Below are positions 1 through 43,120 of a stretch of 43,120 nt of DNA, one piece after another. Source of the DNA: Selenomonadales bacterium OttesenSCG-928-I06 (lineage in GTDB: Bacteria > Bacillota > Negativicutes > Sporomusales > Sporomusaceae); contig JAJDHX010000007.1 of assembly GCA_030266395.1 (NCBI GenBank), positions 1-43,120 on the forward strand, written 5' to 3'. Below the pieces are notes generated by a model, which did not search any database, was not told the origin of the DNA, and was given only the letters and a program-made list of their open reading frames with translations. How positions within the stretch are numbered: position 1 is the first letter of the stretch; every line of letters starts with the position of its first letter. A program made the position numbers and the translations under genes.

Positions 1-43
1 CAAGATCATATAAGAAATTCCCTGATTTTTCTTTAAAATTCAT
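1..43 (-). CDS. 5' end of the next gene in the LPS operon, cut by the window edge (lpxK by synteny)
   Basis: An ATG at 43 read leftwards opens a frame that stays open to the window edge (begins MNFKEKSGNFLYDL). A purine-rich AAAAGG lies upstream and waaA ends 32 bases before it. An ATG at 63 is out because its frame stops after seven codons. In Negativicutes the gene after waaA in this locus is commonly lpxK (tetraacyldisaccharide 4'-kinase), but 14 residues cannot prove that, so the name rests only on synteny. Confidence 0.35.
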   Translation of the reverse strand, partial: MNFKEKSGNFLYDL

Positions 44-75
44 CTCGTCTTCTGCCTTTTCATATATATAAATAA

Positions 76-1392
76 TTAATTTTGTGGTTGTTTTGCTTCA
101 TATCTAGCTAATAGTTCTTGTAAATACACATAAGTTTTTTGAGAAGCACCTTTGTTTTCTTGAATAATATCTAAAGATTCTTTGCTCATTAAATCTCTTT
201 TTTCCTTATTATTTAAAAGGTCCAGAATTTCTTCAGTAAGAGACACATTATCATAAACAGTTACACAAGCTCCTCTTTCTGAAAATAAAGCATATGTATC
301 TTTAAAATTAAACATATGAGGACCAACCAATATCGGTTTACCATGAGCCGCAGGCTCAAGAATATTATGCCCCCCTTGAGTTACAAGACTTCCCCCTACA
401 TAAATAACATCACCCAGACCATAAAATCTACCTAGTTCTCCAATTGTATCAAGAACAATTACATCATGATTAGTAAAACCACTTTCCTTTATCAAAGTGC
501 GTTTTACTGTTGTAGGAAGTCCATATTTTATAGCTAAGTCGAGCACCTCATTTGTTCTTAAAATTTCTCTTGGTGCTACAATCAGTGCTGCATCTTTATG
601 TACTTTTTTTATTTCTTTAAAAGAATTAAAAATATAACCTTCCTCGCCTCTATGAGTACTACCTGCAACTATAATTGGCGATTTACTGGAAATAGCAAGT
701 TCATGTTTTAATTCTTCTTTTTCTTGTTCATCTATTCTAGTATAATTTTGGTCAAACTTGGTGTTTCCTGTAACAACAACTCTTCTAGGGTCAGCACCAA
801 GTCTTATTATATGCTGTGCATCAATTGTTGATTGCATGCAAAATTGTACCACAGTATCAACCATGCTTTTTACAAGACCCAACATATATGTATAGCCTTT
901 AAAACTTCTTTCGCTAATTCTACCATTAACCATCATTACCGGTATTTTTAATGTTCTGGCCGATTTTAAAAAATTAGGCCACAGTTCTGTCTCAACCAAG
1001 AGAAGAATCTTTGGTCTTATTTTCTTTACTATAGAATGACTTAGAAATGGTAAATCAAGTGGGAAAAATATAATCCCATCTACTTCTGGAATAATTCTTT
1101 TTGCCATCATATAACCGTTGGCAGTAACAACAGAAATCATAATAGTAGCATCAGGAAGATTTTTTCTGATTTCCTTAATTATAGGACTTGTAGCAACTAT
1201 TTCTCCAACAGAAGCCGCATGAAGCCAGATAGCATCTTTATTTGCTACTTTTTCCAAAGTTTCAGGAGAAAGTCTGCCAAAACTTTGTTTTAATCTTTCT
1301 GGAAAACCTTCTTCTTTAATAGCACGGGATATAAACATAGGCATAGCCAAAATAGCTATAAAAATTATAAGAATGTTATAAATAAAATGCAT
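76..1392 (-). CDS. waaA: 3-deoxy-D-manno-octulosonic acid (Kdo) transferase
   Basis: This is the GT30-family enzyme that adds Kdo from CMP-Kdo to lipid A precursors at the cytoplasmic face of the inner membrane. The 438-residue length is typical. An N-terminal hydrophobic anchor (about residues 5-22) is followed by the family motif WLHAASVGE (56-64), in which Glu64 corresponds to the catalytic base, and by VETELWPN. The C-terminal GT-B half contains GGSLVTQGGHNILEPAA, typical of the nucleotide-sugar site. The ATG at 1392 lies one base after the msbA stop, and its Shine-Dalgarno GGAG sits inside the end of msbA, so the two are translationally coupled. The number of Kdo residues added cannot be told from sequence. 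The identification is secure. Confidence 0.95.
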   Translation of the reverse strand: MHFIYNILIIFIAILAMPMFISRAIKEEGFPERLKQSFGRLSPETLEKVANKDAIWLHAASVGEIVATSPIIKEIRKNLPDATIMISVVTANGYMMAKRIIPEVDGIIFFPLDLPFLSHSIVKKIRPKILLLVETELWPNFLKSARTLKIPVMMVNGRISERSFKGYTYMLGLVKSMVDTVVQFCMQSTIDAQHIIRLGADPRRVVVTGNTKFDQNYTRIDEQEKEELKHELAISSKSPIIVAGSTHRGEEGYIFNSFKEIKKVHKDAALIVAPREILRTNEVLDLAIKYGLPTTVKRTLIKESGFTNHDVIVLDTIGELGRFYGLGDVIYVGGSLVTQGGHNILEPAAHGKPILVGPHMFNFKDTYALFSERGACVTVYDNVSLTEEILDLLNNKEKRDLMSKESLDIIQENKGASQKTYVYLQELLARYEAKQPQN

Positions 1393-1393
1393 A

Positions 1394-3130
1394 TTATTCT
1401 CCTGATACTTCTTCCTTCATTTTTTCCGCGGATAAATTTTTATAATGAGTACTGTTTTCCAGTAATTCTTGATGAGTACCTCTTTCAACAATCCTGCCTT
1501 TTTCCATAACTAAAATGATATCTGCATTAACTATGGTAGAAAGGCGATGAGCTATTACAAAAGAAGTTCTGCCAACCATCAATTTATCTAAAGCTTCTTG
1601 AACTATTTTTTCACTTTTGTTATCAAGCGCAGAAGTAGCTTCATCTAATATTAAAATTCGAGGGTCTTTTAAAATAGCCCTGGCAATTGCAATTCTCTGT
1701 CTTTGCCCACCTGAAATTTGAGAACCTCTTTCACCTATCATAGTTTCATATCCTTCAGGCATTTCTGTAATAAAATCATGAGCATTTGCAGCTTTAGCAG
1801 CATTAACTATTTCTTCTTTTGTGGCATCTAGTTTACCATACAAAATATTATCATATATGCTGCCATTAAAAAGAACTGTTTCTTGTGGAACTATACTTAT
1901 TTGCTCTCGCAGTGAATCTAAAGTAACATCTGCAATATTATAACCATCAATAGTTATTTCACCTGATGTAACATTGTAAAAACGAGGAATAAGATTAACT
2001 ATAGTAGTTTTTCCTGCTCCGCTTGAACCAACTAAAGCAATCATTTGTCCTGGTTGAGCAACAAATGAAACTTCTTCTAAAATCTTTTCCCCTTCTTTAT
2101 AAGAAAATTTAACATTTTTAAATTCTACTAAACCTTTTACTTGAGGCAGTGTTTTAGCATCTTCTTTTTCTTTAACTTCTGGTTCAGTATCTATTACATC
2201 AAAAACTCTTTCAGCTGCGGCAAGTGCTCTTTGGATACCTGTATATGCTTTGCCAAGCCTCTTTATTGGATTAGAGAGATTAACTGCATACATCAAAAAG
2301 GCAATTAAAGCACCAGAAGTAAGATTTCCATCTATAACTTCCATGCCACCATACCAGATAATTACTGTAACACCTATAGTAGCTAAAAATTCAATAACAG
2401 GTGTTAAAACTGCTGATATCTGAGCTGCTTTCATTTGGGCTCTAAAGTTTCTAAAGTTTTCTGCATTAAATCTACCAATTTCGTAAGTTTCTCTTACAAA
2501 TGATTTTATAATTCTAACAGCAGAAATAGATTCTTGTAATATGGCAGTAATATCAGCTGCTCTTTCTTGAATATTAGTACTTGCTCTTCTTAATTTATTA
2601 CCAAAAAGATTTATAGCTACAGCTATAATAGGCACTGTAACAAGCGTAAGTACTGATAATTTCGCATGAATAAGAAACATTGCAACTATAGATCCTATCA
2701 AAACAGTTGTTTCAGTAGTTATCTCAATAACTGATTCTATAAGTGCACCCTGTACTGCAGCTACATCATTAGTAACATAGCTCATAACAACTCCTGTCTT
2801 TTTTCTCTCGAAATATGACAGTGACAATCTTTGCAATTGTCTGTACACACTTTCTCTAATATCTATTATTATTCTCTGTCCAATATAAGACATAAGATAA
2901 GTTTGTCCATAAAAAAAGATTCCTCGAAAAAACATAACCACAAGAACGCCAATGCTAATTACATTTAGCATAAAAACATCTTTATTGTTAAGGACTTCAT
3001 CGATAACATCCTTTATAATCCAAGGAAGAATAAGATGGGCACTTGAAGCAAATATAATACAAATTATAGCTACAACAAGTCGAGGCCAATACGGTTTAAC
3101 ATATTCTAATAGTCTTAAATATAAATTCAT
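1394..3130 (-). CDS. msbA: Lipid A export ABC transporter, ATP-binding/permease protein
   Basis: A 578-residue half-transporter that, as a homodimer, flips lipid A-core across the inner membrane. The N-terminal type IV ABC exporter membrane domain (about residues 1-310, six hydrophobic segments starting with YVKPYWPRLVVAIICIIF) is followed by a nucleotide-binding domain with Walker A VGSSGAGKTT, signature SGGQRQR, Walker B ILILDEATSALD and the H-loop IAHRLST. Because MsbA and generic multidrug half-transporters look alike, the name leans on context: it is packed between lpxB and waaA with a 27-base and a 1-base gap. An AAGGATG ribosome site precedes the ATG at 3130. Confidence 0.9.
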   Translation of the reverse strand: MNLYLRLLEYVKPYWPRLVVAIICIIFASSAHLILPWIIKDVIDEVLNNKDVFMLNVISIGVLVVMFFRGIFFYGQTYLMSYIGQRIIIDIRESVYRQLQRLSLSYFERKKTGVVMSYVTNDVAAVQGALIESVIEITTETTVLIGSIVAMFLIHAKLSVLTLVTVPIIAVAINLFGNKLRRASTNIQERAADITAILQESISAVRIIKSFVRETYEIGRFNAENFRNFRAQMKAAQISAVLTPVIEFLATIGVTVIIWYGGMEVIDGNLTSGALIAFLMYAVNLSNPIKRLGKAYTGIQRALAAAERVFDVIDTEPEVKEKEDAKTLPQVKGLVEFKNVKFSYKEGEKILEEVSFVAQPGQMIALVGSSGAGKTTIVNLIPRFYNVTSGEITIDGYNIADVTLDSLREQISIVPQETVLFNGSIYDNILYGKLDATKEEIVNAAKAANAHDFITEMPEGYETMIGERGSQISGGQRQRIAIARAILKDPRILILDEATSALDNKSEKIVQEALDKLMVGRTSFVIAHRLSTIVNADIILVMEKGRIVERGTHQELLENSTHYKNLSAEKMKEEVSGE

Positions 3131-3157
3131 ATATTTACATCCTTGTTATTACAACAT

Positions 3158-4297
3158 TTATTTTTTAGCAAAACTTAAAATAACTTCTGCCACTCTTTCT
3201 AACGCACCAGGATTACCCAGTTTTTGTCTGACTTCTTCTAAATCAGTCAGAACTTTATCTTTTACTTCTTGATTATTTAGAAGTTTTAATGCTTCTTGGG
3301 TTATATTTTCTACAGTTATTTGATTTTGAAGCAATTCTGGCATAATTTTTCTGCCAGCAATAATATTAGGAAGTCCTATATTAGGTATTTTAACTAATAT
3401 TTTTCCTAAATAATAAGTTAAAGGTACCACTCTATAAATTATTACACTTGGAACTTGTAATAAGGCAAGTTCTAAAGTAGCTGTACCAGAACTAGCTATT
3501 GCAACATCTGCAATGTTCATTAAATCATAATTTTTATCATCAGCTTTAGTAAGTCTTATTTTAGCACTGCTTGCTGATATTTTGCTTTCTATCATTTCCA
3601 GAGAAATTGTAGAAGCCACTGGCAAATAAAACTGACAATTAGGTAAAACTTTAGCTATATTTTCACAAGATTTTACCATAGGTGTAAGCAAATTTTCAAT
3701 TTCTTGTTCTCTACTGCCAGGCATAAGCATAAGAATTGGATTATCAGGAGATGCCTCAAAATATTCATAGCTCTCCTCTTTTGTCATACTTGGTTTAACC
3801 ACATCTAAAAGAGGATGTCCAACAAAAGTTACATTTGCCCCTGCTTCTTCATATACTTTTGCTTCAAAAGGAAAAATGGCTGCTACCATATTTACAAGTC
3901 CCGCCATTTCTTTAGCTCTTCCTTTTCCCCAAGCCCATGCTGACGGACTTATGTAAGAAACGATAGGTATATTTTTATTTTTAGCAACCTTCGCTAATTT
4001 CATATTAAAGCCTGGATAATCTATAATCACAAGAACATCAGGTTTTTCTTTATCCATAATATCAGCTAAAAAGCTTCTGAGCTTAAAAAACTTTGGTAAG
4101 TTTTTTATAACCTCTACTAAGCCAATAACACCTAAGCCAGCAATATCATAAACAATTTCAACGCCAGCTTCTCGCATCATTTGACCGCCCATTCCGAAAA
4201 GTTTAGCTTCAGGGCATACTTTTTTTATAGCCTTAGCAACATTTGCTCCATGCAAATCACCTGACGCTTCTCCAACTGAAAACATTATTTTGGGCAT
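3158..4297 (-). CDS. lpxB: Lipid-A-disaccharide synthase
   Basis: GT19 glycosyltransferase that joins UDP-diacylglucosamine to lipid X to form the lipid A disaccharide. The N-terminal motif GEASGDLHGAN, and the inner region MLMPGSREQEIENLLTPM and ASSGTATLELALLQVP in the GT-B C-terminal half are characteristic. I place the start at the ATG at 4297 (MPKIMFSVGEASGD), because GAGGG lies five bases upstream. A TTG at 4315 in the same frame would overlap lpxI and lacks a ribosome site. From 4297 the protein is 379 residues, close to the family norm. The lpxI stop is seven bases upstream, so the two genes are coupled. Confidence 0.95.
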   Translation of the reverse strand: MPKIMFSVGEASGDLHGANVAKAIKKVCPEAKLFGMGGQMMREAGVEIVYDIAGLGVIGLVEVIKNLPKFFKLRSFLADIMDKEKPDVLVIIDYPGFNMKLAKVAKNKNIPIVSYISPSAWAWGKGRAKEMAGLVNMVAAIFPFEAKVYEEAGANVTFVGHPLLDVVKPSMTKEESYEYFEASPDNPILMLMPGSREQEIENLLTPMVKSCENIAKVLPNCQFYLPVASTISLEMIESKISASSAKIRLTKADDKNYDLMNIADVAIASSGTATLELALLQVPSVIIYRVVPLTYYLGKILVKIPNIGLPNIIAGRKIMPELLQNQITVENITQEALKLLNNQEVKDKVLTDLEEVRQKLGNPGALERVAEVILSFAKK

Positions 4298-4304
4298 ATT
4301 TCCC

Positions 4305-5108
4305 TCACATAGCAATTATAGTAATTTCATGATCATCAGCCATCTCTATAACTCTTTTTTCATCTATAATAATAGTTCTGCCGGCTTCAAGCACAAGTGC
4401 AGTAGCTTTAGCTTCTATCATTACATTTAAAGTATCAGGACCTACACTTGGCATATCAAAGCGAATATCTTGTTTAGGTTTTGCAGTTTTAGCAACTGTT
4501 ATACCACCGCGACCCAAAATACCACCGCGTTTTATACATTCATCAGTACCTTCAATAGCTTCTACTGCCATTATAGCTTTATCTTTCACAACTACAGTTT
4601 GTCCTATATCAAGACGACCAATTTCTTTGGCCATATCAAAACCGTATTTAATATCTTCCATCTCTTTTTCACTTGGCTGACGTTTAGTAAGTATTCCTGG
4701 TCTTACTAACAGTCTTTTAATAAGTTCTGTCTGGTCTAATACTGTGATACCTTCTATTGCAAGCTCTTTTAATATGCCGAGCATGATGGCATCATCATTA
4801 AAGTTTTCCAGATTTTTTAGCATCATTTGCATTCTAACATCCAGAACTTCTGTCCCAGCAAATAAAAGCTCTTTAGTAACTTTACCAATCATCGTTATTT
4901 GCTTTATGTTTTCTTCTTTTAATAGAGTTATCAGTTTATCTAATTCACCAGGGTTAACTCTATAATATGTATCACATGTGTTCTCAAGTTCTGCATCAAC
5001 ACCATCTACTACAGCGATAGCAACTACAACAAAACCCATGCCAGAAGCGGCACGGGCAAATTCAACAGGTAGTCGACCTACGCCAGCGACTAATCCAATT
5101 TTGTTCAT
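4305..5108 (-). CDS. lpxI: UDP-2,3-diacylglucosamine pyrophosphatase, LpxI type
   Basis: LpxI hydrolyses UDP-2,3-diacylglucosamine to lipid X and UMP. It is the metal-dependent alternative to LpxH, described from Caulobacter (formerly DUF1009). The start IGLVAGVGRLPVEFARAA matches the family N-terminus, and the C-terminal block QDIRFDMPSVGPDT holds the aspartates of the family active-site region. The ATG at 5108 (MNKIGLV) is preferred over one at 5141 because GGAG lies upstream of it and because the family begins a few residues before GLIAG. Length is then 267 residues. The use of LpxI between lpxA and lpxB fits the Negativicutes LPS locus. Confidence 0.92.
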   Translation of the reverse strand: MNKIGLVAGVGRLPVEFARAASGMGFVVVAIAVVDGVDAELENTCDTYYRVNPGELDKLITLLKEENIKQITMIGKVTKELLFAGTEVLDVRMQMMLKNLENFNDDAIMLGILKELAIEGITVLDQTELIKRLLVRPGILTKRQPSEKEMEDIKYGFDMAKEIGRLDIGQTVVVKDKAIMAVEAIEGTDECIKRGGILGRGGITVAKTAKPKQDIRFDMPSVGPDTLNVMIEAKATALVLEAGRTIIIDEKRVIEMADDHEITIIAM

Positions 5109-5145
5109 AAAATAATCTACTCCAAATTTTTCTTTTAACATTTAA

Positions 5146-5185
5146 TATCTTGGTTAGAAAATTTTTGTGTTTTCTAACCAAGATA
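5146..5185 (-). terminator. Perfect 16-bp hairpin between lpxA and lpxI
   Basis: The arms TATCTTGGTTAGAAAA (5146-5161) and TTTTCTAACCAAGATA (5170-5185) are perfectly complementary around an 8-base loop. In the direction of transcription it is followed by ATTAAATG rather than a clean U-tract, so it may be an attenuator or mRNA-stabilising stem more than a full terminator. On the plus strand it is followed by ATTTTT. Confidence 0.55.
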
Positions 5186-5199
5186 ATTTTTAGAATTTA

Positions 5200-6012
5200 T
5201 TAATCTTTTCGACTACGACAAATTCCTCTTTCAACATTCCTCAAAAAGCGTAAGAGATGTTCTATTTCTTCACAAGAATCAAGTTCTTGTTCCATAACAG
5301 CAATTGCCTGAGTTACGTTTAGTCCGGAACGATATAAGATTTTGTAAGCTCTCTTAAGATTACGCTTAGCAGTATCACTTATACCAGCTCTAGCAAGACC
5401 AACATTGTTCAAGCCACACACTACTGCCGGATGACCATCTACTATAACAAAAGGAGGAACGTCTTGTACAACTTTAGTTGCACCACCAATCATGGCATTT
5501 CTGCCTACTTTTACAAATTGATGTGCTCCTGAAAGACCTCCAAAAACTGCCCTATCTTCAACAATAACATGACCTGCAAGTGTTGCAGCATTTGACATAA
5601 TAACATTGTTTCCTACAATGCAATTATGAGCTACATGAGTATACGCCATTAAAAGACAGTTAGAGCCAATTCTTGTTTCTTCGCCCTCACCTGTCGCCCT
5701 ATTAACTGTGGCACATTCTCTTATTTTGGTATTATCACCAATAAAAACATAACTTTTTTCGCCTCTAAATTTCATGTCTTGAGGTTCTGACCCTATTGTA
5801 GCGTGAGGATATATAACACAATTTCTCCCGATACTAGTCCAACCATCAATTACAACATGAGCTCCTATTTGAGTTCCATCTCCAATAAGAACATTTTCTC
5901 CTATAACGGCATAAGGTCCTATAGCTACGTCTTTTCCTATTCTTGCAGCAGAATGAATAACCGCAGTTTCATGTATTTGTCTCAGTGGCACAACCACTTT
6001 CTCAGACCTCAT
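5200..6012 (-). CDS. lpxA: Acyl-ACP--UDP-N-acetylglucosamine O-acyltransferase
   Basis: First enzyme of lipid A synthesis: it moves a 3-hydroxyacyl chain from ACP to the 3-OH of UDP-GlcNAc. The first ~190 residues are a left-handed beta-helix of hexapeptide repeats (for example IGPYAV, IGENVL, IGDGTQ). LMAYTHVAHNC (121-131) holds the catalytic histidine, His126 here and His125 in E. coli. The C-terminal part (about 195-270) is the usual helical domain. Length 270 against 262 in E. coli. AGGAGAG lies 11 bases before the ATG at 6012. A promoter of its own lies upstream at 6079-6106, so it can be transcribed apart from lpxC-fabZ. Confidence 0.95.
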   Translation of the reverse strand: MRSEKVVVPLRQIHETAVIHSAARIGKDVAIGPYAVIGENVLIGDGTQIGAHVVIDGWTSIGRNCVIYPHATIGSEPQDMKFRGEKSYVFIGDNTKIRECATVNRATGEGEETRIGSNCLLMAYTHVAHNCIVGNNVIMSNAATLAGHVIVEDRAVFGGLSGAHQFVKVGRNAMIGGATKVVQDVPPFVIVDGHPAVVCGLNNVGLARAGISDTAKRNLKRAYKILYRSGLNVTQAIAVMEQELDSCEEIEHLLRFLRNVERGICRSRKD

Positions 6013-6046
6013 AAATAATGCACTCTCCTATTCTAGAGCATTATGA

Positions 6047-6069
6047 TTACTTAGTTTATACCTAAGTTA
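6047..6069. promoter_or_regulatory. Imperfect inverted repeat just downstream of the lpxA promoter, possible operator
   Basis: TTACTTAG (6047-6054), a 7-base spacer and CTAAGTTA (6062-6069) form an inverted repeat with one mismatch. It lies just downstream of the predicted start site of the lpxA promoter, where a repressor would block elongation or clearance. The arms do not match an operator that I recognise. Confidence 0.35.
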
Positions 6070-6078
6070 CTACTTAAT

Positions 6079-6106
6079 ATTATATATATTCTTTTTAAAT
6101 AGTCAA
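6079..6106 (-). promoter_or_regulatory. Sigma-70/sigma-A type promoter for lpxA
   Basis: On the minus strand, -35 TTGACT (6101-6106), a 16-base spacer and -10 TATAAT (6079-6084). It lies in the 185-base gap between fabZ and lpxA, about 70 bases before the lpxA start, so it splits the lpx cluster into two transcription units. The rest of the gap (6107-6197) holds only a weak AT-rich stem (AAAAACG/CGTTTTT) after fabZ. Confidence 0.65.
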
Positions 6107-6197
6107 AAACCGACATTTAAAAAACCGTTAAAAAACGCTAAAATCTCTCGTTTTTGCTCATAAACTCTGTTTAATTACTATATATAGCTTGATTTCT

Positions 6198-6632
6198 TTA
6201 ATTTTGTTCCACAAGAGCAAAAGTAAACTCAGCTTCTGCTGCTAAAACATCATCTATCATTGCCTGAGCTTGTATCTTGCCAACAAAGCCTTTAATTTTA
6301 GTTACTTCCGCAGTCATAATAAGTTTATCTCCGGGAACAACTTTTCTTCTAAATTTAACTTTATCCATTCCCCCAAAAACAGCCAGACGACTTCTATACT
6401 CTTCAGGATACAAAAGAGCAATACCACCAACCTGAGCCATTGCTTCCAAAAGAAGTACTCCTGGCATAATTGGCATATGCGGAAAATGTCCTTGGAAAAA
6501 CTCTTCATTAACTGTTACACATTTTACACCCACAGCTCTTTTCATTGGTTCAAGCTCAAGAATTTTATCTACTAACAGCATAGGATACCTATGGGGAATA
6601 ATCTCTTTTATTTCATTTATAGACAACATCAT
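6198..6632 (-). CDS. fabZ: 3-hydroxyacyl-[acyl-carrier-protein] dehydratase
   Basis: Dehydrates 3-hydroxyacyl-ACP in fatty-acid elongation and so competes with LpxA/LpxD for the same substrate. The 144-residue hot-dog fold protein has the full signature: HFPHMPIMPG with catalytic His49, and LLLEAMAQ with catalytic Glu63. AGGAGG lies ten bases before the first of two adjacent ATG codons (6632 and 6629); the first is preferred. Its position between lpxC and lpxA, 69 bases from the LpxC start side, is the common LPS-locus arrangement and couples lipid A to membrane fatty-acid supply. Confidence 0.96.
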   Translation of the reverse strand: MMLSINEIKEIIPHRYPMLLVDKILELEPMKRAVGVKCVTVNEEFFQGHFPHMPIMPGVLLLEAMAQVGGIALLYPEEYRSRLAVFGGMDKVKFRRKVVPGDKLIMTAEVTKIKGFVGKIQAQAMIDDVLAAEAEFTFALVEQN

Positions 6633-6701
6633 AACTAAATAGCCTCCTCATCTCACATAACTTATCTAAAATATAAAATTTATATACATTTAATTTATAT
6701 C

Positions 6702-7532
6702 TCAAGCGAATTTTTCAAGTATTTTTCTAGCTAACATTATATTTAATTCATGTCCTGATTTTACTGCAACAATATGGCCTTTGATTCTCCTTCCTACCAA
6801 AGACAAATCACCAATAACATCAAGAATTTTATGTCTTACTAACTCATCTTCAAATCTTGGATTATTAAGAGGTTTTTCATTATCATAAACAAGAGCATTT
6901 TCCAGGCTTCCACCTAAAGCAAGTCCCTGTGCTTGTAATGCTTCAATTTCATGCATAAACCCTATTGTTCTAGCTGAAGCAAGTTCCTTAACAAAAGTAT
7001 CTTCAGTTATTTCATAATCACCAAATTGAATGCCAATAATAGGATTATTATTAACTGAAGTAAAAGTAATTCTGAATCCTTCATAAGGAAAGACAGAAAT
7101 AAATCTATCATTATCTCTTACCATCAAAGCTTCTTCAATTACAATTGGAGCTTTCTTTAATGTTTTGAGCTGGCAAATTCCAGCTTCTTTAAGCAATGAT
7201 ATAAAAGGAAGAGAACTCCCATCCATAACAGGTGGCTCTACACTTGATAATTCTATATTGCAATTATCTATTCCTAAAGCTGATAGTGCTGCTAAAATAT
7301 GTTCAACTGTAGCAACCTTGGCTATACCTTCTCCTATTGTAGTAGCTCTGTTTGTATCTACAACATTAGAAACTTTAGCAATAACTTTTGGCGTACCCTC
7401 TAAATCAGTACGGCTGAATACAATTCCTTGGTCATCTAATGCAGGGTTAAATGAAATATTAACATCTTTGCCTGAATGAAGACCAATCCCGGAATAAAAA
7501 ACCGACTTCATTAACGTCTTTTGGTACCCCAT
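6702..7532 (-). CDS. lpxC: UDP-3-O-acyl-N-acetylglucosamine deacetylase
   Basis: Zinc deacetylase and the committed step of lipid A synthesis. All active-site residues are visible: GLHSG (17-21), VEH with Glu77/His78, HKILDVIGD with zinc ligands His234 and Asp238, and GHE with His261. These align with His79, His238, Asp242 and His265 of E. coli with a constant offset. Length 276 against 305; this is the plain form without a FabZ fusion. AGGAGG lies five bases before the ATG at 7532. The 199 bases upstream carry an almost perfect palindrome (7597-7618) that may control the operon. Confidence 0.97.
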   Translation of the reverse strand: MGYQKTLMKSVFYSGIGLHSGKDVNISFNPALDDQGIVFSRTDLEGTPKVIAKVSNVVDTNRATTIGEGIAKVATVEHILAALSALGIDNCNIELSSVEPPVMDGSSLPFISLLKEAGICQLKTLKKAPIVIEEALMVRDNDRFISVFPYEGFRITFTSVNNNPIIGIQFGDYEITEDTFVKELASARTIGFMHEIEALQAQGLALGGSLENALVYDNEKPLNNPRFEDELVRHKILDVIGDLSLVGRRIKGHIVAVKSGHELNIMLARKILEKFA

Positions 7533-7596
7533 AAAATCCTCCTAAAATCTTTGCTCTCACTTTTTTGCTAGTTTTCTCTTATTTTCAGATAAATAT

Positions 7597-7618
7597 AATT
7601 ATTCTATTTAGAATCATT
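7597..7618. promoter_or_regulatory. 22-bp near-perfect palindrome upstream of lpxC, candidate operator
   Basis: AATTATTCTA (7597-7606), TT, TAGAATCATT (7609-7618): ten-base arms with a single mismatch. It is centred about 75 bases before the lpxC start in the only sizeable gap ahead of lpxC-fabZ, a normal place for a repressor site. It is vaguely like Fur/PerR-type AT-rich palindromes but does not fit their consensus well, and I could not assign a clean promoter next to it. Confidence 0.4.
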
Positions 7619-7731
7619 ATCCAATTTATTTTACTTGAAATAACGCTTTTTAGCAAGTTTTTTTATTTTCAGAGACTAATTTACATTATTTTTTAATTTA
7701 TTCATCATATGCAGTTATTTAAATATTGTTT

Positions 7732-8496
7732 TTATTCTTTAGATAGTGTCATGAATTTTTTATTAGTTTGATATTCAATTAAATCTTTATACTGTTTTCC
7801 TACACTGGAAGTTGGCTTTGTGAATACTTGCAATGGTGACCCCAGTTCAACTACTTTTCCTTGATCCATTAAAGCTATTCTGTCTCCTACATGTAAAGCA
7901 AAAGCTACTTCGTGTGTAACAACAAGCATGGTTGCAGCTTTATATCTAGACAACTCTTCCATCACAACTAAAACTTCCCTTACCAGAATTGGGTCTAATG
8001 ATGCTGTGGGTTCATCCCAAAGCATTAATTCCGGTTCATAGGCCAACGCTCTAGCTATACCTACTCTTTGTTGCTGCCCACCAGACATTTCATCTGGTTT
8101 TGAATTCTCAAATTGTCTCAATCCTACTTTATCTAAAGCATCTCTGGATTTCTTTTCGGCAATTTCTCTATCCATACCTGACATAACAAGACCTAACATA
8201 ACATTTTCTTTAGCAGTAAGCCTTGTTATTAAGTTAAATTGTTGAAAAACAAATCCGATTTTCTTTCTAATACTGAAAAGTTCTTCTTCTGTTAAAGTCA
8301 TAATCTCTTTTCCATCAAAAATTATTGATCCTTCGTCAGGTTCCACAAGTCTGTTTATGGATCTTACCATAGTAGATTTTCCACAACCAGAAGGTCCCAT
8401 CACCACAACTGTTTCACCTTTAGAAACAGATAAATCCAATTTATCTAAAGCTTTTATATGACCATAACTTTTAGAAAGATTTTTTATAAGCAGCAT
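7732..8496 (-). CDS. ABC transporter ATP-binding protein, GlnQ (polar amino acid) type, partner of the 789-residue membrane protein
   Basis: A complete 254-residue ABC ATPase: Walker A GPSGCGKST (34-42), Q-loop VFQQFNLI, signature MSGGQQQR, Walker B LMLWDEPTASLDP and H-loop VVTHEVAFA. The closest family by motif is the polar amino acid uptake group (GlnQ/HisP-like). However, no permease or binding protein of that group is present. The gene starts 22 bases after the end of a 789-residue membrane protein on the same strand, and lpxC follows. I infer that these two form one transporter. A weak purine-rich ribosome site precedes the ATG at 8496. The substrate is unknown and I give no gene symbol. 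Confidence 0.85.
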   Translation of the reverse strand: MLLIKNLSKSYGHIKALDKLDLSVSKGETVVVMGPSGCGKSTMVRSINRLVEPDEGSIIFDGKEIMTLTEEELFSIRKKIGFVFQQFNLITRLTAKENVMLGLVMSGMDREIAEKKSRDALDKVGLRQFENSKPDEMSGGQQQRVGIARALAYEPELMLWDEPTASLDPILVREVLVVMEELSRYKAATMLVVTHEVAFALHVGDRIALMDQGKVVELGSPLQVFTKPTSSVGKQYKDLIEYQTNKKFMTLSKE

Positions 8497-8518
8497 GTTA
8501 CACTTCTTTTCCTAATTA

Positions 8519-10888
8519 TTATTTGAATTTCATCTTTCTTTTATTTAATTTCTGTAATAATCCAGGTCTGGAATTTGGAATAACAATTTCTCTCATGATA
8601 TCATCTTCAGATAATCCCAATGCTTCACCTGCCATAAACTCTTCTTGTTTTATAGGATTAAATTTCTCAGTATAAAAAGATATTATAAAACCTAAAAAAC
8701 CACCTATTATAGGAACACCTATCACAGGTAAATATGGCAAACCTGCTCCCGAGAGCAAAAACATTCCTGTCAGAAGAACTGCCCCAACAACTATTCCATA
8801 AATTTTTTCTATCCCAAAAAAACTCATTATCGTCTGTTTTATTTTCTCTTTTCTGCTTGCAAATTGAATTCTGTTATTAGTTCTCCTTTTCTTTAGAACA
8901 GTCATTATGGTAGTATGATCAAGACCTAAGGAAAAAAGGACAAGAACAATAGCGACTATAGCAGCTAATACACTTTTTACTTCTATCAATAATTGCTGAA
9001 CTTCTGCCCTGGCATTAGGTTCTATAATTCCAAGTGCATTTGAATATACATTAAAATTCTCATGACCTACTCTATTTGCAATACTAGGCTTAATTGCTTC
9101 TATACTCACATCATTTGTTGTTAGTATTTGAATTCTCGAGCCTGGTATAACTTGTCCATCAATTACTTTATCTAAAATATTTATAGAAGCAACTATATCC
9201 TCATCTCTCAAACTTGGAGACGCAGCAGCTAAATAGTCCAGTTCTTCTGCTATCAGAGGAGTATTTATTTTTTCTATTTCATTAATTTGTTCATTAATAC
9301 TCATCAAAGTCGCTTCTGTAGCTCTGGCATCAAATGATTCTAAGATATTTAAACTATCTTCTCCAGAATCTATTATGTTTGTTAAAACACGATCTGCTTC
9401 AGCAGATTTAGCAGATATATTTTTTAAGGTATCTAATCCTCTATTTAAATTTTCTAAATTAGTATAAGTAACAGTTAAAGAATCTACTGTCTCACTTACT
9501 TTTCCATCAACCAAAGTCATTAATTTTAAAGTATTAATAAGAGCAGCAAGTGTTTTGGTCGAGGCATCTAACTGATTTTGCAAAGTATCTGTATCAAGAT
9601 TTCTTAAATTTCCTGTTGCATCATTTATAATACCTTGAGCTGATCTTAAATTACTCAAAATCGTTTTAGTTGTAGTTACACTGTCATCATAATTAGAAAG
9701 TATATCTAAAGCTATTCCACTCATTTCTCTGGTATCTTGAATCATGCCTGGTATTTGTCTTGTTAAATCAGCAGACTTATTAAGAGCAACTGCTAAGTTT
9801 TCTCTAGGATTAACATAAGTAACTGTTATTGTTTCATCTGTAATTATATTATCCACAATTTTATAACCTTCTTGTAAGGTACCATCAGTATTTTTGAGCC
9901 AAGAACTATCCCCTTGAATAACTCTGCCTGTTATACTCATATTTTCATCATCTTCATAAATTTCCAAAACAACATTGCCAGTTATAGATTCTGTACCTAC
10001 ATATATATCTTCTAACGCTCTGCCTTTAAAAACAAACTTATCTCCCCTCTTAAATTCTCTGCCTTCCACAGAAACAACTGTAACTGTAGCCATATATGCA
10101 GTTAAAAACTTCTTCAATTCAGACATCGTAACTATCATTGAAGCCATATCATCAGTTTGATTAGTATTTAGGACACTTTTAGCATAAGGAATCCTTAAGG
10201 AATTTTGAATATCAAATGCTAAATCTTCACCCAATTTTAAAGGATTAGTCGGTTCATAGCCTATCGGAAAAGTAATTTCTATAACTTGATATTCTTCTAA
10301 AAATGCCTTTGTTTTAGCAGTAAGCTCTCCTGTTTGATTAAAACTTGGCACCATAATACTTACAGCCCCGCCATCTCTAAATGCAAATTTGGCACCTTCT
10401 AATTTGTTTAACTCCTCTACTAATATCCCTTTTGCACCTTCAGGAACTCCTCTTATTACAAGACGCGGCTCGCTTATAATTCCAGCTTTCACGCCGCCTC
10501 TTACACCACCAAAGATTCCTCCAATGTTTTCATATATCTCTTTAGTTTTAAAATTCTCAGGCAAAGCCACAAAAAAAGAAGTCTTGCCTGTAATAGTCGA
10601 TCCTTCTATTAATACAGCACCTGGCAAAATACTTGAAATAACTTGTTCAAGTTCAGGCTTAATATCACCACTTAACTCTTCTCTCACCTGAATAACTACA
10701 TCATGTTCTCCATAATCTCCCACAAAACTAGATATCGCTCCAGAAAAATATTGGTTGCTAACTATAGAAATAAGAGATGCAGCTATAGCACCTAAAACAA
10801 TAGTAAGCAAGATTAAAATCAAAATGTCTTTTCGAAAAGAATTATTAATCTTTTTTACGATAAACCTCTTAGAAACATGATCTGCCAT
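8519..10888 (-). CDS. Unrecognised 789-residue inner-membrane protein with a large extracytoplasmic coiled-coil domain and a C-terminal EAA-like motif
   Basis: I do not recognise the family. Visible layout: basic cytoplasmic N-terminus, membrane segment about 21-43, a large extracytoplasmic region (about 44-638) whose first part looks globular and whose second part (about 370-560) is helical and coiled-coil like, then membrane segments about 639-656, 697-716 and 719-739. Charge distribution puts both ends in the cytoplasm. The cytoplasmic tail contains E755-A756, G758, I768 and P771 (GEALGLSEDDIMREIVIP), which keeps the G-x9-I-x-(L/I)-P spacing of the EAA coupling loop of ABC importer permeases. 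The neighbouring GlnQ-type ATPase would be its partner. The overall shape also recalls YhgE/Pip-like proteins. AAAGGTG lies before the ATG at 10888. A role in envelope transport or mechanotransmission is inference from the LPS context. Confidence 0.75.
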   Translation of the reverse strand: MADHVSKRFIVKKINNSFRKDILILILLTIVLGAIAASLISIVSNQYFSGAISSFVGDYGEHDVVIQVREELSGDIKPELEQVISSILPGAVLIEGSTITGKTSFFVALPENFKTKEIYENIGGIFGGVRGGVKAGIISEPRLVIRGVPEGAKGILVEELNKLEGAKFAFRDGGAVSIMVPSFNQTGELTAKTKAFLEEYQVIEITFPIGYEPTNPLKLGEDLAFDIQNSLRIPYAKSVLNTNQTDDMASMIVTMSELKKFLTAYMATVTVVSVEGREFKRGDKFVFKGRALEDIYVGTESITGNVVLEIYEDDENMSITGRVIQGDSSWLKNTDGTLQEGYKIVDNIITDETITVTYVNPRENLAVALNKSADLTRQIPGMIQDTREMSGIALDILSNYDDSVTTTKTILSNLRSAQGIINDATGNLRNLDTDTLQNQLDASTKTLAALINTLKLMTLVDGKVSETVDSLTVTYTNLENLNRGLDTLKNISAKSAEADRVLTNIIDSGEDSLNILESFDARATEATLMSINEQINEIEKINTPLIAEELDYLAAASPSLRDEDIVASINILDKVIDGQVIPGSRIQILTTNDVSIEAIKPSIANRVGHENFNVYSNALGIIEPNARAEVQQLLIEVKSVLAAIVAIVLVLFSLGLDHTTIMTVLKKRRTNNRIQFASRKEKIKQTIMSFFGIEKIYGIVVGAVLLTGMFLLSGAGLPYLPVIGVPIIGGFLGFIISFYTEKFNPIKQEEFMAGEALGLSEDDIMREIVIPNSRPGLLQKLNKRKMKFK

Positions 10889-11031
10889 TTTGATTTCACC
10901 TTTCTAATTTTTAAAATAACTCAAATAATTGTATATACTTAATTTTATCTAAAAACACTTTTTTTACTCATATTTTCAAGAAAAACTAAGTCATATCACA
11001 CCCATAAAAAATCATACCTAAATTACTACAC

Positions 11032-11059
11032 CTATTTCTTGGCGAAGCTCAAGAAATAG
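11032..11059. terminator. Hairpin downstream of the palindromic repeat
   Basis: CTATTTCTTG (11032-11041) and CAAGAAATAG (11050-11059) are perfect 10-base arms, and GC/GC inside the loop can extend the stem. Neither side has a U-tract. It lies in the 313-base gap 10889-11201, most of whose remainder (10889-11031) is AT-rich sequence in which I see only the ribosome site of the 789-residue protein. Confidence 0.4.
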
Positions 11060-11085
11060 CATAAACCAAATCTGCGAACAAACAC

Positions 11086-11213
11086 AAAAACGCATGAGAA
11101 GTGCGTATATGCAAGGCGGATTAAAAAAGTCAGGCTGGGCAGTGTACACGTAGTACATAACCAGTCTGACTTTTTTAACCAACGCAGCAGATGCGTGCTT
11201 ATCATGCGTTTTT
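11086..11213. repeat. 128-bp palindromic intergenic repeat overlapping the end of the lpxL-type gene
   Basis: The outer 12 bases AAAAACGCATGA (11086-11097) recur inverted as TCATGCGTTTTT (11202-11213), and the complementarity continues imperfectly inwards to AAAAAAGTCAGGCTGG (11123-11138) against CCAGTCTGACTTTTTT (11161-11176), with TGTAC/GTACA at the centre. The whole unit is one imperfect foldback. Its right end supplies the last codons and stop of the acyltransferase gene, and its inner stem followed by T6 can act as a terminator in either direction. A related sequence starts again at the right edge of the window, so this is probably a dispersed element (REP/MITE-like). It has no coding content of its own. 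Confidence 0.7.
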
Positions 11214-12077
11214 GTCTTGGGGCGGTTTGGTTTTCCATCTGTTATGAAGCCAAAACCACTCGCCAGGATGTTCTCTAATATGTTTTTCCATTATATAAGA
11301 CAACTCTTGAGTTGTATTAAAAATATCCTGATCTCTATCTTTAGTTTTATTTACAAACACAGGCGGATGTATTTTAACAACATGTTTGCCATTTCCACTA
11401 TAGGTTATAAAACAAGGCACAATTGGCGAATCTTTCATTCTAGCCAAAGCAGCTGACCCTTGAGCAGTCGAAGATATCTGACCAAAAAATTCAACAAATA
11501 CTCCTGCTTTACCAATATCTTGATCCATCAAAAGACCTATAATCATTCCCTCTGAAAGAAGTTTTACCATCTCTCTGACACCTTGTCTATAAGTAACATG
11601 CTGTCCTGCTTTGCTTCTATACTCATTTATAAATTTATCAGCACCACCACTTGATTGTTTTTGAACTACAGAAACCAAAGGAAAACCATACATGGCCAGC
11701 GAAGCTCCAAGCAACTCCCAGTTACCTGTATGAGCAGTTGAAATTACAGCTCCTCGTCCTAGTGCCAAAGCCTCATCTAAATATTCTCTTCCCTCTAAAG
11801 TTACATATTCAGATATATTACTTTTATTTAATTTCGGAAAATATAAAACTTCCATAAACATCGGACCAAATCGAGTGGCACTTTTCTTGGCAAGTTTTTT
11901 AGCATCTTGTCTAGGCAATGATAAACATCTCATTATATTGGATATTGCAATTTCTCTTCTTTTAGGCGGTACTACTAACCAACCTAATTGACCCAGACAA
12001 TCTCCTAAAAACTTTCTCACTCCATATGGCAAAATACACACTATTTTACTTATAAACAAAATAAATTTATATACCAT
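11202..12077 (-). CDS. Kdo2-lipid A acyltransferase, LpxL/HtrB family
   Basis: Adds secondary acyl chains to Kdo2-lipid IVA at the inner membrane. An N-terminal hydrophobic segment (about 4-20) is followed by the HX4E catalytic motif HTGNWE (His116-Glu121), then LLMDQD...GVFVEFFG and GEWFWLHNRWK near the C-terminus, all typical of the family. Length 291, slightly shorter than E. coli LpxL (306). Sequence alone does not separate LpxL, LpxM and LpxP roles, so no symbol is given. The last six codons and the TGA lie inside the palindromic repeat 11086-11213, so the extreme C-terminus (about the final QDKNA) may be repeat-derived. Confidence 0.88.
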   Translation of the reverse strand: MVYKFILFISKIVCILPYGVRKFLGDCLGQLGWLVVPPKRREIAISNIMRCLSLPRQDAKKLAKKSATRFGPMFMEVLYFPKLNKSNISEYVTLEGREYLDEALALGRGAVISTAHTGNWELLGASLAMYGFPLVSVVQKQSSGGADKFINEYRSKAGQHVTYRQGVREMVKLLSEGMIIGLLMDQDIGKAGVFVEFFGQISSTAQGSAALARMKDSPIVPCFITYSGNGKHVVKIHPPVFVNKTKDRDQDIFNTTQELSYIMEKHIREHPGEWFWLHNRWKTKPPQDKNA

Positions 12078-12112
12078 AAAAAATCCTCTAAAAGATTCAT
12101 TAATCTCTATAA

Positions 12113-12733
12113 TTAAAGTTTAGTATAACTAATCCCAAAATAACCTCTATCATCTTTTATGCCTAAATCAACTTTTAAATTTTTAGCCACAGAAGCTCTA
12201 ATTCCGCAATTAAAATGCTTCCCATCATATTCTAAAATAACATTACTTGCACCAATATTGGCAAATTTTATTTTTTTTATAGACTTTTCCAGAGCTATAA
12301 ACCCATGTTCATATTTGTTATTGCCAATACCAACATGCAATCTAATGCCCCAAATTAATCTTTTACTAACTGCCCCATAAAAGGAATCTCCCTCTGAGCC
12401 AGTTCCTTGTTCATAGCCTATTGCAAAACCAGGTTTAAGAATATCTTCTTTAACAATAGAGTATTTAGCACTAATCGTGTTATCACTGGAATCACTATAA
12501 ACATTTCTCCTAAACCCAACTTCTAATTTAGGAGTTACACCCAAAATAAACATTCCTACTTTTCTACTATGCTGAAGATTATAAAAGCCAACAGAAAATT
12601 GTCCGTCTCTCATTACATCAGCACTGGGTGTATTAATTTGCCCTGTAGATGCATTAAAAGTAGGCGCAGCTAAAGAATAACTGCAACTGCTTATAAAAAA
12701 CACAAATAAAAAAACCGATAAAAATTTCTTCAT
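12113..12733 (-). CDS. Small YjbH-like outer-membrane beta-barrel protein
   Basis: A 206-residue exported protein. The N-terminal signal peptide (about 1-23) ends near SLAA-PTF. The mature start, FNASTGQINTPSADVMRDGQ followed by an SVGFYN strand, matches the pattern that opens YjbH/YbjH-type barrels (a G-x-I-x-TP-x-A block then alternating strands). The rest alternates polar and hydrophobic residues as in a barrel of roughly eight to ten strands. YjbH proteins of E. coli are much longer, so this would be a minimal version. SSC inside the signal peptide resembles a lipobox only weakly. It lies between lpxD and the acyltransferase and has its own promoter (12766-12793). The function is unknown. 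Confidence 0.65.
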   Translation of the reverse strand: MKKFLSVFLFVFFISSCSYSLAAPTFNASTGQINTPSADVMRDGQFSVGFYNLQHSRKVGMFILGVTPKLEVGFRRNVYSDSSDNTISAKYSIVKEDILKPGFAIGYEQGTGSEGDSFYGAVSKRLIWGIRLHVGIGNNKYEHGFIALEKSIKKIKFANIGASNVILEYDGKHFNCGIRASVAKNLKVDLGIKDDRGYFGISYTKL

Positions 12734-12765
12734 AACTAAGCCTTCCCTCTAGACTTAACAAAAAG

Positions 12766-12793
12766 ATTATAGGATATATTTGATATTCGACAA
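12766..12793 (-). promoter_or_regulatory. Promoter for the YjbH-like gene
   Basis: Minus strand -35 TTGTCG (12788-12793), 16-base spacer, -10 TATAAT (12766-12771), about 32 bases before the ATG at 12733. The 110-base gap after lpxD also contains a weak stem AGATAAA/TTTATCT just after the lpxD stop. Confidence 0.5.
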
Positions 12794-12843
12794 TAGAATA
12801 AACATCCCTTTTAGTAAGATAAATCCAGATTTTATCTATATAA

Positions 12844-13881
12844 TTACTTTTCTGTTTGCTCTATTTTTTTTATTTTTTCTTCTAATTCTTTTATCTTTTT
12901 TGTAAAGTCTATGAGTCTCACACCAGCTGCTTTTATTTTAAGCCACTCTCGATGAGGTCTAGCCGGATATCCAGAATAAAAAGAATTACTCTCAACATCT
13001 GAAATAATTCCTGCTCTTGCTGTAAAAACACAATTGTCTCCTATTTTCAGGTGTCCTGCTGTACCACTTTGTCCTGCAAAAGTAACATTATTACCAACTA
13101 TTACGCTACCTGAAATTCCTGTTTGAGCAACAATAAGACAATTCTCGCCCATAACAACATTGTGAGCTATATGAACAAGATTATCTATTTTTGTTCCCTT
13201 TTTGATGACAGTAAAACCAGTAGTAGCTCTATCTATATTACTATTTGCCCCAATTTCAACATCATCTTCAATTAATACCCCGCCAACTTGGGGAACTTTA
13301 TGATGAATTTTATCTTTTGTTACAAAGCCAAATCCTTCGCTGCCTACCACAGCTCCGCTATTTATAATGACTCTATCTCCAATTGTACAATTTTCTCTAA
13401 TAGTAACTTGTGGATAAAGAAGTATATCTTTTCCTACTTTACTTTTATGACCTATGTAACAATGAGGATAAATAACAGCATTATCTCCTATAACAGCTCC
13501 ATCTGCAATCACAGTATAAGCCATAATACTTACATTATCACCTATTTTAACATCTTTACCTATAACAACAGTGGAATGAATTCCAGGGTCTATTTGCGGT
13601 TTTTCAGTATATAAATCAAGTAATAAAGTAAAGGCTATCCGTGGATTAGCCACTCGGATAGCCGGTTTTGAAAATTCATATACTGTTTCTGGAACGATAA
13701 CTGCTGCAGCATTTGACAAACCAGCTTTCTCTAAATGAGGTTCAACTGCAAATGTTATATCAGAAGGTCCGGCATCTTGTATGTTGTTTACGCCTGTTAT
13801 TTCTATCTTAATTATTTCTTCTGACTGATTTATTATTTCTCCACCAATTATTTCAGCAATTTCTTTTAATTTCTTTTTCAC
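12844..13881 (-). CDS. lpxD: UDP-3-O-(3-hydroxyacyl)glucosamine N-acyltransferase
   Basis: Third step of lipid A synthesis: N-acylation of UDP-3-O-acyl-glucosamine from 3-hydroxyacyl-ACP. The 345-residue length is standard. An N-terminal uridine-binding domain (about 1-95, with DITFAVEP) leads into a left-handed beta-helix of hexapeptide repeats (about 100-300) that includes VHIAHNVVMGENC, holding the catalytic histidine, and ends with a charged helix (KKIKELEEKIKKIEQ) typical of LpxD trimers. It lies 57 bases after the third skp gene, the usual skp-lpxD order, so OM-protein chaperoning and lipid A synthesis share a transcript. Confidence 0.96.
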   Translation of the reverse strand: MKKKLKEIAEIIGGEIINQSEEIIKIEITGVNNIQDAGPSDITFAVEPHLEKAGLSNAAAVIVPETVYEFSKPAIRVANPRIAFTLLLDLYTEKPQIDPGIHSTVVIGKDVKIGDNVSIMAYTVIADGAVIGDNAVIYPHCYIGHKSKVGKDILLYPQVTIRENCTIGDRVIINSGAVVGSEGFGFVTKDKIHHKVPQVGGVLIEDDVEIGANSNIDRATTGFTVIKKGTKIDNLVHIAHNVVMGENCLIVAQTGISGSVIVGNNVTFAGQSGTAGHLKIGDNCVFTARAGIISDVESNSFYSGYPARPHREWLKIKAAGVRLIDFTKKIKELEEKIKKIEQTEK

Positions 13882-13938
13882 GCTACACTTTTCTCCTTAT
13901 GATTTTCTCTATAAGTAGCGAATAAAAATTTATTCATT

Positions 13939-14373
13939 TTACTGCAATTTTTTCAAAACATCCTCTGTTACATCAACGCCGCCATGAGCAACAACTTCTT
14001 TAAACAAAATAACATCTATCTTTTTCTCTTTGCTTACTTGTTCTATAGCACTTTTTACAGTTTCATTAAACTGCATGCCAAAATCTTGTTGCATTTTTAA
14101 AAGTTCACCATAAGCAGCCTCTTGTTTTGCCTGGATCTGCTCTTCATTTAAACCAGCTTGTTCTTTTTCTAGATTTGCTGATAATTCTTTTGCTTTTTCT
14201 TGTAACTGTTCTTGAAATTGTTGTACTTTAGGACTTTCTTTCATGATTTTACTTGTGTCAACAACACCTATACTAGCTTTTGATCCCATACAACCTGTTA
14301 GAAAAAAAGCAGTTAAAACAATAACTAATATAGCTAAAACACGAATTTGCGCCTTATTTTTAGACTTAAACAT
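13939..14373 (-). CDS. OmpH/Skp-family periplasmic chaperone, lipoprotein form (third of three)
   Basis: A 144-residue protein starting at the ATG at 14373 (MFKSKNKAQIRV), chosen because GGAGG lies eight bases upstream; an upstream in-frame start at 14427 lacks a ribosome site. The signal peptide ends in the lipobox LTGC, so it is probably a lipoprotein. After IGVVDTSKIMKESPKVQ comes a long charged helical region (about 50-110) of the Skp tentacle type and a C-terminal strand region DVILFKEVVAHGGVDVTEDV. Skp trimers hold unfolded OM proteins in the periplasm. A membrane-tethered copy beside a soluble one is unusual. Confidence 0.85.
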   Translation of the reverse strand: MFKSKNKAQIRVLAILVIVLTAFFLTGCMGSKASIGVVDTSKIMKESPKVQQFQEQLQEKAKELSANLEKEQAGLNEEQIQAKQEAAYGELLKMQQDFGMQFNETVKSAIEQVSKEKKIDVILFKEVVAHGGVDVTEDVLKKLQ

Positions 14374-14431
14374 ACTATCATCCTCCGACTTCAAATAATT
14401 TATATATCTAATTAGTAGTATACACAATAGT

Positions 14432-15373
14432 TTATTTCTTAATCTCAGTTATAACCAAATCAGTAATATCAATTGCATTTATGTTCACTGTATAATCTGT
14501 AAGAACTACATTTAATCTTTTTTTAATAGCAATTTCAATAGCTTTGTGTCTAACATCATGTACTATCTGATCATACATCGCTTTATTTTCTTGTTGCTTT
14601 AATATAACCTTATTCTCTATTTTCTGAATCTCTTTTGTGGATTCTGAACTAAGAGAAACTCCTGGAAACATGCCTTGTGCACCAGCTGACATCTTATTGC
14701 CAATTTCTTTATTAAGTTGTTCAGCGTATTTGTTCATTTCAATATTAATTCGGCTTAATTCTGGTTCTAAAACTTCTTGTAATTTAGAATCAATTTCTTG
14801 ACTTTTAGCAAAAAGCTTTTCATTTTGCTCTTGTTTTAAAGCATTAATCTTATCAACTATATCATGATGTTGCTGCTCTTCTACTGAAAGCACTTTTAAT
14901 TTCAAATGCAAATCAAATAATTTTGTATCATATTCTTCATTTACTTGCCTTGCGTAATTTTCAAATTCTTCTTGTAAAGGTTTCTTTGCTTCCTGCACCT
15001 TATCATCTATTGATTGCATTAATTCTTCTTGTTTAGCTTTCATTTTAGAATTAAATTCTTCTTCAAATGATTTTCTCATAGCATCTTGCAAATTACCGTC
15101 AAGTTTACTTTGACCTTGTTGCTCTTGTTGCATAATACCATAAGTTTCTTGCTGGGCTTCATATATAAGTTCTTCTTCTTCTTGTTTTTCTCTTAACCAT
15201 TGTTTATATTTGGGGTGAGCTGAGATAGCTTTATCTAGATCAATAATCCCAATAGTGTTACTTATGCTAACAGAATCTTTTTTAGAAACAAAAAAATATC
15301 CCGCTATAGCAATAACTAAAACCAATATTATACCAAATATTAGCCACTTCTTTTTTGGTATGCCACCTAGCAA
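14432..15373 (-). CDS. Elongated OmpH/Skp-family protein with N-terminal membrane anchor (second of three)
   Basis: A membrane anchor (about residues 9-29 from the chosen start) is followed by IGIIDLDKAISAHPKYKQW, the Skp/OmpH opening, then a very long charged, Gln/Glu-rich helical region (about 60-275) and an OmpH-like C-terminus (AIKKRLNVVLTDYTVNINAIDITDLV). At about 313 residues it is twice the usual Skp length, consistent with extended arms. The frame can start with GTG at 15382, but that codon abuts its own GAGAGGG ribosome site; a TTG at 15373 is spaced eight bases from it and is preferred. Its function presumably resembles that of Skp, but this is inference. Confidence 0.78.
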   Translation of the reverse strand: MLGGIPKKKWLIFGIILVLVIAIAGYFFVSKKDSVSISNTIGIIDLDKAISAHPKYKQWLREKQEEEELIYEAQQETYGIMQQEQQGQSKLDGNLQDAMRKSFEEEFNSKMKAKQEELMQSIDDKVQEAKKPLQEEFENYARQVNEEYDTKLFDLHLKLKVLSVEEQQHHDIVDKINALKQEQNEKLFAKSQEIDSKLQEVLEPELSRINIEMNKYAEQLNKEIGNKMSAGAQGMFPGVSLSSESTKEIQKIENKVILKQQENKAMYDQIVHDVRHKAIEIAIKKRLNVVLTDYTVNINAIDITDLVITEIKK

Positions 15374-15404
15374 ACCAATCACCCTCTCTAGTTTATGGAT
15401 ATAA

Positions 15405-15427
15405 AGCCGAGCCTAATCGGCTCGGCT
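15405..15427 (-). terminator. GC-rich hairpin between the first and second skp genes
   Basis: GCCGAGCC (15406-15413) and GGCTCGGC (15419-15426) with a 5-base loop. On the minus strand it is followed by TTTATAT, and on the plus strand by TCTTTT. It would partly terminate or stabilise the transcript of skp copy one relative to the genes that follow. Confidence 0.6.
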
Positions 15428-15513
15428 CTTTTAATTATTCATGATCCTAAATAAGTTAATTTATCTTTTCCATAAACCAATAAAATAATACAAGGAAAAC
15501 ACCTATTTAGTTT

Positions 15514-15969
15514 CTATTTTAATTTTTTTAGAACATCATCAGTTATATCTGTACCACCATAAATAATTTGATTTGAATTAAATACTACAGCAATGCCTTT
15601 AGCATCTGCAACAGTTTTTATTGCAGCATCAACTTGATCGTAAATCGGTTTAACTAATTGTTGTTCTCTAACTGCTAAACGCTCTTGTGTTTGTTTAGCA
15701 TAATCTTGTTTTTCTTTATCATTCATACTTGCTGTTTTTGTATTAAAGTCTTTCTGTGCTTGTTCAAATTCTTTTTGCAAAGTTTGACTTACTGCACTGC
15801 TTTGAGGATGTTCAGACAACAAGCGATTATAATCTACTTTACCTATATTACTGCTAGGAGCTGCCTGAATATCACCTAATTGAGTAAGACCTACTCCCAA
15901 AATCCCTATAACAAATGCAGCCACGATAACTAAAGATACTATTTTAGCATTTTTTCTGTTTTTTAACAC
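15514..15969 (-). CDS. OmpH/Skp-family periplasmic chaperone (first of three)
   Basis: A 151-residue protein with a signal peptide (about 1-36, cleavage near IQA-APS), the typical IGKVDYNRLLSEHPQ opening, a charged helical arm region (about 60-115) and the C-terminal block GIAVVFNSNQIIYGGTDITDDVLKKL, very close to the end of the third copy. The size and layout are those of ordinary Skp. The start is a GTG at 15969 with GAGGG seven bases upstream. It has its own strong promoter (16022-16050), so the skp-skp-skp-lpxD unit can be expressed without bamA. Confidence 0.88.
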   Translation of the reverse strand: MLKNRKNAKIVSLVIVAAFVIGILGVGLTQLGDIQAAPSSNIGKVDYNRLLSEHPQSSAVSQTLQKEFEQAQKDFNTKTASMNDKEKQDYAKQTQERLAVREQQLVKPIYDQVDAAIKTVADAKGIAVVFNSNQIIYGGTDITDDVLKKLK

Positions 15970-16021
15970 AGTTTAACCCTCTTTCATTTTTTAATTAAAA
16001 CTGATGCTTTTTCATTTTTAC

Positions 16022-16050
16022 ATTATATCAGTAAATACAATGTTGTTCAA
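16022..16050 (-). promoter_or_regulatory. Promoter for the skp-lpxD unit
   Basis: Minus strand -35 TTGAAC (16045-16050), 17-base spacer, extended -10 TGATATAAT with TATAAT at 16022-16027. The first skp GTG is about 53 bases downstream of the -10 element. Confidence 0.65.
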
Positions 16051-16079
16051 GCCTTTTTTAAGGTTTAAAATATAAATTG

Positions 16080-17348
16080 TTAAAGTTTTCCTATGACTCT
16101 CAACCAATTTTCACCATCTGTAAAAATATACTCCACACTTAAAAGCTCATGAATTTTGTATCTAATGCCAAATTCATTTTCTTTTATCTTAAAATCTCTC
16201 TCAAGTCTTAAAGTGAATTTTGAACCTACATCTTGATAAATTCTTGCTTTAGAGGCATTTTTAGAAATATTATATCTGTAATCAATCAAGCTTGTCTTAC
16301 CAAATTTTCTTCCAAAACCAGGTTCGAAATGAATTTTGAAATTATCTGGCCAAAAAAGCATTTCTACAAAAACTTCATTGTTATTGCCAGAGCCAAACAT
16401 TCTTCCAAAATGAAGTTTTGCTGAGAAACTATCATCATCATTATCTCTGCCAATATCCATATAACCTTCTACAAAAATTCTATATCTTTTGGAAACTACA
16501 TTCAATTCAATCTTTGTTATAGAACCAGAAATAATTTTAGAAGTAATTTCAAGTCCATATAATTTCGTCAAATGATGATTTTGCACCTTTTGATTGACTA
16601 AAGTTAAAAAATAATCTTTATTGTTATCTATAAAAGATATTGGCAATCCTCTAATGATCCATAAATCTTTTTCTACATCAGATTGAATGTTTTTTAGAAG
16701 TAAATTAGGGAAATTACTGGATTCTACAATAACATCCACATCATTAACTACAGAACCTATTGGCACAAGAGATATTTTAACTAATGTATTTTCGCCAGCT
16801 GTTATATCAAAATTCGGTCTAAAATCAGGCAATGTATTATCAAAATAGTCTTTTAGCATTGTTTTTACTAGAACCCCAGCCCAATCTACAGCCTCAACAG
16901 GTAATCCTAAAAAAACTTCTTCAACTTTACTTTGTATGCCACTCACGTCACTAATGATAACACTTTGTATATCAGGGGAAATAGCGCCTAATTCTATTTC
17001 TACAGAACAATCCTTTACAACATCATTCCAAGGATCTAAATGAAATTTAATATAACTAACTGAGCCTGATGTTATTTCCACCTTTGTAATTGAATAACCT
17101 ACTAAAACTCTGTCAAATACTTCTTTTATAAGTCGTTCATATTCTTGCCTGTTTTTTTCTACTTCATCCACAGAACGACCTAATAAAACTTGCCAGCTAA
17201 CAGTTTCAATAGTTTCATTCATTCTATTGTAAATATGGGTTGGAATTTTTTCAGAGCTAACTATTGTACAATTTACTTCTTCTATCTTTAGTGATGTAGC
17301 CATGGCTAAACTATTAGAGGCAAATAAAATAATTAATACAAAAATCAA
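16080..17348 (-). CDS. Unrecognised exported protein with three ~90-residue tandem repeats and a C-terminal beta-rich domain
   Basis: I do not recognise the family. After a signal peptide (about 1-16) the sequence shows three homologous units, about 25-111, 112-201 and 202-289. Landmarks recur at near-constant distance: LGRSV (56), LGLPV (147), RGLPI (233), and SGSVSYIKFHL (94), AGENTLVKISL (184), SGSITKIELNV (274). Each unit reads strand-helix-helix-strand-strand, like a POTRA or similar periplasmic module. Residues about 290-422 alternate as beta strands and end EYIFTDGENWLRVIGKL, suggesting membrane insertion or a barrel. It sits between bamA and skp. The start is uncertain: TTG at 17348 has no ribosome site, whereas GGGGGTAGGA lies upstream of an in-frame ATT at 17378 that would add a basic signal-peptide n-region. 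Confidence 0.72.
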   Translation of the reverse strand: MIFVLIILFASNSLAMATSLKIEEVNCTIVSSEKIPTHIYNRMNETIETVSWQVLLGRSVDEVEKNRQEYERLIKEVFDRVLVGYSITKVEITSGSVSYIKFHLDPWNDVVKDCSVEIELGAISPDIQSVIISDVSGIQSKVEEVFLGLPVEAVDWAGVLVKTMLKDYFDNTLPDFRPNFDITAGENTLVKISLVPIGSVVNDVDVIVESSNFPNLLLKNIQSDVEKDLWIIRGLPISFIDNNKDYFLTLVNQKVQNHHLTKLYGLEITSKIISGSITKIELNVVSKRYRIFVEGYMDIGRDNDDDSFSAKLHFGRMFGSGNNNEVFVEMLFWPDNFKIHFEPGFGRKFGKTSLIDYRYNISKNASKARIYQDVGSKFTLRLERDFKIKENEFGIRYKIHELLSVEYIFTDGENWLRVIGKL

Positions 17349-17404
17349 ACTGCGCAGATATATGTTAGTTCTAAAAATATGTTTCCTACCCCCTTTTATA
17401 AATA

Positions 17405-17432
17405 AGAGCCAGACTAAGAAAAGTCTGACTCT
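17405..17432 (-). terminator. Intrinsic terminator or attenuator after bamA
   Basis: AGAGCCAGACT (17405-17415) and AGTCTGACTCT (17422-17432) with a 6-base loop. Read on the minus strand the single imperfection is a U-G wobble and the stem is followed by TATTTAT. On the plus strand it is a C/A mismatch but a T6 run follows. It lies between bamA and the triple-repeat gene, so it would reduce read-through. Confidence 0.6.
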
Positions 17433-17473
17433 TTTTTATTTTTTAGGTTCAATTAAACTTGTACATAATTTTT

Positions 17474-19222
17474 CTAGAATTGACCACCAAAGCTAAAGTG
17501 TGTTTTACCACCTTGTTCACCTTGAGCATAGTCTAATCTAATAGGACCTAAAGGACTGTTAAATCTTATACCAATACCAACTGCACCATATAAGTCACCA
17601 AAATCATAACTACCTCTCCAGGCATTACCTATATCACCAAATATAACAAGTTCTATTTTTTGTTGTACTGGGATACGATACTCAAGTGTTGCAGCAAACA
17701 TGTGGTCTCCTCTGAATTGGTTGTCTTCGTAACCACGCACAGTATCCATACCGCCAACAGCAAAACGAGCAAAATCTGGTAAATCTCCTGTAGCATATCC
17801 GACAGTAGCGCGGAAAGCCAGTACATGTTTGTCTCTTACTCTAAAATATTTTCTGTTTTCAATAGTATATTTGTTATAACTAAAATCGCCGCCTAATCCA
17901 GCAAACTCAGCTGATACCATCAACCTTGTACCATTGCTAGGATTAATATAGTTATCTCTTGTATCAATTACACGACTTAAAGTAACACTGTTACTTGTAC
18001 CAAAATTATCTTCCATATATTTTGGATCATCTTGTGGATTAACATCACCACTTATATATTCTTCAAAGCTATATTTTCTTTGTCTGAATGTGATATAGTT
18101 AAATATTTTATCGCCATGAGGACGACCAAGAGTTATATCAAAACCTTTTCTTCTTCTATCGTAAACAGATCTTTCATCACCATTATCATAGTAGTCATAG
18201 TATTCATTTGTCATATCATAAATACTGATACCTAAAGAAGTCTGCTTACTATCAAGCCACGGTTTAAAGTAACTAATTTCATGGTTTTTGTTATCTGCTC
18301 CACCTATTTCCCAGTGAAGAACAATTTTATCACCCTGACCTCTAAAGTTTTGGTCACCTAATTCAATAATACCAACAAGACCATCAGAATCACTATAACC
18401 TGCACCTATACTAAATAGACCAGTTTTTTGTTCAACTACATCTATTTGCATAACAACGGCATTAGGTTCAATTCCCGGATTCAATTTCATATTTGTATCC
18501 TCAAATAAACCCAAGTTATATACTTTTTGTAAACTTAAGCGAGCTTTATCAGCATTAAAAGGTTTCCCTTTTTCTACTCTCATTTCTCTTAAGATTACTT
18601 TATCTTTAGTCTTAACATTCCCTGTTACTATAATATCTTCTAGAATGCCTTCATTAATAGTAATAGATAAAATCCCACCTGAAAGCATCGAAACATCGCT
18701 TACTTTTGCTAAAATATAACCTTCTTTTTGATAATGATTTGAAATATCAAGAATGTTATTATTAAGCGTTCTAGTGTTTATAACTTCACCAGGTTTATTT
18801 GTAATATAATTTCTTATTGTCTCTTCCGGAAAACAAGTTACACCTTTAATAACAACTTCTGTTAAAACAGGATTTTCCATAACAGTATATATAACTTGTA
18901 CACCTTCTGGAGTCATTACAAAATTCACGGGAACTTCAAAGAAGTAACCCAAATCATATATAGCCTTGATATCTTCATTTATATTATCAAGTTCTAATAA
19001 TTCTCCTGGTTTTGATTGTATAACACCTAAGACAATATCTTTAGAAATATTAACATTACCTGTCACTTCTATACTTGTAATTGGTTTGCCAACATAAGCT
19101 GGTTGACCTTCAGGCTGATTACCATCAACCTGCTCCGCAAACGAAGAAAGTGCAGTAAAAGACATAAACGTTACAATCAAAAAACTTATAAAGACAATAT
19201 TGAAACCTGCACGCAGCTTCAT
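17474..19222 (-). CDS. bamA: Outer-membrane protein assembly factor BamA (Omp85) with three POTRA domains
   Basis: Central protein of OM beta-barrel insertion. Signal peptide 1-29; three POTRA domains at about 47-116 (ITSIEVTGNVNISKD), 119-192 (VLTEVVIKGVTCFPEE) and 195-264 (EDIIVTGNVKTKDK); barrel about 268-582 with the Omp85 motif VRGYEDNQFRG and a terminal phenylalanine (HFSFGGQF). E. coli BamA has five POTRA domains and 810 residues, so this is a short form; TamA also has three, but the position next to skp-lpxD favours BamA. AGGAGG lies six bases before the ATG at 19222, and the gene is 33 bases after the preceding one. No separate tamA is present in the window, so this protein may also serve TamB. 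Confidence 0.93.
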   Translation of the reverse strand: MKLRAGFNIVFISFLIVTFMSFTALSSFAEQVDGNQPEGQPAYVGKPITSIEVTGNVNISKDIVLGVIQSKPGELLELDNINEDIKAIYDLGYFFEVPVNFVMTPEGVQVIYTVMENPVLTEVVIKGVTCFPEETIRNYITNKPGEVINTRTLNNNILDISNHYQKEGYILAKVSDVSMLSGGILSITINEGILEDIIVTGNVKTKDKVILREMRVEKGKPFNADKARLSLQKVYNLGLFEDTNMKLNPGIEPNAVVMQIDVVEQKTGLFSIGAGYSDSDGLVGIIELGDQNFRGQGDKIVLHWEIGGADNKNHEISYFKPWLDSKQTSLGISIYDMTNEYYDYYDNGDERSVYDRRRKGFDITLGRPHGDKIFNYITFRQRKYSFEEYISGDVNPQDDPKYMEDNFGTSNSVTLSRVIDTRDNYINPSNGTRLMVSAEFAGLGGDFSYNKYTIENRKYFRVRDKHVLAFRATVGYATGDLPDFARFAVGGMDTVRGYEDNQFRGDHMFAATLEYRIPVQQKIELVIFGDIGNAWRGSYDFGDLYGAVGIGIRFNSPLGPIRLDYAQGEQGGKTHFSFGGQF

Positions 19223-19255
19223 TTATAACCTCCTCATCTAGTTGCTAACAGATAG

Positions 19256-19921
19256 TTAGTTTTGTCCTCTTAAGGACTCTCCTGCTGAACGAATTAAACT
19301 TTTAAATTCTTCCTTTGAAACTAAATTAGAATTCTTTGTCTCAGAACTATTTGTTATAGTTTTTTCAGGTAATGAACTTTGAGACTTCTGAACATTCCCC
19401 ATAACTATAACATCATCAACACCTTGCTGTAAAGCGTTAATTTTTTCGTTTTTTTGCTTATTAGAAGGTAGCAAACCATCTGAAAGCACAGAAACACCAT
19501 ATGAGTTTTTATTATTCAAAAATACGGCATCAGAACTCAACTGAATGTTATTCAAGTTATCTTGACTAAGTTGACTATATTCTGTTGCCAAAAAATCTTG
19601 ATTGGAATGATAAATTATGTCATTACTACCTAACGATTTATTATCTAAAGTATTGTTAAGATAAAAATAACTAGTTGATATTCCAAATACAAGTATGAAT
19701 AAGGCAGTTATTAATGCTGCCCCATGTTTCAAAACAGAATATTTATATTTAGGTTGATGATCTCTATTCAATTTTTGCGCATGCTTTAATTCAGCTTGAA
19801 CCAAAAACAAATCAAGCTCGCCACGAACATCTTTTTCTTTTTCAAAAGAACTCTGTGCTCTGTTTAGCCAATTTCTAGCCGAGGAAAGATGCTTATTAAT
19901 TGAACTTTTATAATTAGCCAT
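19256..19921 (-). CDS. Unrecognised single-pass membrane protein between the sigma factor and bamA
   Basis: A 221-residue protein starting at the ATG at 19921 (MANYKSSINKHLSS), chosen for the GAGGTGG five bases upstream. The N-terminal ~65 residues are charged and helical (ARNWLNRAQSSFEKEK, ELDLFLVQAELKHAQKL), one membrane segment lies at about 69-88 (GAALITALFILVFG...), and the C-terminal ~130 residues are Ser/Asn/Gln-rich and look extracytoplasmic and poorly structured. A cytoplasmic helical domain, one membrane helix, a periplasmic tail and a sigma-factor gene directly upstream is the layout of a membrane anti-sigma factor, but no zinc motif or known anti-sigma domain is visible, so this is inference. 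Confidence 0.65.
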   Translation of the reverse strand: MANYKSSINKHLSSARNWLNRAQSSFEKEKDVRGELDLFLVQAELKHAQKLNRDHQPKYKYSVLKHGAALITALFILVFGISTSYFYLNNTLDNKSLGSNDIIYHSNQDFLATEYSQLSQDNLNNIQLSSDAVFLNNKNSYGVSVLSDGLLPSNKQKNEKINALQQGVDDVIVMGNVQKSQSSLPEKTITNSSETKNSNLVSKEEFKSLIRSAGESLRGQN

Positions 19922-20017
19922 ATTCACCACCTCTATATATAAACGCAATTATATAATCACCAAAAGTGGTTAGATTATGGCTCAGAATTTAACCGCAAAA
20001 ATACGCAATTTTAGATA

Positions 20018-20026
20018 ATTATATCA
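20018..20026 (-). promoter_or_regulatory. Extended -10 promoter element upstream of the membrane protein and bamA
   Basis: TGATATAAT on the minus strand, a perfect extended -10. Seventeen bases further upstream is only ATGAAA as a -35 element, which is tolerable with an extended -10. It lies in the 149-base gap after the sigma gene, about 95 bases before the ATG at 19921. A second TATAAT-like stretch lies nearer that gene. Confidence 0.45.
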
Positions 20027-20070
20027 AAATATCGCGTGTTTTCATTTCATTTTCACTTGTTTTCAAGCTT

Positions 20071-20718
20071 TTAATGCCAATTTCCCATTATTCTAGAAAG
20101 CATCCCTCTTAAACGTCTTATGCCTTGTTTTTGGAGACGATAAATATAAGAAATGCTTTTATCCATTGTAGCAGCAATTTCCTTTGGTTCATTATCGTCA
20201 ATATATACTCCACTTAAAACAAGTCTTTCATTTTCTGGCAATCGTCCAAACGCTTTCCTTAATTGCTCTGCAAGATAATTTTGTTCTATTTTTGTTGTTA
20301 TTTCGGCAGTTTTATCTTCTATAAAATCAATAAACGTTTTTTCACTGTCTTCTGCCTCTATGGGCGCATCCAAAGGTATACACTCAACAACTTTTTCTTG
20401 TTTTAAATAGTCAACCATTTGACCATAAATACGATGTGAAGCAAAGATGCTGAATGCTACTTTTTTATCAGGATCATATTTTTCAACTGCTTCAATAAGC
20501 CCGATAGTACCTTCTTGAATAACATCAAGAACAACAAACTCACTTAAACGCCATTTCATGGCAATCTTAAAAACAAGAGGTTGATAATTTTCAATCAATT
20601 TTTGTCTGCACTCAAGATCACCCAAGGTTTTATATCTATACCAAAGTTCTGTTTCTTCTTGTCTTGTTAAAAGGCGTACTTTTTTTAATTCATCTAAATA
20701 CTGCTTAAGCACCTGCAT
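20071..20718 (-). CDS. Sigma-70 family RNA polymerase sigma factor (group 3-like)
   Basis: A 215-residue sigma factor starting at the ATG at 20718 (MQVLKQYLDEL), where AAGGAGG lies seven bases upstream; a longer frame to 20787 has no such site. Region 2 is clear: LIENYQPLVFKIAMKW, DVIQEGTIGLIEAVEKYDP and AFSIFASHRIYGQMVDYLKQ (about 41-106). Region 4 follows at about 155-210 (LPENERLVLSGVYIDDN...KEIAATMDKSISYIYRLQKQGIRRLRGML). Region 1.1 is absent. The shape resembles SigB/FliA/WhiG-type alternative factors. It is embedded between tamB and bamA, with a single-pass membrane protein as its downstream neighbour, which suggests an envelope-responsive regulon. The target promoters are unknown. Confidence 0.85.
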   Translation of the reverse strand: MQVLKQYLDELKKVRLLTRQEETELWYRYKTLGDLECRQKLIENYQPLVFKIAMKWRLSEFVVLDVIQEGTIGLIEAVEKYDPDKKVAFSIFASHRIYGQMVDYLKQEKVVECIPLDAPIEAEDSEKTFIDFIEDKTAEITTKIEQNYLAEQLRKAFGRLPENERLVLSGVYIDDNEPKEIAATMDKSISYIYRLQKQGIRRLRGMLSRIMGNWH

Positions 20719-20823
20719 CTTTGCCTCCTTTCTGCCTAAAAATATAATACAGCAAAACACAAATAATAGCAAATTTCTTTTTACCATGTAAAATTATGGA
20801 AAGATAACTTTGTGTTCTGTTTT

Positions 20824-23697
20824 TTAAAATCTAAATCTTGTCTCAATAGTATACAAACCATTATTTAAACCGCCAAAAGTTCCACTTAAAGTAATTCTTG
20901 GTGTTAAATCATACTGGACTGTAATGCTACTATTACTTTCAACCAATCCTGTATTATACATAATTAATATATCATCTGTAAGATATTTTCCTATCTTCAA
21001 ATTGTAGTTGTAATAGCTGTCATGTTTCTCTGTTCTACTTTTTCTTGAACGATAATCAAACATTGATAAAGGTTCTATTCTGAAAACGTCTATATCTGCT
21101 CTTTCTCTAAAAAATCCTTCTAATTTTGATACTGCTTGTATTTGCATTCCCATTGCTAAAAGAGTCATAAGCTGATCATTTTGAGAATCTTGGTAAGCAC
21201 CAGAACCTATTGATGTAGGATCAACCCCGAAAGTAAGTGCTTTCATTATAGCTTCATTGCTAAGTTGAGGCTCTGAAGAAAGATGCATTCTTAAATCATC
21301 TGCCGGACCTCTAACATTAAGATTGATCAATACACTGCCTACTCTTGTTTTAGCTGATAAATTTACATTAGGAATTAATTTTTGAACAGATGAAAAATCG
21401 GCACTTGCTTCTGTTACATTAAATCTTGTAGCCAGATACGTAACAGAGCCTTTTTTGCTTTCTAATCTACCTAATAAATAAGGATTTTGTAAAGTTCCTC
21501 TTAATTTCAGAGCACCCTCTACAGGTAAATCATATAAAGAAGAATTATACAAACGAACCTTTTTGCCTATATTTATATCAACATCAATGTCAAAATCAAC
21601 AACACTGGAGCCACTTTCCGGAAAATCAGGAATATCTACAACAGCATTTGAAATATCAAGATTTCCTTTTAAGAGAGGTCTGCCGTTTAAGCCCTCATTA
21701 GTTACCTTCAGAGTTGAATCAACTTGACCGTCAAAATATTTATGATCTATTTTTAAATTACTAGCAATCAATACTAAATCATAATTTGGCACATCAATTC
21801 CTTTTATAAATGCATTACCAGCAATAACAAAAGACCCCTTATTCATTTTGCCAGTAATTGTTTCTATATTTATTTTTTCTCCTTCAAATAATATTGCCAC
21901 TTCTATATCTGTAATAGGATCAGAAATATCTGCTAATTTCAAACTGCCTTGCGGTATACTTATACTTCCATTAACTTGAGGTTTTTCAAGAGTACCTGTA
22001 ATATCTATTGTCCCATATGTCTTACCTGTAGCCTTATCTACTTCCGGAAAAATCAGTGGTAATATTTGAAGATCTGCATTATCTAAATTTATCTTAACAT
22101 TCATTTGTTCGTGAGCACTTAGTTCACCAAGAGAAGATTTACTTAAAGCTTTAAGCGGAACAATGCCTTGAGCACTTAATCTATATTCGCCTTTGTCTAC
22201 CTGAAATTTATCTATGTTTAAAACAGCATTTTTCATGCTAAATACTGTAGATAAATTATCAAACCCAGATTCTTCTTTATCATAGCTTTCTATATTTATA
22301 ACTGCAGTAAGTTCCGGATTTCTAGTTTTCCCTTGGGCAATCGCCGAAAAATCAACCTTCCCTTTTGGATCAAATGTTGTATTAAGCAAGGAAGAGAATA
22401 AACCTGAATCTAAATTATTTCCGCTTATTTGAATATCAATATCTCCGTCTAAATTAGCCATTCCTTCTGCTACAAGACTACCATTTTCTGATTCAGCATT
22501 TAATCTATTAATTATAAATGCTTTATTTTTATAATAAAGATTAATATCAACTGTCCCAAATTCATATCTGTCCACAGCACTGTTATTAATCTGACCTACT
22601 ACTGAAATTGCAGGTTTATCAAAGGTTCCTTCTACAAGTATTTCGCCATCAATATCTCCTGAAAAATGATCATTAGATATTTTTAATAATTTCATAATGC
22701 CTTGTACTGGAGCTACTTTAAGATTTAAATCACCTTTTAAGATTTTAGAATCAACATTAAAATAACCTTGGAATTCATAAAAACCATGCCCTTGTGCCAT
22801 TGACAGCTTTTCTATATTAATTTTTCTGTTTTTGTAGTCAAATTTCCCTGTAAGTCCTGTAAGAATTTGACCATTTGCCACAATTCTGGAGGCAGTCATT
22901 CTGCCATCTACTACAGGGTTATCAAAATCACCAGTTACAGTACCTACAATATTAATCCAGCCAGTTATAGGATATGGATATTTTATAGGCATTTTAACTA
23001 GATTTATTTCAGTAGCATTTACTTCAAGTTTTAAAGTATTATCAGGATAAATTGCACCATTTAAAAAGATATTACTATCAAGCCATTTTATAGTAAAACC
23101 ATCTACATAAATTATACCGTCTCTATATTCATAATCTCCAAATGCTTCGTCCATCAAATAGCCATCATAGCTGCCTTTAGAAAGCTTTACCCAGCCTTTA
23201 GCATAGATATTATCTGAAGTTCCTCTAATTTTTGCTTCTTGTTCCATGAATCCTGTTAACGGATAATTCAAAGAAGCTACTTTTAGCATACTTTCCGCTC
23301 TAACATTCTTACTTGACAGTACAATATCAAAGTACGGATTATTGCTTAATGTTATGTTGCCATTTATTTTATATTCACCAGTTAGATCTTCCAGGATAAG
23401 ATCATTTAAACTAGCCATCTCACTGGTTACTTTAACAGATCCTTTAAGTTCGCCTAAAACACCTTCATTTACTACTAAATTGCTAGCTTTTATATCTAAG
23501 AGAACATATGGATCTGTTATGTGTCCCAATACTTTCCCTGTAAAGTTTGCTATTCCTTTTACGTTTTTTTCTTGAACAGCTTTAATAGAGGTAGCACTTA
23601 AATCAATTTGACTACCAATTAAATCTAAATTCAAGATGTTATTTTGAATTACACCATCTGCATTAATAAAACCATCATTAAGCAAAGAAATGGCCAC
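20824..23697 (-). CDS. tamB: TamB C-terminal part, separated from its N-terminus by a frameshift
   Basis: TamB is a long periplasmic beta-taco bridge linking inner and outer membranes, implicated in phospholipid transport and OM protein insertion. This 957-residue piece is a chain of AsmA/TamB-type beta repeats (many G-x-hydrophobic-x-hydrophobic strands) and ends with the conserved TamB domain (about 640-957, for example RGTLQNPYLLGRLESKKGSVTYL and the final YTIETRFRF). The GTG at 23697 is only the first start codon in this frame; the frame is open further back to the T7/A7 run at 23834-23840 and continues the N-terminal half without a gap. It has no signal sequence or ribosome site of its own, so it probably works only if the frames are joined. 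Confidence 0.85.
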   Translation of the reverse strand: MAISLLNDGFINADGVIQNNILNLDLIGSQIDLSATSIKAVQEKNVKGIANFTGKVLGHITDPYVLLDIKASNLVVNEGVLGELKGSVKVTSEMASLNDLILEDLTGEYKINGNITLSNNPYFDIVLSSKNVRAESMLKVASLNYPLTGFMEQEAKIRGTSDNIYAKGWVKLSKGSYDGYLMDEAFGDYEYRDGIIYVDGFTIKWLDSNIFLNGAIYPDNTLKLEVNATEINLVKMPIKYPYPITGWINIVGTVTGDFDNPVVDGRMTASRIVANGQILTGLTGKFDYKNRKINIEKLSMAQGHGFYEFQGYFNVDSKILKGDLNLKVAPVQGIMKLLKISNDHFSGDIDGEILVEGTFDKPAISVVGQINNSAVDRYEFGTVDINLYYKNKAFIINRLNAESENGSLVAEGMANLDGDIDIQISGNNLDSGLFSSLLNTTFDPKGKVDFSAIAQGKTRNPELTAVINIESYDKEESGFDNLSTVFSMKNAVLNIDKFQVDKGEYRLSAQGIVPLKALSKSSLGELSAHEQMNVKINLDNADLQILPLIFPEVDKATGKTYGTIDITGTLEKPQVNGSISIPQGSLKLADISDPITDIEVAILFEGEKINIETITGKMNKGSFVIAGNAFIKGIDVPNYDLVLIASNLKIDHKYFDGQVDSTLKVTNEGLNGRPLLKGNLDISNAVVDIPDFPESGSSVVDFDIDVDINIGKKVRLYNSSLYDLPVEGALKLRGTLQNPYLLGRLESKKGSVTYLATRFNVTEASADFSSVQKLIPNVNLSAKTRVGSVLINLNVRGPADDLRMHLSSEPQLSNEAIMKALTFGVDPTSIGSGAYQDSQNDQLMTLLAMGMQIQAVSKLEGFFRERADIDVFRIEPLSMFDYRSRKSRTEKHDSYYNYNLKIGKYLTDDILIMYNTGLVESNSSITVQYDLTPRITLSGTFGGLNNGLYTIETRFRF

Positions 23698-23827
23698 TTT
23701 CTCAACATGAGTTAAACCATCTTGTTGATTAGCTAATACATATAAACTTTTAAAAGGTATCCCAGAATATTCTCCTGAGGTAACTGAAGCCTGAAGATTA
23801 AAATCAGATTTACTAAACTCTGTTAAA

Positions 23828-25258
23828 TCAAGGTTTTTTTAATTCGCCTTCAGATTTTAGGTCAATATTCGCAATCCCTTTAACATCCATCCCTTTTAGT
23901 TCTGACAAATCCAGATCTGCCCCAGATAAATCCAAAGCATATCTGAAATTCTCCAAGTTCATATTACCCAGAAACAGAACTTTACTATTTAAAAAATCAA
24001 CATTGCCTTTTTCTATAAATAAAGTATTATTGGAAAAACTTAAATTTATCTCACCAAGTTTAATAGGCTGCTCTTTATAAAAAATTTCATTCCAAGAAAC
24101 AACTGCTTTAGCATCTAGATTGCTTGTCCTGCCTTTAAAATAAGCATCTAAATTTATCTTCCCTTTGAGACCTTTATCTGCAAAGAAAGAATTTGTTTCT
24201 AAGTTTTTAGCACTTAATATTATATCTAAATTAGGCTCAGCTTCTTTTAGGTCTATTTGCCCATTAACACTAAATTTTTCATCTAATAATGCTGTTTCAC
24301 CATCTAATATATGCACACTGTCATTATTGAAAATTACTTTTGCATTTGTTTTAGTAAAAATAAAAGGGTTGTCATTTAATATTGTTTGTGTGCTATTTAT
24401 TATTTCCTGGTATTTAATTTCAACTGCTAGATCATCAAGTTTTAAATTGCCTTTATATAGGATTTTTTTATCTTTATAACTAAAGCTGATTTCTGTATCA
24501 GTCAACAATCCTTCTTTAAATTCTACCGGAAAATCGCTTGGTAAAAATTGCTGCCAATCTCCAGGATAAATTCTGGGCAATTTTACTGAACCCAAAGCAG
24601 AATAATCTTCCATATTTACAACAGCTTTAAGCATTGATCTTTTAGTAGAAGTAAATATCTTCCGCCAATCAAATGCTGTATCCTGTTCTGGTTCAAGGTT
24701 AAACCTCAAAAACGCATCAGCAACTGGCCACTTGGAAAAATCAATTCTGCCAGTAATTTTATGAATTTCTTTTTGTCCTTGAGGCATTGACAAATAAAAA
24801 TCTCCATTTTCAAAAAAAACATTTATTTTAAAGGAAGTCTTCTGATCAGATTCCTTCATTTTTATATCTTCTATATTCCAGGTTTCATCTATATCCTGTA
24901 CTAAATATACTTGCGGACTTTTTAAATTGATTTTTGATATAATATCAATTGGTTCATTGCCAAAAAGCAAATACAACGGCTGATAATAAACTACAATTTC
25001 TTCAACTGAAGCTATTACTTTATCATCATTATCATAGATTACAACGTCTCTTAAAGATGCTGTAATCGGTGAATTTATCTTTAAAGAACCAACTTTAACA
25101 TTTGTCCCCAATGTTTCTGTTAATTCTTTTGTTATCAATGTCTCAAATTCTGCATAAATTTCCTTACTGTGAACATTCCACCAAATACTGGCTCCTGCTA
25201 AGAGTATGACTATTACTAAAGTAATTGTAGCTATTATTCTTTTTGTAGCCTTACTCAT
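23828..25258 (-). CDS. tamB: TamB N-terminal part with membrane anchor, ended early by a frameshift
   Basis: The start at the ATG at 25258 (MSKATKRIIATI) has AGGAGG six bases upstream. A membrane anchor (about 7-27) is followed by AsmA/TamB-type repeats (LKINSPITASLRDVVIYDNDDKVIA, NGDFYLSMPQGQ). The frame stops at 23828 just after SEGELKKP, within an A7 run (minus strand; T7 at 23834-23840). Removing one A joins it to the downstream frame (SEGELKNLDLTEFSKSDF...), giving a single protein of about 1,477 residues, the usual size. The interruption may be a sequencing or assembly error, a real mutation, or phase variation. The upstream neighbour is tolC. Confidence 0.87.
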   Translation of the reverse strand: MSKATKRIIATITLVIVILLAGASIWWNVHSKEIYAEFETLITKELTETLGTNVKVGSLKINSPITASLRDVVIYDNDDKVIASVEEIVVYYQPLYLLFGNEPIDIISKINLKSPQVYLVQDIDETWNIEDIKMKESDQKTSFKINVFFENGDFYLSMPQGQKEIHKITGRIDFSKWPVADAFLRFNLEPEQDTAFDWRKIFTSTKRSMLKAVVNMEDYSALGSVKLPRIYPGDWQQFLPSDFPVEFKEGLLTDTEISFSYKDKKILYKGNLKLDDLAVEIKYQEIINSTQTILNDNPFIFTKTNAKVIFNNDSVHILDGETALLDEKFSVNGQIDLKEAEPNLDIILSAKNLETNSFFADKGLKGKINLDAYFKGRTSNLDAKAVVSWNEIFYKEQPIKLGEINLSFSNNTLFIEKGNVDFLNSKVLFLGNMNLENFRYALDLSGADLDLSELKGMDVKGIANIDLKSEGELKKP

Positions 25259-25336
25259 AAGCATCCTCCTCTGCCAGATTTATATACAACGTATTATAAC
25301 TAAATAAAAATTCCAGGAAACTTTTATATTCTAATT

Positions 25337-25378
25337 GAGGCTTATTAAAGAAAGCAATTTACTTTCTTTATAAGCCTC
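25337..25378 (-). terminator. Long hairpin between tolC and tamB
   Basis: GAGGCTTATTAAAGAAAG (25337-25354) pairs with CTTTCTTTATAAGCCTC (25362-25378) with one bulged base and a 7-base loop. On the plus strand a T7 run follows; on the minus strand, where the genes lie, the 3' flank is only AATTAG. It probably attenuates or protects the tolC message. Confidence 0.55.
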
Positions 25379-25413
25379 ATTTTTTTATATATTCAATTAC
25401 CAATTTAATTTTA

Positions 25414-26745
25414 TTATTCTATTACAACTTTTCTACCCATTGCTCTTTCAAGTCCGGCTCTATTATTGTTATAGTCATATAAAGCTTGAGAATAGTTGTT
25501 TTGAGCTGTAGTAAGTGCTACTTGAGCATCCATTACGTCAAGATTTGTACCTACTCCTGCTTCATATCTTACTTGAGCAATCACATAATCTTCTTGTGCT
25601 TTAGAAAGTGCTACATAACTTGTAGATATTCTCTTTTCAGCTTCTTTCATGCTTAAATAATATTCTCTGACTTCAAGCTGCACATTATCGCTTGTTTGTC
25701 TAACAGTTTCTCTTGCTTGTTCTAATTCTGTCTTAGCAGCTTTAACTTCATTTCTGGTAACGCCAGAGTCAAAAATATTAATGCTGGCTTTTGCTCCAAC
25801 ACTCCAATCATCACCTTCTTCACTGCTAACACCATCACCATTAACCCACGTTTTGCCAGCAGTTAAGTTAATTGAAAATCTTTGACCGCTTTTAGCAACT
25901 CTTACGCCTTCATTTGCTTTATCAACATTAGCTTCAGCTTGTTTTATTTCCGGGCGAGTGTTTAAAGCTTCTATAATACAGTCTTCTAATGTTTGTGGAT
26001 ATTCTCCATATCCTAATTCTTCAGTAATAATAAGAATTGTGTCCAATGGAAGCCCTATAACATTATTAAGTCTTGCCATTGCTAAATCATAGTTGTTTTC
26101 TGCAATAATTAAAGCTTGATCAGCATCTGCTTTTTCAACTTCACTTCTGAGTACATCCATTCTTGCCACAGTTCCTGCTTCATACTGAGCAGTTACATTA
26201 GCTAAGTGAGCTGCTAAATTTTCAACAGATTCAGTGCAAATATTTACATCATTTTTAGCTTTTAAAAGTCCATAATAAGCACTTGTAGCTTCATATTTTA
26301 TTCTTTGTTTTTCTTTTTCAAAGTCAAGATCTGAAATAGAAACATCAAGTTTAGCCATATTAATTTGGCCTTCTACACGTCCTCCTGTATACAGCGGCAG
26401 ATTAAAATCCACACTGTTATTATAACGATTGTGAGGAGTTACATTATTATCTTCATATCCAGCTCTATTAAATCCAGCACCATAAGAAATCGTAGGACCC
26501 ATATTGCCTCTGGCACTGCCCAAGTTATATTTCGCTGTTTCTTGCTTGCTCATTGAAATTCTAATAGCAGGATTATTTTCCAAAGCAAGCCTAACAGCTT
26601 CATCTAAGACAAGCTCTTTTGTTTCGGCTAAAACAATTCCTGGAACTATAAAGTTCAAGAAAAGTCCACCTGTAAGAGCCATTACTAATCCTTTTTTCTT
26701 AAAAAAAGATTTTAAATGTTCTTTTAGTAATTTTCCCTTTTTCAA
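25414..26745 (-). CDS. tolC: TolC-family outer-membrane efflux channel
   Basis: Trimeric OM/periplasmic duct used by tripartite exporters. The signal peptide ends near VLAE. The mature protein has the two OEP repeats: LDEAVRLALENNPAIRISMS...NLGSARGNMGPTISYGAGFN, and a second half starting around TLEDCIIEALNTRPEIKQAEANVDKANEGVRVAKSG; long helical stretches alternate with short strand regions. I place the start at a TTG at 26745, nine bases after AGGAGG; the ATG at 26787 has no ribosome site and would put residues before the signal peptide. Length is then 443. The neighbours are mlaD and tamB; candidate partners in the window are the MacA/MacB-type genes at 31370-34368. Confidence 0.92.
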   Translation of the reverse strand: MKKGKLLKEHLKSFFKKKGLVMALTGGLFLNFIVPGIVLAETKELVLDEAVRLALENNPAIRISMSKQETAKYNLGSARGNMGPTISYGAGFNRAGYEDNNVTPHNRYNNSVDFNLPLYTGGRVEGQINMAKLDVSISDLDFEKEKQRIKYEATSAYYGLLKAKNDVNICTESVENLAAHLANVTAQYEAGTVARMDVLRSEVEKADADQALIIAENNYDLAMARLNNVIGLPLDTILIITEELGYGEYPQTLEDCIIEALNTRPEIKQAEANVDKANEGVRVAKSGQRFSINLTAGKTWVNGDGVSSEEGDDWSVGAKASINIFDSGVTRNEVKAAKTELEQARETVRQTSDNVQLEVREYYLSMKEAEKRISTSYVALSKAQEDYVIAQVRYEAGVGTNLDVMDAQVALTTAQNNYSQALYDYNNNRAGLERAMGRKVVIE

Positions 26746-26816
26746 GATTAACTGCCTCCTATCCAGTAGGTATAAGATACATCTCATACCATCATATCAA
26801 CATTAATTTCTTAATT

Positions 26817-28079
26817 TTAAAGCACTTTTTGCAGACCAAAATAATTATGGGTTCTTCTTGCTCTTTCTTTATCTCTTGTTGTCTGACCTATTAAGAACAA
26901 GTCATCATCAAGCTCAAACTTGGCACGAGCTTTATATTTAACATCATTAGGATCATATAAATCAAAAGAAAGCTGTAATTTATCTATAACTTTATAGTCA
27001 AGACCCACTCCAAACTTACTTTCTATTACGCCTATTCTTTGTGCCCAATTTGGATAACCTCTACCATATTGCAGATTAAAATTATTATCTTCTCCAATAT
27101 CAGAAACTCCTATAATCGCAAAAGATGGTGAATTATCTTTCATGACTTTAAGATAAATATTACCTACATAATCTCTTGCTGTTGCATCATATAGAAATTC
27201 TAATTCCGTAGATGTTTTAATAGCATTTATTTGAGTAAGTGTTTTATTTGCTTTTTCAGAAACATCTTTAGCATTTTTAATTGTTGCTTTTAAGCTATCT
27301 ACAGTTTCAGGATCTGTAGTTACATCTTCTAAAGAAGCAGCAATTTTTTCTACTCTTTGACTAATTATTTTTATATTTTCTACTGTTTCTACTAAGTCAG
27401 CAGCTGTTTTTCCATTATTATCAATTCCTTGAGAAACTGATCTGAGAGATTCTGCCATTAAGCTAAGATTAACAACCAGTTCATTTATTCTAGATTCGTT
27501 ATTTTGAGCTAAACCATCTAGAGTTGCAGTTAAATTCTTTAGATTTTCTGTAAGTTCTTTTGAATTTAAAGCACTGTCTCTTAAAGCTCCTTTTACTTTT
27601 TCATCTCCAAAAACATCTTCTAAAGACTTAATAAGTCCTCTCATTTGTTTTAGAGCTGATGTCGCCTCAGAAAACAGTTCATCTAAATTTTGAGGATCAA
27701 TACCATTAACATATTCATTAGGCTGTATCGAGCCTGTATCACCAGGACTGGCAGGTGGTTTAATACTTACATACTGTTCTCCCATCAAACCAGCAGAATT
27801 TATAGTAAAAGAAGCACCTTTAGGGATTTGAACTTTTTTATCTATTGATAATTCTACCTCTACACCTTCTGGTACTATCTTAATCGCCTTAACTTTTCCT
27901 ATTTTAACACCGGCATAATTTACTGCATTACCAGGTATCAGTCCGTTAATTTGTTTAAAAACAGCCTTAACTGGATACCCTTTTTCAGCAAAAGTTACTC
28001 CGCTTAAATATAAGACGATTAATGTCGTCAATATAATGCCTATAAGAGCTGTAGCGCCCACTTTAGCTTCACTACTCAT
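26817..28079 (-). CDS. mlaD: MlaD-type MCE protein, elongated with C-terminal beta domain
   Basis: Binds phospholipid and links the MlaE/MlaF transporter to the rest of the path. A membrane anchor (about 9-29) and one MCE domain (about 35-110, with VNYAGVKIGKVKAI and INSAGLMGEQYVSI) are followed by a long helical part (about 120-290) and a beta-rich C-terminus (about 290-420: FGVGLDYKVIDKLQLSFDLY, KARAKFELDDDLFLIGQTT). At 420 residues it is more than twice E. coli MlaD. The Veillonella parvula MlaD has the same plan and is modelled as a trans-envelope bridge ending in an OM barrel, consistent with the lack of MlaA and MlaC here. AGGAGG lies nine bases before the ATG. Confidence 0.92.
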   Translation of the reverse strand: MSSEAKVGATALIGIILTTLIVLYLSGVTFAEKGYPVKAVFKQINGLIPGNAVNYAGVKIGKVKAIKIVPEGVEVELSIDKKVQIPKGASFTINSAGLMGEQYVSIKPPASPGDTGSIQPNEYVNGIDPQNLDELFSEATSALKQMRGLIKSLEDVFGDEKVKGALRDSALNSKELTENLKNLTATLDGLAQNNESRINELVVNLSLMAESLRSVSQGIDNNGKTAADLVETVENIKIISQRVEKIAASLEDVTTDPETVDSLKATIKNAKDVSEKANKTLTQINAIKTSTELEFLYDATARDYVGNIYLKVMKDNSPSFAIIGVSDIGEDNNFNLQYGRGYPNWAQRIGVIESKFGVGLDYKVIDKLQLSFDLYDPNDVKYKARAKFELDDDLFLIGQTTRDKERARRTHNYFGLQKVL

Positions 28080-28115
28080 CGACTTTAACCTCCTTAATCC
28101 AGATTTAAGCGTTTA

Positions 28116-28952
28116 TCATGTTACAAACCCATTAATAAAGTTTTTAACAACAGGGTTTTCAGATTTTTTCACTTCTTCAGGAGTTCCCATTATGACAAAA
28201 CTTCCTTCATGAAGCATTGCAATTCTATCAGAAATTGTGAAAGCACTTTTTATATCATGAGTTACAACTACCGCTGTGGCTTGTATTGCTTTTTTTGTGC
28301 TTACAATAAGTTCATCTATCACTTTTGAATTTATCGGATCAAGCCCTGATGTTGGTTCATCATAAAGCACAATTTGAGGATCAATTGCTATAGCCCTGGC
28401 AAGCCCTACCCTCTTTTTCATTCCTCCAGAAAGAGTATTCGGCATATTATCTTCAATCCCTTTTAAATCAACAAGACCTAATTTTTCCGTTACTATTTCT
28501 TTTATAACCGATTCATCTAAATCAGTATGTTCTTTCAGACCAAAAGCAACATTATCGCCAATACTCATTGAATCAAAGAGAGCTGAATATTGGAAAACCA
28601 TCCCCATTTTGAGACGAATTTCATTTAAATCATCTTCATGAATCATTGTTATATTTTTACCATCTATCCAGATTTGACCAGAAGTTGGTTTTAATAAGCC
28701 TATAATAAGTTTTAAAAGAGTACTTTTACCAGAACCACTGCTTCCTATAATTACTAATATTTCTCCTCTTTTTACTGTTAAATTAATATCTTTTAATATA
28801 TATCTGCCATCAAGTTCAACACTTACATCTACAAGCTTTACCATATCTTCTTTGGCTTTTGCAACCATTTCTTGATTAATAGCATCAAACTCTTTGAATA
28901 CAGCCTTTTTATCTTCACTATTCTCAGATTTTGAGATAAATTCTTTATTCAT
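28116..28952 (-). CDS. mlaF: Mla phospholipid transporter ATP-binding protein
   Basis: Drives MlaE. The ABC domain starts near residue 37 (MVKLVDVSVELDGRYIL), with Walker A GSSGSGKST, Q-loop MVFQYSALF, signature LSGGMKKRVGLARA (the KKR after SGGM is typical of MlaF/TTG2A-type ATPases), Walker B IVLYDEPTSGLDP and H-loop VVTHD. The first ~36 residues are a charged extension not usual in MlaF; a shorter start at the in-frame ATG at residue 37 is possible, but AGAGAGG lies before the ATG at 28952. Gaps to mlaE and mlaD are 32 and 36 bases, so the three form one unit. Confidence 0.93.
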   Translation of the reverse strand: MNKEFISKSENSEDKKAVFKEFDAINQEMVAKAKEDMVKLVDVSVELDGRYILKDINLTVKRGEILVIIGSSGSGKSTLLKLIIGLLKPTSGQIWIDGKNITMIHEDDLNEIRLKMGMVFQYSALFDSMSIGDNVAFGLKEHTDLDESVIKEIVTEKLGLVDLKGIEDNMPNTLSGGMKKRVGLARAIAIDPQIVLYDEPTSGLDPINSKVIDELIVSTKKAIQATAVVVTHDIKSAFTISDRIAMLHEGSFVIMGTPEEVKKSENPVVKNFINGFVT

Positions 28953-28984
28953 GAGATTCCTCTCTTTCTATTAACAACACCAAC

Positions 28985-29749
28985 TCAATATAATAAAGCT
29001 GATAATATACAATTAAAGAAGAATATTAAGATGATTGAAAGCACTACAGATTCAGTAGTAGCAGTACCTACACCTTCAGCACCTTCAGCAGTATTTAGTC
29101 CTTTATGGCAACCAACAATGGCAATAATAGCTCCAAAAAAACAAGCCTTTATCATCCCGCCAGTTATGTCATGTGGAACAACGAAAACTTTTATTGAATT
29201 TATAAACATTTGCGTTGTAATAGAATCATAAAAGGTAGTTATAATATAACTGCCTATAATTCCTATAACATTAGCAAAAACTACTAATATAGGACACATA
29301 ATGATACAAGCAATAAGTCTTGGTACAACTAAATAAGCAACAGGATTAACTGCCATAACTCTTAAAGCATCAATTTGTTCGGTTACTTTCATTGAGCCAA
29401 GCTCTGCTGTAATTGCAGCGCCAACCCTGCCTGCCATAACAACTCCGGTTAAAACAGGAGCAAGTTCTCTGCCCATAGCAATTGTAACAATTCCTCCTAC
29501 TGTCGATTGGGCACCATATTTAATAAACTCTTGTGCAGTTTGGATTGTAATAACTACACCTGTAAAAAATATAGTTAAAAGAACAATAGGCAGTGAATCA
29601 ACACCTAAATGTGCCATTTGCTTTACAAGTCTTTTAATATCTAAAAAACGCAATCTTTTTATGGTATCTATAGTTAACAATACGAGTTGCCCAAACAACT
29701 CTAATTTTTGAAATATTAAATTTCCTATACCAGATAATATTGAGAGCAT
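28985..29749 (-). CDS. mlaE: Mla phospholipid transporter permease
   Basis: MlaE/TTG2B-family permease (254 residues, family norm ~260) with five or so membrane segments. Recognisable family blocks: VDSLPIVLLTIFFTGVVITIQ, FIKYGAQSTVGGIVTIAMGRELAPVLTGVVMAGRVGAAITAELGSMKVTEQIDAL, and the C-terminal GCHKGLNTAEGAEGVGTATTESVV. It forms the membrane channel of the MlaEFD complex that moves phospholipid between membranes. It is the first gene of the long minus-strand envelope locus. AAGGAGC lies before the ATG at 29749. I found no convincing promoter in the 452-base divergent region upstream. Confidence 0.95.
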   Translation of the reverse strand: MLSILSGIGNLIFQKLELFGQLVLLTIDTIKRLRFLDIKRLVKQMAHLGVDSLPIVLLTIFFTGVVITIQTAQEFIKYGAQSTVGGIVTIAMGRELAPVLTGVVMAGRVGAAITAELGSMKVTEQIDALRVMAVNPVAYLVVPRLIACIIMCPILVVFANVIGIIGSYIITTFYDSITTQMFINSIKVFVVPHDITGGMIKACFFGAIIAIVGCHKGLNTAEGAEGVGTATTESVVLSIILIFFFNCILSALLY

Positions 29750-29990
29750 AGTACTGCTCCTTCTTTTTAAATTAGTTTTTAGCCTAGGGCAAACTTAAGA
29801 AAATTATTTTCGCAACCAAACAAGCTTATTTTCATTATCCTAAATTAAGCTGTTTTTATTTATAGATACTTAACAATACTGAGTTTTTATATTCAATATC
29901 AAAATAAAATCTCCTGCAAAAAAGGTTTTTTTCTTACTTGTTTCGCATCTTAAAAATAAAAATTCAATCTATTTTTTTGTTTTTTTTCAT

Positions 29991-30078
29991 AGAAAAATTT
30001 TTTCTTAATATCCTTTATTATACAAGGAAAATTTTTCTAAAAAAATACTAGACAAAGGAGGTTGGTATAATCTATAAT
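29991..30078 (+). promoter_or_regulatory. Divergent region: palindrome and plus-strand promoter for the STAS gene
   Basis: Within the 452-base gap 29750-30201, AGAAAAATTTT (29991-30001) is inverted as AAAATTTTTCT (30028-30038) with an inner CCTT/AAGG pair. Just downstream lie -35 TAGACA (30049-30054), an 18-base spacer and -10 TATAAT (30073-30078); a second TATAAT at 30066-30071 has the extended TGG prefix. The rest of the gap is AT-rich, with no gene or clear mlaE promoter that I can support. Confidence 0.5.
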
Positions 30079-30201
30079 GAAAAAGTTGATTTGCCTCTCT
30101 TTTTGTCATTATTTTTATATTTGCACTAACTAATTCAGTCAAAAAACTACATCCTTACTATGCTACACTATTACGGTAATTCTTTAAAAGGGAGAGGAAA
30201 T

Positions 30202-30522
30202 ATGACAGCTAAACTTATTAAACTTATGCCAAACGAAAACGAGGTTCAATTAATTTTATCAGGTTCTATTTATAATGAAAGAGCCCTCTATTTTAAGCAA
30301 AAACTTTTAAGTCATTTAGATGACAACACCAAGTCTCTATCTCTTGATATGAGCAACGTCCGTTATATTGATTCCGCAGGTATGGGCGCACTGCTTTGTG
30401 TAAGAAATACAGCACTTGAAAGAGGATGCCATTTCGAAATAAAATCTGTAGGAAGTATTGTTAAAGAAATTTTTTCAATAAATCGTCTTAACTACCTTCT
30501 GGCTGCGGAAAATCTAAGTTAA
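30202..30522 (+). CDS. STAS-domain protein (anti-sigma-antagonist or MlaB-like)
   Basis: The only plus-strand gene that I support. Start at the ATG at 30202, with GGGAGAGG just upstream, giving 106 residues. The whole protein is one STAS domain: an N-terminal strand pair (NEVQLILSGSIYNE), LSLDMSNVRYIDSAGMGALL and a C-terminal helix. The turn D57-S58-A59-G60 matches the serine that partner-switch anti-anti-sigma factors (SpoIIAA/RsbV) have phosphorylated. STAS proteins also occur as MlaB, the regulatory subunit on MlaF, and this gene is divergent from mlaEFD. No HATPase kinase/anti-sigma gene is visible here. Which role applies cannot be decided from sequence alone. Confidence 0.8.
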   Translation: MTAKLIKLMPNENEVQLILSGSIYNERALYFKQKLLSHLDDNTKSLSLDMSNVRYIDSAGMGALLCVRNTALERGCHFEIKSVGSIVKEIFSINRLNYLLAAENLS

Positions 30523-30576
30523 TTGAAATTCTTTGGAATTTGGCGTTATTTTAATTTTCTTGAAAGCTAATATTTC

Positions 30577-30608
30577 CAAAACAAAAAACAATTACCTTTT
30601 TTGTTTTG
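30577..30608 (+). terminator. AT-rich perfect hairpin after the STAS gene
   Basis: CAAAACAAAAAA (30577-30588) and TTTTTTGTTTTG (30597-30608) are perfectly complementary with an 8-base loop, about 55 bases after the STAS stop. It is weak because it is nearly all A/T, but its position fits a first terminator. Confidence 0.35.
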
Positions 30609-30688
30609 TAAAAGGATACAAAGTATTGTACTAATAGTTGTAAAAATTATTTTAGCTAAAGTATAAAAATTTTTGACAAAAAGAAGCT

Positions 30689-30717
30689 AAAATCGGCAAG
30701 GTTATCTTGCCGATTTT
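30689..30717. terminator. Bidirectional intrinsic terminator between the STAS gene and nadD
   Basis: AAAATCGGCAAG (30689-30700), loop GTTAT, CTTGCCGATTTT (30706-30717), followed by TTCTTTTTTT on the plus strand and flanked by A-runs that give a U-tract on the minus strand. It serves both convergent genes. Confidence 0.8.
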
Positions 30718-30725
30718 TTCTTTTT

Positions 30726-31337
30726 TTAATCTTGATATAAACCATGCTCTTTAATATACTCAGCTACATTTTCAGTAACTATATATCTAATAGCTTCTCC
30801 TCTTTTTAATTTATCTCTTATTTCTGTTGAAGATACATTTATCTCTAAGGTATTAAGTTTTTTTATCTTTGATTTTTCTTTAGGTGAAAAACCGGCTAAT
30901 TGTTCTTTTATATTATCTGCATCGTCAACTTGGCGCATCGCTACCAGAAAATAGCATAAATCAAATAGCTCATCTATAGCTTTCCAAGTGTTTAAAGTCC
31001 CAACCATATCTCTGCCTATAATAAAGTAAAATTCAGTTTCTTCTGCATACATTTTTTTTAGATCTTTAATTGTATCAATTGTATATGAGATACCACCTCG
31101 ATCTAATTCCAGAGAAGATACACAAAAATTAGGGCTATCTTCAGTAGCTAAAACAGCCATGTTATATCTATGCACTGAATCTGTTATTCCAATTTCGTTT
31201 TTATGAGGAGGATTATTTGTAGGCATAAAAATTATCTCATCAAGACCATAATCAAGCCTGGCTGTTTCTGCTATAATCAAATGTCCAATATGAATTGGAT
31301 CAAATGTTCCCCCTAAAATACCTATCTTTTTTTCCAT
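30726..31337 (-). CDS. nadD: Nicotinate-nucleotide adenylyltransferase
   Basis: Makes nicotinate adenine dinucleotide from NaMN and ATP in NAD synthesis. The nucleotidyltransferase motifs are clear: GGTFDPIHIGHL near the N-terminus and the SSTEIR motif (NVSSTEIRDKLKRGE) near the C-terminus. The ATG at 31337 (MEKKIGILGG) is preferred over one at 31346 because AAGG is ten bases away from it and adjacent to the other. Length 203 is normal. It follows the MacB-type permease by 32 bases; no functional link to the efflux genes is apparent. Confidence 0.95.
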   Translation of the reverse strand: MEKKIGILGGTFDPIHIGHLIIAETARLDYGLDEIIFMPTNNPPHKNEIGITDSVHRYNMAVLATEDSPNFCVSSLELDRGGISYTIDTIKDLKKMYAEETEFYFIIGRDMVGTLNTWKAIDELFDLCYFLVAMRQVDDADNIKEQLAGFSPKEKSKIKKLNTLEINVSSTEIRDKLKRGEAIRYIVTENVAEYIKEHGLYQD

Positions 31338-31369
31338 AATGTTCATACCTTAAATATTTTAATTATATT

Positions 31370-32584
31370 TTACTCATAACGCAAAGCTTCTGTAGGTTGA
31401 AGCAAAGCTGCTTTTCTGGCAGGATAAATTCCGAATATAAGGCCAATAGCTACTGAAAATGACATTGCAATAACTACAGAAGGTATTGAAACAACAGTAT
31501 TCCAACCAGCAAAGTAAGAAATACCATATGATCCAAATATACCAACAATAACCCCCATTACACCGCCTGTTATGCCAATAACTATAGATTCTATTAAAAA
31601 TTGAAGCAAGATATTATTATATGTCGCCCCAAGGGCTTTTCTTGTTCCTATTTCTCTCGTTCGTTCAGTTACAGAAACAAGCATGATATTCATAATCCCT
31701 ATCCCACCAACTAAAAGCGAAATAGATGCTATTACCCCCAGCAATAATGTCAAAGCAGAAGTAGTATTAGCTGCGGTTTCCATAACAGCAGATAAATTTC
31801 TTACTGTAAAATCATCTGGCATATCTGACTTAATTTTATGTCTGGAACGAAGCAGAGTCCCGATATCATTTTGTACTTGAGTCATTTTATTAGCATCTGT
31901 TACTTGGATATTAATTCTTCTGATATGAGTTATACCAAGCATTCTTTCCTGTGCAGTAAAAAGCGGCACAAAAATTATATCATCCTGATCTTGACCGCCG
32001 CCTGATTGACCTTTTTCAGATAAAACTCCAACTACTCTAAAAGGAGAATTTTTTATCCTTATAGTTTTGCCAACAGGATCAACATCACCAAATAAATTTT
32101 CAGCTATTGTTTGGCCTATAACAGCAACTTTAGCTCTTGTAATATTATCTTGGTTACTAATAAAAACGCCTTCAGATAAACTATAGTTTCTTACAAACAT
32201 ATATTCAGGAGTTACACCTTCAACTGTTGTAGTCCAATTTTGATTTCCATATACAATTTGAAATGAACCTGAAGCACTTGGAGCAACATATGATATGCCT
32301 TCTATCTCTCTGGCAACAGCTTGGGAATCCTTATAGGTGAGACTGGTTATAGAGCCAGCAACCACCCTAACACCAGTAGGAGAAACTGACCCTGGAGTAA
32401 CTATTAAAAGATTGCTGCCTAGTCCGGCAATAGAATCTTCAATTTGGTTTTTTACACCATTGCCTAAAGAAACAATTGCTACAACAGCAGCTACACCAAT
32501 TATAATACCTAACATTGTTAGTATAGATCGCAGTTTATTCGCTTTTAATCCTTCAAATGCTATTATTACACTTTCCCAAAACAT
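31370..32584 (-). CDS. MacB-type ABC transporter permease
   Basis: FtsX-like permease of the MacB/YknZ type, with the ATPase encoded separately. A first membrane helix (LRSILTMLGIIIGVAAVVAIVSL), a periplasmic domain of about 220 residues, then three C-terminal helices (LLLGVIASISLLVGGIGIMNIMLVSVTERTREIGTRKALGA is the family hallmark). The start is the ATG at 32584 (MFWESVIIAFEGLKANKLR), with AGGGG upstream and one base after the stop of the ATPase gene, so translation is coupled. Length 404. The likely role is export of a peptide, lipid or drug with the adaptor upstream and a TolC-type channel. Confidence 0.88.
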   Translation of the reverse strand: MFWESVIIAFEGLKANKLRSILTMLGIIIGVAAVVAIVSLGNGVKNQIEDSIAGLGSNLLIVTPGSVSPTGVRVVAGSITSLTYKDSQAVAREIEGISYVAPSASGSFQIVYGNQNWTTTVEGVTPEYMFVRNYSLSEGVFISNQDNITRAKVAVIGQTIAENLFGDVDPVGKTIRIKNSPFRVVGVLSEKGQSGGGQDQDDIIFVPLFTAQERMLGITHIRRINIQVTDANKMTQVQNDIGTLLRSRHKIKSDMPDDFTVRNLSAVMETAANTTSALTLLLGVIASISLLVGGIGIMNIMLVSVTERTREIGTRKALGATYNNILLQFLIESIVIGITGGVMGVIVGIFGSYGISYFAGWNTVVSIPSVVIAMSFSVAIGLIFGIYPARKAALLQPTEALRYE

Positions 32585-32585
32585 A

Positions 32586-33272
32586 TTAATTTCCCCTGTT
32601 CTTTTGGGCATCACTAATAATTAAACCATCTTTAAATGTTAAAGTCCTTTTAGCAAACTCAGCTATATCTGGTTCATGAGTTACTAAAATAATAGTTCTA
32701 CCTTTATCGTTTAAGCTACAAAATATCTCCATTATTTCATTACTTGATTTAGAATCCAAGTTTCCTGTAGGTTCATCTGCCATTAAGATGCTCGGATCAT
32801 TAACAAGTGCTCTGGCTATTGCAACTCTTTGTTTTTGACCGCCTGAAAGCTCATTTGGCATATGATCCATTCTGTCAGTCAAGCCAACCATATCCAAAGC
32901 CTCTTTAGCTCGCTCCAATCTTTCTTTTTTGGATACTTGAGCATAAACAAGAGGTAAAGCAACATTATTAAGAGATGTCATTCTCGGAATAAGGTTAAAG
33001 CTTTGGAAAACAAAGCCTATTTTTTTATTTCTCACAGCCGCCAGTGGCTTATCTTCCATTCCGGCAATTTCTAAACCATCTAAATAATATTTTCCTGAAG
33101 TTGGTCTATCAAGACAACCTAAAATATTCATCAAAGTAGATTTGCCAGAGCCTGAAGGTCCCATTACAGCTACAAATTCTTCGGCTTTTATAGAAAGATT
33201 TATGCCTCCTAAGGCAATAACTTCACTATCACCAACACTATAAATTTTTTTAATATTTTCAAGTTTGATCAA
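32586..33272 (-). CDS. MacB/LolD-type ABC transporter ATP-binding protein
   Basis: A 228-residue ATPase of the macrolide exporter/LolD subgroup: Walker A GPSGSGKST, Q-loop FVFQSFNLIPRMTSLNNV, signature LSGGQKQRVAIARAL, Walker B ILMADEPTGNLDS and H-loop VTHEPDIA. The DEPTGNLDS form and the length are typical of this subgroup. The start is a TTG at 33272, eight bases after AGGAG. It lies between the adaptor and the permease, so the three genes form a MacA-MacB system with MacB split in two, as in YknXYZ of Bacillus. Confidence 0.92.
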   Translation of the reverse strand: MIKLENIKKIYSVGDSEVIALGGINLSIKAEEFVAVMGPSGSGKSTLMNILGCLDRPTSGKYYLDGLEIAGMEDKPLAAVRNKKIGFVFQSFNLIPRMTSLNNVALPLVYAQVSKKERLERAKEALDMVGLTDRMDHMPNELSGGQKQRVAIARALVNDPSILMADEPTGNLDSKSSNEIMEIFCSLNDKGRTIILVTHEPDIAEFAKRTLTFKDGLIISDAQKNRGN

Positions 33273-33303
33273 GTTAAAAACTCCTATCTGTTTTAACCAT
33301 CAA

Positions 33304-34368
33304 TTAAAATCTCGGCATACCTCCGCCAAAATTATTATTAGTTTGTTTTGACTGTGGCAAAACAACAACGTCACCTTCATTTAATCCTTGTAATATTTCT
33401 ATTGATTCATCAGTAGAAAGACCTGTAACAACAGCGATTGTTTGCACTTCATTATTTTTCCCTAAAACTTGTACCACTTTTTTCCCGGCACTTTCTTTTA
33501 CTGCAAGAAGCGGAATAAGAAGTGTATCTTTACTTACCCCTGTAGTTACAGAAACTCTTGCTGTCATAGTAGGAAACAGAAGTCCCTCAGGTGCATCTAT
33601 ATCTATTGTTACCGGATAATAAATAACATTATCTGTTGTATCTGCAAGCTGAGATATTCTGGAGACAACTCCGGAAAATATTCTGTCAGGATACGTATCT
33701 ACAGTAAAAATTGCTTTTTGACCTACTTTTATTTGTCCTATATCAGACTCATCTATCTTTGTTTCTACTTGCATTTTAGACATATCTGAAATTGTAAGCA
33801 AAATCATTGGAGTTGAAATACCAGGTGCAACAGTTTGCCCGGCAGAGATAGGTTCACCAATTACAATACCTGACATAGGTGCTTTTATTATGGTATCTTC
33901 TACCTGCGAAACATAGTCTTCATATGCGGCTTTAGCTACTTCATAATCCATTAAAGCACCATCTAATGACTGGTATGAAATAGCACCAGTGTCAGCTAAT
34001 TTTTTATTTCTGTAATAATTTATTTCAGCATTTACAAGCTTTGCCTTAACTTGAGCTAATTGTGCCTTCATTGAAGTGTCATCAAGTTCTATTAACACTG
34101 TACCTTCTTCAACATAATCATTTTCTTCAACATGTACTTTAGTGATAAGTCCTGTTATTTTAGAACTTACATCTACACTATTAACAGGAGAAATTGTACC
34201 TGTTGCCGATACTAAAGCCTCTATGTTACCTCTCTTCACAACAGATGTCTTTAAAGTCTCCTTAGGAGTTTTATATTCTATATACATCGGTACTGCAAAA
34301 TAAGCAATAACAGCTAATACCAAAACAATTATCAATTTATACTTATGTCTCAAGATCATATCTGTCAT
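33304..34368 (-). CDS. MacA-type periplasmic adaptor (membrane fusion protein)
   Basis: A 354-residue HlyD/RND-type adaptor. It has an N-terminal membrane anchor (about 10-28), a split lipoyl domain around a short helical hairpin (VDVSSKITGLITKVHVEENDYVEEGTVLIEL ... IIKAPMSGIVIGEPISAGQTV, with the quoted parts being its two half-motifs), then beta-barrel and membrane-proximal domains ending in Gln/Asn-rich residues. The start is the ATG at 34368, with AAGGAG eight bases upstream; a TTG just before it is not needed. It would link the ATPase/permease pair to an OM channel, probably the TolC at 25414-26745, since no other channel gene is in the operon. Confidence 0.88.
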   Translation of the reverse strand: MTDMILRHKYKLIIVLVLAVIAYFAVPMYIEYKTPKETLKTSVVKRGNIEALVSATGTISPVNSVDVSSKITGLITKVHVEENDYVEEGTVLIELDDTSMKAQLAQVKAKLVNAEINYYRNKKLADTGAISYQSLDGALMDYEVAKAAYEDYVSQVEDTIIKAPMSGIVIGEPISAGQTVAPGISTPMILLTISDMSKMQVETKIDESDIGQIKVGQKAIFTVDTYPDRIFSGVVSRISQLADTTDNVIYYPVTIDIDAPEGLLFPTMTARVSVTTGVSKDTLLIPLLAVKESAGKKVVQVLGKNNEVQTIAVVTGLSTDESIEILQGLNEGDVVVLPQSKQTNNNFGGGMPRF

Positions 34369-34442
34369 CAAAATTTCTCCTTAAGTTTATATTTGAAAAT
34401 ATATAAATCATATTTGATACACCTTGTAATTCCACAATAAAA

Positions 34443-34527
34443 GAAGTTTATCCTGCCTTACTTTTTAACAAAAAGTAAACTATTATTTAACAATAAATAA
34501 AATCTTTATTTAGCAGGATAAACTTCT
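34443..34527 (-). terminator. Nested terminator overlapping the end of btuF
   Basis: AGAAGTTTATCCTGC (34443-34457) is perfectly inverted as GCAGGATAAACTTCT (34513-34527). The second arm is the end of the btuF coding sequence, and the intervening bases contain another perfect stem (TTACTTTTT/AAAAAGTAA). On the minus strand the outer stem is followed by TTTTATTG. It closes the B12 operon and separates it from the macA group. Confidence 0.65.
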
Positions 34528-35450
34528 CTTATTATATTTTCCACAGCAAAAACAACATATTGAGATGTAGCATAAGTATATTTACTGTCTATTTTTATGA
34601 AACTTCTGTTCTTTACTGCATTTACAGTTTTCAGGGCAGAATCATTTGAAATTTCTTCTTCTAAATTATTATAACTGTCATCCTCGTAAGCCCAAGTAGA
34701 AATCATTATAACATCTGGATTAACACTTACAAGCTGTTCTTTACTTAAATACCCATCTTTGCTGATACCTAATAAAGATGCACCATTTATAACAAATGAA
34801 TTCTTATATATATCATCCAGCATACTGCCTGTGCCGCCATAACAGCCCATAGGTGATAAAGCAATTATAGTTTTTCTTTCTTTTACCGGAATATCTTTAA
34901 CCTTGTTTTGACAATTGCTTAATCTAAGCTCCATATCTCTAACAAGTTCTTTGCCTTTAGCCAAAGAATCTACTGCTTGGCTTAAATCTATTATCAATCC
35001 CTTAACTTCTTCTATAGTATCAGGAGTTTTATAAACATAAACATTAAGTCCAATTTCTTCTAAGATTTTGATTAAATCTTGGCTATGCCAATCTGCAGCA
35101 ATTATGATATCGGGTTTTAAGGAAATAATTGTTTCTGCATTTTGATTAGGAAGTTTAAAAACAGCTTTGCTTTCTTCTACTATATTAGATATTCCTGCAT
35201 CTTTTGAGAGATTAGTAAAAGCGACTATCCTATCTTTGGAAACAAGTTCAAGTAATATTTCATCACTACATAAAGTTAATGAAACAATTCTAACAGGAGG
35301 ATTATTTAGTTTTATTACTTTACCTCTGCTATCTGTTACTTTATACTGCCCCTCCTGAGGAGTAATTGCATTTTTACTGCAACCACTTAAGAGCAAGCTA
35401 AAACAAATTATTGCAGCTAGTATTAATACTAACCTGTTTTTCAAATACAT
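34506..35450 (-). CDS. btuF: Corrinoid (vitamin B12)-type ABC transporter substrate-binding lipoprotein
   Basis: A 314-residue type III periplasmic binding protein. The signal peptide ends in the lipobox LLSGC (Cys24), so it is a lipoprotein. The N-terminal lobe (about 55-165: RIVSLTLCSDEILLEL, ETIISLKPDIIIAADWHSQ) and C-terminal lobe (about 185-314: KTIIALSPMGCYGGTGSMLDDI) are joined by a long helix, as in BtuF/FecB. BtuF and siderophore-binding proteins are hard to tell apart, but this gene belongs to an operon headed by a cobalamin riboswitch. It starts three bases after the TIM-barrel gene with GAGGTG upstream, and is the last gene of the operon. Confidence 0.82.
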   Translation of the reverse strand: MYLKNRLVLILAAIICFSLLLSGCSKNAITPQEGQYKVTDSRGKVIKLNNPPVRIVSLTLCSDEILLELVSKDRIVAFTNLSKDAGISNIVEESKAVFKLPNQNAETIISLKPDIIIAADWHSQDLIKILEEIGLNVYVYKTPDTIEEVKGLIIDLSQAVDSLAKGKELVRDMELRLSNCQNKVKDIPVKERKTIIALSPMGCYGGTGSMLDDIYKNSFVINGASLLGISKDGYLSKEQLVSVNPDVIMISTWAYEDDSYNNLEEEISNDSALKTVNAVKNRSFIKIDSKYTYATSQYVVFAVENIIREVYPAK

Positions 35451-35453
35451 CTC

Positions 35454-36407
35454 TCACCTCAGTGCTTCTTTTTGAATACTAAGTTTCTCTTGCCAGTCTT
35501 CTTTAGTAATTTGAACAATTTCATGTACTAAAAACTCTGGCTGTATCATTTCTACAATCTCTTTTACTCTTTTTGTTTCAAACGGCAGATGTCTGTCTAT
35601 TTTCAAAATATGTGAAATTATTTCAAACTCTTTTTTAAAAAAAGGATTCTCTTTTTGAACTTGTCTAATATAATCTCCAGAAAGCGAATAATGAAGATGT
35701 ATGCCTTTAATATATTTTTTATATTCTCCTAAATTCTCAACTGTATTTAATATATAAGTAACTGCTTCATCTTGATTTTTTAAATCCAGATTAGTACTTA
35801 ATAAATGACCAGTATCCAGCATTATTCCTTTGTTTTCGTGCTTTATATTATCAAGAAAAATGCCTGTTAAATTTTTATCAAGCAAAGTCAAGCCTGGCCA
35901 CCACAAATTTTCAAATAAAACAGTCATATCTTCGGGAATATATTTTAAAAGTTTATTGAAAAATTCAATAAATGCTGTCATTACTTCCTTGTCACCATAT
36001 CTAAAATTAAAATTGACAACTTCATCTCTTCTGGCATTACTTACATGAAAAACTACATATTCAGCTCCAGCATCCACTGCTAAAGCAATATTATCAGCAA
36101 AAGGCTGCAACATTCCTTTTTTAGTAAATCCATTATAAGTTTTGGCTATCGTATTTTTAGTTTCATAATCTTTTAAAACCTTATCCTCATTACCATACCA
36201 AAAGTCAAGCCAGTTACTATAAAAAGGCAAATGAACCCCTTTTATAAATTCTTTTTTATGAACATCTTTTTCCCATTTATCGCAAAAAAACATCTCAATT
36301 CCATCAAGATTATTTAACTCCAAAAAATCACACAAGTTTTCAGCATTATTATCAAAAAATCTTATATTATCTTCTTTATAATTAGAAAAATTAACTAACT
36401 CTAACAA
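35454..36407 (-). CDS. TIM-barrel metal-dependent enzyme of the AP endonuclease 2/xylose isomerase superfamily; candidate cobamide-remodelling hydrolase CbiR
   Basis: A 317-residue xylose-isomerase-like TIM barrel. Candidate metal ligands and active-site residues lie on successive strands: GVHLPF (His59), VVFHVSN (His121), VLFENLWWPG (Glu166), IMLDTGHL (Asp198, His201), GIHLHYS (His237, His239) and LVHEI (Glu296). Members include AP endonuclease IV, sugar isomerases and CbiR, the cobamide-remodelling enzyme first described in Akkermansia muciniphila, which cuts the nucleotide loop of cobamides. Its place between tonB and btuF in a cobalamin-riboswitch operon makes CbiR the best guess; this is inference from context. 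A sugar-phosphate isomerase remains possible. It begins six bases after the tonB stop. Confidence 0.7.
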   Translation of the reverse strand: MLELVNFSNYKEDNIRFFDNNAENLCDFLELNNLDGIEMFFCDKWEKDVHKKEFIKGVHLPFYSNWLDFWYGNEDKVLKDYETKNTIAKTYNGFTKKGMLQPFADNIALAVDAGAEYVVFHVSNARRDEVVNFNFRYGDKEVMTAFIEFFNKLLKYIPEDMTVLFENLWWPGLTLLDKNLTGIFLDNIKHENKGIMLDTGHLLSTNLDLKNQDEAVTYILNTVENLGEYKKYIKGIHLHYSLSGDYIRQVQKENPFFKKEFEIISHILKIDRHLPFETKRVKEIVEMIQPEFLVHEIVQITKEDWQEKLSIQKEALR

Positions 36408-36413
36408 TACATA

Positions 36414-37082
36414 TCAACCCTTTAAAATAAAATCTACTGGAATATTATAATAATACACCACGGCTTCTCCTGATGCATTTCTGGCAGGAGAAAATCGCCA
36501 CTTATATATAGCTTTTACAGCTTCTTCATCAAACTGAGAATATCCGCTTGATTCTGTTATTGTAACTTCATCCGGAATCCCTTTTTTAGAAATTCTAACT
36601 TTCAAGATAACACTTGCCTCAAGCCCTTTATCACGAGCAAATTGAGGATACTTTGGTTTAATTTTCTTTAAAACTTCAGGTTTTGTTACTATATCTGAAC
36701 CACCATCGCCGTTGTTAATTCCGGCTCCGGAGACTCTATCATTATTAGATGATGAACCTTCAATACTTGTACTGTTTGCCAAATTGCCTACTATATTACC
36801 AGCTGCATTTGAAATAAAACCATTGCTTTTTATATTATTAACTGAAACAGGTTTATTGTTTTCATCAGCAGAGACTTTCCTGATATCATTATCAAGTCTT
36901 AAATTAGCAGCATTCGTAGCTCCTGCCGCTAAAGAAGGTTTTTGATCATCAAGCAAATAAACTTGAATCTGATTTAAATTTTCCTGATAAAATGCTTCAT
37001 TTCTAATGACTGTTCCTAAAAAAACAAAAATGAATAAATGAAAAATCACTGAAATAAGGATCGCTTTATGCCATCTCTCCAT
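36414..37082 (-). CDS. tonB: TonB energy transducer
   Basis: Carries proton-motive energy from ExbB/ExbD to the OM receptor. From the ATG at 37082 (MERWHKAILISVIFHLFIFV), with AAGGAG upstream, it has 222 residues: an N-terminal membrane helix (about 5-25), a Ser/Asn/Gly-rich periplasmic spacer (about 50-140) and the TonB C-terminal domain (about 145-222: IKPKYPQFARDKGLEASVIL, ESSGYSQFDEEAVKAIYKWRF). The spacer has few Pro-Lys/Pro-Glu repeats, unlike E. coli TonB. A frame extending to 37148 overlaps exbD and is not used. It follows exbD by four bases. Confidence 0.92.
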   Translation of the reverse strand: MERWHKAILISVIFHLFIFVFLGTVIRNEAFYQENLNQIQVYLLDDQKPSLAAGATNAANLRLDNDIRKVSADENNKPVSVNNIKSNGFISNAAGNIVGNLANSTSIEGSSSNNDRVSGAGINNGDGGSDIVTKPEVLKKIKPKYPQFARDKGLEASVILKVRISKKGIPDEVTITESSGYSQFDEEAVKAIYKWRFSPARNASGEAVVYYYNIPVDFILKG

Positions 37083-37086
37083 TATT

Positions 37087-37497
37087 TCAATCTCCTTTTT
37101 TCCTAGTAGCAAGTGCAATTTTATTAACTTTAGCACTTCTAAGCTCATCTAAAACAGCTACAACAGTTTTATATGGAATATTTTCATCTGCGTTTAAAAC
37201 AAATACTGTTTCTTTGTTATTTTGCGATTCTATTAAAGCTTTATTTTTTAAAAGGTTAAGAGGTATTTCCTCATTCCCAAACACAATATTGCCATTAGCA
37301 AGAACAGAAATATTGACATTAGTCCCCATTTCTATTTCATATGTCGCTGTTTGTGGTAAATTTAGAGATATAGACCGCTGTTCGACCATATATAATGTGC
37401 TTAGCATAAAAAAGACCAAAAGAAAGAATATTATGTCGATCATCGGAATAATCATCAGTTTCGGTTTTCTTTCGTTTCTGAGATTACTTAGTTTCAT
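37087..37497 (-). CDS. exbD: Biopolymer transport protein ExbD
   Basis: A single-pass inner-membrane protein of the TonB motor. The membrane helix IPMIDIIFFLLVFFMLSTLY contains the conserved proton-path Asp21; the C-terminal periplasmic domain (about 45-136) has the usual NADENIPYKTVVAVLDELRSA block. The ATG at 37497 is six bases after GAGG; an ATG at 37503 touches the ribosome site, so the inner one is preferred (136 residues). The start lies inside the end of exbB (14-base overlap), indicating coupled translation. Confidence 0.93.
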   Translation of the reverse strand: MKLSNLRNERKPKLMIIPMIDIIFFLLVFFMLSTLYMVEQRSISLNLPQTATYEIEMGTNVNISVLANGNIVFGNEEIPLNLLKNKALIESQNNKETVFVLNADENIPYKTVVAVLDELRSAKVNKIALATRKKGD

Positions 37498-38119
37498 AAT
37501 CATCCTCTTTTACTGGTTTATTTATAAATACTATGCCGACCTCTTCCAACAAAGTGATAACCTTGTCTACTTTATGGTTGAAATAGCTGTAGAAAAACAT
37601 AGCCAGTACTGCCACACAAAGCCCAAAAGCTGTTGCAATTAATGCTTCTGCTACTCCATCAGCAATTTTAAGAGGTTCACCACTTTTAACATTCATGATA
37701 TTGAAAGCTTGTATCATACCAATTACTGTACCTAAAAGCCCTAATAACGGTGCAATTGTAACTATTGTTTCCAGATGAGTCAAATTTTCTCTTAGCTTTG
37801 CAATACTTATGGCAGCCTGACTTTCAAAAACTTCTTTATACATATTATAATTGTTTTTCATTGTAGATATTGTAGTGTAAATAACACTTGCTACAATATT
37901 TTTGTTTCCTTCACACATTTTCTCAGCTAAATCTAATTGATTTGTTTTTATTAAATATTTTACCTCTTCAACAAAAACCAAATCATTTACCTTAACATTT
38001 TTGTAATAATTATACCTTTCTACTGCTATTGCTATAACTATTATAGAACATAGCAAAATAAGATACATAACCGGACCGCCTGCTTTAAATATGAAAAAAT
38101 ATTCTTTAATAAAATCCAT
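37484..38119 (-). CDS. exbB: Biopolymer transport protein ExbB (MotA/TolQ/ExbB family)
   Basis: A 211-residue proton-channel subunit with three membrane segments (VMYLILLCSIIVIAIAVERY, LETIVTIAPLLGLLGTVIGMIQAF, and IADGVAEALIATAFGLCVAVLAMFFYSYF). LLGLLGTV and the GVAEALIATAFGL stretch are family signatures. Given the B12 operon context it would energise BtuB through TonB. The 259-base gap upstream separates it from btuD, so it may also be expressed from its own start point. GAGGAAT lies before the ATG at 38119. Confidence 0.93.
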   Translation of the reverse strand: MDFIKEYFFIFKAGGPVMYLILLCSIIVIAIAVERYNYYKNVKVNDLVFVEEVKYLIKTNQLDLAEKMCEGNKNIVASVIYTTISTMKNNYNMYKEVFESQAAISIAKLRENLTHLETIVTIAPLLGLLGTVIGMIQAFNIMNVKSGEPLKIADGVAEALIATAFGLCVAVLAMFFYSYFNHKVDKVITLLEEVGIVFINKPVKEDDYETK

Positions 38120-38378
38120 TGCTGTTCATTCCTCTGTTATTTAATTTTTAAAAATATTTCCGGAAAATATTTTTGGTTAAGGCTTTACAAACCTAGGTAA
38201 TATCTTTATTGAAGTCCTTTATGTTTTTTGTAAAATGAAAAAACATCTTTTTGCTGCATTTTCTAATTTAATTATCGCAATTTTAATCGCAAATAAGTTC
38301 TGGTAATTACGGTTTCGCTTTAAGATAAGCAACATAATCGCAATTTTTATATTTCGACTTTTAACAAACAAATATTTT
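38120..38378. other. 259-base gap between btuD and exbB with hairpins and ATCGCAA repeats
   Basis: No gene. Seen here: a stem around CCGG just before exbB (AAAAATATTT/AAATATTTTT with a bulge, about 38152-38176), an AT-rich perfect stem ATGTTTTTT (38221-38229)/AAAAAACAT (38238-38246), and three copies of ATCGCAA at 38274-38280, 38286-38292 and 38337-38343, the first two 12 bases apart. I cannot assign a firm promoter. Confidence 0.4.
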
Positions 38379-39623
38379 TTACGTGTTTTGCAAAAAATGT
38401 TCTATTTTTATTAAAAATTTCTTTAAATTCCATACTTCAACATTATCTCTGGCAACTAAGTCTCTATATAATTTCACAGCTTCACCATTAGTAAAATCAC
38501 GGTTTTCGATGTCGTCATCTTCAATAATAATCAATTTTTTTGCCTGAAAAGCATCTTTTAAATTACTAATATTTTGCATAGTAAATTTCAAATTCCCTAA
38601 AACTGTTAGATCTGCTGCTTGTATTTTTTCTATATTTTGCCTGCTCATTTCAGCACTAATTTCAGCACTAATTTCTTTGAGACAATCTATTTGAAATGCC
38701 TTTAAAACAAGATAATCTATAGTATCTTCAAAAATAACTCCTGCACTTAAAGAACACCCTAATTCATATAAAACATTTACCAGACCACTTAAAGTATCGC
38801 CACTGCCAATAAGATGCACTTTCTTGTTGATTTGAAAATTCTTTTTCAAATATGTATGTATAGCTAAATCACCTGTAATTTTATTAGGATAAACTATTGA
38901 ATCCAGATTAAATGCTTTTCTTAAATATTCTTTTGTTATAACTTCTGCAGGAGTTCCATCTGCAATGATACTGCCTTTATTTAAAAGAATTAATCTAGAG
39001 CAAAATTTAGCGGCAATTTCTAAATCATGTACAACTACTAAAATTGTTTTACCTAGTTTACAAATAGAATGCAAATAATTAAACACCTCTTCTTGATAAG
39101 ATAAATCAAGATCAGATATTGGTTCATCCAGATAAATTATTTTAGTTTCCTGAGTAAGTATTTTTGCTAATAAAACTCTTTTTCGCTCGCCACCAGAAAC
39201 TTGATTGATTTTTCTATCTTTCAATTCTTCTACATCTGCAAATTCAAGATATTTAGCTGCTATTTCTTTATCTTCTTTTTGCTCATGTTGCCACCAAGCA
39301 AGATAAGGATATCTGCCCATAAGAACTATATCCAAAACAGAATATCCAAAAGAAATTTGAAGATCTTGCTGCATATAAGCAACATGTTTAGCAAATTCTT
39401 TTTCTTTATATAAACTTATATCTTTATTAAATAATTTTACTGTTCCTGAAAAATCTTTTTCTTGATTGGCTAAACTCCTAAGAAGTGTACTTTTGCCAGC
39501 ACCATTTGCACCTATGATACCTATAAATTCTCCTTCTTTTACACTAATGTTTATATTTTCCAAGATTTCTCTGTTTTGTTTTTTCACAGCTAAGTCTTTA
39601 ACATTTAAAATCTCTTTATTCAT
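38379..39623 (-). CDS. btuD: Corrinoid ABC transporter ATP-binding protein with an extra C-terminal domain
   Basis: The first ~255 residues are a BtuD/FecE-type ATPase: Walker A GANGAGKST (38-46), Q-loop MQQDLQISFGYSV, signature VSGGERKRV, Walker B IIYLDEPISDLD, H-loop VVHDLE. The remaining ~160 residues form an added domain with a Rossmann-like start (KVHLIGSGDTLSGLVNVLYELGCSLSAGVIF) and later AADLTVLGNLKFTM and KLIIIEDDD. Long BtuD proteins with such an extension are known in some archaea and bacteria, but its role is not established. The ATG directly abuts the btuC stop. A 12-base tandem duplication within the extension encodes EISA twice. Confidence 0.85.
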   Translation of the reverse strand: MNKEILNVKDLAVKKQNREILENINISVKEGEFIGIIGANGAGKSTLLRSLANQEKDFSGTVKLFNKDISLYKEKEFAKHVAYMQQDLQISFGYSVLDIVLMGRYPYLAWWQHEQKEDKEIAAKYLEFADVEELKDRKINQVSGGERKRVLLAKILTQETKIIYLDEPISDLDLSYQEEVFNYLHSICKLGKTILVVVHDLEIAAKFCSRLILLNKGSIIADGTPAEVITKEYLRKAFNLDSIVYPNKITGDLAIHTYLKKNFQINKKVHLIGSGDTLSGLVNVLYELGCSLSAGVIFEDTIDYLVLKAFQIDCLKEISAEISAEMSRQNIEKIQAADLTVLGNLKFTMQNISNLKDAFQAKKLIIIEDDDIENRDFTNGEAVKLYRDLVARDNVEVWNLKKFLIKIEHFLQNT

Positions 39624-40646
39624 CTAAAACAAGCCCTCCTTTTGTGCTCGTTTTAAAAGATAGAGAAAATATGGGGCACCTATTAAAGCAGTAGTAATAC
39701 CTACTCTAAGCTCCATAGGCGCAATAACTACTCTGCTTAAAATATCACACAACAGTAAGAATACTGCTCCAAACAAAGCACTTGAAGGTAACAAAAGTCT
39801 ATGTTCAGGTCCTAAAATAAGCCTCATTATGTGAGGTACCACAAGTCCCACAAACCCTATGCTGCCACTTACCGAAACAGCCGCAGCAGTAGTAAAAGAA
39901 GCTATAAACAGCAATAACAATCTTAACTTAAAAACAGGCACACCTATTGCCGCTGCCTCAGTTTCTCCCATTGATAAAACATTAATATGTCTTGCTAATA
40001 AACAAAGCATTGTAATTCCAATTATAATTGGCGGAAATGCCAGATATACATGTTCCCAGCGTCTATAATCCAAGCCACCGACTGTCCAAAATAAAAATTC
40101 TCTAATATTATGTTCATTGGTAAATGTCAAAATGCCTGAAGTAATTGCAGCTATAAAAATACTGACACTTACCCCTGCCAAAAGAAGCATCATTGGAGGA
40201 ATTTTCTTATCTTTCATTGCCAGAAATATAGTTAAAGAAACACTAAGCAAAGCAAAAAGAAAAGCCAGCATAGGCATATAAAACATGCCATATGCAGTAA
40301 GACCGGTAACTATAGCAATTACAGCACCTAAAGAAGCTCCGCTGGAAAGACCTATTAAACTTGGATCTGCCAAAGGATTGCTAAATAAACCTTGCATTAC
40401 TGCCCCGGTTATAGCAAGTGCTGCCCCAGCTAAAATTGCAATTAAAGCTCTGGGTATTCTGATATTATAAAGCACTGCCGCCTGTTCTTCAGTCAGCACG
40501 TTAATTTCTGAAGTTAGACCAAAAAAATTAGTAAATGCTAAAAAAGTTGTTTTAACAGGTATGTCCATCTGTCCTAGACATAAAGAAACAACAAAGCTCA
40601 CCATAAGTAATAATATTAAAATTATAAAAACAACTTTTTTAGTCAT
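39624..40646 (-). CDS. btuC: Corrinoid ABC transporter permease, FecCD/BtuC family
   Basis: A 340-residue permease with about ten hydrophobic segments. Family blocks: RIPRALIAILAGAALAITGAVMQGLFSNPLADPSLIGLSSGASLGA, GVSVSIFIAAITSGI, FWTVGGLDYRRWEHV, and SVSGSIGFVGLVVPHIMRLILGPEHR near the C-terminus, the last being the coupling region that contacts the ATPase. Siderophore permeases have the same blocks; the assignment to corrinoids comes from the riboswitch and the neighbouring btuB/btuF. It lies 85 bases after btuB, with AAGGAAAG before the ATG at 40646. Confidence 0.87.
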   Translation of the reverse strand: MTKKVVFIILILLLMVSFVVSLCLGQMDIPVKTTFLAFTNFFGLTSEINVLTEEQAAVLYNIRIPRALIAILAGAALAITGAVMQGLFSNPLADPSLIGLSSGASLGAVIAIVTGLTAYGMFYMPMLAFLFALLSVSLTIFLAMKDKKIPPMMLLLAGVSVSIFIAAITSGILTFTNEHNIREFLFWTVGGLDYRRWEHVYLAFPPIIIGITMLCLLARHINVLSMGETEAAAIGVPVFKLRLLLLFIASFTTAAAVSVSGSIGFVGLVVPHIMRLILGPEHRLLLPSSALFGAVFLLLCDILSRVVIAPMELRVGITTALIGAPYFLYLLKRAQKEGLF

Positions 40647-40731
40647 GCTAACTTTCCTTATAGCTTATTTTTTTCCTAATTTTAAAAAGTGGCAGAAAAC
40701 ACAGAATTCAAAACCCTGTGTTTTTAATATT

Positions 40732-42672
40732 TTAGAAACTGCATTTTACACCTATCTGATAATTTCTGCCAGGAGCACTCCACCAATCTCCGGGCCCACC
40801 ACCATAAGGACCAACATTAGAAAATTCAGCATAATATTTATCAAAAATATTATTAACTCTTACAAACAATGTTGCGTGTTTATCTACTTTAAAGTTTGCA
40901 GCTACATCACATACCCAATATGTATCTGTCGGATATATTTTATCAGTGCCGTTTTTCGCACCTGGTTTATCTATGATCCCTCTGCCAATTAAGGATACAT
41001 CATATTTTTCTTTTTCAAATGTAAAAGCAATATTCCACATTCCCTTAGGAATAAGGCCATTTATATTTTCTGCAGTTGTTTTATAGCTATCAATTTTTGT
41101 GTATGTATATCCCACAAATCCTGAAATTTTATCAGAAAATCTTTTGTTTAGGCTTACACTAAATCCTTTGGCATCTTCTTCAGTGATATTATCATATTTA
41201 TTTGTAACAAAATTATAGCCAACCACATTTTCAGAATCTCTTTTAAAGAAATTTAAATTAGCAGTAAATGAATCATTAAATTTATGATTTAAACCAATTT
41301 CTACATTATGACCATCTTCTGCTTTAAGTCTTTGATTGCCATAACTGCTATAAAGTTGATACGCATTAGGGGCAACAAAAAACTCTTTATAAGCAACATA
41401 GTAATTTGTTTTATCATTTGCCTTGTAACCAAGATTAATACTTGGCGAAGATTCTGTGCCATAAAGGGAATGATTATCTGTTCTTACCCCATAAGTCAGG
41501 GTGAATTTTTTGCCTATTTTCCAATCATCTTGAATATAAAAGGCTCTATTTGTATTATTTTTATCACCAAATCTATCCCAACTGTCATCATAATTTTTGA
41601 TTTTATCTTCATTAAAATCAAAGCCACCAATAATAATGTGTTTATCATTAGGTCTATAATCTAATTGAACTTGTACACCACGAGACTCTAAATCCATTAG
41701 CCAGCGGCTAAAAGCTATATTTGTTTTATCATCATTGTATTCATTTTTATTTCTATATAAAGATAGCTTTGCTAAAAATTTATCGTTTATCTTTTGATTA
41801 TAAATTAAACTGACTCTATCATAATCCAAACTGCCTTTAATTCTTTTGCCGCTATTCCAGCCGCGACTGCTATCTGTCCGGTCATAGTCTCCTTCATATC
41901 TTTGATAAAACAAACTTAAATCTGTACCTTCGCTAAATTCTTGAGTTAGTTTCAGATTTATTGATTCTGTATTGTTGCGAGAAATAACCCTTTTGCCATG
42001 ACCATCTTTATAATCTCCTGACAGCGATTTTTGTCCACTCAAAAACCAACTGAATTTGTTTTCTGTTCCTTGAGTATAAATTTTATAATTTTCATAATTA
42101 TTATTACCGCCTGCTATGGAAAAAGAAGTCTTTTTGTCTGGGCTCTTTTTAGTAATTAAGTTTATTACGCCGCCTTTAGCATCAGAACCGTAAAGAGTAG
42201 AAGCAGCACCTTTTAATATTTCTATTTTTTCGATTCCATCAAGGTCTACATATTGCTCAAAAGGAAAACCATTACCACCATTATCAACTGTAACACGAAC
42301 CCCATCTATCAAAAAAACCACTTGATTAGTCCCTTGAATATAAAGTCTATTAGTTATATTTCCAGAAGCATATTTGCTGATATTGACACCAGGCACGTCT
42401 CTTAAAACTTGCTCTAAATTTTCATAGTTTCTCTGTTCTATTTCTTCTTTAGTAACTATAGTGATATCTGCCTTGGTTTCATGTCTGTTTACTTCTGTCT
42501 TTGTTGCAGTAACAACTACTCTATCTAAGGTAGACTCAGAAACATTACTGGCTGATACCTCTAATTTAACAGTCTCATTGCTTTGGTCATCTGCAGGTTC
42601 TTCTGCATAAACAACAGTTGTTGTAAGCAAAGAAGAGATAGCTAAATATAACAATATTTGTTTTTTTGTCAT
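40732..42672 (-). CDS. btuB: TonB-dependent vitamin B12 (corrinoid) outer-membrane receptor
   Basis: A 646-residue TonB-dependent receptor. Signal peptide 1-23 (ending VVYA); a TonB-box region with LDRVVVTATK (49-58); plug domain about 60-185 (ADITIVTKEEIEQRNYENLE, DVPGVNISKY, FLIDGVRV, EKIEILKGAASTLYGSDAKGG); a 22-strand barrel to a terminal Phe (YQIGVKCSF). The length is near E. coli BtuB (614). The cobalamin riboswitch immediately upstream supports B12 over iron. GAGGGAG lies before the ATG at 42672. A perfect stem GTAAATAG/CTATTTAC (42720-42740) lies between the leader terminator and the gene. Confidence 0.9.
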   Translation of the reverse strand: MTKKQILLYLAISSLLTTTVVYAEEPADDQSNETVKLEVSASNVSESTLDRVVVTATKTEVNRHETKADITIVTKEEIEQRNYENLEQVLRDVPGVNISKYASGNITNRLYIQGTNQVVFLIDGVRVTVDNGGNGFPFEQYVDLDGIEKIEILKGAASTLYGSDAKGGVINLITKKSPDKKTSFSIAGGNNNYENYKIYTQGTENKFSWFLSGQKSLSGDYKDGHGKRVISRNNTESINLKLTQEFSEGTDLSLFYQRYEGDYDRTDSSRGWNSGKRIKGSLDYDRVSLIYNQKINDKFLAKLSLYRNKNEYNDDKTNIAFSRWLMDLESRGVQVQLDYRPNDKHIIIGGFDFNEDKIKNYDDSWDRFGDKNNTNRAFYIQDDWKIGKKFTLTYGVRTDNHSLYGTESSPSINLGYKANDKTNYYVAYKEFFVAPNAYQLYSSYGNQRLKAEDGHNVEIGLNHKFNDSFTANLNFFKRDSENVVGYNFVTNKYDNITEEDAKGFSVSLNKRFSDKISGFVGYTYTKIDSYKTTAENINGLIPKGMWNIAFTFEKEKYDVSLIGRGIIDKPGAKNGTDKIYPTDTYWVCDVAANFKVDKHATLFVRVNNIFDKYYAEFSNVGPYGGGPGDWWSAPGRNYQIGVKCSF

Positions 42673-42748
42673 TTTTTCAATCTGCTCCCTCTTAATTTAT
42701 TAGCGAAAAATTAGATTGTGTAAATAGATTACCTATTTACAAATGACG

Positions 42749-42808
42749 TCAAAAATAAAAGCCTGACAATGCGCAAATGCGAAGACAGGCTGAAAACATC
42801 ATTTTCAT
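42749..42808 (-). CDS. Putative 19-codon leader ORF between riboswitch and terminator
   Basis: An ATG at 42808 is preceded by GGGGAGGGG (42815-42823) six bases away, the strongest ribosome site in this area. It reads MKMMFSACLRICALSGFYF then TGA at 42749-42751. Its codons run through both arms of the intrinsic terminator (42751-42792). If translated, ribosomes would prevent the stem from forming. It could also be a chance frame, in which case GGGGAGGGG would serve only as part of the riboswitch expression platform. Confidence 0.4.
   Translation of the reverse strand: MKMMFSACLRICALSGFYF
42751..42792 (-). terminator. Intrinsic terminator of the cobalamin riboswitch
   Basis: On the minus strand AGCCTGTC and GTCAGGCT close a hairpin that also contains the inner stem CGCA/TGCG, followed by TTTATTTTT. 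It lies downstream of the riboswitch aptamer and 78 bases before btuB, as expected for transcriptional control. Confidence 0.75.
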
Positions 42809-42829
42809 GCAAATCCCCTCCCCATCGTT

Positions 42830-43010
42830 CGTAGGTCTAACGGTGATTATCAAACAGGCAGTTCTCCTGGCTCTAGGTCATCGCTCCTCTACGCCTTCCC
42901 AAGAGTTTATCTCCCAGTGACATAAATGTAGATTTGCTCGCTATTACAGTGGCGGGACCGCGTCGGCTTCAAACCGAACTTCCCTATTAAGTCTTAAAAG
43001 ACACCTGCTT
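42830..43010 (-). promoter_or_regulatory. Cobalamin riboswitch controlling the B12 uptake operon
   Basis: Read on the minus strand the conserved elements occur in order: AGGTGTC at the 5' end (about 43005), GCCACTG (42947-42953), GGGAAGGC (42893-42900) and the B12 box GAGCCAGGAGAACTGCC (42857-42873), which differs from the usual form only by AC in place of CC. Binding of adenosylcobalamin or a related corrinoid would turn off btuB and the genes after it. The boundaries are approximate. Confidence 0.93.
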
Positions 43011-43045
43011 TTTACTATTCAATTTTAGATAATAACTGACAATTA

Positions 43046-43074
43046 ATTTTAACATTTATAAAAATATGTGTCAA
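43046..43074 (-). promoter_or_regulatory. Promoter of the B12 uptake operon
   Basis: Minus strand -35 TTGACA (43069-43074), 17-base spacer, -10 TAAAAT (43046-43051). The predicted start is near 43038, some 28 bases before the riboswitch. Nearly consensus, and the best promoter in the window. Confidence 0.75.
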
Positions 43075-43080
43075 TTTAAC

Positions 43081-43120
43081 AAAAACACATGGGAAGTATG
43101 CATATACGCGAATTTTCATC
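43081..43120. repeat. Probable second copy of the palindromic repeat, cut by the window edge
   Basis: AAAAACACATGGGAAGT (43081-43097) followed by an alternating ATGCATATACGCG resembles the left end of the element at 11086 (AAAAACGCATGAGAAGT then GCGTATATGC). Only about 30 bases can be compared, so it is tentative. Confidence 0.4.

Follow-up and report, generated by a model that had tools for sequence, protein, structure and literature searches.

CbiR, a member of the AP-endonuclease-2 superfamily described from Akkermansia muciniphila, converts a cobamide to cobinamide-phosphate and an alpha-riboside, and 80% of its homologues adjoin biosynthesis genes while 25% adjoin transporters (PMC7733943). 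CblS has been described as an alpha-ribazole kinase, the role of CblT has been described likewise, and a tandem cobT pair (the arsAB pattern), which serves to activate phenolic lower ligands, occurs almost exclusively in Negativicutes (PMC6461909). Both the superfamily and the idea that one of its members opens cobamides are already known, and forecasts of microbial B12-analogue use rest on detecting the remodelling enzymes CbiZ and CbiR. Here we characterise a different family of the superfamily, family X, starting from one gene in a 43,120-nucleotide stretch of DNA, the whole of which we refer to as the window. The gene stands in the following set, given in the order of transcription:

43046..43074, minus strand: promoter-like site TTGACA-N17-TAAAAT (11/12 in a consensus scan), just upstream of the riboswitch
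42840..43023, minus strand: cobalamin riboswitch RF00174 at the head of the operon (full-length Rfam match, 104.5 bits, E 2.9e-25)
40732..42672, minus strand: btuB-like TonB-dependent outer-membrane receptor (PF00593/PF07715; best NCBIfam match TIGR01779 TonB-B12, 229 bits, below the cut-off of 599.7)
39624..40646, minus strand: btuC-like FecCD permease (PF01032, 331 bits; best NCBIfam match BtuC, 277 bits, below cut-off)
38379..39623, minus strand: btuD-like ABC ATPase with a C-terminal extension (PF00005; best NCBIfam match PRK09536 corrinoid ABC ATPase, 257 bits, below cut-off)
37484..38119, minus strand: exbB-like proton channel (PF01618)
37087..37503, minus strand: exbD-like gene (PF02472)
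36414..37148, minus strand: tonB-like gene (PF03544)
35454..36407, minus strand: family X TIM barrel, candidate cobamide nucleotide-loop phosphodiesterase (317 aa; PF01261, 40.3 bits)
34506..35450, minus strand: btuF-like lipoprotein, putative periplasmic corrinoid-binding protein (PF01497)

The family X ORF is intact, running from a TTG start at 36407 to a stop at 35454; an AAAGGG sits a few bases 5' of the start, and orthologues share the start residue with the window protein (MLxLVNxSNY). The plus strand over the same interval has no open frame and carries stops throughout. The gene is tightly packed, with tonB ending 6 nt before it and btuF beginning 3 nt after it. The genes from the promoter-like site to btuF are likely to form one transcript, although a second promoter is possible because the 259-nt gap between btuD and exbB has room for one. 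Promoter-like matches in the region are in total no more numerous than in shuffled sequence, and the operon's site is distinguished by its place and strength alone; terminator scans of the operon region gave nothing above chance. The riboswitch, together with the best matches of BtuB, BtuC, BtuD and BtuF to B12 families, all below the NCBIfam equivalog cut-offs, points to B12 as the substrate of the importer. The original prediction of a TIM barrel between tonB and btuF in a B12 uptake operon is therefore borne out. Elsewhere in the window, at 26817-29749, genes for an MCE protein, an ATPase and a permease, named from their translations, resemble an Mla-like lipid transport operon, which fits a diderm Bacillota (Negativicutes) host.

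We propose that family X is probably a metal-dependent phosphodiesterase of the cobamide nucleotide loop that is coupled to uptake and works like CbiR. Co-produced with the B12 importer, this AP-endonuclease-2 superfamily protein would act in the cytoplasm as a metal-dependent hydrolase and would meet complete cobamides once they are imported. Its endonuclease-IV-like multi-metal site would hydrolyse the phosphodiester of the nucleotide loop, yielding cobinamide-phosphate and an alpha-riboside, the same products as with CbiR. Another lower ligand, itself activated by CobT or by a tandem CobT pair of the ArsAB type, would next be joined on by CobU and CobS. Genomes with a CblS-like kinase would be able to re-phosphorylate the alpha-riboside set free. 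What the sequences show directly is the gene with its operon and riboswitch, the clade that the family forms, the conservation of its ligands, and neighbourhoods that tie it to cobamide uptake and to activation of the lower ligand; the cytoplasmic place, the number of metals, the bond cleaved, the products and the net remodelling are all points that we infer.

Family X matches were found in 36 of 61 related genomes, one of them a short fragment and most at 36-52% identity, and in 26 of the 41 relatives with completeness of 90% or more and contamination of no more than 5%. A profile search added members in other Bacillota families, and tblastn located the family in Fusobacterium vincentii (32%) and Acetoanaerobium noterae (26%), in neither of which a recognised cobamide gene lies near it. 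The range comprises Negativicutes-like genomes, other Bacillota and Fusobacterium, the window's class being taken for Negativicutes from its traits, namely diderm Bacillota that have BtuB/TonB and tandem cobT; no member was found in the viral contigs searched.

A corrinoid-uptake or corrinoid-metabolism gene lies on the same strand at most three genes away in 29 of the 37 X loci of the window's class, where btuF, btuC and btuD are named by top BLAST hit and some of these hits are weak ones to iron-type relatives of these transporters. The neighbours in this class are btuB, btuC, btuD, btuF, CobA/BtuR, CbiZ, CbiK, CobN, nitrogenase-like genes, MCM and MeaB, as well as exbBD-tonB. A cobalamin riboswitch is located within about 9 kb of X in 31 of the 46 loci scanned, sometimes directly before it. 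Quite different arrangements occur as well. Five genomes (family f68) share the order ThiC paralogue(s) (bzaA-bzaB), cobT, ECF S component, AIRS-domain protein, X, and in four of the five a cobalamin riboswitch immediately precedes the first ThiC gene; this order was confirmed with Pfam in the two members scanned (L138 and L137) and assigned by size and gene order in the other three. L138 has two ThiC paralogues whose best NCBIfam match, below cut-off, is BzaB, and one was scanned in L137. Judged by domain and neighbourhood, the AIRS-domain protein beside X looks like a CblS-like alpha-ribazole kinase, and the ECF S component, by domain and position, looks CblT-like. A CblS-like neighbour would fit a CbiR-type reaction, since the substrate of CblS is the nucleoside which that reaction releases. 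In a further family (f126) the order is DUF4430, CbiQ, X, PF01902, ECF AA'S, with cobT-cobU-cobS elsewhere in the genome. In genome G363, X follows a cobalamin riboswitch and adjoins btuFCD-CbiZ-CobN, and in G034 it adjoins and overlaps a cobC-like gene.

At the level of whole genomes, CbiZ is found in 20 of 36 X-bearing relatives compared with 6 of 25 other relatives. CobS is uninformative among the 41 good relatives, since every one of them has it whether X is there or not; across the wider phylum, 16 of 17 further X-bearing Bacillota have it, compared with about 60% of the remaining genomes sampled. The counts of neighbourhoods, riboswitches and co-occurrence are all uncorrected for shared ancestry, and more weight falls on how varied the contexts are: the link of X to cobamide genes recurs across several unrelated ones. 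The original prediction had asked whether homologues co-occur with riboswitches and with cobC, cobS and cobT elsewhere; there are riboswitches near 31 loci, cobT in the f68 operon, the cobC-like neighbour in G034 and CobS in nearly all further X-bearing Bacillota. The functional linkage of X to cobamide genes is stronger than is visible from the window alone.

Several X loci carry neighbours of other kinds. Nitrogenase-like NifD/K- and NifH-type genes occur with B12 genes near X in L041, L042, L043, L051, L052 and L126, several of them behind cobalamin riboswitches; a CobN-like gene is also present in L126, and CobN-like and ChlI-like genes in L052. The f126 operon, which is B12-importer-like, has a diphthamide-synthase-like ATPase (PF01902; L135:9754-10395) between X and the ECF transporter. 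Family f96 (L128:9764-10639, L129) has X between an ARMT1-like (DUF89) damage-control phosphatase gene, which comes before it, and genes for an FMN oxidoreductase and a 3H-domain regulator, which come after it. In L044, L046, L050, L053 and L054, HATPase anti-sigma-like, STAS-like and SpoIIE/PAS genes lie in a row 3' of X, followed in four of the five by a chemotaxis receptor gene.

The same neighbourhoods bear on whether X might be a phosphomonoesterase or another hydrolase of lower-ligand assembly, for instance of alpha-ribazole-5'-phosphate or cobamide-5'-phosphate as in CobC, and not a cobamide opener. A multi-metal site of this superfamily is capable of hydrolysing phosphate esters, X is the last gene after bzaA-bzaB-cobT-ECF S-AIRS in one family, and it overlaps a cobC-like gene in one genome. 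However, where the cobS region of an X-bearing genome was read, cobS/cobD are mostly accompanied by a histidine phosphatase gene of cobC type. X itself is most often placed in an importer operon, where complete cobamides arrive, and CbiZ, another breaker of the nucleotide loop, is a frequent neighbour. We therefore consider such a role unlikely; that X replaces CobC was likewise judged unlikely, given the cobC-like gene by cobS/cobD in X-bearing genomes.

The candidate metal ligands of family X are well preserved. All nine of H59, H121, E166, D198, H201, H237, D271, H273 and E296 are present in 52 of 56 members. The original prediction had named most of these: His59, His121, Glu166, Asp198, His201, His237 and Glu296 stand, each conserved in 52-56 of the 56 homologues, but His239 was rejected as a ligand (conserved in only 42/56), and the DxH pair Asp271 (56/56) and His273 (53/56) had been missed. 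Endonuclease IV hydrolyses phosphodiesters with nine such residues holding three metals, while the isomerases of PF01261 have fewer ligands, of a four-ligand type. Six of the nine family X ligands fall in the same alignment columns as ligands of endonuclease IV; D271, H273 and E296 were paired with the DxH and the last-strand Glu of endonuclease IV by motif and order, as the profile alignment fails there. Because the ligand set is of the endonuclease IV type and not of the isomerase type, it favours family X being a hydrolase rather than a sugar isomerase. The four exceptions to the nine-ligand set come from three genomes of the window's family and are paralogues that lack both H121 and E296 and, for the most part, E166 and H273 as well:

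L070:8964-9962: ligand-losing family X paralogue
L071:9216-10214: ligand-losing family X paralogue
L073:8894-9889: ligand-losing family X paralogue
L075:9160-10182: ligand-losing family X paralogue

These paralogues are possibly non-catalytic corrinoid proteins. Two of the four adjoin CobN, radical-SAM and CN-hydrolase genes.

Family X could also carry out some other chemistry on cobamides or corrinoids (isomerisation, epimerisation, cleavage of another bond or repair) that is neither CbiR-like nor CobC-like. Its clade is long-stemmed and has no characterised member, its neighbours are varied and include CobN, nitrogenase-like, radical-SAM and ARMT1-like proteins, and the four paralogues that lack the metal site keep the fold, some of them beside CobN. 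On the other hand, the candidate ligands make up the larger set typical of endonuclease IV and not the four-ligand set of the isomerases, which makes this alternative rather improbable in our view.

As to family membership, the window protein scores 40.3 bits against Pfam AP_endonuc_2 (PF01261; cut-off 31.1) and so belongs to the superfamily, as do distant family X members, which likewise exceed the cut-off. It passes no family cut-off in NCBIfam. The curated CbiR model (NF041277; cut-off 105 bits, 249 positions) does not match it, nor does it match the orthologues in L138 and L126; the orthologues that do match score about 18 bits (18.7 bits for L068). The sole match to NF041277 in the window's genome is an endonuclease IV on another contig (26.7 bits). 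Among 399 Bacillota genomes two proteins pass the cut-off, L076 (153.9 bits) and L077 (107 bits), and these serve as the CbiR references throughout, standing in for Akkermansia CbiR; a search of genome contigs with a CbiR alignment, aimed at Akkermansia, found one Clostridia MAG alone, and a search of plasmids found none. Against the curated deoxyribonuclease IV model the window protein reaches 13.6 bits (cut-off 315), and no curated isomerase or epimerase model of NCBIfam matches it at E 0.1. In profile-profile comparisons family X matches endonuclease IV at E 2.4e-9 and CbiR at E 3.5e-5 (E 9.5e-5 in an earlier comparison with other alignments); weak profile matches of the family include IolI and tagatose epimerase (E 0.006-0.02) as well as endonuclease IV. 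A single-sequence AlphaFold model of the window protein had a pLDDT of 40 and was discarded. Family X appears to be without a name in Pfam or NCBIfam beyond the superfamily level, and we found no description of it in B12 contexts in the open-access papers searched.

In a superfamily tree of 60 rows, computed in quick mode, all family X sequences group in one clade (SH-aLRT 100) on a long stem. The clade contains no characterised member and lies apart from every CbiR, endonuclease IV and other barrel sampled; the tree does not fix the deep branching order. A firm place among sugar isomerases, the outcome that the original prediction had set against itself, was not found. AU tests did not reject X and CbiR as one clade (p 0.33 without L076, 0.50 with L076), and the two may be sisters. 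Taken together, the window protein is not supported as a recognisable CbiR: of the label CbiR-like, the contexts and ligands uphold a cobamide-related, probably metal-dependent and uptake-coupled enzyme of the superfamily, but membership of CbiR itself is not supported: the window protein has no match to NF041277 and the family forms its own clade, although the AU tests allow that clade to be sister to CbiR.

Family X might nevertheless be a highly diverged true CbiR by descent, a reading that overlaps with a CbiR-like function. The AU tests do not reject such a clade, and the motifs HLP, ENL, DxGH and HLH are visible in both families; yet NF041277 leaves the window protein unmatched and gives matching orthologues scores far below its cut-off, and endonuclease IV is a closer profile match to X than CbiR is. 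We give this descent a small chance. That X is an ordinary sugar isomerase/epimerase or DNA-repair enzyme lying in a B12 operon by chance, as the Pfam label of a xylose-isomerase-like barrel and the weak matches to IolI, tagatose epimerase and endonuclease IV might suggest, is very improbable, since the linkage to cobamide genes is repeated in unrelated contexts, the window's genome encodes its own typical endonuclease IV separately (on contig C39) and the tree puts X within neither group.

Whether the window organism remodels cobamides was a further claim of the original prediction, and here the record is mixed. Its genome (1.33 Mb, 72% complete) has one cobalamin riboswitch, that of the operon. 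Two adjacent cobT homologues (L210:4851-6697; G000 C39), the second of them short (274 aa), show the arsAB pattern and speak for the claim. On the other side, cobS, cobU, cbiB, cbiP, cbiZ, CobA and MCM were not found in this incomplete genome. In relatives cobS, cobU, cbiB and cbiP lie in one cluster, so that the absence of these four can be explained by a single missing contig. With the tandem cobT in view, it is plausible that the organism remodels cobamides, towards a phenolyl cobamide.

More tentatively, and with doubt outweighing confidence, family X may represent a second uptake-coupled lineage of cobamide opening that arose independently of CbiR and is spread over Negativicutes, other Bacillota and Fusobacteria. 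It would be paired with an alpha-ribazole kinase in some lineages, such that both halves of the cofactor are recovered, and some paralogues without the metal site would now be non-catalytic corrinoid proteins in CobN/radical-SAM operons. If X does open cobamides, the curated CbiR model overlooks a remodelling step in most sampled Negativicutes and in several other Bacillota. The family is a directly testable candidate in culturable organisms.

Compared with known systems, family X resembles CbiR (Amuc_1679; PMC7733943) in belonging to the AP-endonuclease-2 superfamily, in its conserved His/Asp/Glu ligands and in the placing of its genes with cobamide genes, and the same reaction is predicted for it. 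It differs from CbiR in forming a separate clade, in its greater length (about 317 aa compared with the 249-position model), in its motifs (WLDFWRGD, LFENLWWPGLTL, LDTGHLMNTN, HLHxSLSGxY, KIDxHxPF and LVHEF), in being encoded mainly in importer operons and in that its reaction is a predicted one. With the sugar isomerases and epimerases of PF01261 (IolI, tagatose 3-epimerase) it shares the fold and the E/D/H/E core, but it has extra ligand positions and the cobamide linkage. Endonuclease IV (Nfo) is its best profile-profile match, with six ligand columns in common and three more by motif, although the gene neighbourhood and the clade are different. Finally, CbiZ, an amidohydrolase of an unrelated family that breaks a different bond (an amide, to give cobyric acid), resembles X as proposed here in being a remodelling enzyme that breaks the nucleotide loop; it is commonly encoded beside corrinoid transporters, and it often adjoins X itself.
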